IMG/VR virus record: IMGVR_UViG_3300046320_000217
Coordinates: 1-37,873 of that record
Length of the DNA: 37,873 nucleotides
Reading direction: 5' to 3' (one strand)
DNA from: a virus
The stretch's first letter is position 1; the number at the start of each line of letters is the position of its first letter. Below, one piece after another: positions 1-37,873 of this stretch. The position numbers were made by a program, and so were the translations under genes. The notes under the pieces are model-generated. The model was not told the DNA's origin, did not search any database, and was given only the letters and a program-made list of their open reading frames with translations.

Positions 1-164
1 TCAAATTCAACAACTGGTTTTTCTGAAGCCATTATGGTACCAATACCTCCAACCCTAAGTCTTCTTAGTGTTTCTTGGTATCTAAAATCTTTCATTCTTG
101 CAACAACAACGCCCTTAACTTTTACAATAGCTACGGCGCCAGTTATAACCCTATCTTCTGCCAT
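1..164 (-). CDS. Tail tube protein, N-terminal part only (gene runs off the window)
   Basis: The frame opens with ATG at 164 and stays open to the window edge, giving about 54 residues (MAEDRVITGAVAIVKVKG...). A short beta-rich N-terminus beginning with ITGA, then VKG and RMKDFRYQETLRR, resembles myophage tail tube proteins. Its position directly downstream of the sheath gene is where the tube gene normally sits. The tube would polymerise inside the sheath. The call rests mostly on synteny because the protein is truncated by the window. Confidence 0.6.
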   Translation of the reverse strand, partial: MAEDRVITGAVAIVKVKGVVVARMKDFRYQETLRRLRVGGIGTIMASEKPVVEF

Positions 165-174
165 GATTTATTTA

Positions 175-1815
175 TTATTTTTCCAATAAAACGCCTGTGA
201 TCAAAACTTTCTGAATTTCAAAATTTGGTACGAACTCATAAGTCAAATAACAAGTGTCGCCAGTAAATGATGCAGAAATATTTCCTATTCTTATAATGAT
301 ATTGTCTTGATTTGGTTGAGCAAGTTTCGTGCTTAAAAATTTGTAAGCCCAAGTCTTTATATCTTCTTCAGTAAACGTACCCCTATTTGCACCCACCTCG
401 CTTCCAAAAAAGTCAAGTTTTGCATTCACTGTTAGCTCTTTATTTAATTGAGCTTTAATTCTAGAAACAGATACTGAATAAGTTGAAGCGTCATTATTTA
501 CTAAGAAAATATTTCTTTGTATAGAATTTATACCCGCTCCAATTACAAAACTCAAATCTGGATCTTTGTCTAAATACATCACTCCACAATCTAAAGCAAA
601 TTCCTTTTCGTCTCTAGAAAGATTGTGATTTAAACCAGCAACATTTATTCTTTTGAATGTAAGAGGTATTTGTGGCTCTAAACCAGATGTTCTACCAGCT
701 ACAATTGCTGCACTAAAAAGAGATGATCTATTTAGGAGAGTATTATATTTTCCGCTCTTCTCTTTGTATCCGCCATGTACAACAATAACTCTTTCTGAAT
801 CAAAATATTTAGCTATCTCAGTTGAAGCAGTAACAGTTCCTCTAAATTCACTTGCATCAATTCCAGCGCCAACAACCATTATTTTTTCAAATCTTGCTTC
901 GTTGTTTATGTGATAAAGAAGTTTTGCATTATCCGCACTTGCAGCATCTTCACCGTGATCTGGTGCTATAAAAATTGAATTATCTAAGTTAGATATTACA
1001 TCTAAAACTGTAGAAAAATGGTCTGAGTTATAAGTTTCAGTTCCACTAGCAAACAATTTATAAGCAGTTCCAAATGTAGTAATTTCAAGAGAAGTAATTT
1101 GCGTTGATAGATCTGTATCTGGAAAAGAACAATCAAACATAGCAGAAAAATCTGTATTTTGAAGCGCCCATTTCTTAAACTGCTCCATGTTGTTAATCGG
1201 AGGAGTTTGAAATAGCAATTTTGGTTTTGAATCTGCTTCAGACACCCCATCTCTCGGAATATTTCCTAAAGATCCACCTTGAGCGTCTAAACCCTTGTAT
1301 GTTCCAAGATAAAAATATATAATATAGGCGTCTTCAACGAAAGGTGAAGCTCTTATTTTTATAGCATAACCCTTTTTCAATTCAGAGCTAACAAGAACTC
1401 CATTTGCAACAGTTCCTTCATCTTTTGTAGACAAACCAACGCTTACAGCGCTTAAAGCTAAAGTTGTTGAGGCGGCTGTAGATTCACAAGCTTTAACTAA
1501 AAATACTTTAGATGCCCCTCTTGAGTTTGAAGAATTTGGTTGAAATAGTTTTTCACCTAAAGACCAATATTCACCACCCCTCACAACAGCTCTAAAATCT
1601 TCCAATGAAGAAAATTCATAAACTGAATCTAAACCACTTTTTTTAGCACCAGCAATTCCTGAGCCACCTATGTACCCTAATCCTGCGCCTAAATCAAACA
1701 AGCAAATATTGCCGTATGACGTTGGTGTTGGCGGATTTTTTACACCACTTAATATAGATGTATAAACTCCAGGAATAGAAGTAATTCTACCGTTTACGGT
1801 TACTTTGCTAGACAT
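175..1815 (-). CDS. Contractile tail sheath protein
   Basis: This 546-residue protein has the usual length and composition of a phage tail sheath subunit. It starts MSSKVTVNGRITSIPGVYTS, and the PGVYTSI block matches the 'PGVY' element near the N-terminus of many sheath proteins. The C-terminal third (GTFTEEDIKTWAYKFLSTKL, then ITYEF-like strands ending in FEIQKVLITGV) resembles the conserved sheath core domain. Sheath subunits surround the tail tube and contract on infection. The gene is followed 10 nt later by the tube gene and preceded by a 54-residue ORF. It is the main evidence for a myovirus. Confidence 0.85.
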   Translation of the reverse strand: MSSKVTVNGRITSIPGVYTSILSGVKNPPTPTSYGNICLFDLGAGLGYIGGSGIAGAKKSGLDSVYEFSSLEDFRAVVRGGEYWSLGEKLFQPNSSNSRGASKVFLVKACESTAASTTLALSAVSVGLSTKDEGTVANGVLVSSELKKGYAIKIRASPFVEDAYIIYFYLGTYKGLDAQGGSLGNIPRDGVSEADSKPKLLFQTPPINNMEQFKKWALQNTDFSAMFDCSFPDTDLSTQITSLEITTFGTAYKLFASGTETYNSDHFSTVLDVISNLDNSIFIAPDHGEDAASADNAKLLYHINNEARFEKIMVVGAGIDASEFRGTVTASTEIAKYFDSERVIVVHGGYKEKSGKYNTLLNRSSLFSAAIVAGRTSGLEPQIPLTFKRINVAGLNHNLSRDEKEFALDCGVMYLDKDPDLSFVIGAGINSIQRNIFLVNNDASTYSVSVSRIKAQLNKELTVNAKLDFFGSEVGANRGTFTEEDIKTWAYKFLSTKLAQPNQDNIIIRIGNISASFTGDTCYLTYEFVPNFEIQKVLITGVLLEK

Positions 1816-1816
1816 A

Positions 1817-1981
1817 TTAATTACTTAAAAATTTAACCCATTCATCGGATGTCTTCGGTTTTTGCTTAGAATAAGCTTTTAAATATGCGAAAGAATTTCT
1901 TTCAGACATAGCAGTAGAATTGACATATTCTTCTATTGTCATTTTTACTGGTTTTATCTTTTCATCATTTACACTGCTCAT
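1817..1981 (-). CDS. Small hypothetical protein, 54 aa, in the neck-tail operon
   Basis: An ATG at 1981 opens a 54-codon frame (MSSVNDEKIKPVKMTIEEYV...DEWVKFLSN) that ends in TAA one base before the sheath start region. It fills an otherwise empty 200-bp gap between the 227-aa and sheath genes in the same orientation. The composition is soluble and helical with many charged residues. No family is recognised. The tight packing and the good amino-acid composition are the support for it being a real gene. Confidence 0.6.
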   Translation of the reverse strand: MSSVNDEKIKPVKMTIEEYVNSTAMSERNSFAYLKAYSKQKPKTSDEWVKFLSN

Positions 1982-2016
1982 TTTCAAAATTATTTTTACA
2001 AATATAATAATTATTT

Positions 2017-2700
2017 TTAACTTTCCACGGGTACCCCAATGAACATAAGCTCTCTTGCAAAATTGTTTATTTTCATTTCGGGAACTGAAGACAAATAATT
2101 AAATGATAGTGTTAAATTTCTATAAAACATATTTTTAGGAATAAAATCTGGATATTGCGCTATATCTGCACCAGAGTATTTTACATTTCTAATTCCAAGA
2201 ATCTCCATGTGTCCATTTAAAGCTATAAATACTGATCTAATTATGTGGTACAGCATAAATGTCTCATTAGAATTATCGCTATATATGTAAAAAGAAATGC
2301 TTCCGTTGAATCTTCTTTCAAACACCTTTAAGTAAGTTGTTTCTGAAATCTCAATAATTTGATCGCTCTCACCATTAGACATGGTGTCTTGACCAGAAGA
2401 ATCTTGAGAAAGATTCATGAAACAACTTAATTGTTTTTCCTGTTTTACATTATAAGTAATATCTATAGTTAAATATCTTGGATCAGTAGGGTCGCTACAT
2501 ATAACACTAACGGCTTGATTAAACCAATCATATTTCTGCAACGCTTTACTATTCAAAAGCAAATAAAGCCAACTTTTATTTGTGCTATTATTTTGCAAAT
2601 TTTCTGCATAGTTCTGTCTTATAAATTTTAAACCAACATTTATCGTGTTGTAAATTATTAATTCGGGTGAAACTATAAGTGGCGCTTGTATTAATTCCAT
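2017..2700 (-). CDS. Putative tail terminator / head-tail joining protein
   Basis: This 227-residue protein (MELIQAPLIVSPELIIYNTINVG...) lies between a neck-type gene and the sheath, where tail terminator or tail completion proteins are normally encoded. Mixed alpha/beta composition, no membrane segment and no signal peptide fit a virion joining protein. I recognise no specific motif, so the role is inferred from gene order. It starts one base after the stop of the 262-aa gene. Confidence 0.45.
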   Translation of the reverse strand: MELIQAPLIVSPELIIYNTINVGLKFIRQNYAENLQNNSTNKSWLYLLLNSKALQKYDWFNQAVSVICSDPTDPRYLTIDITYNVKQEKQLSCFMNLSQDSSGQDTMSNGESDQIIEISETTYLKVFERRFNGSISFYIYSDNSNETFMLYHIIRSVFIALNGHMEILGIRNVKYSGADIAQYPDFIPKNMFYRNLTLSFNYLSSVPEMKINNFARELMFIGVPVES

Positions 2701-3489
2701 TTAAAAAAGTTTAGCAAAATTTTCATCTATAGATCTTGAAAGCTCATTTGGTATACTGAATGAATCAAAAGTTCTTGGCATTATATTGTGAGCCTTGATT
2801 CCTGGATGTATCCAAGCTCTTGGATCGCTATTCTCTGAAACAACCCTAAATTTCATATAAGAATTTTGTCCAGTAGTTTTGTCTGTTTTCTTAAACAACC
2901 CCTCGAATTCCGCACTTTTGTGAGTATATTTCTCAAACAATATTTTTCCATCTGAAGCTAAAATATCTTTTCGCTCATTTTTTATTTGAAATTTTTCTGG
3001 TAATTCGTCAAACTTTAAACCTAAACTTCTACCCGTCGTAGCGCTTACTTCTTTAACTCTAACTATTTCATGAATTTCTTGAGGCATTTGACCTTGGAAT
3101 ATAGAAGAATCTCTTCCAGCGCCAGGTGTTGCTATCCTCATTGGTATAGATATATACTTTGCTCCATTTTTTGCTGTTTTAACTTTAGAAGATTTCAACA
3201 TGTCTGGTTTCATGTCAAAAGGTTCTTTACCCTCTTCTATCATTTTAACAAATGAATCTGTATAATCTAATAAAACCGTACCGCTTAATTTTCCACTATC
3301 TATAAGTTGTACTGCTTTTTGGTATCTTTGTTTTGATGTATTAAGCTCTCTCTCTGCGTTTGAAATCACACTATTGTAGAAACTATAAGCTATTCCTTTT
3401 ATAACGTTGTCGGCAAAGTCTTCTACTTGCTCATCCGTCATAATCATTCCCTCAAATAGGCTTCTAGTATCTATAAAAATAGGTATCAT
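2701..3489 (-). CDS. Putative neck / tail completion protein
   Basis: This 262-residue protein begins MIPIFIDTRSLFEGM. Its ATG overlaps the upstream stop as TGATG, so the two genes are probably translationally coupled. An early helical region (DEQVEDFADNVIKGIAYSF) is followed by a mixed domain and a C-terminal stretch with RAWIHPGIKAHN. A 'W-x-HPGI' element of this kind occurs near the C-terminus of some head-tail connector (HK97 gp10-like) proteins. The assignment to the neck is by order: capsid, connector genes, this gene, terminator, sheath. Confidence 0.45.
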   Translation of the reverse strand: MIPIFIDTRSLFEGMIMTDEQVEDFADNVIKGIAYSFYNSVISNAERELNTSKQRYQKAVQLIDSGKLSGTVLLDYTDSFVKMIEEGKEPFDMKPDMLKSSKVKTAKNGAKYISIPMRIATPGAGRDSSIFQGQMPQEIHEIVRVKEVSATTGRSLGLKFDELPEKFQIKNERKDILASDGKILFEKYTHKSAEFEGLFKKTDKTTGQNSYMKFRVVSENSDPRAWIHPGIKAHNIMPRTFDSFSIPNELSRSIDENFAKLF

Positions 3490-4265
3490 CAGCAGTTTAA
3501 ATTTACAACCTGATTAGAATTATCTAAAATCCTGTTTTTGTTTGTGTTTTCCATATTTAAAACGTAATGAGCTCTTCTTGCCATAAAAGTAATTGGCAAA
3601 TCTATTCTATCCTCAGACCCGTCATTCAATACAAAAGATTCCATACTTTCCCTTTGAAGATCTAAAACATAATAAACTGGTGCATGTGTGTATCTTATCG
3701 TTATAGACAATTCTTCAAATTCTTCTATTAAATCATCGTCTATTATTTTAAAAACATTCCCATCTATTGTATAATGTACATTTTTATTTATTTGTTCATA
3801 TTGAGTATTTTCTGTTTTGAAAAATGCGCAATATTCTACATCTTTAATTTCGTAAGTCGTGTAAGCAAAAAATATTTCTCCAACTTTTTTTACAAAGAAA
3901 GATTCTGTAAATACAGAAGTTGCATGTAAAGCTGTAATTTTATCCATGTGAGAGATGTGTTCATCTTTTCTAGCTGAAACTTTTATCATCCCTCTACTTG
4001 TTTCGCTCCAGTCTTTAAAGTCGTTTGATAGACTCATAGACTGAACAACCATTCTTGTCTTAGTTGGATTTATAAATGCCCAACCGGATCCTCCGCAATT
4101 TTTACAGTTAGATAACCCTCCAGAGTTTTCTGATTTACATGGGCACACTAATGATTTCTCAACAACGACGTCTCTACCCTTGTCTCTTAAGAGTTTTTCA
4201 AAGTCTTCATTATTAAAATCGACTCTAGATAAATCTGAAGTAATATTCGGAGTCTTTATTAACAT
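3489..4265 (-). CDS. Neck-region protein with a four-cysteine zinc knuckle
   Basis: This 258-residue protein has an N-terminal C-x-C...C-x2-C cluster (CPCKSENSGG then CKNCGGSGW) around residues 42-65. The cluster resembles a DnaJ-type zinc-binding knuckle. The remainder is mainly beta and contains no membrane segment. It overlaps the 264-aa gene by 7 nt and couples to the next gene through TGATG. The position after the capsid cluster and before the tail genes suggests a head completion or adaptor protein. The zinc site is seen in the sequence; the role is inferred. Confidence 0.45.
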   Translation of the reverse strand: MLIKTPNITSDLSRVDFNNEDFEKLLRDKGRDVVVEKSLVCPCKSENSGGLSNCKNCGGSGWAFINPTKTRMVVQSMSLSNDFKDWSETSRGMIKVSARKDEHISHMDKITALHATSVFTESFFVKKVGEIFFAYTTYEIKDVEYCAFFKTENTQYEQINKNVHYTIDGNVFKIIDDDLIEEFEELSITIRYTHAPVYYVLDLQRESMESFVLNDGSEDRIDLPITFMARRAHYVLNMENTNKNRILDNSNQVVNLNC

Positions 4266-5053
4266 ACAGCTAGATTTATTGCGGTATAAAAATCTCTAAG
4301 ATTTGGAATTGCAGTTTTAAGATCTTCAACGTATTGCTTTATAACACTCCCATAAGGTCCGGCGCTTGAACTAGCCATTGGGCTAACTGATTGACTTAAT
4401 CCATCTAAACTTATAGACGTCGATCCGACTCCAGCTCGTAATTTATTGACCACAGATTGCCCTCCTTGCGTTAGAATTCTAATTGCCACATATTTACTAA
4501 GAACTGACTTTATGTCGCCTGGAAGCTCTTTAAATCCAGTTATGTAACTTATCTCCCAATAATTTGGAATTGTTCCATTAGATCTCCACCAACTTGAATA
4601 TAGGCTACTTGTAAACATAACATGATTTACAAATGGTGTTGAAGAAAATGGCACTATGTAGAAATTTCTACCATAGCTTCTTCCATCAGATACCCGTCTT
4701 GCAGACAACCATTCTTTTGGGTAAGATAGATGTTGTAGGTTTCCAAGTTGACCGATTAAAGATTTAGTGCATACAATTGGCCAAGTTGTCTTTATAAAAC
4801 CCCACTTCAACCAGTCTTCAGAGTACATATTTCTATTCTCTGTAATTACTTGAAGTTTTAGTTTTACGCTCAATAAGTTTTCAAGCTCATCTATGGCTTC
4901 AAGTATAGCATTCTCTATCACAGAATCTGGCATTTCTTTACCTTTATCGTCTTTCAGCGATACTCCAAATAGATAGTTTGTTTTGAAATCTTGTAAATTC
5001 AATACGGATTTTTGCTGAATACCGTATGAGCTTGAAAAACTTACAGTTGGCAT
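4259..5053 (-). CDS. Putative head-tail adaptor / head completion protein
   Basis: This 264-residue protein starts MPTVSFSSSYG. It has a helical segment (DSVIENAILEAIDELENLLSVKL, near residues 45-70) of the type found in DNA-packaging adaptor proteins, where helical bundles seat on the portal. An aromatic-rich middle follows (SSWWRSNGTIPNYWEISYITGFKELP). The 'YI.GF.ELP.DI' pattern also occurs in adaptor-like phage proteins that I recall. It is one nt from the upstream 169-aa gene. The function is inferred from position and this pattern. Confidence 0.5.
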   Translation of the reverse strand: MPTVSFSSSYGIQQKSVLNLQDFKTNYLFGVSLKDDKGKEMPDSVIENAILEAIDELENLLSVKLKLQVITENRNMYSEDWLKWGFIKTTWPIVCTKSLIGQLGNLQHLSYPKEWLSARRVSDGRSYGRNFYIVPFSSTPFVNHVMFTSSLYSSWWRSNGTIPNYWEISYITGFKELPGDIKSVLSKYVAIRILTQGGQSVVNKLRAGVGSTSISLDGLSQSVSPMASSSAGPYGSVIKQYVEDLKTAIPNLRDFYTAINLAVC

Positions 5054-5054
5054 A

Positions 5055-5564
5055 TTATAAAGTTACTTTTTCTTCTTTTTTCGTTTTTACTGGTTTCTCG
5101 GCGTGAGCTTTAATCTCTACAGGTTTCTCACCATCGAGACCTTTTTCTTCTTTTGCAGACATTGATTCTAGCAACTGGCCAAGTTCCTCGTTCATAGAAA
5201 GCGATTCTTCCAATTTAGCTTCAAGACCCCCTTTTTCTGTTTCAAGAATTGAGTTGCTTTCAGTTAATTGCTTAACTTGATTTTCGAGATCGCCTATGTG
5301 GTTTTTAGTGTTTTCGTCTAAAATAACTTCAACAGTACCTTGCTCTCCAGCTTTAACTGTCGAAATAGAAAGATTTGACGCATCTACGACTTCACCTTCT
5401 CTCACTATAAAGAAACCAATTTCTGAATTAGCTATTTCATAAGCTATTTCTTCATTTTCAACTTCTATGATTCCTTCTTCAGAAATCTTAATTTTTCCAA
5501 CTGGAGAAATATTATTAACTTTGCCAAATTTATAGGCGTCGTTAGTTTTTAATTTAATAGACAT
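5055..5564 (-). CDS. Capsid-associated hypothetical protein with C-terminal coiled coil
   Basis: This 169-residue protein has an N-terminal beta-rich half (about residues 1-85). A heptad-like coiled coil follows (LENQVKQLTESNSILETEKGGLEAKLEESLSM, split here into HLEN.. and ILET.. blocks), then a lysine-rich tail. It is the first gene after the capsid terminator and may have its own weak promoter, since TAATTTTA lies on the minus strand at 5589-5596. It could be a head decoration or fibre-like protein. No family is recognised. Confidence 0.4.
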   Translation of the reverse strand: MSIKLKTNDAYKFGKVNNISPVGKIKISEEGIIEVENEEIAYEIANSEIGFFIVREGEVVDASNLSISTVKAGEQGTVEVILDENTKNHIGDLENQVKQLTESNSILETEKGGLEAKLEESLSMNEELGQLLESMSAKEEKGLDGEKPVEIKAHAEKPVKTKKEEKVTL

Positions 5565-5607
5565 AGTAATATTTTTTGATTGTTTTTGTAAAATTAAAAA
5601 ATTTTTT

Positions 5608-5651
5608 GATTAAAATAAAAAAGTGAGCCACCTTTCAAAGATGGCTCACTT
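5608..5651 (-). terminator. Rho-independent terminator after the major capsid gene
   Basis: A perfect 10-bp stem pairs AAGTGAGCCA (5621-5630) with TGGCTCACTT (5642-5651) around an 11-nt loop. On the minus strand it is followed by a T-rich run, CACTTTTTTATTTTAATC. It lies 42 nt after the capsid stop, so it separates abundant capsid mRNA from the neck and tail genes. Confidence 0.88.
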
Positions 5652-5692
5652 ATAACGCGGGGCAGTAAAGTATTAATCGAAGAAAATAGGTT

Positions 5693-7174
5693 TTAAGCTA
5701 CGTACTTGTTTGCAACGTTGATAAATCTTACAAACTTCTTGCCAGCATAAAGTTGAGGTGTTCCAAATTGGAATACTATGAATCTTTTTGCCATTGCAAG
5801 AACAGCTAGATCCAATTTAGACATTGGAGCCAATTGCTTAAAGCTCATAACCTCTTCATTCATTTCAGTTAAGAAACATTGCTCAGTGTTTGGCAAGAAG
5901 TATCCTCTATCTCTAACAAGACCAGCTGAAGCACCGTGATAACCAGCCGCAAGTGAAGCTGCAGGTATCTTGAAAATTGGGAAGAAGTCTTCATTTGTAG
6001 GGACTGAAGCTACTGTCGCCAAAGTTCTGTAGATAACAAAACCAGAAGCTGCATAAGCTCCTGCACCAGCTGTGAATTTCAAATCAACGGCTTTTGTTGC
6101 AGCCAATGTGATGGCATCTGTATCCAAAACAGTCAAAATGGATTCACCGTATCTGTTGATTGCAGATACTGCATAGAATACGTTTCCATATTCGCCAGTT
6201 CCATATTTTGTCAAAGCATCAGTAACCAATGCAACTGGCGTAGTTGGATCTGTAACTGGAGCTGCTGGAGCTTTAGATGAAGTCGCTGCATCTGTAAGAA
6301 TCCTAAGAGGATCATTTTTCATGAACTTGTCTGGATTCAAGTTGATGTTACCAACAGTTGTCGTAATTGCTTTTGGAACGTCTGTGACGGTACCAGTAAC
6401 CGCTTTACCATCGATGATAATTCTTTGCTTGTCGTAGTAGTCTTTAGAGAATGCAGACAATACTTTTGAAGGGGCGAATAGCGAGTTAGCGGAACCGTGG
6501 TTGTCGTCTACAATAACTGCAGCATCCTCAATATCTGATTGCTTAAGAGATTTACCTCTCATGTCAATTACGACGCCAGACTTCAAGTAGGCTTCCCAAG
6601 TAGGGTAAACTGATCCAGTTGAGCTACCAATTGCGGCATGTTGTTTGTAGAGTGAGTTAAACTCTTGAGGTATAATATCCTCGTCACCCTTTACAAGTGA
6701 TCTGTTTGCAAGTCTCATGATCCACATCATTTTGTTTTTGACTTCTTGAGTCATAACGTTAATGAATGAACGAGTCATTTGAGCTTGAATTGTAACTTCA
6801 CCAGTCACCTGCATGTATTTCACACGCTCAGAGCGCCTGATGTATACTGAATCCTCAACGTCTGAAAGCTCACCTTCGTTGTAGAATCCACCTCTATCGC
6901 TACCATAAGATTGCAATTGTAGGAATTCTTCAACAGTGTTGTAGGCTGTCAATTTAGGAATGGCGTTAAAAAGCTTAATTTCTGAAGCTTTATATTCCAA
7001 CACTTTCAAAGTAGATTCAAGAGATTCAACTTTTAAAGGTTCTCCAGTCAATGGTAAGTTCGTAGTGTCTCTACCAGTAATGTGACCGGCTTGCATCGCT
7101 TTTACAAGCTCTGATGTTGATTGGTCTTCGTGCCCGTCGAAATAATCTCCGAGGCCAACTTGATTTTGTAACAT
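5693..7174 (-). CDS. Major capsid protein with a probable fibronectin/Ig-like insertion
   Basis: This 493-residue protein (MLQNQVGLGDYFDGHEDQST...) follows the protease/scaffold gene. Its N-terminal half has a block, RGGFYNEGELSDVEDSVYIR, that I associate with HK97-fold capsids of large myophages. Between about residues 300 and 410 is an Ala/Thr/Val-rich, beta-rich stretch with YAVSAINRYGES. That is the signature of a fibronectin-III or Ig-like surface domain inserted in the fold. The C-terminal part (MSKLDLAVLAMAKRFIVFQFG) returns to the core fold. The gene has visibly higher G+C and richer codon choice than its neighbours, as expected for the most abundant virion protein. A strong terminator follows. 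Confidence 0.82.
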   Translation of the reverse strand: MLQNQVGLGDYFDGHEDQSTSELVKAMQAGHITGRDTTNLPLTGEPLKVESLESTLKVLEYKASEIKLFNAIPKLTAYNTVEEFLQLQSYGSDRGGFYNEGELSDVEDSVYIRRSERVKYMQVTGEVTIQAQMTRSFINVMTQEVKNKMMWIMRLANRSLVKGDEDIIPQEFNSLYKQHAAIGSSTGSVYPTWEAYLKSGVVIDMRGKSLKQSDIEDAAVIVDDNHGSANSLFAPSKVLSAFSKDYYDKQRIIIDGKAVTGTVTDVPKAITTTVGNINLNPDKFMKNDPLRILTDAATSSKAPAAPVTDPTTPVALVTDALTKYGTGEYGNVFYAVSAINRYGESILTVLDTDAITLAATKAVDLKFTAGAGAYAASGFVIYRTLATVASVPTNEDFFPIFKIPAASLAAGYHGASAGLVRDRGYFLPNTEQCFLTEMNEEVMSFKQLAPMSKLDLAVLAMAKRFIVFQFGTPQLYAGKKFVRFINVANKYVA

Positions 7175-7258
7175 TTTTTACTAAAAATAGTTTGTATCGA
7201 TTATAACATAATCTACAATATTTAAGCGATTGTTTCCTATTCTACGATTAAACTACTT

Positions 7259-9064
7259 TTACAATATATCAATTTTCAAAGAACCCAAGAAAGCTCTGTC
7301 TTCTTGATCTAAAAATCCTGCTATTTCAACGCTTTGAATTGATTTTTCCAATTTGTCTGCTATTTGAATATTGCCTCTACTCATAGCAATTTCAAATTCG
7401 TTTGCCATTCTTTTTGATAAAGCAGATCTTCCATCCTTAGTGCTCATATCGAAAGCGTAAGGATCTACTGGTTTACCTTCATTACCTTTTTCAAATCTTT
7501 CTAAAGCTGTAACTCTAGCAACTGATTTTCTACCATTCGATTGGTTTCCTATCTGTTCTAATTTTTCAACCAACCCTTCGTTTTCTTTATTTGCCTTCTC
7601 AAGTTTCTCGTCAATGTCTCCAACCTTAGAAACTGTTTGTTTTAGAATCTCACTCATTCCTTTAAATGATTGAGTTAAAAGTTCTACAGTTGACTTTAAA
7701 GCTTTTTCTATTTTAGAGTCAACCTCTTCTTCAGTTACGCCAAGTTCTTGAGATTCTTCACCTTTTTTAAGTGAAGTGTTTGGATCTGCAGATGTTCCCA
7801 ATTCTGATTGAGCGCCACCGTTATTTTTTGAACTTTCATATTCCTTGATTATAGCTCCAGCTGCAGTCATAGATTCTTGCAAACCAAAACCTTGTCTAAC
7901 AAGACTTTCAGCTAACGAATCAACATCCATGTCTACATTGCCTTTCATGATTTCATGGCAAGATTTGTAAATCTTATCATCTTTCTCTTCTGATTCAGAA
8001 TGAGTCTTTTTCTCACCCTCTTCTTCACCAGCAGCAGATTCTGTTTTTTCTTCAGATTCTTCTTGGATAGATTTTCCAGATGTTCCTTTTTCTAAAGTAT
8101 CTGTCAATGTATCTAATGCCTTTAAAATTTCATCTTTGCCGAAATCCATATCGTTCTTATTTATGTAATGATTTGCAAATATAACAATTTTTTCATATAC
8201 TTCAGAAGTCTGATTTGGAAAAGCTTCAACTATTAAATCTAAAGCTTTAGACTTTGTAAAGATTTCTTCTTGATTTTCAGATTTCACGATGTCTTTAGAA
8301 TTTAATTCAACATTCTTTTTAACATATCCAGCCATTGATTCTGGCATAGGAACGTTTCCAGTATTCATAGATTTCGTAAGCTCACCCTTCAACCAATCTA
8401 TACTAGATGGGTTTTCTGCAATTTTTGGATAACACTTTATGAGAAAATCATCGATCCGACTTATAAACCCACCATTTTCACCAAAAATATTGTGAACGTA
8501 TAGTATTGCTCCTAGAACTGAACTTAAATCTTCATCCTCATTTGCGTCAATGAGATCCATTTCTCCCCCAAATTCACCTTTCATAATGTTTACTAATGTT
8601 CTTGGATTTTTTGGTGATGGCGTGATTGCTACACCAGTAATCATGGCTTCCAAAACTCTTTTTTTATTTAGTGGATCTCTTCTTGTAGCAACTCCTTCTA
8701 TAGACCACCCCATACGTCTATCTGGTGAATCTCTTTCAAGTGTTTCTATTTGTTCTACTACTTTTTTGGTGAGCGGGTTGCTTGGATATAGAAAGCCTTC
8801 TAAATATAAATCAGTGCCAACTAGCTTTGCCATAGTTGGCTGCCCTATGTTTGCACCTGGATCTTTGTTTGCTTGGTGATTGTAGTTTATGTATCCACTT
8901 CTTAATAGTGGTTCTGTGTCGAAACCAACTGGAAACAGATTTTCTCCATCTGAATCTTTATCTACAGTAGAAGCTATACCTGCAACTTTGATAGTTTTTA
9001 CACCACCATCGTCGCCCTTTTCTATGGTAAGTGGAACGAAAAACTTAAATTTGTCTTTTTCCAA
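7259..9064 (-). CDS. Prohead protease fused to scaffold domain
   Basis: This is a 601-residue, two-part protein. Residues about 1-165 look like a prohead maturation protease of the herpesvirus-assemblin/S78 type. A conserved histidine sits in INYNHQ (about H63) and a serine in MGWSIEG (about S121), with strands VAGIAST and ITGVAITPS around them. The rest (about 170-601) is acidic, Glu/Ser/Lys-rich and coiled-coil-like, as in a scaffold. Protease-scaffold fusions cut themselves out during capsid maturation. It lies just upstream of the capsid gene, the usual order. No capsid-type promoter is obvious in the 84-nt gap between them. Confidence 0.75.
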   Translation of the reverse strand: MEKDKFKFFVPLTIEKGDDGGVKTIKVAGIASTVDKDSDGENLFPVGFDTEPLLRSGYINYNHQANKDPGANIGQPTMAKLVGTDLYLEGFLYPSNPLTKKVVEQIETLERDSPDRRMGWSIEGVATRRDPLNKKRVLEAMITGVAITPSPKNPRTLVNIMKGEFGGEMDLIDANEDEDLSSVLGAILYVHNIFGENGGFISRIDDFLIKCYPKIAENPSSIDWLKGELTKSMNTGNVPMPESMAGYVKKNVELNSKDIVKSENQEEIFTKSKALDLIVEAFPNQTSEVYEKIVIFANHYINKNDMDFGKDEILKALDTLTDTLEKGTSGKSIQEESEEKTESAAGEEEGEKKTHSESEEKDDKIYKSCHEIMKGNVDMDVDSLAESLVRQGFGLQESMTAAGAIIKEYESSKNNGGAQSELGTSADPNTSLKKGEESQELGVTEEEVDSKIEKALKSTVELLTQSFKGMSEILKQTVSKVGDIDEKLEKANKENEGLVEKLEQIGNQSNGRKSVARVTALERFEKGNEGKPVDPYAFDMSTKDGRSALSKRMANEFEIAMSRGNIQIADKLEKSIQSVEIAGFLDQEDRAFLGSLKIDIL

Positions 9065-9076
9065 AGTAGATATTCA

Positions 9077-9664
9077 TTATTTGCTACAAATATAATAAAA
9101 TTTCTCATTCTCATTTTGAGAACTGAAATCTCCTATAATTCTAGATTTAACGAATGTTTGATCAAGATACTCTCCAGTAGTAATTAAATCGCTATCGTAT
9201 GCTTGAGATTTTGTAAAAATTTCACAATTTCCTTTTATTAATGCAGCCGGTTCCCAATTTTGTTTTTCTAAAACTTCTTGGATTCTATTCGCAACAATCG
9301 GAAAAGCTAAATCAAGCGTAGAAATTTCGTTGAGATAAACAAATTTAAACTCGCTGTGTTCTTCATAATCAATAACTATTTGGTGAAGCTCTGATTCAAG
9401 TTTCACGATAAAATAATGACTTATCGAGTTATCTTCATTGAAGTAAGTTATACACCAATTGTTATTTTTTGAAGTAACCAACAAAGAAGTTTCTTCAGCT
9501 AGTTCTCTCATTGCACCAAAATACAAACCGTTGTCATTTTCTGGTTCATATTTTCCACCAGGCATAGTCCATTGACCTGGCTTAAAATCATCATGTTCAG
9601 ATCTCTTCATTAAAAGGATCTGATTGTTTTGATTAATTACTATAGTATCTACGTATTGTTGCAT
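9077..9664 (-). CDS. Nudix hydrolase
   Basis: This 195-residue protein has a Nudix fold N-terminal half. The strand DTIVINQNNQILLMKRS leads to WTMPGGKYEPEN, and REL-AEE-TSLLV (about residues 53-63) is the catalytic RExxEE core that binds metal. The glycine after EE is replaced by threonine/serine, and the spacing between the first glycine block and REL is a few residues longer than the consensus. The family cleaves nucleoside diphosphates linked to another group, such as damaged nucleotides, NDP-sugars or RNA caps. Being encoded between virion genes is unusual for such a housekeeping enzyme. A C-terminal 60-residue extension is unassigned. Confidence 0.82.
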   Translation of the reverse strand: MQQYVDTIVINQNNQILLMKRSEHDDFKPGQWTMPGGKYEPENDNGLYFGAMRELAEETSLLVTSKNNNWCITYFNEDNSISHYFIVKLESELHQIVIDYEEHSEFKFVYLNEISTLDLAFPIVANRIQEVLEKQNWEPAALIKGNCEIFTKSQAYDSDLITTGEYLDQTFVKSRIIGDFSSQNENEKFYYICSK

Positions 9665-9666
9665 AA

Positions 9667-11496
9667 TTATTTAATTTCGTGAGATTTTTTGTGATGACTT
9701 AAGTCTGGTTTTCCATCATATTTATGGGATTCATAAACTTCGTAATTAGAAGCTCCACTAGATTTTCTATGGCTTTCAGATAATTCGTCGCTTTTATCTC
9801 TCATAGATCTTCTTTCTTCCCAAGCTTTGTCTCTAGCTTCACTTGGAAACCAACTTAATTTCTCAGATTCATCGTTGTGTTCGTCTGCAGCTCTTGCATG
9901 CAACAGCGCTGCGTCTTTATGGTCGTCGCTACTAAAATCTTTATATTTTTCATGGTCAGATTTTAATGATTCGTAAATAAATTTGCCGCTTTTTGTTTTA
10001 CCTATAGATTTTTCTTCTTTATGTTTGTTTAGCTTAACGGCGTATCTAGCATACTCGTATCCTTGAGTGTCTATTAGATAACGATCTCCTTCAAATTCAC
10101 CAACAAATAAACCACCCCATAAATCGCTAGATAATTGAGAGTTTGGATTTGACCATTTATTTAGTTGACGAACTTCTAATTTGTCTATTAAGTGTTGTAT
10201 TTTGTTTTGAAAACTTTCTGGCATTTTTCTAACAATACTCCAACTGTTATCCTTGTAAGACCAATATTTCTTAGAATCACTTCCGATTAATGTTTCCAAT
10301 TCCTTGCCAGTAAATTTGTCATAAGCTTCTAGTGGTTTATATTTTTCACTTGATTTAGAATCTTCTTTCTTATTTAGTGATTTAAAATCATCCTCTATAG
10401 ATTCCTTTGCTCTCTTTATAAAATCTTGTTTAGATTCTTCTGGTTTTGCCCAATAAACTGATCCTTTTCCATTATCAAATTTTAAAGTATCATTTCTTTC
10501 ATCTAAACTGAGTTTAAAATCCATACCGGCAAAACTTATAGAATCTTTACTATGATCTTCTTGTTTCTTAGTGGCGATTTCGCGTTCACTTTTTTCAGTA
10601 TTGCTTTTTATTCTTCCCATGAAGTCTTCTTTAGACTCACCAGGTTTAGATTGATTAACAACCCTACCACTTACCGGACTAACAAATTGATGAATTCCTT
10701 CTGAGTTTGTTGATATAGAATCTTCTAGTGAATGTTCCTTGTTATTGGTTACTTTACCAATCTCACGCTCATTTCTTCCAACGTGTTCTTTGTGATGATC
10801 TATATGATGTTTCTCTGCAGGTTTACCGTTTGAATCAGAAATTTTACCATTGTAAACTTTTCCTTTTCCGTCTCCACCAACGTAAACCCAACCATCTGTG
10901 TGTTTCACGTACTTCTTACCTCCGTATGTTCTAACTTCACCTACTGTTGCTCTTTTGCCACCTTTTTCAAGATAGTCTTCACCATATTCTCCAGTTAATG
11001 CTTTAAAGATGTTGCCCAATTCATCAAATTTTTCACTAAATATTGATTTCTTGATTGTGTCTTTTTTGGAAAGAGATTGAACTTCTTTACGTTTATCGTC
11101 ATCTTTCTTAGCAGTTTGATCTAACTTATCGTTCATTGCTCTCCCCATGTGAAAATTTTCTGACATTCTGTGATGACTTTCGTTTATAGAATAGTCTTTT
11201 ATTTTACCCCTACTATCTGTTCCATGTTTTTTGTAAGAATCTGTCAATATCTTGTTATGAGCATTTTGAGCGTCATCGTGATCTTCTTTTGAGAAAGATT
11301 CATATTCTGGTCTAATTTTATTTTTAGTGTTGTTGATGGTGTGTGTATCGTAAATAGGTTTTCCAGATTTAGTGTGTCCAATCACTTTACCGCCCCTAGA
11401 GCCCTCACCTTTTTCTAGCCTATCAACTCTGTAAGTTTCAGATAGACCAATAATTAAGTTTGGGTTTATTATTCTTCCGTATTTATCTGTAGTCAT
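9667..11496 (-). CDS. Large modular virion-locus protein with repeated IGHTKSGKPIY and YVKHxDGWVY modules
   Basis: This 609-residue, very charged protein is built of modules. The N-terminus (PNLIIGLSETYRVDRLEKGEG) is shared with two neighbours. A KVIGHTKSGKPIYD block follows (about 35-55) and recurs near the C-terminus as SIGKTKSGKFIYE. Each copy is followed by an F-S-x-x-D/E-HxDA helix. The middle block FSEKFDELGNIFKAL...RATVGEVRTYGGKKYVKH (about 155-200) is nearly the same as in the 715-aa protein. I recognise no enzyme core. Such modules suggest an ejected or capsid-interior protein assembled by recombination. It starts 28 nt after a promoter-like element at 11524-11548. Confidence 0.5.
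   Translation of the reverse strand: MTTDKYGRIINPNLIIGLSETYRVDRLEKGEGSRGGKVIGHTKSGKPIYDTHTINNTKNKIRPEYESFSKEDHDDAQNAHNKILTDSYKKHGTDSRGKIKDYSINESHHRMSENFHMGRAMNDKLDQTAKKDDDKRKEVQSLSKKDTIKKSIFSEKFDELGNIFKALTGEYGEDYLEKGGKRATVGEVRTYGGKKYVKHTDGWVYVGGDGKGKVYNGKISDSNGKPAEKHHIDHHKEHVGRNEREIGKVTNNKEHSLEDSISTNSEGIHQFVSPVSGRVVNQSKPGESKEDFMGRIKSNTEKSEREIATKKQEDHSKDSISFAGMDFKLSLDERNDTLKFDNGKGSVYWAKPEESKQDFIKRAKESIEDDFKSLNKKEDSKSSEKYKPLEAYDKFTGKELETLIGSDSKKYWSYKDNSWSIVRKMPESFQNKIQHLIDKLEVRQLNKWSNPNSQLSSDLWGGLFVGEFEGDRYLIDTQGYEYARYAVKLNKHKEEKSIGKTKSGKFIYESLKSDHEKYKDFSSDDHKDAALLHARAADEHNDESEKLSWFPSEARDKAWEERRSMRDKSDELSESHRKSSGASNYEVYESHKYDGKPDLSHHKKSHEIK
10970..11065 (-). repeat. Coding direct repeat, copy 1 (FSEKFDEL / RxxxGEVRTYG module)
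   Basis: This stretch of the 609-aa gene matches 13765-13860 of the 715-aa gene at the nucleotide level; for example CATCAAATTTTTCACTAAAT is identical in both. The protein-level match extends through about 11065-10850 and 13860-13640. It looks like a duplicated exchangeable module. Confidence 0.7.
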
Positions 11497-11523
11497 TTTT
11501 TTTGGTTGTTTTTATTATATAGT

Positions 11524-11548
11524 AATAAGTAATTTATTTTTTCTTAAA
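11524..11548 (-). promoter_or_regulatory. Degenerate CTTAAG-type promoter before the 609-aa gene
   Basis: On the minus strand TTTTTTTAAGAAAA is followed by TACTTATT (11524-11531), with the same 12-nt offset as in the five better copies. Half of the palindrome is lost (CTTAAA on the plus strand) and the -7 box is imperfect, so this is the weakest member. Confidence 0.5.
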
Positions 11549-11562
11549 AAAATTTTTGTAGA

Positions 11563-11841
11563 TTATTTTAATAACTCATTAATTTTATCTACGTCTTCTT
11601 CTTTTAATTTTCTAAACAAATTATCTATAGCTGCATAAGAATCTTCTACTTTATCAAATGCATTAAACTTATAGACACTTTGAATGTCAGCTAATTTTGG
11701 TGCTATTTCTATATTATCATTACCAACAAAAACAACTACACATTTATCTTCTGTAATCATTTTATCTGTAGACAATATGATTTGAGATTGAGCGATGTGT
11801 TCTAAACCTATCGCTTTTATTCCATTATTCAACTTTTTCAT
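11563..11841 (-). CDS. Small hypothetical protein coupled to the 715-aa gene
   Basis: This 92-residue protein (MKKLNNGIKAIGLEHIAQSQ...VDKINELLK) has an ATG that overlaps the stop of the 715-aa gene by 4 nt (ATGA). It has alternating strands (CVVVFVGNDN) and a C-terminal helix. No family is recognised. The tight coupling to a large multidomain protein with a kinase-like domain would suit a partner or immunity protein, but nothing in the sequence proves that. Confidence 0.5.
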   Translation of the reverse strand: MKKLNNGIKAIGLEHIAQSQIILSTDKMITEDKCVVVFVGNDNIEIAPKLADIQSVYKFNAFDKVEDSYAAIDNLFRKLKEEDVDKINELLK

Positions 11842-13985
11842 TTTTTACCAAAAATTACTATAGGTGCATTTGTTTTTCTACCTATTTCTATCATCTTATT
11901 TATATTTTTAAACAATATATCGCCACTACGAGAACCTTCAAAACCAGCACTCATGTGGACAGACTCAATATCATCAAAAGATAATTGATTGTGATATTGA
12001 ATTTCTGTATATGAAGATCTTTCACAAGTATTTTTTGTATCTAACGGGTCATTGCTAGTACTAATATTTAAAGAAGTAAAATGTGGCATAACTGCAGGTG
12101 TTGAAGCCATAGAGTCAAGACTTCCAAGACTATCTTCAAAAGTTACTGTTGCTTTTTTTAATGCTATATCTTTTTTAATTTTCACTGTAACTTGACCATA
12201 CATTGAAGCATTTGAGGCTGGTGGAATTTCACCTTTTGAATTGTTTACTCCATTATTATTGCTACTACAATAACCGTATATTGGTCTTTTTTCTACATCA
12301 TGTTTAATATCGTCCTTAAAACCAAAAAATTTATTTTCAGCACGAGATCTACCTTCAGGATAATAAGATCCGTGGCTTGAACCTACTTCAAATTGAGATT
12401 TATATCTGCCGTGATCAGTTAATATTTTGTCTAAGATTTCTATATCTGTAGCTCTAAAATATTCACTTTCGCTCATTAATTTTTCTACATGTTTTTGCAA
12501 TAATCCTTTATATTCTTCTACGCTTATACCTCTTTTAGTGGCAAAACTTTCATAATTGCTTTTTTTATCTTTTTCAATCTTTAAAATTTGTTTTAAAATA
12601 GCATCTTTAAAACCAACATTACCTTCTATTTCTAATTTGCTAAATTTTTCTGCGTAAAGCTGTGTTGTTCTAGAAGAATATTTTGAAGAATCAAACTCTT
12701 CTTCTTTTTTTGCTTCTGGTTTTTCTTCTTCCGTTTTTTCTAACTTAATATAATCAGATCTTTTTTTAGATAAATATTCTATTCTAGATTGTAATTTTGT
12801 TTCTAGTGTATATGTTTCACTTGGACTAGCAATATCAGAGTCTCTTATTGCTGTGATTATTTTTTCTTTATTTTTTACTATTTCATCTATTTGATCTACT
12901 ATTTCTTTGTTGCTTATATCACCAAATATTTCTTTAGTTATTGGGTTTGTACCATCAATAAATGTTTTTAATTCCTTTACTTCTTTACCAAAATCTGATT
13001 CTGGTTTTTTACCACCCCTTGCTCTATAAATTAAAGACCCACCATTATCTACTCTGTGAATTAAACCGTCTTTATCTACTATAATGTTGTCTTTCGATGC
13101 ACCAATTACATCCCAGTTTCCTAGTAAACAGTCTAAAACAAAACCTTTCTTGATTTCATTGTAAACTTCTTTTTTAGAAGATTCAGATATAGAACCTAAC
13201 TCTTTTGCTCCTTGTATATATTTTGAAACTTTTTCTACTTTACCGTCAGCAGTTTTTATTATTTTAGATATAGGTGCATTAAAACCAAAAGCTGTATATA
13301 TTGAATCTGTTAATTTTTCATATCTTAGATGTTGAGCGGAATCTTCTTTACTTGCTCTTTCTGGCTTAATAGCCCAATAATTTCCATCATCATCTTTCTT
13401 CAATTTTACATCAGAAGAACCCCCTAATGTTTTTATTGTTTTTAGATCCTTTGTTGATGTAGGGAAAATTATTCTTTCTTTAACTTTTTCAACAACAGGT
13501 GTTGATGTTTCTTTTGTTGAAACAGATTCCTTTTTTACTTCTGGTTTTACATCTTCTGTTTTTTCTTTGTCTAAATATTTTGAAGCATGTGCTTTATGAG
13601 AATCATCACCAACAAATGCATGAGTTGCAGCTATTTTACCAGCGTAAACTATAGCAGAACCATCTTTTGCTATATAAACCCAACCATCAGCATGTTTTAC
13701 GTATTTTTTACTACCGTAAGTTCTTACTTCACCTATGGAAGCTCTTTTACCTGCTTTTTCTAAATAATCTTTATCTTCATTTTCACCTGACAAAGATTTA
13801 AAAATATCATCCAATTCATCAAATTTTTCACTAAATGGTGATTTTTGAATTGTGTTGTTTGATTCTTTTAGTTTTTTAATTTCAACAACATTTGACACTT
13901 TACTTTTTTGCAGCGTATCGACACCATAAGTTTCAGCCATGCCCTTAAACAAATTAGGGTTTATGTTTTCACTTTGAAGATTCAT
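11838..13985 (-). CDS. Large modular protein with HipA/PI-kinase-like domain and conserved C-terminal phage domain
   Basis: This 715-residue protein has an N-terminus (NPNLFKGMAETYGVDTLQKS) that is nearly identical to the interrupted gene at 14977-15426. Residues about 50-120 share the RxxxGEVRTYG-YVKHADGWVY module with the 609-aa protein. Residues about 175-330 look like an atypical kinase: a GGSSDVKL loop, a lysine in YWAIK (about K207), LLGNWDVIGASKDN (D292, N300) and RVDNGG (D313). These correspond to the catalytic Asp, Asn and metal Asp of HipA/PI-kinase-like proteins seen in phage head genes. The last 130 residues contain YGQVTVKIK, STSNDP and SSYTEIQYH, resembling a domain common at the ends of phage minor head proteins. 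It may be an injected effector. Its own promoter lies just upstream. Confidence 0.6.
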   Translation of the reverse strand: MNLQSENINPNLFKGMAETYGVDTLQKSKVSNVVEIKKLKESNNTIQKSPFSEKFDELDDIFKSLSGENEDKDYLEKAGKRASIGEVRTYGSKKYVKHADGWVYIAKDGSAIVYAGKIAATHAFVGDDSHKAHASKYLDKEKTEDVKPEVKKESVSTKETSTPVVEKVKERIIFPTSTKDLKTIKTLGGSSDVKLKKDDDGNYWAIKPERASKEDSAQHLRYEKLTDSIYTAFGFNAPISKIIKTADGKVEKVSKYIQGAKELGSISESSKKEVYNEIKKGFVLDCLLGNWDVIGASKDNIIVDKDGLIHRVDNGGSLIYRARGGKKPESDFGKEVKELKTFIDGTNPITKEIFGDISNKEIVDQIDEIVKNKEKIITAIRDSDIASPSETYTLETKLQSRIEYLSKKRSDYIKLEKTEEEKPEAKKEEEFDSSKYSSRTTQLYAEKFSKLEIEGNVGFKDAILKQILKIEKDKKSNYESFATKRGISVEEYKGLLQKHVEKLMSESEYFRATDIEILDKILTDHGRYKSQFEVGSSHGSYYPEGRSRAENKFFGFKDDIKHDVEKRPIYGYCSSNNNGVNNSKGEIPPASNASMYGQVTVKIKKDIALKKATVTFEDSLGSLDSMASTPAVMPHFTSLNISTSNDPLDTKNTCERSSYTEIQYHNQLSFDDIESVHMSAGFEGSRSGDILFKNINKMIEIGRKTNAPIVIFGKK
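13765..13860 (-). repeat. Coding direct repeat, copy 2 (FSEKFDEL module)
   Basis: This is the partner of 10970-11065. The two copies share runs of identical bases around TCATCAAATTTTTCACTAAA and encode FSEKFDEL-(G/D)-(N/D)IFK. Confidence 0.7.
13932..13985 (-). repeat. N-terminal coding repeat (MNLQSENINPNL), copy 1
   Basis: The first 54 bases of the 715-aa gene are almost identical to 15373-15426. The 20-base stretch TTTTCACTTTGAAGATTCAT is exact in both. The encoded leader MNLQSENINPNL-x2-GMAETYGVD is shared and looks like a targeting or docking signal for virion incorporation. Confidence 0.75.
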
Positions 13986-14011
13986 TTAAAATATTTTTAT
14001 TGTTTATTTGT

Positions 14012-14040
14012 CAAATGTAATAATTCTTTTCTTAAGAAAA
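14012..14040 (-). promoter_or_regulatory. CTTAAG-type promoter for the 715-aa gene
   Basis: On the minus strand the palindrome TTTTCTTAAGAAAA is followed by a perfect Bacteroidota -7 element TACATTTG (14012-14019). The start codon is 27 nt downstream. The offset between the two parts (12 nt from the box to the C of CTTAAG on the plus strand) is identical to the other copies. Confidence 0.75.
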
Positions 14041-14041
14041 A

Positions 14042-14980
14042 TTAAACCCAATATTCTTTTCCATCAATTACTGCTCTAATTTTCTTTCTTATAACTTTAG
14101 GTTGGTAATTTTCAGGCAATTTAAACATTTTTTGTTCATCTTCCCACTCATCTCCTAATCTCAAATGCTTTAATGAGCATCTACAATATGGGTGAACTGG
14201 CCCTAATACAGGTTTCCAGTCCTCCACTTTCTTTCCAATATTTGTTCCATTCTCTCTAAGTTCTTTTAGAAAGAAAACTTTTGGCTCACTCCCAACTCCT
14301 TTTGATAAATATAGTCTAACACAATGTTTACAAGCTTTCTCTTGCGGTATCTTGTAAACTTTTGGATTCTCTTCAAGTCTTTCTATCCATGCAGCTTTAC
14401 CCAACTCATAAGCAGACTGACCTTCGTATTGAACTATCCTGTCAAAGTCTCTATTCCAATCACCAGTTAAGTGTCCAAGATCTGAAGCTATTTGTCCAAA
14501 TGTTTTCTTTTCATTCATTCTTTGAGATACAGATCCTCTTAAAATGTCCATTTGTTGCGTCAGACTTTCGCTCTTAACTCTTGAATTTATATCGTTGTAT
14601 ATTTTACCATTAAGATTTTTTATGCTTCCTAGAAATCGTATTTTCGATTCTTCTATAGTTAATCTCTCAAGCTCTGTAAGCGGAATATATTTTTTTTGAC
14701 TAACAAATTCTTTAAAACTGTCAAATGTTAAAACTTTATCTAAATCTTTCTCTTGGATTCTTATCGATTCAGCCACTAAACCAAGATAAAATTGTGTCCT
14801 TATTGGATCTTCACTTTCACTATATAGTTTTTCTATGTCAAAACCTTTTCTTTCAAGTAGTATTTTTTCTTCTTCAGTTAAAAAGTTTGCCCCTAAATGA
14901 GACGCAATGAAAATACTTTGACTATTTTTTACGATAGAAAGTATGTCTTCAATTTGTTCATCGTTTAGAATCATATTCAA
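14042..14980 (-). CDS. Phage head morphogenesis protein (Mu F-like minor head protein)
   Basis: This is a 312-residue protein. The middle is helical (about 100-190: GSIKNLNGKIYNDINSRVKSE.., GQIASDLGHLTGDWNRDFDRI). It is followed by the hallmark C-terminal motif of the Mu gpF/SPP1 gp7 family: a CKHC pair near residue 215 and GPVHPYCRCSL near residue 260, likely a zinc site. These proteins bind the portal and enter the procapsid as a minor head component. The gene sits a few genes downstream of the portal, as expected. It begins 4 nt inside the preceding interrupted gene. Confidence 0.82.
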   Translation of the reverse strand: MNMILNDEQIEDILSIVKNSQSIFIASHLGANFLTEEEKILLERKGFDIEKLYSESEDPIRTQFYLGLVAESIRIQEKDLDKVLTFDSFKEFVSQKKYIPLTELERLTIEESKIRFLGSIKNLNGKIYNDINSRVKSESLTQQMDILRGSVSQRMNEKKTFGQIASDLGHLTGDWNRDFDRIVQYEGQSAYELGKAAWIERLEENPKVYKIPQEKACKHCVRLYLSKGVGSEPKVFFLKELRENGTNIGKKVEDWKPVLGPVHPYCRCSLKHLRLGDEWEDEQKMFKLPENYQPKVIRKKIRAVIDGKEYWV

Positions 14981-15426
14981 CTATCCCAATGTTTGTCTAT
15001 ATCATTTTCTATACCCTCTCTAGTTTTGTTATGTGGATTGTATATATTATTCATACCATTTAAAGCTTCTTCTTTAGAAAAACCCCCTTCTTTTAACTTT
15101 TTAACCACTTGAGATATGTGTGTTTTTTTATTATCTTTAAACTCATGCATGACATTATATGTCACATGATTGTTTTTATTATTTTTAGGATGGAAAGGGT
15201 TTTCATTTTCATGATATATCGGAGTTTTACTGTCTCACACATAACCTAAAGATTCTTTATGTGGGTAATTGCTTTTGTGTGAATATATAGGTCTCCCGCT
15301 CTTTGTATGCCCAATTACTTTGCCACCCTTAGAACCCTCACCACCTTTTTCAAGAAGATCTACGCCATAAGTTTCTGCCATCCCATTTAGTAAATTAGGG
15401 TTTATATTTTCACTTTGAAGATTCAT
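14977..15426 (-). pseudogene. Interrupted virion-locus gene: single in-frame TGA at codon 64
   Basis: A 150-codon frame runs from ATG at 15426 to a stop at 14977 and is broken only by TGA at 15235-15237. The first 63 residues carry the shared leader MNLQSENINPNLLNGMAETY and a GKVIGHTKSGRPIY module. After the TGA the same frame continues DSKTPIYHENENPFHPKNN and then a helical tail (SQVVKKLKEGGFSKEEALNGM). The downstream half ends exactly in a 4-nt overlap with the head morphogenesis gene, so the full frame was recently one gene. It could be a nonsense mutation, stop-codon readthrough or a sequence error. A GTG at 15165 could restart the second half. Confidence 0.6.
15373..15426 (-). repeat. 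N-terminal coding repeat (MNLQSENINPNL), copy 2
   Basis: This is the second copy of the leader found at 13932-13985, with only a few differing bases. It is the start of the TGA-interrupted gene. Confidence 0.75.
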
Positions 15427-15670
15427 TTTCTAATCTGTTTAATATTTTGTCTATACTTGATTTTAACAAATGTGAGTAACTTGCTTTTATTTGATTTTCT
15501 ATAATTGGAATCAACTTTAATTCTGGAACCTCTTTGTATGTTTCAGCTAAATTCTTTTTTACTAATTGTTGTGTCTTCAATCCTTTTGAAAGATCGTATT
15601 CCCATATTCCATCAGTATTAAGTTTTGCTGAGTGACCTGTGTTAATTACAGATCCGTCTTTTGCTATCAT
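15410..15670 (-). CDS. Small hypothetical protein beginning with an IAKDGS module
   Basis: This 86-residue protein begins MIAKDGSVINTGHSAK, resembling the YIAKDGSAIVYAGK segment inside the 715-aa protein. It may therefore be a trimmed or free-standing version of that module. The rest is helical (KTQQLVKKNLAETYKEV, ASYSHLLKSSIDKIL). It overlaps the interrupted gene by 17 nt and abuts the membrane protein gene upstream (shared base 15670). The function is unknown. Confidence 0.5.
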   Translation of the reverse strand: MIAKDGSVINTGHSAKLNTDGIWEYDLSKGLKTQQLVKKNLAETYKEVPELKLIPIIENQIKASYSHLLKSSIDKILNRLENESSK

Positions 15671-15990
15671 TATAAGAAATCTTTCAAGATACCCATGTAT
15701 TTTGCGCCAGCACCCAATCCAAAACCAACAGCTAAAGCTATAATTATGACTTTGTAAATATCTATCTTTCTTTCAAGCTTATTATAATTGCTTTGAAGTT
15801 CTACGTAGCCTCTTGTAACTTTTTCCACTTCATCTTCTAAAAGTTGTATCTTCCTAACCATGCCTCCCTCTTTTGCTATATCATCGCCAACAAGAGCTAC
15901 CAATATTTTGTCAACTTTTGTGTTCACGTCAAATATTTGTTTTTTCATGAATCCAAATTCTTTCTTTTCTTCAGTTGTCATTTCACTCAT
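15670..15990 (-). CDS. Coiled-coil protein with C-terminal membrane segment (holin-like or virion membrane protein)
   Basis: This 106-residue protein has a long amphipathic helix region (KKQIFDVNTKVDKILVALV..., LLEDEVEKVTRGYVELQSNYNKLERKID). One C-terminal transmembrane helix follows (IYKVIIIALAVGFGLGAGAKYMGI, about residues 78-101). This layout resembles haemolysin-XhlA-type or other phage coiled-coil/TM proteins. It is directly coupled to the portal gene, sharing base 15990. A role in lysis or in the virion is possible; neither can be decided from the sequence. Confidence 0.45.
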   Translation of the reverse strand: MSEMTTEEKKEFGFMKKQIFDVNTKVDKILVALVGDDIAKEGGMVRKIQLLEDEVEKVTRGYVELQSNYNKLERKIDIYKVIIIALAVGFGLGAGAKYMGILKDFL

Positions 15991-17642
15991 TACAATTTTT
16001 GTATATAGTCATTAAAATTATTTACAAAAGGATTCGACTGTAAGCTTTTTTGAACATCTTCTTCAACTGCTTCTGTATTTTGTTGATCTCCCATTTTCAT
16101 CATTTGAGCTTGTTGAAATAGTGAAATATAAGAAGGGTTCATTGGCATGTCTCCAAATTCTAGTGGATCTAGATTTCTCTTTGCTCTTATTTCATTTAAT
16201 TTAGCAAAACTATTAACTGCTTTTATATCGTTATCTAGTTCTACTTGTTCTGTATTAGAATCTAATCCAACAAACACTAACTCGTATTCTGGATGTAATT
16301 GAGATACTATATATTTATTTATCCAAAATTGTTTTTGTTTAAGTAGAGGCGTTAAACCTTTCTCTTTTGAATACTGAAGCTTATATTCACCACTTGCATT
16401 CCCAAGACCACCTCCGCCACCATCGGTGTTTCCATTTAAATGAAAACCAAACTCAGATGGGTCTATCGTGTAAACTGCAGAGCATATTTTTATCAAAAAT
16501 TCTTGGTATTTGCTATACTCCATGTCTCTGTTAGTTTCATGGGTAGAAATCCAATCTATTTTATCTGCATTTACAATTGGCGTTTTATGCATATTTTCAA
16601 CACCAGACATTTGAGCTTGCCATTGACCTCTAAAATCATCAAGCGTATTCATGTTTATGTTTCCCGAATACCTCAACAAACCTCTCGGATTTGATCCTAC
16701 TTTAAAGAAATTTGAATTATATTGATCTGCATTTAAGATTGCAGTTATTGTCTTTATTAAATCCTCAAGCTCTGAATTCCCATAACCATTTGTCAAAATA
16801 TCAGTAGATTGATTTCTTATACCCATACAAAGCTCCCATGGATAAAATTGCGCTTCTACTCTAGAGTGGAGAACTTGTGCGTATTGCGGTAAATAACCTT
16901 GAATAGTTAGATCATCCAATTGTTGATTACTTAAATGAGAATAATCAGCCATCCTCATCGTAGCTCCATCCACTGCAAAAAACTCAACAGGTTGACCTAT
17001 TTTATTTCTTACTACTTCAAAACAACCCTGATCTAACGTTAAAGAATCTTCAGTAAGTAATCTTAAAAAATTTTCAAAAGTTGAAGCATGCCAAACATTT
17101 TGACGCGTACCGCAATCCAATATGAATTGTGTTATATAATCTATCTGTTTTTCTTCTTGAACTGAAAGTTTTGTTTCTTTTGTTCCAGTTCTAGATTTTT
17201 GAATCTTCTGAATAACAAAACCAGTTGAGTATTTATCTTTCTGCGGTTGTGCGAAAGATGCCACTTGGTTCTTTCTTGTCTTTATAATGGCATTTACTAT
17301 GTGTGTCTTACTCATCTTACGAAGCGTGTCGTAAGAAATAGTATAGTATTTGTCTTTATATCCATTACCAGATCTTAAATCTAATGGATCTATAAGTAAA
17401 GATTTACCAGCACCATCTTCTCTTTTCTGTATTGAATTTATATAATTTCTTGCAGAATAGATTTTATTTATGTCGTCTGATTGAAGTGCTTTTTTTAGAT
17501 TAATTTCTTTTTGAAGACTTAATAATTTAATTTGACTATCTAAATCATTCATAGAAGAATTTAAATCCATAATTTTTGGCGTGCCAATTATATTGGAAGA
17601 CGTGATAGATTTAATTAATTTCTTATTTCTTCTTTTATTCAC
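15990..17642 (-). CDS. Portal protein
   Basis: This 550-residue protein has the length and features of a phage portal. An N-terminal Lys/Arg-rich arm is followed by a stem/wing region (TISYDTLRKMSKTHIVNAIIKTRKNQVASF, about 100-130). A polar region with LTLDQGCFEVVRN follows, then EDLIKTITAILNADQYNSNFFKVGSNPRGLL and a Gly-rich turn (GNTDGGGGGLGNASGEYK). These segments match the HK97/PBSX-type portal pattern as I know it. The C-terminal 40 residues are Gln-rich. The portal is the dodecameric DNA entry channel. The gene has its own palindrome-covered promoter just upstream. Confidence 0.82.
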   Translation of the reverse strand: MNKRRNKKLIKSITSSNIIGTPKIMDLNSSMNDLDSQIKLLSLQKEINLKKALQSDDINKIYSARNYINSIQKREDGAGKSLLIDPLDLRSGNGYKDKYYTISYDTLRKMSKTHIVNAIIKTRKNQVASFAQPQKDKYSTGFVIQKIQKSRTGTKETKLSVQEEKQIDYITQFILDCGTRQNVWHASTFENFLRLLTEDSLTLDQGCFEVVRNKIGQPVEFFAVDGATMRMADYSHLSNQQLDDLTIQGYLPQYAQVLHSRVEAQFYPWELCMGIRNQSTDILTNGYGNSELEDLIKTITAILNADQYNSNFFKVGSNPRGLLRYSGNINMNTLDDFRGQWQAQMSGVENMHKTPIVNADKIDWISTHETNRDMEYSKYQEFLIKICSAVYTIDPSEFGFHLNGNTDGGGGGLGNASGEYKLQYSKEKGLTPLLKQKQFWINKYIVSQLHPEYELVFVGLDSNTEQVELDNDIKAVNSFAKLNEIRAKRNLDPLEFGDMPMNPSYISLFQQAQMMKMGDQQNTEAVEEDVQKSLQSNPFVNNFNDYIQKL

Positions 17643-17647
17643 TTATC

Positions 17648-17679
17648 AATATTGTATATTAATACAAATATACAATATT
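17648..17679 (-). promoter_or_regulatory. Portal operon promoter inside a 13-bp perfect inverted repeat
   Basis: AATATTGTATATT (17648-17660) is the exact inverted repeat of 17667-17679, separated by 6 nt. On the minus strand the right arm and spacer contain TATATTTG (17665-17672), a perfect TAnnTTTG -7 element 22 nt before the portal ATG. The overlap suggests an operator that blocks the promoter. The repeat could also act as an AT-only hairpin in RNA. Confidence 0.6.
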
Positions 17680-18358
17680 AAAGAGGAAAATTTTTACGTA
17701 TCTTTCTGTTGTCAGCTACTCCGGCAGTAGATTTTCCAGAATTTCTTGTTCTTAATCCATGTTCTATGAATACGTCTGCTGTTGCGTGAACGTCTGCTAA
17801 AGCCCTGTGTGCGTCAAACAATTCAACTCCAAATGCTGCAGCTACTGTTCCAAGTTTATTGTTTAATAAATCTTTATCATTTCCAAGCGAAACGTAAGAT
17901 AGTCTTTGAGTATCAAACGTAAATGGAACAAATTCTCCTTTTGGAGTTTTAAATCCATCAAAATATTTTGATAAATCTGTTTTGTGAAGTTCTGCTTGAA
18001 TTAACAAAAACCCGATATCGAAACCTATATTGTGTCCAATTATTATAGGCTTCCATTTAGCACCCTTTGAAACTTGAGAAATTGAAACAAAATCTAAAAA
18101 CTCTTTCCAAACTATCTTACATTCTTTTCCTTCTTTCTCACATTTTTCTCTTGTAATGCCAGTTGCTTCTGCTGCACCTTTATCGTAGATCAAAGTATCA
18201 TCATAAGGTTTTACTAAAGACGAGTACTCACCTAACTTTTTAAAATCAAAGAAATCTATAGCAAGTACACCAATTTCAGTTATAGGGTTTTTGTCAAAAA
18301 GAAGCCCACCAGTTTCAAAGTCAATTACTATACCAGTAGATCTTTTATGTAATTCCAT
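17678..18358 (-). CDS. DnaQ-like 3'-5' exonuclease (DEDDh family)
   Basis: This 226-residue protein shows all the DEDDh motifs. Exo I is VIDFETGG (D13, E15). Exo II is IIGHNIGFDIGFL (D114). Exo III is AHRALADVHATADVF (H184, D189). The length is that of a stand-alone exonuclease domain. Such enzymes degrade DNA or RNA from the 3' end and may help recombination, repair or host DNA turnover. It has its own CTTAAG-type promoter, and its stop lies beside the portal operator. Confidence 0.9.
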   Translation of the reverse strand: MELHKRSTGIVIDFETGGLLFDKNPITEIGVLAIDFFDFKKLGEYSSLVKPYDDTLIYDKGAAEATGITREKCEKEGKECKIVWKEFLDFVSISQVSKGAKWKPIIIGHNIGFDIGFLLIQAELHKTDLSKYFDGFKTPKGEFVPFTFDTQRLSYVSLGNDKDLLNNKLGTVAAAFGVELFDAHRALADVHATADVFIEHGLRTRNSGKSTAGVADNRKIRKNFPL

Positions 18359-18374
18359 AATATTTTGTTTTTTA

Positions 18375-18400
18375 CAAAAGTAAAATAATTTTTCTTAAGA
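18375..18400 (-). promoter_or_regulatory. CTTAAG-type promoter for the exonuclease gene
   Basis: On the minus strand TTTCTTAAGAAA is followed by TACTTTTG (18375-18382), a perfect TAnnTTTG box. The ATG of the exonuclease is 17 nt downstream of the box. The offset is identical to the other members. Confidence 0.78.
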
Positions 18401-18410
18401 AAGTAATGTT

Positions 18411-18659
18411 CTAAGCTAATTCTACAAAATATGTGTATTTGTTTCCAGTTCCTACGTGAAATCCACTTAAATTAGTATTCACTCTTGTTAAATTAAACTT
18501 AATACCATTTATTTTGAAGTTTTCTCCATTTAATTTTGCATGCATAAACTTACCCCCAAATTCTCTTTCTAGATCAGATATTAATTCATTTATTCTATAA
18601 GGGTGTTGGAACATCAGATATTTAAACTCATATCCGCTTTTCAAGGATTTCTTTGGCAT
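18411..18659 (-). CDS. Small hypothetical protein, 82 aa
   Basis: This soluble protein starts MPKKSLKSGYEFKYLMFQHP and has a beta-rich C-terminus (LTRVNTNLSGFHVGTGNKYTYFVELA). The first ATG overlaps the upstream gene by 32 nt. A second ATG at 18611 (MFQHPYRIN) would avoid the overlap and is a possible true start. No family is recognised. Confidence 0.5.
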   Translation of the reverse strand: MPKKSLKSGYEFKYLMFQHPYRINELISDLEREFGGKFMHAKLNGENFKINGIKFNLTRVNTNLSGFHVGTGNKYTYFVELA

Positions 18660-18972
18660 CTATTTTTACCTTTTCAATGTCTAAGTTTATTACTGTTTTG
18701 TATTTTTCCCAATTTTCTTTACTCATTAATTTTGGGAATGGGCATTTTTGCTTGTCTTTATCAACCATCCATCTTTCTGGTAAATCGCACCCACAATCTT
18801 TACATTCTCCACCGTTTTCAATCAAACAAGATTTCCCACATATAGTTGCTCTATAAAGAAACTGTTCTTCTAAATTTTCGCCTATATTGTGAAGAACTTT
18901 AAATTGCAAATATCTAGCATTTCCAATTAGAAAAGCTTTTACGTTGCTTAGCGTTATGTCTTTTAATTCCAT
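18628..18972 (-). CDS. Cysteine-rich phage protein with a putative zinc ribbon
   Basis: This 114-residue protein has clustered cysteines at about residues 45-75 (CGKSC, then CKDCGCDLPERW, then KQKCPFPK), spaced like a treble-clef or zinc-ribbon site. A C-terminal helix follows (MSKENWEKYKTVINLDIEKVKID). I recall similar CxDC-G-C-x2-P-x-RW segments in phage proteins of unknown function. It is the first gene after the tRNA-like unit's terminator, and its own promoter is not obvious. Confidence 0.55.
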   Translation of the reverse strand: MELKDITLSNVKAFLIGNARYLQFKVLHNIGENLEEQFLYRATICGKSCLIENGGECKDCGCDLPERWMVDKDKQKCPFPKLMSKENWEKYKTVINLDIEKVKIDAKEILEKRI

Positions 18973-18989
18973 AATTCAATTTGTTTGTT

Positions 18990-19029
18990 TTAAAATTAAA
19001 ACACCCTCAAAACATAATTAAGAGGGTGT
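18990..19029 (-). terminator. Rho-independent terminator at the end of the tRNA-like unit
   Basis: A perfect 8-bp stem pairs GAGGGTGT (19022-19029, plus-strand view) with ACACCCTC (19001-19008). On the minus strand the second arm is followed by TTTTAATTTTAAAAC. It closes the 2 kb non-coding unit before the 114-aa gene. Confidence 0.85.
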
Positions 19030-19064
19030 CGGAACCTATAGCCATTTATATTCACACAAACTTG

Positions 19065-19137
19065 AAAGGTGTCTCTGATTCGAACAGAGCTAAGATCGTT
19101 TTTAGGAATCGAAGCGAGCCAACTTTCCCAACACCCT
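19065..19137 (-). tRNA. tRNA-like gene, isotype not assignable
   Basis: The acceptor arms AGGGTGT and ACACCTT pair over 7 bp with one G-U. The T-arm CTCTG-TTCGAAT-CAGAG is perfect, and GTTGG fits a D-loop. The 73-nt span is normal. The anticodon arm (CGATTCCTAAAAACG) does not form a 5-bp stem with U at position 33, so I cannot read an anticodon. Confidence 0.55.
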
Positions 19138-19286
19138 TTACTTGAATCCACTTCTCCATTTCATCAAGTTTCCATTTTAGCTAAAATCTAAAACAGAATC
19201 CACTCTTTAAGACGGCTCAACACCGTACAAACGCAAGGCTTTTCTATATACAAGTGTTTCAGAGTGGTCCTCTGTATTCTGTTTTG

Positions 19287-19380
19287 CGGTTGAAATGGGG
19301 ATCGAACCCATACGGAGTTGTTTATTAAGTATTACCTCCATCTCCTTTTAAGATAAGTCTACCAATTCCAGCATTCAACC
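19287..19380 (-). tRNA. tRNA-like gene with long variable region, possibly Leu type
   Basis: Perfect 7-bp acceptor GGTTGAA/TTCAACC and perfect T-arm ATGGG-TTCGATC-CCCAT. The D region GCTGGAATTGGTAGAC is typical of tRNA-Leu. The 94-nt length fits a long variable arm (GGAG...CTCC). The candidate anticodon loop (ATCT-TAAAAGG-AGAT) lacks U33, so the isotype is uncertain. Plus-strand segments 19138-19286 and 19381-19585 on either side hold no gene that I can see. Confidence 0.62.
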
Positions 19381-19585
19381 TCTTTATCTCGTAGTTTTCA
19401 AGGATCACTAAACTATGGTGGGTTTAGAAACTTAACCGCGATATAGTACAAACCTAATTCAATTGCTGAATTTCCATTCCAGCTAAGATAATTGTTGTCA
19501 ATGTGATTTTTACCAGTCTAGCTCTGATATAGACACCTCTTAATTACTCACAACATATATTGTGTTTGGCTTCATAATTGAATTG

Positions 19586-19654
19586 CAGGGGCGGCTGGGT
19601 TCGAACCAGCGACTTAGGCGCGACCTAATGCTCTACCAACTGAGCTACATCCCT
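19586..19654 (-). tRNA. tRNA-like gene with short anticodon arm
   Basis: The D-arm GCTC-AGTTGGTA-GAGC and T-arm GCTGG-TTCGAAC-CCAGC are canonical. The acceptor AGGGATG/CGCCCCT pairs except for one A-C. The anticodon arm TTAGG-TCGCG-CCTAA has only a 5-nt loop. If the stem is shifted, the loop GTCGCGC would read anticodon CGC, but then the variable loop is too short. The gene is about 69 nt, 3-4 nt below normal. Confidence 0.6.
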
Positions 19655-19859
19655 ATTTTGTCATCTTAATAATTTCTCTACGGTAAACTTCGACGACGTA
19701 CTTAAACCAAATTAAAGATGCTTAGGTATTACAAGAATATCTTAAAAGATCTCTCTAAACTGTCTATTAATCCAGATAAGAAGTTTAAGTCAAACGCGAC
19801 TGATTGCCTTATGCTTATTTACGCAAAACTCAGGTAATACTACCAAGTCAGCAATTTAC
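19655..19859 (-). other. Non-coding spacer with hairpins inside the tRNA-like unit
   Basis: No ORF or T-loop is visible. On the minus strand there are small hairpins, for example GGTA-GTAT-TACC and ATCTT-TT-AAGAT, and a possible closing pair GACT...AGTC around two hairpins. It could be processed tRNA spacer or a structured RNA. Confidence 0.4.
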
Positions 19860-19949
19860 GGTGTTGTTCTATAAAATGGATTCGAACCATAATCTTGCCC
19901 TCTATTGTCATCCGTAAAGGTTATCGTCGAGCGCCGTGCGCCACACACC
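19860..19949 (-). tRNA. Degenerate tRNA-like element
   Basis: A T-arm-like ATGG-TTCGAAT-CCAT is clear at 19876-19890. GCGC-ACG-GCGC looks like a D-arm with a very short loop. GGTGT and ACACC at the ends can pair, but an 11-nt gap lies between the T-arm and the 3' arm. No anticodon arm is readable. Confidence 0.35.
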
Positions 19950-19954
19950 CTATA

Positions 19955-20091
19955 AAATCCCTGAGTTTCGAACCTCAGATTATATCAAGTTAATTAGACT
20001 TGATTTTTGGTTTGCCCTACGATCTTTATTGCGCAATTAAGATACTTAAGATTTGAAACAGCTGCTTTTCATCTCTTAAAATTAGGGACTT
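19955..20091 (-). tRNA. tRNA-like element with about 60 extra bases
   Basis: The ends AAGTCC and GGATTT can pair, and a T-arm CTGAG-GTTCGAAA-CTCAG is present with an 8-nt loop (one base more than normal). Between them are three strong hairpins: TTAAGA...TCTTAA, ATCTT-A-ATTGCGCAAT-A-AAGAT, and ATCAAGT-CTAATTA-ACTTGAT. The total of 137 nt is far above a normal tRNA, so it is either interrupted or a different RNA. Confidence 0.38.
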
Positions 20092-20092
20092 G

Positions 20093-20202
20093 AAGGTTAG
20101 TGGGGATTCGAACTCCACATTCTCGAAATAATTTAGCTTGCGTCGAATTAATAAATTCTGCCCTCGCCGTTATTCGCGTGTTGCCATTAGACTAATAACC
20201 TT
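20093..20202 (-). tRNA. tRNA-like element with an enlarged middle
   Basis: Perfect 7-bp acceptor AAGGTTA/TAACCTT, and a D-region TTAGTCTAATGGCAA of tRNA type. The T-arm is GTGGAG-TTCGAAT-CCCCAC, 6 bp with one mismatch. The span of 110 nt includes an extra GAATT-TATT-AATTC hairpin. The anticodon could not be identified. Confidence 0.45.
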
Positions 20203-20304
20203 ACCACAGTTACGGAAATAAAAGAACTTTATTCCCACGATGCGTCCAGATGAATTAACTGGACCCTTGTTTTGCTTCCATTTTTGTTTGCAAAGGAGAA
20301 TTTT

Positions 20305-20397
20305 GTGGACCCGGAGGGAATCGAACCCTCGTCCTACAAAGAATATAACATAGTCTTAATGAGTAATTGGGGGCAATATAAATACTGCGCCATCCAC
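20305..20397 (-). tRNA. tRNA-like element, isotype not assignable
   Basis: GTGGAT/GTCCAC pair at the ends, the T-arm GAGGG-TTCGATT-CCCTC is perfect, and GGCGCAGT is a typical D-arm start. The D-loop lacks the GG pair, and the middle (ATTACTCATTAAG) gives no proper anticodon stem. The length is 93 nt. Confidence 0.5.
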
Positions 20398-20402
20398 CAC
20401 CT

Positions 20403-20945
20403 TATTTTGAAAAAACAAAGAAAACTAGATTCACTCAATAGTTCAACTTTCTGGTTCCAAGTAGTTGACACTCATCTTCTTTATGCAACTTATGCTGCGA
20501 ATCTCATTGGTGAGAAAGAAGGACGGAAATTAATTTGTTTGCCGCTTATTTGTTTTTAACTTTTTAGAGAACTGTTAATCTCTACTCAACTATATTCTAC
20601 TACATTGTAGTCAATACCGGTCGGGCCCATGTTTTCAAAGAACTTTATTCTGTTTCCAGATTTGGAGAAAGTCTAATTCGCTATAAGTATAGTGACTTCC
20701 GAAACCCACTTAAGGATCGCAAGATTTGTGCCTCTTACTAGTGGCCGTACGTCTTTCCGTTCTTGTCAACTTAAATATGGCTACCAGTTAGTTCTTGGCC
20801 TTCAAACTCTTTTACTTGATTATCTAAGATTTGGTTAAGCAAATTGTATAGCGTAAAACTTCCCTTAAAGCGTGGGACTATATTTGTCTTATAGCCGCTT
20901 CTTACTTGCATAAACTTTAAGAGTATACATTTTGTTTTGTTGTTG
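20403..20945 (-). ncRNA. Structured non-coding leader of the tRNA-like unit (unknown RNA)
   Basis: About 540 nt lie between the unit's promoter and the first T-arm, with no coding frame and no T-loop. Starting near the expected 5' end, a long hairpin joins AAGCGGCTATA (about 20901) to TATAGTCC and CGCTT. Others are CTATA-CT-TATAG inside GGAAGTC...GACTT, AGAGA...TCTCT, and a 46-nt branched element (20476-20521) closed by CTTCTTT/AAAGAAG around CTCA-CCAA-TGAG and GCA...TGC. The region is more GC-mixed than the coding DNA. Some pieces may be decayed tRNAs. It matches no RNA family that I can name. Confidence 0.4.
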
Positions 20946-20974
20946 TAAAAGTAAATAGTCTTTTCTTAAGAAAA
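20946..20974 (-). promoter_or_regulatory. CTTAAG-type promoter of the tRNA-like unit
   Basis: The palindrome TTTTCTTAAGAAAA (20961-20974) stands at the standard offset from TACTTTTA (20946-20953, minus strand). It is the only promoter visible for the 2 kb non-coding unit. Confidence 0.75.
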
Positions 20975-20988
20975 AAATATTTTTATAA

Positions 20989-21735
20989 TTATTTTTCACA
21001 ATTTTTTAAATTATTTTCTTCTTGTTTGATTATCAATCGATTATATCTTAAAACATCTACTTCTTTAATGTAAGTTAGATTATCTTTAAAGCATTCCAGC
21101 ATCTCCATTTTTTCTATGTTGCCGCTTTCCCAAATAATATGACAATCTCTACAAAGTAGGTTTATGTTTCTTTCTTCTAATTTAAGATCTGGTCTGTGTT
21201 TTACGCTTAAAATATGGCTTCTATCTAACCATTGACCTCCATGAATGCACCCTTCGCAAATGTATACCCCATTGTCTTTTGCTTCTGTTGAAATCTTATC
21301 TTTTAATTTTTTAAGTTCTAAATCTTCACTTGAAATCTTTATTTTAATTGGTCGCTTTATTATGATCTTTTCTTTTGGAAGCTTTGTAGCTATATCTTTC
21401 TCAGAAGCATACACAATTTCATTTGTTTCAAGAATTTCTATTTTATATGTCTTCCCATAAGATTCTTCATTTTGAACATCTAAGATCTTTATTCGCTTTC
21501 CTTGGTATTCTTCTTCCCTATTGTTGTGATAAAATCTAAATGATCCTTGTGGGTGCTTTTCTTTTATCTCAGTTGATTGTTTTTTATTTGACGCATTATC
21601 CTTTGCTTTTTGCTTATATCGTTCAACGCGCGTAACTCCATGAATTCTTATATGATTACAGTCATCACACAACATTCGTTTCCTATTCGCTACGAAGGTG
21701 TCTTTTTTGCATGTCGAGCACTTTTCCTTCTCCAT
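20989..21735 (-). CDS. HNH endonuclease
   Basis: This 248-residue protein has an N-terminal treble-clef pair (CSTCKKD, then CDDCNHIR, about residues 6-27). A lysine-rich middle domain with strands follows. The C-terminal HNH core is at about residues 160-205: CEGC, LDRSHILSVKHRPDL, ERNINLLCRDCH. The DRSH and N...CxxCH motifs supply the catalytic His, Asn and metal ligands. It directly follows the small-terminase-like gene, overlapping by 53 nt. HNH proteins next to large terminases can assist DNA packaging, while others are homing enzymes. The position beside the tRNA-like unit allows either. Confidence 0.85.
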   Translation of the reverse strand: MEKEKCSTCKKDTFVANRKRMLCDDCNHIRIHGVTRVERYKQKAKDNASNKKQSTEIKEKHPQGSFRFYHNNREEEYQGKRIKILDVQNEESYGKTYKIEILETNEIVYASEKDIATKLPKEKIIIKRPIKIKISSEDLELKKLKDKISTEAKDNGVYICEGCIHGGQWLDRSHILSVKHRPDLKLEERNINLLCRDCHIIWESGNIEKMEMLECFKDNLTYIKEVDVLRYNRLIIKQEENNLKNCEK

Positions 21736-22474
21736 TCTGATTTATATCTTTAAATGATTCTGCAGCTTGTTTATTTTGAGATTCTATCATTAATCTTACA
21801 ATTTGCTCTGGGGTCTTATTTTTATAAACAACTTCTTTTTCTGGGTTATCCTTAAACTTAAGTTCTGTTTGAGCGTATAGGTTTTGTTCTATTTCACCCA
21901 AAATTACTGACTCTGAATTTCTCAATTTGATCTCTGAAGCATCTTGATCTATTTTGCATTTCTTAATGAGATTCAAAAATACTATTCTATCTTCAAGTGA
22001 TAATTTGGTTATCGTTTTTTCTATTCTTTCTCTAGTAAAAATCTCCCTAGCATTAGAATCCTCTATTATTCTTTTGGTAATTTTTACCCTTAAATTTGTT
22101 TTATGGAAACCTAACAATGTTTCTTTTTGCTTCATAGCATCCATAACATTTGAAAGATCGTACGCTCTTCTGTTTAAGGCATCAATGTAATCCTTATAGT
22201 CTTCAAAAATTATTGGATCTATGTAGGTAAGATTTATGTTTTCTCGCATTATATGGCTATATCTAGCTATATGAAGTGCGAAAACATCCGTTGAATTTGT
22301 AGTTACCTCTGATCTCAACGAATTTATTATGGCATTGTACAGTTTAGTAAATGCTGCCTGATGCATTTTCTTATACTGTGGCATTGATCTAATTTCTTCC
22401 CAAATTTGAGGTCTCATCAAACCCAATTCAACAAGTTTTCTAATTTCTTCCTTTAGTATCTCACTTGGTTTCAT
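21683..22474 (-). CDS. Putative terminase-associated DNA-binding protein
   Basis: I place the start at ATG 22474 (MKPSEILKEEIRKLV...), which leaves a 2-nt gap after the terminase stop. An upstream ATG at 22486 would sit inside that gene. The protein is about 263 residues and helical. The first 60 residues (KLVELGLMRPQIWEEIRSMPQY) look like a helix-turn-helix for DNA binding, and a central NVMDAMKQKETLLGFHK segment resembles one in the 198-aa protein encoded upstream of the large terminase. It may be a small terminase subunit or a partner. Evidence is partial. Confidence 0.45.
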   Translation of the reverse strand: MKPSEILKEEIRKLVELGLMRPQIWEEIRSMPQYKKMHQAAFTKLYNAIINSLRSEVTTNSTDVFALHIARYSHIMRENINLTYIDPIIFEDYKDYIDALNRRAYDLSNVMDAMKQKETLLGFHKTNLRVKITKRIIEDSNAREIFTRERIEKTITKLSLEDRIVFLNLIKKCKIDQDASEIKLRNSESVILGEIEQNLYAQTELKFKDNPEKEVVYKNKTPEQIVRLMIESQNKQAAESFKDINQNGEGKVLDMQKRHLRSE

Positions 22475-22476
22475 AA

Positions 22477-23922
22477 TTACACCCATCCAGCAATTGCTGG
22501 GTTATTATCTTCTAAACTTTCTGTAATTCCTATCACTAAAACATCCACCATATCATCATGTTCTGAATTTGGAAAAGTACATAGTTGATTTAAGAAATTT
22601 TCAACGTATGGTCCATCTATCAATATCACTCTTCCAGTTTCCAATATTGGAAGTTTTGAATTTAATCTTGCCACCTTATCTGTATCTGGTGGTTTTGATT
22701 CTAAGACATTCAACATAGTTGTTGCTATCAATTGTTGAACTATTGATTTTCCACTCGCTTTTGGTTCTACAAATATTCTTGAGTTTGAGTTATACCCCAT
22801 TCTCATTACATACAGTTTTATAAAATTTATCAAATCATGAAACTCCATCCAAACCTCTAAAACATCAAGAATGTAAAGTTTATTATCCTTTACAAAGTAT
22901 GACATTATAGCAGAAGGGTCATTTTCTTCATTGCTTGTGTATGCTGGATCTATAGCAAAACATATTGGCTCATTTATATGATCTCTGGTTATGGTTACAC
23001 TTTGGACAATTTTCATCCAAGCTCTCTTAACCATGTTACCTTCTTCTTTTGCTGGCACTTGACTATATTGACCAGCATAACCTTTACTTCCCAACGCTGC
23101 TAACATTCCATTTAGAACATTGACACTTAATCTTCCTGGGTCAAGTAGTTTATTTCTATAAAAGACTTTTAATTCAACAGGTTTTACTTTATCACTAAGT
23201 TCCGCTGGCAAACAAATGTGCCTATAATGATTTGTTTTATCATTCTTTAAAAGATGACCAGTTAAATCATCTTCATGTAGCCTTTGCATTACTACCATTC
23301 TTAAACCTAAAGACGCTGGAGTTAATCTATTATATAATGATTGCGTAAAATATGAATTAACTTTCAATCTCTCTGGTTTACTAATGGCAGTTTTAGGGTT
23401 TTGAGGATCATCTAATATAATATACAATCCAGAAAAACCAGTGATGTTTCCCCCAACTGTTTTACTTAACCTATATCCACCCTTATTTGTAAAATAAAAT
23501 GACTTTGCTTTTGAGTCTGCTCTTATAGAAAACACATCTCCAAATAATTCTTGATATTCGGCCGATGTTATTATGTCCTTACAAAGTTGTGCATTTAATA
23601 TCGATAAATTATCATCGTAAGAAATACATAAAAATTTGGCTGCTGGATTTCTAGTCCACACCCAAGCATTGAAAATAACTGAACAAATTAGGGACTTAGA
23701 TGTTCTTGGTGGAATATTGATTATTAAATCTTGACTATTCTCCTCTCTCCTCTCTATCCTTTTTTGCTCAGAATCTAAAAGTTCACATAGAAACCTTATA
23801 TGAAAATTGTCTTCGAATGGTTCGTTTGAGTGTAGTAATTCAAATGCCCACTTAAAGAATTCATAATAACTTTCCTTATATGTACTTCTTTTAAGTTCTA
23901 ACTCTAACGCGTCAAAATCCAT
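22477..23922 (-). CDS. Large terminase subunit
   Basis: This 481-residue, full-length terminase has an ATPase domain with Walker A IPPRTSKS (about 70-77; a PPRxSKS variant) and Walker B LYIILDDP (about D171-D172). The coupling motif lies near VVMQRLHEDDLTGHL. The RNase-H-like nuclease domain has CFAIDPAY (D325), RIFVEPKASG (E386) and EHDDMVDVL (about D459). It cuts concatemeric DNA and pumps it through the portal. The neighbours on both sides are packaging-related or unknown. The stop is 2 nt from the next ATG. Confidence 0.92.
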   Translation of the reverse strand: MDFDALELELKRSTYKESYYEFFKWAFELLHSNEPFEDNFHIRFLCELLDSEQKRIERREENSQDLIINIPPRTSKSLICSVIFNAWVWTRNPAAKFLCISYDDNLSILNAQLCKDIITSAEYQELFGDVFSIRADSKAKSFYFTNKGGYRLSKTVGGNITGFSGLYIILDDPQNPKTAISKPERLKVNSYFTQSLYNRLTPASLGLRMVVMQRLHEDDLTGHLLKNDKTNHYRHICLPAELSDKVKPVELKVFYRNKLLDPGRLSVNVLNGMLAALGSKGYAGQYSQVPAKEEGNMVKRAWMKIVQSVTITRDHINEPICFAIDPAYTSNEENDPSAIMSYFVKDNKLYILDVLEVWMEFHDLINFIKLYVMRMGYNSNSRIFVEPKASGKSIVQQLIATTMLNVLESKPPDTDKVARLNSKLPILETGRVILIDGPYVENFLNQLCTFPNSEHDDMVDVLVIGITESLEDNNPAIAGWV

Positions 23923-24228
23923 TTAGTCTCTAAAGTTCACTAATCTTTCGAACTCAGGATCATTACAAGATAAGATTTCACTTGGTTTAATGTCTAAGTA
24001 TTTTTCAAAATCATAGTAATTCACAACACTACCCAAATACATTGGTATAGGGTAATCATAAAACATCAACATCAATTGATTTTCATCTTTCTTACTATTA
24101 AGTGTTGGAATTATCATCCTCACTTTTAGTTTCAAAAACTTATTTTTAATGTTGTTACTTTGGTGTGAACCTATAGTTTTTCTTTTCTTTGTTATAACAT
24201 ATCCACCAATTTCAATTAGGCTCTCCAT
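23923..24228 (-). CDS. Small hypothetical protein upstream of the terminase
   Basis: This basic-then-acidic 101-residue protein (MESLIEIGGYVITKKRKTIG...) has no membrane helix or clear motif. It abuts the terminase start and overlaps the 127-aa gene by 17 nt, so it belongs to one operon. The function is unknown. Confidence 0.55.
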   Translation of the reverse strand: MESLIEIGGYVITKKRKTIGSHQSNNIKNKFLKLKVRMIIPTLNSKKDENQLMLMFYDYPIPMYLGSVVNYYDFEKYLDIKPSEILSCNDPEFERLVNFRD

Positions 24229-24595
24229 CTTTTACTTCTTCCAGTAATTCTTCATCGACTTTTACATTTTGCTCCCAATAATCAAATGCTTTTAAGAAAT
24301 TTTCTTTTCCACCCATGGTTAATTCCAAATCTTCATTATTCCACCACCAATCAAAGAAATCTGCTACCTCACTCTTATCATATTTTTGAAGAATAGTTAC
24401 CCCTTGTCCCTTTAATAAACCTATTATATTATTTGGAAAACCTTTTGCTACAACTTCATTTTTAGGATCTCTTAAAACAAATATTACTTTCTCTTCTTCA
24501 TTTTTTGACATGTGAATAGAGAAAGGTCCTTCATCTTCAACTTCCAATATGGAAGAAAGAAATTCACCCAAATTACCTAATTCAAACAGTTTCAT
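24212..24595 (-). CDS. Small acidic hypothetical protein
   Basis: This 127-residue acidic protein (MKLFELGNLGEFLSSILEVEDEGP...) has an aromatic element (DFFDWWWNNEDLEL) and a Glu-rich C-terminus. It is packed between overlapping neighbours in the packaging operon. No family is recognised. Confidence 0.55.
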   Translation of the reverse strand: MKLFELGNLGEFLSSILEVEDEGPFSIHMSKNEEEKVIFVLRDPKNEVVAKGFPNNIIGLLKGQGVTILQKYDKSEVADFFDWWWNNEDLELTMGGKENFLKAFDYWEQNVKVDEELLEEVKDGEPN

Positions 24596-25178
24596 ATTCA
24601 GTATATTCTTCTAGTTGTACAATGGCATTAAATCCAGCTTTTTCCATTAGAGAATTTAATTTAGCCTTTTCTTTACTTGATAATAGATCAAAATTAAAGG
24701 AAGATTTCTGTTCTACAACCTCTGTTTGTTCTATTTCAACAACTGTTTCTGTTTCTGCTATTAAATTCAATAAAGCTTCTTTTTGTTTCATGGCCAATAA
24801 TGCTGGTTTCATTGACCCACTTTCCTTAAAGTAATCGTATAGTTGTTCGTATATTGATACGTGTTGAACTATTGTGTTTTGATAAAGTTCAGAAATATTA
24901 TTTGGCAATATCTTTTGGATACTTATATCTCTTAGTTCCTTTATGGCTTTAGTAAATTCTTCTTCACCTAAATGATGATAAGCGTTAGGAAACATTTCTT
25001 TTACAAGATCTAATGTCTTACTGAATGCCTTGCCATTTATAACATTATAATCAAACACAAGCTTCTCTAAATTAAAAAAATCTCGCTGAGAGATAAATTT
25101 TTCTAATTTAGAATGATAACCTCTAAAGCCGCCTCTGGGATGTTCACCGTTATTTATTATATAGTTTTTACTTGCCAT
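24582..25178 (-). CDS. Putative small terminase subunit
   Basis: The start is taken at ATG 25178 (MASKNYIINNGEHPRGGFRGYH), because an earlier ATG at 25223 would overlap the upstream gene by 43 nt. The 198-residue product is helical, with SIYEQLYDYFKESGSMKPALLAMKQKEALL (in two adjacent helices, about 110-140) and an acidic tail. This helix-loop-MKQKE pattern is repeated in the protein downstream of the large terminase. Its position upstream of the terminase suggests the DNA-recognition subunit. No HTH is certain. Confidence 0.45.
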   Translation of the reverse strand: MASKNYIINNGEHPRGGFRGYHSKLEKFISQRDFFNLEKLVFDYNVINGKAFSKTLDLVKEMFPNAYHHLGEEEFTKAIKELRDISIQKILPNNISELYQNTIVQHVSIYEQLYDYFKESGSMKPALLAMKQKEALLNLIAETETVVEIEQTEVVEQKSSFNFDLLSSKEKAKLNSLMEKAGFNAIVQLEEYTEYETV

Positions 25179-25180
25179 AT

Positions 25181-25525
25181 TTAAGCAATTTCGTACAAAA
25201 TGCAATTTACAGTGCAATAACAAAAACCTTTACTTGTTGAAAACAAAATATGAATCTTGTTCTCTCCTTTGGTTTGGTTTATTTTTGTCAAATACATGTC
25301 ATGTGGGTGATTATCTAGATATTTTTTGAAAGTGTCTACATCCTCTCTGTTCCCATTTAAACCATTCTTTAAAAAGAAATTTAGATCAAGCTCTTGTGCT
25401 TTACCTCTCAATGAAAGAAAGAACAATCTAAACAGATTATAAAAAAAATGTTTCTCTAATTTGAAAAAGAAAACATCTCCAGTTTCGTACGTTATGTTTT
25501 CAATAAATTTAAAATGCTTTCTCAT
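25181..25525 (-). CDS. Hypothetical protein, 114 aa
   Basis: This protein starts MRKHFKFIENITYETGDVFFF. It has an aromatic N-terminal half and a 'NHPHDMYLTKINQTKGE' region. It overlaps the preceding membrane protein gene by 4 nt. The hydrophobic runs are too short for a clear membrane segment. The role is unknown. Confidence 0.5.
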   Translation of the reverse strand: MRKHFKFIENITYETGDVFFFKLEKHFFYNLFRLFFLSLRGKAQELDLNFFLKNGLNGNREDVDTFKKYLDNHPHDMYLTKINQTKGENKIHILFSTSKGFCYCTVNCILYEIA

Positions 25526-25977
25526 AATTCTTTTACTTTATACATTCTACCATGTTTAAATTCTTTACAAGCCTCTTTCCCAAACAAGAAACAATCTTCT
25601 GAAACAAAAATCTTACTATTTATTGGATCAATAACTACGTATATATTTTCATAGTCGTTTTCTAGATGCCATATATTCATTTTCAAATCTGTATCGTACA
25701 GTGCTTGAGTATAATGATTCAATACTTTGTATTTATCTGGTTCACTTTTTTGAGGGCACTTTATGTAGGCATTTTTTGATCTTGCCTCTAAGTCAAACAA
25801 ATACTCGCCTCCTTGATTTTTGAACAAATGAGATATTTTTTCAGTATCTACCTCTTTTCCATTGATCACAAAACCAGATTGAAAACCGCTGTAATTTGGT
25901 TTATAGTCTTTATGGAATAAAGCAAACATTAAAGCTATTACAAGCAACATAGCAAAAGGGTATAGCGTCTTTTTCAT
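25522..25977 (-). CDS. Membrane-anchored or exported protein, 151 aa
   Basis: The N-terminus KKTLYPFAMLLVIALMFALF (about residues 2-21) is a signal anchor. The following 130 residues are polar with an apparent C...C pair near the end (DCFLFGKEACKEF) that suits an oxidising periplasm. It sits in a cluster of four small membrane proteins with 4-nt overlaps. A lysis or superinfection function is possible. Confidence 0.5.
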   Translation of the reverse strand: MKKTLYPFAMLLVIALMFALFHKDYKPNYSGFQSGFVINGKEVDTEKISHLFKNQGGEYLFDLEARSKNAYIKCPQKSEPDKYKVLNHYTQALYDTDLKMNIWHLENDYENIYVVIDPINSKIFVSEDCFLFGKEACKEFKHGRMYKVKEL

Positions 25978-26408
25978 TTTATTAACAGTATAGAGGTTAA
26001 TATAAAAATAGCAATAGATTCACCTATTATTATTCTTCTTGATTTTCTTAAAGTTTGATCCATCTCAATAGAATTCCTAGACAACTTATCTGAAAGTGTT
26101 TGATTTGTTTCCCTTTCTTTCATTATAACTACATTGTATTCGTATTGTTGCAAAAATATCCTATTGTTTAGCGATAACACTAAAAGGCTGTCATTTTTCT
26201 TTTGCCCATACATTACTTTTATTTTTTGATCCTTAAGATCGCAGATGTCTATTAAACGAGAAAACTCATTTATCAGAACTCTTCCATTGATTGCTGTGTC
26301 ACTTTTTACTTCTTGATTTAATGTATTTGGAAACATTGAATAAACTCTCGTTGTAATCATCATCATTAATGCTATAGCGATAATGATCAACATCTTTAAT
26401 TTTTGCAT
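25974..26408 (-). CDS. Small membrane protein with N- and C-terminal hydrophobic segments (possible spanin partner)
   Basis: This 144-residue protein has a hydrophobic N-terminus (KMLIIIAIALMMMITTRVYS, about 5-25). A polar coiled-coil-like middle follows (ERETNQTLSDKLSRNSIEMDQTLRKS), then a C-terminal membrane helix (IIIGESIAIFILTSILLI). The start lies inside the preceding gene (110-nt overlap), as in nested spanin pairs. No lipobox cysteine is seen, so it is not a classical outer-membrane spanin. Confidence 0.45.
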   Translation of the reverse strand: MQKLKMLIIIAIALMMMITTRVYSMFPNTLNQEVKSDTAINGRVLINEFSRLIDICDLKDQKIKVMYGQKKNDSLLVLSLNNRIFLQQYEYNVVIMKERETNQTLSDKLSRNSIEMDQTLRKSRRIIIGESIAIFILTSILLIK

Positions 26409-26673
26409 CTAAACTGTCTAATTTATGTTTTGAAACCTTATTTTGACTTGCCATTATAACTGCCTCATTTTGAAGCAACATCAAATTCCTATATTCTGCG
26501 AATTCTCTTTCAAGTGAATCTATTTTTGAACTACATTCAGCTGAAGTTAGTTTGTTTTCTATTTTGAGATTTTTCTTCTTAAATACGTTTACGAAAATAG
26601 TTAACCCGGTAGTTAATACAAGAGCAATTATTATGATTATCATTATTTGCTCCTTGCTTCTTATTTTTATCAT
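26299..26673 (-). CDS. Type II membrane coiled-coil protein (possible inner-membrane spanin)
   Basis: In this 124-residue protein one N-terminal membrane helix (IMIIIIIALVLTTGLTIFV, about 10-28) is followed by a long heptad-rich stretch (KIDSLEREFAEYRNLMLLQ, KLDSLDAKIKDVD). That is the layout of Rz-like i-spanins. It starts with an ATGA overlap of the preceding gene, and the next gene is nested in its 3' end. The role is by architecture only. Confidence 0.45.
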   Translation of the reverse strand: MIKIRSKEQIMIIIIIALVLTTGLTIFVNVFKKKNLKIENKLTSAECSSKIDSLEREFAEYRNLMLLQNEAVIMASQNKVSKHKLDSLDAKIKDVDHYRYSINDDDYNESLFNVSKYIKSRSKK

Positions 26674-27014
26674 GATTTTAAATAGTTTTCAATCCAAACA
26701 GTGAGTTCATTTCTTAAAGATCCAAACCAAAGTATATCTTCTTCATTGTTATCTAAATAAGGATACCATATAGCGCAAACAAGATTTTCAACTGTTTTGT
26801 ATCTATTCCAAAGGTTTGGCAGTCTTTTTTCTTTAAATGCTGAAACCCATTCTATGAAACAATCTCTATACTCTCTTTTTGAAGATCCAGTTGCTTCTTC
26901 AAATTTCTTTGACCATATAGAGAAAGATAATTCTTCAAGAGTCTTACAAACTTTGATTTCTTGCAATCTCTTCTCTAACCTTTCCCTTATTTCTTGAGAT
27001 ACTTCTGTTTCCAT
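26670..27014 (-). CDS. Hypothetical protein, 114 aa
   Basis: This soluble helical protein (METEVSQEIRERLEKRLQEIKVC) is rich in tryptophan (five: SIWSK, IEWVS, NLWNR, AIWYP, ILWFG) and ends VWIENYLKS. It overlaps the following membrane protein gene by 4 nt. No family is recognised. Confidence 0.55.
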   Translation of the reverse strand: METEVSQEIRERLEKRLQEIKVCKTLEELSFSIWSKKFEEATGSSKREYRDCFIEWVSAFKEKRLPNLWNRYKTVENLVCAIWYPYLDNNEEDILWFGSLRNELTVWIENYLKS

Positions 27015-27016
27015 TA

Positions 27017-27313
27017 TTAAGGTATTAATTTTTTAAAATAATTACTAATCCACAATTTGTCATAATACCATCTCCCATGTATTAAATACACAAATGGAAT
27101 ACATATAACCAATAAAAAGTAAAATACAATTCCAAATGGTAAAGATAGCCTTATTAATAAACTTGGTTTCTCTTCATTTTGCTTTAAAAAAGATAAACCA
27201 GTTCCCTTTAAGTTTTCTGAAATTTCATAAATTGAAACATTTCTGAGCTTAGGGATTCTTTTTTGTAAAATTATTGCGACTTCCAAATATGAAGATTTCT
27301 TTACTTTTATCAT
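27017..27313 (-). CDS. Small membrane protein, 98 aa
   Basis: A cytosolic-looking N-terminus is followed by one or two membrane helices around residues 58-80 (LPFGIVFYFLLVICIPFVYL) and an aromatic tail. It overlaps the next upstream gene by 4 nt. The function is unknown. Confidence 0.5.
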   Translation of the reverse strand: MIKVKKSSYLEVAIILQKRIPKLRNVSIYEISENLKGTGLSFLKQNEEKPSLLIRLSLPFGIVFYFLLVICIPFVYLIHGRWYYDKLWISNYFKKLIP

Positions 27314-27753
27314 TTGAATTTTAATAGTTTTTGAGATAGGTATCCGTTAATGCTAAATATTTTACGACATAGCTCTATATCTTTTCCAGCAATATCTTCT
27401 ATTGTTTTACCTATTGATTGATTTTTATTTCTACCCAAATCAAAGAAAATTGTAAGATCTTTTATTCTATAGAAACCTAAACAATCCCAATTGTCTATTT
27501 TTTCTCCACCCAAAATAAAAGCATCATCGCCCTCAAACATTTCCAAATCCAACTTCTTGTTTAGAAACTTAGCATACTCCACAATTAATCTAAACTTGAT
27601 TGCGTCATTTGCTAACATTTTTTCAACAGTTACATTTTTAGCGTCTGAAGCAAGCAAATCATGGAATGTCTTCTGGAACTCTTTTTTTAATTCAGATTGA
27701 GTTTGACTATGAATCCAAAATACGAATTCTTTAAGGCTTAATATTTTTATCAT
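27310..27753 (-). CDS. Hypothetical protein, 147 aa
   Basis: This soluble alpha/beta protein starts MIKILSLKEFVFWIHSQTQ. It has GDDAFILGGEKIDNWDCLGFY and a C-terminal basic helix. Overlaps of 23 nt and 4 nt with its neighbours place it in the small-gene operon. No family is recognised. Confidence 0.5.
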   Translation of the reverse strand: MIKILSLKEFVFWIHSQTQSELKKEFQKTFHDLLASDAKNVTVEKMLANDAIKFRLIVEYAKFLNKKLDLEMFEGDDAFILGGEKIDNWDCLGFYRIKDLTIFFDLGRNKNQSIGKTIEDIAGKDIELCRKIFSINGYLSQKLLKFK

Positions 27754-28123
27754 AAGTGTTTAATATCTTGTCAAACTGTTCTGGAAACTTATCAAATAAT
27801 GATCTTCTAAAATCATCTATCTTTATTTTGTCACCTGGTCTTCTAGGGTATTTAACGACCCATTTTTTAGAATCAATAGAGCTTACAACTAAATTAAATT
27901 TACTAGTTGCGTTGTCTATGGAATATAACCAAATGAATCTATCAAAATTTGGAATTACAAAATTATCTAATTTCACAAACCCAAACTCATTTTCTTTGCA
28001 TTTTCTATATTGTTCTAGAAATATCTTTCTATGATCTCTGTATTTTTCTAAAGTCATTTCATTCATTAATTGTTTCTCGTGTGAGAAGTGTTTAAAAATA
28101 CCATATCCATCAGTAACATACAT
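27731..28123 (-). CDS. Hypothetical protein, 130 aa
   Basis: This basic, soluble protein (MYVTDGYGIFKHFSHEKQL...) has a strand pair FNLVVSSIDSKKWVVKYP near the centre and an FPEQFDKIL helix at the C-terminus. A later ATG (MNEM or MTLEKY) could also start it. The function is unknown. Confidence 0.5.
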   Translation of the reverse strand: MYVTDGYGIFKHFSHEKQLMNEMTLEKYRDHRKIFLEQYRKCKENEFGFVKLDNFVIPNFDRFIWLYSIDNATSKFNLVVSSIDSKKWVVKYPRRPGDKIKIDDFRRSLFDKFPEQFDKILNTYDKNIKP

Positions 28124-28132
28124 TGGTGTTGT

Positions 28133-28222
28133 TTACTTTTTACTACTATCACAGTACTTACTCCGCAAAAAAGAACAATGTGATCTGGGTGTTTGTTTAC
28201 CGCAATTTGGACATTTTCTCAT
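28133..28222 (-). CDS. 29-aa zinc-knuckle micro-ORF
   Basis: ATG at 28222 opens MRKCPNCGKQTPRSHCSFLR, continuing SKYCDSSKK to TAA at 28133. Cys/His spacing CPNC...HC...C looks like a zinc knuckle. It overlaps the end of the 112-aa gene by 26 nt in another frame. It may be a separate micro-protein, or a C-terminal tail of the 112-aa protein displaced by a frameshift. Confidence 0.4.
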   Translation of the reverse strand: MRKCPNCGKQTPRSHCSFLRSKYCDSSKK

Positions 28223-28535
28223 TTTTCTTATCTTTAAATGGTTCTGATATTGATACGACCAATCTCCTACCGTATTTTATGTTTAATCTCCATTCATAAA
28301 CTTTTGGATCTCCAACATACATACATTTTGGAACCTTCTTTATTGTCATTTTGGTATTTGTATTCTTTATAGCCCAATACTTAAATAGATTCTCATAATC
28401 TTCCAACAAAGCACCTTTATTCCAAAACAATGTCTCTATTCTAGATTCTAAATCCTTTTCCCAAAGGGTTCTATGTGCGTAAACTCTTTTTACTAATGAG
28501 AGTTTATGTTTATTTTCAAAAAATAACATTTTCAT
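28197..28535 (-). CDS. Hypothetical basic protein, 112 aa
   Basis: This very basic protein (MKMLFFENKHKLSLVKRVYAHR...) has RIETLFWNKGALLEDYENLFKYW and a basic C-terminal half. No motif is recognised. It is the first gene of the small-gene operon, 67 nt downstream of a -7-like box at 28602-28609. Confidence 0.55.
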   Translation of the reverse strand: MKMLFFENKHKLSLVKRVYAHRTLWEKDLESRIETLFWNKGALLEDYENLFKYWAIKNTNTKMTIKKVPKCMYVGDPKVYEWRLNIKYGRRLVVSISEPFKDKKNEKMSKLR

Positions 28536-28601
28536 AATTGTATTTTTTCAATATTTTTTAATTTTTTGTCTCACCCCCATGGGGTATAAATGTATACACA
28601 G

Positions 28602-28635
28602 TAAAAGTAATAATGGGAGCCTCAAAGAGACTCCC
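28602..28635 (-). promoter_or_regulatory. Hairpin followed by a -7-like box; probable boundary of two transcription units
   Basis: GGGAG-C-CTC-AAA-GAG-A-CTCCC (28615-28635) is a 9-bp mirror hairpin. On the minus strand it is followed by ATTATTACTTTTACTG. TACTTTTA (28602-28609) matches the -7 boxes of this genome, but the CTTAAG palindrome is absent. The hairpin may terminate cassette-region transcripts. Confidence 0.45.
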
Positions 28636-28639
28636 CTAT

Positions 28640-28886
28640 TTAACCATATACCTTAACCAAAATTTATTCTCATTTTAATATTCAACTGAAACTTTTAAAA
28701 AACATATATCTCATAAATAGTCTCTAATGAATTCTATTTCAAATAACGATATAATTGTCGCATATTTTAAAATAATGAAACTGAGGTAGGTTCTATTATG
28801 CTCACATGTTTTCTAGTCTATTTATTTTGCTCAATATTCAATATCTCAAATCTATTTAACATAATAAGTGATTAGTGTTAAGATTT
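28640..28886 (-). other. AT-rich stretch with no visible gene
   Basis: Neither strand has a convincing reading frame, T-loop or strong palindrome here. It may contain a decayed end of the cassette region; no recombination-site-like element could be recognised. Confidence 0.4.
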
Positions 28887-29021
28887 CTACACCGTAATGC
28901 GCTTAAATTTCCAAAACAATTGTCTTGTGTCGAGTCTTTTAAATTCGTGTATCAAAACACCTTCTAATTGTGTGCTTTTAAGCTCGTGTCGGCTAAAATC
29001 AATTTTTGTTCTTCTGTTCAT
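28887..29021 (-). CDS. 44-aa basic ORF at the distal end of the cassette region
   Basis: ATG at 29021 opens MNRRTKIDFSRHELKSTQLE, continuing to ...WKFKRITV and TAG at 28887. It starts about 50 nt after the first attC-like element, the same layout as the other cassette genes, and uses richer codons than the phage core. It is short and unassigned. Confidence 0.4.
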   Translation of the reverse strand: MNRRTKIDFSRHELKSTQLEGVLIHEFKRLDTRQLFWKFKRITV

Positions 29022-29071
29022 TTTATTATTTTTATTTGTTAGTAATCAATTAAATCTGTGCGAAAAAGCTC

Positions 29072-29178
29072 GAACGCATAACGCGCAATTGGCAAAATAA
29101 AAGCCATCAAGTGTAGCGCTAACCATCAACGGTAGTGCAAGGCTTTTACTTCGCCAATCGCCGCCGTTACCTGCAAGG
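29072..29178 (-). repeat. attC-like palindrome A
   Basis: Left arm 29081-29105 (ACGCGCAATTGGC... to ...TAAAAGCC) pairs with 29141-29167 (GGCTTTTACTTCGCCAAT...) around a 35-nt loop. The outer ends ATAACG and CGTTAC also pair. It lies immediately 3' of the MazG-like gene. The 3' end on the minus strand is GCGTTATGC, close to the GTTRRRY core of integron sites. Confidence 0.55.
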
Positions 29179-29520
29179 CTACGTGACGTTTTCAAAATAA
29201 AGTTTATTACTTGGATTGTCGGGGTTCAAATTATTTAACGCCAACCGACCAAAAGAACCTTTCTCAACCGACTTTTCAATTAAAGCAACCGATAATTGTT
29301 CGTGAGTAAATCCATTCTGTTTTGCAAAGGAAAAAACAACCTGTATCAAATCAACAAATTCCATAATATCCTTATGGTCGCTTGCTTGAATTTCGGCTAA
29401 TTCCTCGCGAACTTTAATTGCATAAAGTCGGTTCAATTCGTCTTGGTCGGCAATAGTTTCCCATTCACCCTCTTTTAGTTTTTCAGTAATAAACTTTCTG
29501 ATTAATTTCTTTGGTTTCAT
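29179..29520 (-). CDS. MazG-like house-cleaning NTP pyrophosphatase (phosphoribosyl-ATP pyrophosphohydrolase-like)
   Basis: This 113-residue all-alpha protein has the MazG-superfamily pattern of a short house-cleaning enzyme. KVREELAEIQ (about 37-46) carries the metal-binding EE. DIMEFVDLIQVV supplies the E..D of the second helix. The tail EKSVEKGSFGRLALNN has the conserved K-x-x-x-G-x-F-x-x-R. The family hydrolyses non-canonical or excess NTPs. G+C is visibly higher than in the phage core genes, and it is framed by attC-like elements A and B. This supports capture as a cassette. Confidence 0.72.
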   Translation of the reverse strand: MKPKKLIRKFITEKLKEGEWETIADQDELNRLYAIKVREELAEIQASDHKDIMEFVDLIQVVFSFAKQNGFTHEQLSVALIEKSVEKGSFGRLALNNLNPDNPSNKLYFENVT

Positions 29521-29540
29521 TTTCGTTATTTAATTAAGTT

Positions 29541-29585
29541 CCTACCGATAATCCGCCCAGCGGGTAACGGCGGTTTTGTACATTA
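29541..29585 (-). repeat. Short attC-like element B
   Basis: CCGCC (29553-29557) and GGCGG (29569-29573) form a compact stem. The right edge TGTACATTATT resembles the CTGTACGTTAT edge of elements C, D and F. The large central region of those elements is missing. It lies between the MazG-like and 69-aa genes. Confidence 0.4.
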
Positions 29586-29795
29586 TTAAAGGTTTTTACA
29601 ATTAATATACTTAAAAGCATCTGTTGATATGTCTAATTTAATAACCCCAAACTCTTCCATAAGGGTTTGAAGACTTAAAAGAAAGTCAATAGGTGCTTGT
29701 TTTGACTCAACTTCATAAATTGATTTCGCATCTTCGGTGTATCTTACATCTCCAACGAGATATATTTTTTTTTGTGGCATATATTTATCTGACAT
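29586..29795 (-). CDS. Cassette-borne hypothetical protein, 69 aa
   Basis: MSDKYMPQKKIYLVGDVRYT... is a small alpha/beta protein with no recognised motif. Elements B and C flank it. The stop immediately precedes element B, as in other cassettes here. Confidence 0.5.
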   Translation of the reverse strand: MSDKYMPQKKIYLVGDVRYTEDAKSIYEVESKQAPIDFLLSLQTLMEEFGVIKLDISTDAFKYINCKNL

Positions 29796-29834
29796 TTAAA
29801 AGAAAATTTTATTGTTAACTTTAAAAGAAAACCA

Positions 29835-29972
29835 TCATACAACACACTATTAGCGTCATGGTGGCAAAAGGAAGTAACTGAACATTAGAACACTATTCAA
29901 CATAAGTAAGTAAATTAAACATTTGGAATACTAAATCCACCACGACGCTAATAGCTGTACGTTGGCAGAAAC
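29835..29972 (-). repeat. attC-like palindrome C
   Basis: An 18-bp stem, CTATTAGCGTCATGGTGG (29847-29864) with 29937-29954, has one mismatch and a 72-nt loop. The edges are ATACAAC and GTACGTTGG. The loop contains AGTAACTGAACATTAG, shared with D and F. It starts right after the stop of the 129-aa gene. Confidence 0.65.
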
Positions 29973-29982
29973 CTTATGGAAA

Positions 29983-30372
29983 CTACCAATCAATATCTAT
30001 TCCGTAATCACCTTTTTTAATTAAGCCTTTTTTATAAAGGTCATTTGCAACAGTATGAACGTCAGGATAGAAATTTCTACCCCAAAATAAATCAAGTTGA
30101 TAATCGTCTGTTTGGTTTGGTATAGGTTGTGCAACATCACGTTTTAGCCAAACATCAAATTTAACGCCCATTTCTTTACCATTGACAACTTCTGGAATAG
30201 AATCGTTCATAGATTCGTCTTCTGATAAATCAGATGGAATTGATATGAAAAATACACCACGACTTCGACAATCATCTTGTTGTTGAAAACTGTATTTTTT
30301 ACCGTAAGTTTTTATAACTAGCTCGTCCCAATCGGACAATTGGACAAGTTTTAAACTTGAATATTTTAACAT
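29983..30372 (-). CDS. Cassette-borne hypothetical acidic protein, 129 aa
   Basis: This soluble acidic protein (MLKYSSLKLVQLSDWDELVI...) ends DYGIDIDW. It has a KEMGVKFDVWLKRD strand pair and an LFWGRNFYPDVHTVANDLYKKGLI C-terminal segment (read as two adjoining pieces). No family is recognised. It is flanked by elements C and D. Confidence 0.55.
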   Translation of the reverse strand: MLKYSSLKLVQLSDWDELVIKTYGKKYSFQQQDDCRSRGVFFISIPSDLSEDESMNDSIPEVVNGKEMGVKFDVWLKRDVAQPIPNQTDDYQLDLFWGRNFYPDVHTVANDLYKKGLIKKGDYGIDIDW

Positions 30373-30414
30373 GATATTTTTAATTTAGTTAGACACATTG
30401 TTCGACAAAAAAAG

Positions 30415-30552
30415 GCATCTGCCAACATGGGCTTAAATATATGTCGGCTGACGTGGTTAATTGAACAGTCGAATACTATTTGGCAACTGTAAGTTACTGA
30501 ACATTAGTTTTTCAAATTCCGCCACATCTTTAAGCTCTGTACGTTATGTGCC
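30415..30552 (-). repeat. attC-like palindrome D
   Basis: GGGCTTAAATATATGTCGGC (30429-30448) pairs imperfectly with 30519-30537 (..GCCACATCTTTAAGCTC). The edges are GCCAACATG and CTGTACGTTATGTG. The loop carries AGTTACTGAACATTAGTTTT, the same core as in C. It is 3 nt from the stop of the 113-aa gene. Confidence 0.65.
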
Positions 30553-30555
30553 ATT

Positions 30556-30897
30556 TTAAGTCGACACCGTAAAAGGTAACCATATTTTTGACAATTTATC
30601 TAAATGTGGTTGAAGTAAAGATTTGATGTTTTCAAAATTACTCTCTCCTACATTTTCAATAAAGTGTGGGGCAAAAATCCCTTTTCGTTGGTTAATGATA
30701 AAGACTTCCATATAAAGCATACCATCATCTCGTTTTTTAATATCCCATCTAAATATTAAATTCATATCAATATCAGCATCTTTATATTCATCATAAAAAT
30801 CATGAAAGTTGTCCCATTTTTTACCAGCATCGTTTGAGTAATAGTTACTATCTGAACAGTAGTAATCGTGGTCTTGTAATAAATCTTTAAATTCCAT
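30556..30897 (-). CDS. Cassette-borne hypothetical protein, 113 aa
   Basis: This very acidic protein (MEFKDLLQDHDYYCSDSNYY...) has an aromatic, Asp-rich first half and a C-terminal LLQPHLDKLSKIWLPF helix. No family is recognised. Elements D and (half) E flank it. Confidence 0.55.
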   Translation of the reverse strand: MEFKDLLQDHDYYCSDSNYYSNDAGKKWDNFHDFYDEYKDADIDMNLIFRWDIKKRDDGMLYMEVFIINQRKGIFAPHFIENVGESNFENIKSLLQPHLDKLSKIWLPFTVST

Positions 30898-30942
30898 TTT
30901 ATTGTTTTTTATTTTGTTAATTAAATTTTAATCCGAAAGAAA

Positions 30943-30985
30943 AACGGCAACTAACACGGGTTTGGCAAAATGGATGTTCGGTAAT
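30943..30985 (-). repeat. Half attC-like element E
   Basis: CGGCAACTAACACGGGTTTG followed by GCAAAATGG resembles the left edge of elements D and F, but no matching right arm with TGTACGTT is found before the mini-HTH gene. It is probably a truncated site. Confidence 0.4.
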
Positions 30986-31009
30986 TCTATTTGACATTTG
31001 TTTTTAATT

Positions 31010-31189
31010 TTAAAGTTTTGCAATCTCTTTCTTGAAATGTTTCCTTATCGATACTTGACTTTTGACATTTGGTTGTCTTCCATTTCTCCACGCTTTGACT
31101 GTATATTGAGATACTATTAGTTTTCTTGCTATTGCACTATCTGTTAGTTCAGACAAATCAAAAATTCTATTTAGAAAATCTTTATTCAT
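31010..31189 (-). CDS. 59-aa helix-turn-helix protein
   Basis: ATG at 31189 to TAA at 31010. MNKDFLNRIFDLSELTDSAI leads into ARKLIVSQYTVKAWRNGRQP: a helix, a turn (SELTDSAIARKL), a recognition helix (SQYTVKAWRNG) and a basic tail. The SxxTVxxWxxGxxxP ending is typical of XRE/Cro-type mini-repressors. It is found alone in the cassette region. Confidence 0.62.
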   Translation of the reverse strand: MNKDFLNRIFDLSELTDSAIARKLIVSQYTVKAWRNGRQPNVKSQVSIRKHFKKEIAKL

Positions 31190-31207
31190 ATTTTATAATG
31201 TATTCAC

Positions 31208-31330
31208 TTAATCTATTTTAAAACTATGTATTTCAAAAATACTCCTGCTTGCATTGTTGTGTGCTTGCTTAAACAGTTCGTCGCTTGTTGAGTTATAACC
31301 ATCTGTAAGTTTGAGTGAGTAGTAATCCTA
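31208..31330 (-). pseudogene. Possible 3' remnant of a cassette gene
   Basis: A start-less frame reads DYYSLKLTDGYNSTSDELFK, continuing QAHNNASRSIFEIHSFKID to TAA at 31208. The composition looks protein-like, but no ATG precedes it and a TAG lies just upstream. It may be the tail of a gene truncated by recombination. Confidence 0.3.
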
Positions 31331-31349
31331 TTCTGTCTTTTTTTTTATT

Positions 31350-31589
31350 TTAAAAGTTTTTATTAAACTCTTTTATGAATTCAACCACATAACTAAACAT
31401 CTGAACAATAAAACATATTAAGAATACCAACGCAATCACTACCCACGATAAAGGGTTCCAAAGTCTTAATCCATTAGAGTTGTAGGATCCGTCGCTTCTT
31501 TTTCCTTCATGTTTTAAAGAATACACCCAAACTAAAATAGTTTGTACAATAATCATTATTCTTGTTTCTAAACTTATTTTATTTTTCAT
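31350..31589 (-). CDS. Small membrane protein, 79 aa
   Basis: Two hydrophobic segments, TRIMIIVQTILVWVYSL (about 8-24) and LSWVVIALVFLICFIVQMF (about 47-65), are separated by a polar loop with KRSDGSYNSNG. It lies next to element F and is probably cassette-borne. The function is unknown. Confidence 0.5.
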   Translation of the reverse strand: MKNKISLETRIMIIVQTILVWVYSLKHEGKRSDGSYNSNGLRLWNPLSWVVIALVFLICFIVQMFSYVVEFIKEFNKNF

Positions 31590-31642
31590 TTGTTTTAGTT
31601 ATTTCAAATTTATTTGATCAATTCCTTTTTTCTAAGAAATCA

Positions 31643-31784
31643 TCCGCCAACATGATATTGAATAAATTGGGGGCTGACGGAATAAGGCTAATCCGTAGTT
31701 TTTCAATTTTTCAGAAGGAAGTAATTGAAACATCAGATTTTCAAAAACCTCAACTTCTTCAATATCTGTACGTTATCGGCAACC
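31643..31784 (-). repeat. attC-like palindrome F
   Basis: GATATTGAATAAATTGGGG (from 31654) pairs with CCTCAACTTCTTCAATATC (31748-31766), 15 of 19 positions. The edges are GCCAACATG and CTGTACGTTATCGG. The loop has AGTAATTGAAACATCAG, a variant of the core in C and D. It touches the stop of the 100-aa gene. Confidence 0.65.
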
Positions 31785-32087
31785 CTAAAGAAACATCCGC
31801 GCAATTTCATCACGAGTTTTACTTTCATTAGCTAATTGACCTTTTAACTTTTCGACTTCTTTTAAAGTTGATACATATTCACAAAGAAGCAATAATGCTT
31901 TGCTTTGCGTTCTAAGTATGTTATTTTTTACTTGAGGATGATTTGGATTAAGCACAGCCATACCTTCCTGTCTGTTTGCTTGGTTACACATATCATTAGC
32001 AGCTTCACGGCAATACTCAACGTCAAGCATTAATACTGGCAAAGCAATCATTTTGATTATCTTTGCTTGCTGTTCTGATTTTTCCAT
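31785..32087 (-). CDS. Cassette-borne hypothetical helical protein, 100 aa
   Basis: MEKSEQQAKIIKMIALPVLM... is almost wholly helical, with two cysteines in DVEYCREAANDMCNQAN and a coiled-coil C-terminus (STLKEVEKLKGQLANESKT). No family is recognised. Elements F and G flank it. Confidence 0.55.
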   Translation of the reverse strand: MEKSEQQAKIIKMIALPVLMLDVEYCREAANDMCNQANRQEGMAVLNPNHPQVKNNILRTQSKALLLLCEYVSTLKEVEKLKGQLANESKTRDEIARMFL

Positions 32088-32129
32088 TTTTTTTATTATT
32101 TGTTGTTAAAAATTAATTCAGAAAGAAGG

Positions 32130-32270
32130 GCAGCAGATAACAGCACATCGCCAAAAGAGGCGGTGTAGTGGTTATATCAACTGTTGTGCTTCGTATTATC
32201 ATTTGTGGTTTAATCAAGTTTTGTGCTTCGTATTCGCCTCCTTCGGCAATCTGCAAACCGTTATAGGGCA
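32130..32270 (-). repeat. attC-like element G with internal direct repeat
   Basis: CGCCAAAAGAGGCGG pairs in part with CGCCTCCTTCGGCA (about 32235-32248). The edges are CAGATAACAG and CCGTTATAGG. The loop holds TTGTGCTTCGTATT twice (from about 32185 and 32221). It lies 3' of the 94-aa gene and closes the cassette-like region on this side. Confidence 0.5.
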
Positions 32271-32272
32271 TT

Positions 32273-32557
32273 TTACAACCACCCAAAAGCAGACGCAGCC
32301 ATTTCACCAATTGTGCATAAATCAGCATCTTCTATTTCAGGATTATCTTCATCATATTCGCCATCTGCATTGCAATAGCATTTCTCAATTTTTGCACCTA
32401 AAGCATCCCACTTGTCTGCTTTAACTTTAAAAGCGTAAACTTGCTCTTTAGTATGTTCCATTTCAGCTATTTTATCATGTAGCCAATAAGTAAATTGCTC
32501 ATGATTAAATGGGGCTTCATTTGACATTCTAAGTTCATTAAGCTCTTTCCTTGTCAC
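32273..32557 (-). CDS. Hypothetical phage protein, 94 aa
   Basis: It has MTRKELNELRMSNEAPFNHEQF and then KADKWDALGAKIEKCYCNAD, continuing to ...EMAASAFGWL. The KADKWDxLxxKI segment followed by an acidic C-terminus is one I recall from small accessory phage proteins of unknown role. It overlaps the lipoprotein gene by 4 nt, while element G touches its 3' end. It may therefore be the first cassette or the last ordinary phage gene. Confidence 0.55.
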   Translation of the reverse strand: MTRKELNELRMSNEAPFNHEQFTYWLHDKIAEMEHTKEQVYAFKVKADKWDALGAKIEKCYCNADGEYDEDNPEIEDADLCTIGEMAASAFGWL

Positions 32558-32778
32558 AACTTTACGCAGTTTATGAGATACATATCGAAATTCCCGTTTA
32601 GTTTGTCTACAATTTCTTGAGAAGTATACTCTCCTCTGATTTCAATTGTATTACTGTTTCCAACTGGAAGCAATAAATTTGTCATTTGAAAACTACATTG
32701 GAATTTTGCTGGTTCTACTTGTTTTGATTCACAAGAGAATAATGCAACTAATACTATGATTGAGATTAATTTTTTCAT
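32554..32778 (-). CDS. Small lipoprotein, 74 aa
   Basis: A typical lipoprotein signal, KKLISIIVLVALFSC, places the lipidated cysteine at residue 16 with a lipobox-like LFSC. The mature part starts CESKQVEPAKFQCSF, about 58 residues with two more cysteines that could form a disulphide. It is the first gene after a CTTAAG-type promoter in the accessory block. Small early lipoproteins in other phages, such as T5 Llp, block superinfection by masking the receptor. That role here is an inference. Confidence 0.65.
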   Translation of the reverse strand: MKKLISIIVLVALFSCESKQVEPAKFQCSFQMTNLLLPVGNSNTIEIRGEYTSQEIVDKLNGNFDMYLINCVKL

Positions 32779-32798
32779 GATTTTTATTATTTATAGGG

Positions 32799-32829
32799 CT
32801 AAAGTAACATATTTTTTCTTAAGAAAAAA
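32799..32829 (-). promoter_or_regulatory. CTTAAG-type promoter before the lipoprotein gene
   Basis: The palindrome TTTTTTCTTAAGAAAAAA (32812-32829) is followed on the minus strand by TATGT and TACTTTAG (32799-32806). Almost the whole element is identical, base for base, to the copy at 37111-37141. Confidence 0.75.
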
Positions 32830-32838
32830 CTTTATTGA

Positions 32839-33090
32839 TTATATTTTAAAAAAATCTTTAAATTCTACTGTTCTGATTTTATATCTTTGATGAATTTTTG
32901 CTAATCCCGCGCCACCTACTGAAAAAATACCCAAAACGCTATCTATATTGCAATTTATTATGATTGCAGTTTCTTCAATTGCCATTTGATGTACAAAATC
33001 TAAATAAAGAACCTCTTCACCTAAGAATTCCTTAATCTTATCAAACTCCTCTTTGTTTCTAATTATTACAGACAAACCTCTGTTTTTCAT
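32839..33090 (-). CDS. Hypothetical protein, 83 aa
   Basis: MKNRGLSVIIRNKEEFDKIK... is a small alpha/beta protein with a glycine-rich SVGGAGLAKI turn. Its ATG overlaps the TGA of the interrupted gene upstream (ATGA), so the two were translationally coupled. No family is recognised. Confidence 0.55.
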   Translation of the reverse strand: MKNRGLSVIIRNKEEFDKIKEFLGEEVLYLDFVHQMAIEETAIIINCNIDSVLGIFSVGGAGLAKIHQRYKIRTVEFKDFFKI

Positions 33091-33314
33091 TGTTTTATGT
33101 TTTCAAATAAGCGTAAATGTCTACGCTGAAAAAGATTAAAAGCTCTTAACATTTCTTTGTTGTGTTCAAATCCATGTAGCGTTATGTAGCCATCAAAACG
33201 ATAGCCATATATGTCTTCTTCTTTCTTTATTATTTTGAAAAGATTTTTTGGATATAGATCAACACCCTCTCTTCTATGTTGATTGGGTTATTTTTGAAAT
33301 ACTGCTATCATCAT
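33087..33314 (-). pseudogene. 76-codon gene interrupted by TAA at codon 9
   Basis: The frame is exactly bounded by ATGA overlaps with both neighbours: ATG at 33314 inside the stop of the 121-aa gene, and TGA at 33087 inside the start of the 83-aa gene. It reads MMIAVFQK-stop-PNQHRREGVDLYPKNL, then a further protein-like 55 residues (EEDIYGYRFDGYITLHGFEH...). The only break is TAA at 33288-33290; changing one base would restore it. It is either a pseudogene, a readthrough site or an error in the sequence. Confidence 0.6.
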
Positions 33315-33676
33315 TGATTTTGAAATTCAAATTTATTATCAAATAAATCACAATAATTACTATTACTCACCTGAATATCTTTAATTTTACATATACCACT
33401 AGTTGCCTCTACCATAAATAAGTTTTTACAGTTAGTGCATTCTATGTCTTTCGTTGAAAAAGATTCTTTTATTTCTCTAACACTTATATTGTTTTCTGTA
33501 TAGTATTTAACTATCCTTTGTTTTTCAATAATACTACTTTCATTAAACCCCATTTCTACTTCTATTTTTTCAACAGATTTGCTTAATAACACTTTTACGT
33601 TTAGTATATTGTTTTCTTTATCGAAACTAGTATTTGTATCTACAATTTCAAATCCTTCTGGTATTTTAATTTCCAT
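33311..33676 (-). CDS. Hypothetical protein with C-terminal four-cysteine motif
   Basis: This 121-residue protein has a beta-rich N-terminal half (MEIKIPEGFEIVDTNTSFDK...). It ends in ECTNCKNLFM, GICKIKDIQV and SNYCDLF, a CxxC...C...C set that may bind zinc or iron. Overlaps with both neighbours suggest coupled translation. The function is unknown. Confidence 0.58.
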   Translation of the reverse strand: MEIKIPEGFEIVDTNTSFDKENNILNVKVLLSKSVEKIEVEMGFNESSIIEKQRIVKYYTENNISVREIKESFSTKDIECTNCKNLFMVEATSGICKIKDIQVSNSNYCDLFDNKFEFQNQ

Positions 33677-33941
33677 TTTGTTCAGCTAGTTTTCTGTGTA
33701 TTTCCCTTAAATCGCAAAGATCGTCAATAGTTACTTCTCCGCCCTTATCCTCTATCAGCTCTACAGCGTCTATAATAATATCCAACTTATCTTTTTGTAA
33801 GATTATATTTAAAAATCTTAGCACGAAGTCAAGTCTATCAATAGTTACTTCATCTATTGGTTTTTTATTTACATAAAACTGCTCTATAGGCGAATTACTA
33901 TTTCTAGTTTTAGACTTTACTGAACATTGCTTGTTTTTCAT
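33666..33941 (-). CDS. Hypothetical helical protein, 91 aa
   Basis: A basic, Ser/Asn-rich N-terminus (MKNKQCSVKSKTRNSNSP) is followed by helices (LDFVLRFLNIILQKDKLDIIIDAVELIEDKGG) and a DDLCDLREIHRKLAEQ helix. It overlaps the 121-aa gene by 11 nt and the remnant upstream by 4 nt. No family is recognised. Confidence 0.55.
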   Translation of the reverse strand: MKNKQCSVKSKTRNSNSPIEQFYVNKKPIDEVTIDRLDFVLRFLNIILQKDKLDIIIDAVELIEDKGGEVTIDDLCDLREIHRKLAEQNGN

Positions 33942-34152
33942 TTTAACTCACCAAATCTTTTAAGAATTTTATTATTTATTTGTATGGAAGAATATGGTCT
34001 AACGTTTTCCTCATAATCCATTATGTAACCAGGAATATCAAGTATTACAAAATGATTCCTTATTTTTCACCGTTATGTAAAACAATTATTTCAGATTCTT
34101 GATATTCCTTTGCAAGTCTTACAGCAGTATCTTCTATAACAATGTCCCATTT
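33938..34152 (-). pseudogene. Frameshifted gene remnant
   Basis: Two protein-like segments lie in adjacent frames. The first is KWDIVIEDTAVRLAKEYQES, then EIIVLHNGEK and TAA at 34060. The second is IRNHFVILDIPGYIMDYEEN, then VRPYSSIQINNKILKRFGELK, ending in a TGA that overlaps the next ATG. One extra A in the GAAAAATAAGG run would join them. One more A in the AAAAATGGG run upstream would fuse them to the 54-aa membrane protein. The ATGA overlap at the 3' end shows the frame was functional. Confidence 0.5.
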
Positions 34153-34298
34153 TTATTTTCTAATGTTTGTTTTTTGGAAAGATTACTGTTTTTCTTTGCA
34201 TTTTTCAAGTTAATTAAAAAAGTTTTCACTGAAACTATAATAGAAATTATTACAAGTATCCCTAAACAGATTGCTACGAATTGATTTTCTTCACTCAT
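34134..34298 (-). CDS. Small membrane protein, 54 aa
   Basis: The start is taken at ATG 34298 (MSEENQFVAICLGILVIISI), just after the upstream stop, not at the earlier ATG 34352 inside that gene. One transmembrane helix (about 8-28) is followed by a basic tail. Its 3' end abuts the frameshifted remnant and may once have continued into it. Confidence 0.5.
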   Translation of the reverse strand: MSEENQFVAICLGILVIISIIVSVKTFLINLKNAKKNSNLSKKQTLENKNGTLL

Positions 34299-34300
34299 TT

Positions 34301-34675
34301 TTAAACTTGTTTTTCTGATAATTGTTTTACCGTATTCACTATGTTTGCACAATAAAGTTTGTCTATTGAATTGTTTTCTGAATTAGATCTTTCTAAAACA
34401 CCATCAAATAGTTGATATTCTTCACCCAAAAATTCAAGACATATTTTTCTAAAACCAATCTTGTCTTTATGATGTGTAAAAAATAAAGACAATGCATTTA
34501 GAGGTATTTCTTTAAGATATTTGGCAACCCATACTGCAAAGAATTTCTTATTTATAAAAGCTGAATTTGTTTCTTTGCTTCTAATTACTTCAGCTTCTTC
34601 AATATCTTTCGGGAAGTTATCGAAATCGGTGATTGTGACTTCAAGCGAAGTACCGTCAATTTCAAGTGTTGTCAT
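34301..34675 (-). CDS. Hypothetical protein, 124 aa
   Basis: MTTLEIDGTSLEVTITDFDN... is soluble and alpha/beta, with AEVIRSKETNSAFINKKFFA and a C-terminal NIVNTVKQLSEK helix. It overlaps the DUF6283-like gene by 4 nt. No family is recognised. Confidence 0.55.
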   Translation of the reverse strand: MTTLEIDGTSLEVTITDFDNFPKDIEEAEVIRSKETNSAFINKKFFAVWVAKYLKEIPLNALSLFFTHHKDKIGFRKICLEFLGEEYQLFDGVLERSNSENNSIDKLYCANIVNTVKQLSEKQV

Positions 34676-35025
34676 AATTTTTGTTTTTTAGGTAAGGTTT
34701 CTTCAAATGTTTTATGCTGATCTCCAATTACTTTAATGTCTTTTGCATTTTTATAGTGCATCATTTGTATTCTCAAACCAATATTATTACCTACGCTTAA
34801 TTGATTATTCAACCACCCAATACAGTAATCCTCTTTTCCAATATCTGATTCATGACAAGCCATAGCATTTAAGTTTCCACCTACATTTACCTCAGATGGG
34901 TTTGCTATTGTATTCCTTAGATTTTCATGTTTTATATCGCAATAACTATCTGGGATTTCAAAAGGATTTGTATCTTTTTTCCAAGGACACTTTTTACATT
35001 GAACTGTTCTCCTTAAAGATTTCAT
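34672..35025 (-). CDS. Cysteine-rich phage protein, DUF6283-like
   Basis: This 117-residue protein contains CKKCPWKKDTNPFEIPDSYC near the N-terminus (about 10-29), then MACHESDIGKEDYCIGWLNN (about 53-72). The KxCPW...C...ACH...CxGW order of cysteines and histidine matches my recollection of DUF6283 phage proteins, probably a metal site. It overlaps the AAA+ gene by 4 nt, suggesting a joint function. Confidence 0.62.
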   Translation of the reverse strand: MKSLRRTVQCKKCPWKKDTNPFEIPDSYCDIKHENLRNTIANPSEVNVGGNLNAMACHESDIGKEDYCIGWLNNQLSVGNNIGLRIQMMHYKNAKDIKVIGDQHKTFEETLPKKQKL

Positions 35026-36764
35026 AACAAAAATGTATTTTTGCGCTCTATAAATGGCAGCATATCCTCTAATTCTTCAATCATTTCAAATTTTACTTCG
35101 CTTGATTCTGAAAAACACTTCTTAATGTTCTTTAGTAGGTTCCTAATGTCTCTTCCTGACATTATTTCATACGTAGTCAATAGTTTATCAACAAGATTAC
35201 TTTCAAGCGTAAGAGACATGTTTTCTGATAAAATGGACCACAATTGGTGAAACTCTTCTTCTGTTGGTTTTTCAAACTTAATGTGAAGAGTAACTCTAGA
35301 CATTATGGCGTCATCAATAATTTCTGGTCTATTTGAAGTTAGAAATAAAACGCCATTGTAATACTCAAGCAATCTCAAGAACGTGCCAACTATACAGTTT
35401 TGTAAAATATCGTTGCCTCTTTTGTAAATATATGCATCCGCCTCATCTATTAAAAGTATAGCTCCCCATTTTTCTGCTCTATAAAGTATCTTGTTTAGAT
35501 TTGATTCTATGTCTAAAACAGATATTCCAAGTTGAGAACTTTGGATAGAATAGAGAGGCTTTTTCATAAGCTCAGAATAAACCTCGGCAGTTAGAGTCTT
35601 ACCGACACCGGGTTCTCCTGTACTTAAAATTATAATACCACCACTTTTGCCAGAAACTATATCTTCAAAATTATTTTCATTTGAAATAAGAGATGAGAGT
35701 ATCTTCTTTTTTTGCTTTGGTAAAACCAATTTCTCTATGATTTTTTCATCATAAATATAATCTTGTAGATTATCAACGTGAACAATCGAATAATCGTATT
35801 GAGATATATTATAACAAAAAACATAAGGATGTTCTGGTACTTCAACGTCACCAAACTGATCTGTCTTTTCATTTGAAATAGCACCATCTTTAGAAATATA
35901 ATCTACTACAAGTTTTGATCTTACATTTGTATCTTGATTTAATTGCCTCCAAGAAGCATACCCATTTTTAGAATCTGGTATTGAATAAACTTTTGAATTA
36001 GTGAAAAGCATTTTACCAATTTTTCTACCCAATTCGTGTGCTCTTTCAAGCTGATCTTCGAAGTTTTTTATTTCCTTATCTTCTATAAGAAAGATTCCCT
36101 TTTGTTGCAATAGTTTTTGTAAAGAAACTCCTTTTTGTTTTTTGACTTTTACCTCTTCATCGCCATTTTCTTCATCAAATGAAATTTCATCTTCTTCACC
36201 TATATCTTCTTTATAGAAGCTTATATTAAGAGATTTCTTTTCTTTTTTCGCATCACTCTCAGATCTCCAATCGCTGCCTTTACTTGCAAAAATATAAGAT
36301 AAACTAATTGCCAAGTAAGAAGCTTCACCCCTCGTTCTATTGTAAAATTTTACTTTAGTAACAACATAAGGAACAATCATTCCATCTTGATTTTGTTTTG
36401 CTATCCACTTTCTTTTGTTATCTTTAAAAACAGTTACAAGCGTTTTCTCCAACAAGTTCAATGAAGTTATTTTGGCTTCTCTTGGGTTATTTAAATTCTT
36501 TAACCAAAGATTCAAGACATTTTTAGTTACAGTTGGCACTTGATCTAGATCCTTAACCATATCTATGAAATCAGAGATTTTCTTCTTATCGAAGTTTATG
36601 AGATCTATGTGAATTAAGTCGTCGTGTAATTTTTCGAAACCTTCTTCGTTGTTTCTATACGTTCTTCTATAATCGTAATTGTAATAATCGCTAAGAATAT
36701 TGTCTATTTTAGGGTTTATGGCTATTATCTCTTTAGCTACTTTGTATTTTATTGATATTTTCAT
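35022..36764 (-). CDS. AAA+ ATPase
   Basis: This 580-residue protein has a unique N-terminal region (about 1-340). That region includes an acidic stretch (GEEDEISFDEENGDEEVKVK) and a Lys-rich insertion. The AAA+ core has Walker A STGEPGVGKT (about residue 380), Walker B AILLIDEADAY, sensor-1 LFLTSNRPE, and an arginine finger region DAIMSRVTLH. The lid ends FEKPTEEEFHQLW. Such ATPases remodel protein or nucleoprotein complexes. It is coupled to the DUF6283-like gene, and the substrate is unknown. No replication genes are in the window to define its context. Confidence 0.85.
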   Translation of the reverse strand: MKISIKYKVAKEIIAINPKIDNILSDYYNYDYRRTYRNNEEGFEKLHDDLIHIDLINFDKKKISDFIDMVKDLDQVPTVTKNVLNLWLKNLNNPREAKITSLNLLEKTLVTVFKDNKRKWIAKQNQDGMIVPYVVTKVKFYNRTRGEASYLAISLSYIFASKGSDWRSESDAKKEKKSLNISFYKEDIGEEDEISFDEENGDEEVKVKKQKGVSLQKLLQQKGIFLIEDKEIKNFEDQLERAHELGRKIGKMLFTNSKVYSIPDSKNGYASWRQLNQDTNVRSKLVVDYISKDGAISNEKTDQFGDVEVPEHPYVFCYNISQYDYSIVHVDNLQDYIYDEKIIEKLVLPKQKKKILSSLISNENNFEDIVSGKSGGIIILSTGEPGVGKTLTAEVYSELMKKPLYSIQSSQLGISVLDIESNLNKILYRAEKWGAILLIDEADAYIYKRGNDILQNCIVGTFLRLLEYYNGVLFLTSNRPEIIDDAIMSRVTLHIKFEKPTEEEFHQLWSILSENMSLTLESNLVDKLLTTYEIMSGRDIRNLLKNIKKCFSESSEVKFEMIEELEDMLPFIERKNTFLL

Positions 36765-36802
36765 TATAAATTAAATGAGTTACAGTCGCATCCCTGATAT
36801 TT

Positions 36803-37081
36803 TTAATTGAAGTATTTTAGAATTTCTGGATTTTTTTTAGCCTCTGGAGATAAAGAATAAGTTCCAGCTATATCGCCTTTTTCTTTTTTTGTTACCCAGA
36901 TAATATTTTTTTGCTCTAATGAAGAAATTACGCCACTTCTTGTTTTTCCAGAATAAGGTAGGTTTTCAATAACCGAATAATCCCATAATATAGAATCTAT
37001 TCCGTTTTCGTAAAAATCTGACTTCTTCATAGCTTTTAAAAATTCAATTTCTTTTTCTGTTAATGAATTTGATGTTGCCAT
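36803..37081 (-). CDS. Winged-helix-like small protein, 92 aa
   Basis: A basic-acidic mix (TEKEIEFLKAMKKSDFYENG) leads into VIENLPYSGKTRSGVISSLEQKN and then IIWVTKKEKGDIAGTYSLS. The order of helix, recognition-like helix (RSGVISSLEQK) and wing strands resembles a winged-helix DNA-binding domain. It has its own CTTAAG-type promoter and could be a phage regulator. Confidence 0.55.
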   Translation of the reverse strand: MATSNSLTEKEIEFLKAMKKSDFYENGIDSILWDYSVIENLPYSGKTRSGVISSLEQKNIIWVTKKEKGDIAGTYSLSPEAKKNPEILKYFN

Positions 37082-37110
37082 TTTTGTTACTTTGTTTAAG
37101 TTTGATAGTG

Positions 37111-37141
37111 TTAAAGTAACATATTTTTTCTTAAGAAAAAA
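37111..37141 (-). promoter_or_regulatory. CTTAAG-type promoter before the winged-helix gene
   Basis: TTTTTTCTTAAGAAAAAA (37124-37141) is followed on the minus strand by TATGT and TACTTTAA (37111-37118). The copy is nearly identical to that at 32799-32829. Confidence 0.75.
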
Positions 37142-37173
37142 ATTTTTATCAATTATTTTTCAAAATAGTAAAA

Positions 37174-37605
37174 TTATTCATCTATTCTATCTATTTCAGC
37201 AAGAATAAGTGAAGCAGAAATCACCAATCTTTCTCTATATTCCTTGTTTAGCATTTTGTTCCAAACTTTAGAATCCCAATTATATGGTTCATAATTTGCG
37301 TTTGTGTCTTTAAACTCACTAAATAGTAGTTTTTTGGCAGCATCAAGTAATTGAAATTTACTGTTGTTTGTTTTGTCTTGTGAAATACTGTATTTGTGTT
37401 CAGCTCTTTCTCTCAAAACATCTTTTACTGATTTAGCAACTTGCTTTGTTTTTTCATAGTATTCATTTCTCCAAACTTCAGCTTCTTCGAATGAATCAAA
37501 TTCTTTGTTTCCTATATTGTAAAATATACCACTTGAATCAGTTGAATACTCTACAAATGCCCACTTTAACGATTGTTGATCTTGGAATACACCTTTTACT
37601 AACAT
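37174..37605 (-). CDS. Hypothetical protein, 143 aa
   Basis: Two halves are visible. The N-terminus (MLVKGVFQDQQSLKWAFVEY) is beta-rich. The C-terminus is helical (LLDAAKKLLFSEFKDTNANY, RLVISASLILAEIDRI). It lies between the XRE regulator and the winged-helix protein. No family is recognised. Confidence 0.5.
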   Translation of the reverse strand: MLVKGVFQDQQSLKWAFVEYSTDSSGIFYNIGNKEFDSFEEAEVWRNEYYEKTKQVAKSVKDVLRERAEHKYSISQDKTNNSKFQLLDAAKKLLFSEFKDTNANYEPYNWDSKVWNKMLNKEYRERLVISASLILAEIDRIDE

Positions 37606-37614
37606 TGTCTACGA

Positions 37615-37863
37615 TTATTTTATGTTGAAAATATTTTTTGCTTTTAATCTAAGATCTTCCTTCATCAAAATATCTAATGATATTTCAAAAATTCTACTTA
37701 ACATAATTAAATTATCTATTGAAGGTTTTGATCTATAAGTTTCTATTGAATTTATTTTTGATCTAAAGATTCCCATCTTTTGTGAAAGATCTACTTGAGA
37801 ATAGTTACTCATTTTTCTCAAATAAATTACGTTAGATGTAACTATCTTTTCTGCATCTGTCAT
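37615..37863 (-). CDS. XRE-family transcriptional regulator
   Basis: This 82-residue protein has a clear helix-turn-helix: NVIYLRKMSNYSQVDLSQKMG is the lead, RSKINSIETYRSKPSIDNLI the recognition part, and LSRIFEISLDILMKEDL the dimer helix. That is the classical Cro/C1-type fold. It is the first gene of the window in transcription order. It could bind the CTTAAG or other palindromes, but this is not shown. Its promoter lies beyond the window. Confidence 0.85.
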   Translation of the reverse strand: MTDAEKIVTSNVIYLRKMSNYSQVDLSQKMGIFRSKINSIETYRSKPSIDNLIMLSRIFEISLDILMKEDLRLKAKNIFNIK

Positions 37864-37873
37864 AAATTATTAT

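Follow-up and report, generated by a model that had tools for sequence, protein, structure and literature searches.

The small minus-strand genes at 29.0-32.8 kb of the window (the whole 37,873-bp stretch analyzed here) are very probably gene cassettes that belong to an integron-like system encoded by phages of Bacteroidota and distinct from classical integrons. In dozens of related Bacteroidota phages, cassettes of this type adjoin a tyrosine recombinase without the IntI-specific domain, and by this association the phage recombinase appears to exchange cassettes singly, in the manner of an integron.

Results

The window is a tailed-phage contig with genes for tail sheath, capsid, portal and terminase. 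On its minus strand, between 29.0 and 32.8 kb, lie codirectional small ORFs and five imperfect palindromes, each of which begins right 3' of a stop codon and reads AAC...GTT on the minus strand. A preliminary description had picked out such ORFs and palindromes, and we confirmed them as five hairpin sites plus two half-sites of divergent type (Table 1). Folded as single strands, as that description had proposed, all five hairpins are more stable on the coding strand. The edge motif that it reported, CTGTACGTTA, is the R''-side motif AACGTACAG as seen from the plus strand; the likeness that it saw to the GTTRRRY core did not hold, as 0/7 R' boxes in the window fit. The deviating base composition also proved weak, array GC (0.30-0.34) being barely off the phage average.

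The earlier view of an array without an integrase is right for the present record: we found no integrase, integrase remnant or attI in its 37,873 bp. A suspected attI remnant at the array end (AACACTAATCACTTATTATG, 28879), picked out by eye, was rejected with an attI score of -20 versus a median of 12 in real sites. An Rfam scan of the window gave no attC-like family, its matches being tmRNA and one tRNA only, and TerL relatives of the window phage, sought for an empty site, were too distant to reveal one. The window array has lost, or never possessed, its own recombinase and attI, and its origin is deduced from the cassettes that it shares with other phages.

Table 1. Sites and cassettes of the array, in the order of the minus strand.
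Feature	Position	Strand	Remarks
C1: ORFs 32273-32557 and 32554-32778	32273..32778	-	R'' present; R' not found by reading, array 5' end degenerate
Hairpin site E7 (R'' AAC of C1 ... R' GTT of C2)	32139..32262	-	coding strand folds better
Cassette C2 (R' to R''), gene 31785-32087	31772..32141	-	arms 12/16
Hairpin site E6	31649..31774	-	palindrome, arm matching; coding strand folds better
C3: ORFs 31350-31589 and 31010-31189, between E6 and half-site E5	31010..31589	-	
Half-site E5 near 30955: L' arm and R' of C4, R'' half missing	30939..30973	-	counterpart complete in L004/L005
Cassette C4, gene 30556-30897 (phrog_7880, unknown function)	30543..30955	-	arms 12/16
Hairpin site E4	30424..30545	-	palindrome, arm matching; coding strand folds better
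Cassette C5, gene 29983-30372 (phrog_27943, unknown function)	29961..30426	-	arms 13/16
Hairpin site E3	29841..29963	-	palindrome, arm matching; coding strand folds better
C6 gene, between E3 and half-site E2	29586..29795	-	
Half-site E2 near 29568: L' arm end and R' of C7	29553..29580	-	counterpart hairpin complete in L174
Cassette C7, gene 29179-29520	29166..29568	-	arms 11/16
Hairpin site E1	29080..29168	-	homologous to hairpin L017:2495-2581, 80.5% over 149 nt

As read from the sequence, the mobile unit is hairpin - R' - gene - R''(..AAC), and within each unit the arms R' and R'' are complementary over ~14 nt. Four window cassettes retain both ends; in these, the beginning of a cassette is complementary to its own end at 36/52 positions beyond GTT, and this own-cassette pairing is the unique best among 840 possible assignments. 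When the ends of a single hairpin in the window array are compared with each other, they match at 19/65, about chance level. Across 85 cassettes from 27 phage loci, own arms matched at a mean of 8.15/11 versus 4.0 in shuffled pairings, and arms of attI-proximal cassettes reached at least 9/11 in 55/79 versus 19/774 controls. Own-cassette arm complementarity is a hallmark of integron cassettes, and it supports the earlier proposal that these are mobile cassettes whose recombination sites are structured, as do the recurrence of the cassettes in other phages and the natural insertion polymorphisms described below. A Vibrio integron read identically, as a positive control, showed classical polarity and own-cassette arms as well. 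When sites were reconstituted, the coding strand was more stable in 179/183 and the reverse in none; this comparison concerns folding only, and the same energy comparison was uninformative in the Vibrio control.

A search for the same elements beside other ORFs, which the preliminary description had recommended, succeeded for two window cassettes. C4 is the same cassette as one in contigs L004 and L005 (86% DNA over 429 nt) and C7 as one in L174 (92% DNA over 429 nt), each amid different hairpins; the similarity takes in the 5' hairpin arm and runs out at the R'' AAC or no more than a few bases from it. In an unrelated phage of 195 kb, the C4 cassette (86% DNA) immediately adjoins a 269-aa tyrosine recombinase. 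Relatives of C4 in genome contigs, of C5 in viral contigs and of C2 were not found. Two huge phages, LR756501 and LR756502, have members of the C5 family, but these were set aside, as they do not lie within arrays of the present type. Cassette cargo consists mostly of small proteins of unknown function, and ORF 31010-31189 of C3 weakly matches a transcriptional repressor family. Because the cargo also includes DNA methyltransferases and one Acb2/Tad1-like protein, it suggests a role in counter-defence.

At least 153 viral contigs, along with several genomes of Bacteroidota, encode members of the recombinase family, the contigs examined being mostly uncultivated; carriers include Bacteroidota phage contigs of 300 kb and more. 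In cassette phages the enzyme has 266-271 aa, and its catalytic residues are invariant across the family. Alignment with VchIntIA revealed that the IntI-specific insertion is missing (about 47-48 residues fewer), and the spacing between two motifs is 53-62 residues versus 101-102 in 11 IntI. The TIGR02249 score is 154 bits, under the 265 cut-off; among NCBIfam models recomb_XerA_Arch matches best (E 1.2e-56, short of the model cut-off), and among PDB sequences an archaeal Xer, 4a8e, does. The nearest folds are VchIntIA (2a3v, with attC) and XerA, VchIntIA with attC being the nearest solved structure. In a quick tree the phage recombinases form a separate clade (SH-aLRT 93). Integrase relatives in L043 and L044 were rejected, since they lack an attI junction and lie outside this clade. 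Some loci have interrupted integrase frames.

Xer enzymes (XerA/XerC/XerD) are the products of conserved chromosomal genes and resolve chromosome dimers at double-stranded dif. The phage recombinases, in contrast, adjoin arrays of cassettes on phage contigs and group in a clade apart, instead of being chromosomal genes at dif.

In 102/111 loci examined, a conserved sequence that resembles attI, AAC|TAYTATATAT, lies just upstream of the recombinase with cassette ends joined to it. Throughout a set of 204 cassettes each hairpin belongs with the gene that follows it, on the 5' side of that gene, and moves with it; 182/187 genes read toward the recombinase, versus 5 in the opposite direction. The R' box reads GTTA[TG]NN..., and only 8/204 cassettes have sites that fit GTTRRRY.

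These observations bear on whether the array is a classical CALIN, that is, bacterial IntI cassettes carried off by a phage and moved by a host IntI at R' (G|TT). A CALIN is an array of at least two attC that lacks an integrase. IntI is common in Bacteroidota, occurring in 84/296 sampled genomes, and own-cassette arms occur in classical integrons also, as the Vibrio control shows. Furthermore, Qi et al. (PMC9892861) report that IntI1 can use some phage-borne sites, among them P12002L_attC2, which it uses on the bottom strand at R', the top strand giving no recombinants. By our reading, Polaribacter phage P12002L, from the set of Qi et al., has cassettes of the present type; IntI can thus treat at least one related site classically, which counts against the explanation that we favor. 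However, the polarity is opposite to the classical one, the R' boxes are off GTTRRRY both overall and in the window, and 0/8 bacterial genomes with the phage-type recombinase hold IntI above cut-off. We therefore consider a classical CALIN unlikely. Of the earlier integron-like, attC-based reading, the mobile cassettes stand; classical attC sites of IntI do not, given the GTTRRRY misfit, a hairpin that belongs with the downstream gene and a recombinase without the IntI-specific domain. The IntI that the preliminary description had advised looking for was not found in the record, and a phage-encoded enzyme is the only recombinase linked to window-type cassettes.

Natural variants point to exchange at one position. 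Some contig pairs are identical through attI and the recombinase, for up to 2,647 bp, and carry unrelated cassettes upstream from AAC on; in ten contig pairs the breakpoint lies at AAC, with merely 1-3 bases shared upstream of it. L090 equals L092 plus exactly one hairpin-gene unit of 797 bp, and L030 holds a perfect 320-bp duplicate running from AAC to AAC. As judged from these comparisons, gain, loss and replacement of units all take place precisely at the AAC of the attI junction. General homologous recombination or homing endonucleases might swap modules between similar hairpins, as phages recombine freely and near-identical hairpins occur within one phage (five similar copies in L075), but breakpoints with so few shared bases, and arms of unrelated genes that pair with their own partner only, make this very improbable. 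That the hairpins are ordinary terminators between vertically inherited small genes would suit the stop codon before each, but it is contradicted by arms matched across a gene and by whole-unit insertion (L090/L092), does not predict that one gene should lie amid different hairpins in phages that are unrelated, and can be dismissed.

Discussion

In the phage-encoded system that we propose, a circular unit would set its own R'' and R' side by side, and the recombinase would recognize R''-5 nt-L'' together with a matching attI core. The folded coding strand of the circular unit would be cut at the R'' AAC and joined to attI by the recombinase. In phages that have the recombinase, the last unit's R'' directly adjoins the attI-like sequence upstream of the recombinase gene. 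Joining to attI at the R'' AAC would therefore leave the genes facing the recombinase. Cassette genes would probably be read by phage transcription from upstream rather than from a Pc-type promoter at attI.

With classical integrons (IntI/attI/attC; class 1, the Vibrio superintegron) this system shares a tyrosine recombinase adjoining attI, arrays of single-gene cassettes, hairpin sites of the form R''-L''-L'-R', own-cassette arm complementarity and capture at attI; insertion beside the recombinase is found in 102/111 loci and not in the window. It differs in its R' boxes, which are not RYYYAAC/GTTRRRY boxes, in arms of ~14 nt, and in a recombinase without the additional (I2) domain, which has been called defining of IntI (PMC9668308). 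Classical crossover is at R', with the hairpin 3' and genes pointing away from attI, whereas here the hairpin is 5' of the gene and genes point to attI. Classical attC recombines as a bottom strand; here, in a comparison of folding only, the coding strand is favored. The attI, hairpin and crossover arrangement would be kept, with the gene turned round.

The 'atypical' Treponema integron likewise has intI and cassette genes transcribed the same way, but its intI reads toward attI and its cassette genes away (PMC3607928); here the cassette genes read toward attI, with the recombinase beyond it. Cassette arrays in phage genomes, some without an integrase, are already known (Qi et al. 2023, PMC9892861). 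The available portions of that study describe IntI integrons and CALINs assayed with IntI1, list complete integrons with IntI-type integrases, and report no dedicated phage recombinase family, matching attI or reversed polarity. Both the present recombinase and the polarity appear to be undescribed in the open literature that we searched, which yielded no earlier account of the association of phage recombinase and cassettes. Tools based on GTTRRRY or IntI are unlikely to find the present sites reliably.

We lean toward the broader view that this is a second kind of integron, in which non-IntI phage tyrosine recombinases capture single-gene cassettes via folded DNA sites without I2, with genes facing the recombinase and a shared pool of counter-defence genes; its origin may be independent of IntI or ancestral, predating I2. 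Recombination of folded single strands by IntI is credited to the I2 helix as the enabling innovation, and no other proteins have been found to contain this helix (PMC7790495). With a large natural family that apparently handles hairpin sites without I2, the origin of integrons becomes directly testable. If our explanation is true, many Bacteroidota phages run their own cassette-exchange platform, which would let them swap counter-defence genes in single steps, and its cassettes are already in unrelated phages.

Arrays linked to a phage recombinase

The window record is a viral contig of 37,873 bp with a tailed-phage gene set, nearly all of it coded on the minus strand. In its array, palindromes that each begin right 3′ of a stop codon alternate with small ORFs. 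Read on the minus strand, they follow the layout ..AAC, ~5 nt, stem, loop, stem, 1–3 nt, GTT.., which hairpin sites E3 and E4 fit more loosely. R″ denotes the sequence whose end is AAC, and R′ the one that begins with GTT. In order to distinguish a recombining cassette from a mere hairpin, we asked whether R′ is complementary to R″ of the same cassette, a discriminating test because only these two ends meet in an excised circle. The four window cassettes with both ends matched their own arms at 12, 12, 13 and 11 of 16 positions, and no other assignment out of 840 scored as well; the two ends of a single hairpin, as placed in the array, matched at chance level.

Coordinates of features in the window record and in two loci on other contigs
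Record	Position	Strand	Feature
Window	19064–20628	−	Region containing the tmRNA and two tRNAs, among structural genes
Window	19064–19137	−	tRNA (Phe), among structural genes
Window	19586–19654	−	tRNA (by Rfam), among structural genes
Window	20303–20628	−	tmRNA
Window	29.0–32.8 kb	−	Palindromes alternating with small ORFs
Window	29983–30372		C5 cassette gene
Window	32554–32778	−	Small lipoprotein-like ORF at array 5′ end; weak match to Cor superinfection-exclusion family (phrog_1119, E 0.006)
L075	55, 581, 1537, 2164, 2981		Hairpins of ~50 nt, TAACGTCCGATGATAA...TTATCATTTGTTA
L090	~830–860		TATCTTTG motif, resembling a Bacteroidota −7 element, between cassette stop codon and R″

The C4 cassette has a relative on an unrelated 195-kb viral contig (88% amino acid identity for the protein; 86% for the DNA over 429 nt). 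The array there also includes a methyltransferase cassette, and directly after the R″ AAC of the C4 relative comes a tyrosine recombinase gene. When C4 was compared with locus L005, and C7 with L174, similarity started within the 5′ hairpin and stopped at the R″ AAC or a few bases from it. A first scan gave 27 matches to this recombinase, and at least 153 matches with alignment were found among viral contigs, the best 80 of which were kept.

At 102 of 111 loci examined, ..AAC is joined to a conserved attI-like sequence just upstream of the recombinase (consensus AAC TAYTATATAT, 88 distinct sequences), establishing association of the cassettes with one recombinase family. Walking upstream, we counted 204 cassettes in 70 loci, the largest number in any one locus being 10. 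In 182 cassettes the longest ORF faces the recombinase, and in 5 it has the opposite orientation. R′ has a hairpin on its 5′ side in 183, and spacers are mostly 5–6 nt next to R″ and 1–3 nt next to R′. The R′ consensus is GTTA[TG]NNGYAGT, and only 8 of the 204 match the classical GTTRRRY. Of the 204 cassettes, 166 retain a G·T wobble at arm position 11, with the G in R′ and the T in R″. This wobble can pair on the coding strand but becomes a C-A mismatch on the complement, a candidate signal for strand selection. Among 183 reconstituted circular sites, the coding strand folds better in 179 and the complement in none. A Vibrio integron control, read identically, gave the classical layout, in which R′ lies at attI and the genes face away from intI.

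The L075 hairpins are nearly identical though they precede five different cassette genes in one phage, which is homogenisation of hairpins within a phage. The L090 motif is oriented toward the recombinase; a promoter driving the recombinase gene may be present in some cassettes.

Neither the recombinase, a remnant of it, nor attI was found in the window record, and two window hairpins are half-sites whose complete versions are present in L005 and L174. The window array is best read as a product of such a phage system that now lacks its own recombinase, at least within the record.

Exchange at the AAC

Downstream of the AAC, L089 and L092 are identical for 2,647 nt, L068 and L069 over 1,225 nt, and L124 and L125 are 99.97% identical over 3,000 nt; upstream, each pair has only 1 nt in common and the cassettes are unrelated. 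Recent cassette exchange in nature is established. L090 differs from L092 by exactly one additional 797-bp unit, composed of hairpin, GTTATGTACAGGTGC, gene and GCACTTGTACATAAC and placed between AAC and attI; the next cassette is also common to both. L030 holds a perfect 320-bp duplicate bounded from AAC to AAC. Between homologous hairpins at different loci, similarity mostly begins at the AAC, in several cases extending into the downstream gene. Unit boundaries, orientation and insertion point are established.

A recombinase outside the IntI family

The recombinase is 266–271 aa long, and its catalytic residues R, K, H, R, H and Y are invariant. Relative to the Vibrio integrase VchIntIA, ~48 residues are absent, and two fixed motifs are separated by 53–62 residues versus 101–102 in eleven IntI. 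In a quick tree, the phage recombinases form one clade (SH-aLRT 93) apart from IntI (100). An AlphaFold model (mean pLDDT 87, pTM 0.63) was closest in the PDB to VchIntIA-attC and XerA, with modest TM-scores of ~0.5. Because the extra domain of IntI has been termed defining (PMC9668308) and the basis of single-strand recombination (PMC7790495), we keep the phage family outside IntI.

Bacteroidota genomes also encode phage-type recombinases. One of these genomes is that of the isolate Flavobacterium urumqiense, whose recombinase gene lies in a prophage-like region along with genes for primase, head protease and terminase. A search of 50,697 records of isolated phages gave no recombinase match at 60% identity or above; the best of the matches listed had ~34%. 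A 3.1-kb contig binned as Bacilli (L034) carries a phage-type recombinase at 55% identity; the binning is probably an artefact. Of 296 genomes sampled from the phylum of F. urumqiense (G001), 84 have a classical IntI above the NCBIfam cut-off, a share that is high for Bacteroidota and worth checking.

Qi et al. 2023 (PMC9892861) described integrons and CALINs (arrays without integrase) in phages, and showed phage-borne sites to be usable by IntI1. Reading the sequence of Polaribacter phage P12002L, from that study, we found cassettes of the type described here. In the open literature searched, we found no description of a dedicated phage recombinase, its attI, or reversed polarity; the Treponema integron exception differs, as its genes read away from attI.

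Proposed mechanism and cargo

We propose that the phage recombinase carries out the exchange, that its substrate would be the folded coding strand, and that the cut would fall at the core formed by R″, 5 nt and the inner hairpin arm L″, which resembles attI (AAC-5 nt-TATAT). In classical integrons, gene orientation is set by bottom-strand choice (PMC8946536). By comparison, the phage system shows a joint reversal of three features (strand bias, attI side and gene orientation), and this mirror-like flip supports the proposed mechanism.

The C5 protein family is also present in two huge uncultured phages (LR756501 and LR756502; 735 and 642 kb), with no cassette sites flanking the gene in either, and in Vibrio, Aeromonas and Pseudomonas phages. 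The 143 cassette proteins scanned include 13 DNA methyltransferases and one with a match to Acb2/Tad1; most have no Pfam match. The cassette cargo may serve counter-defence.
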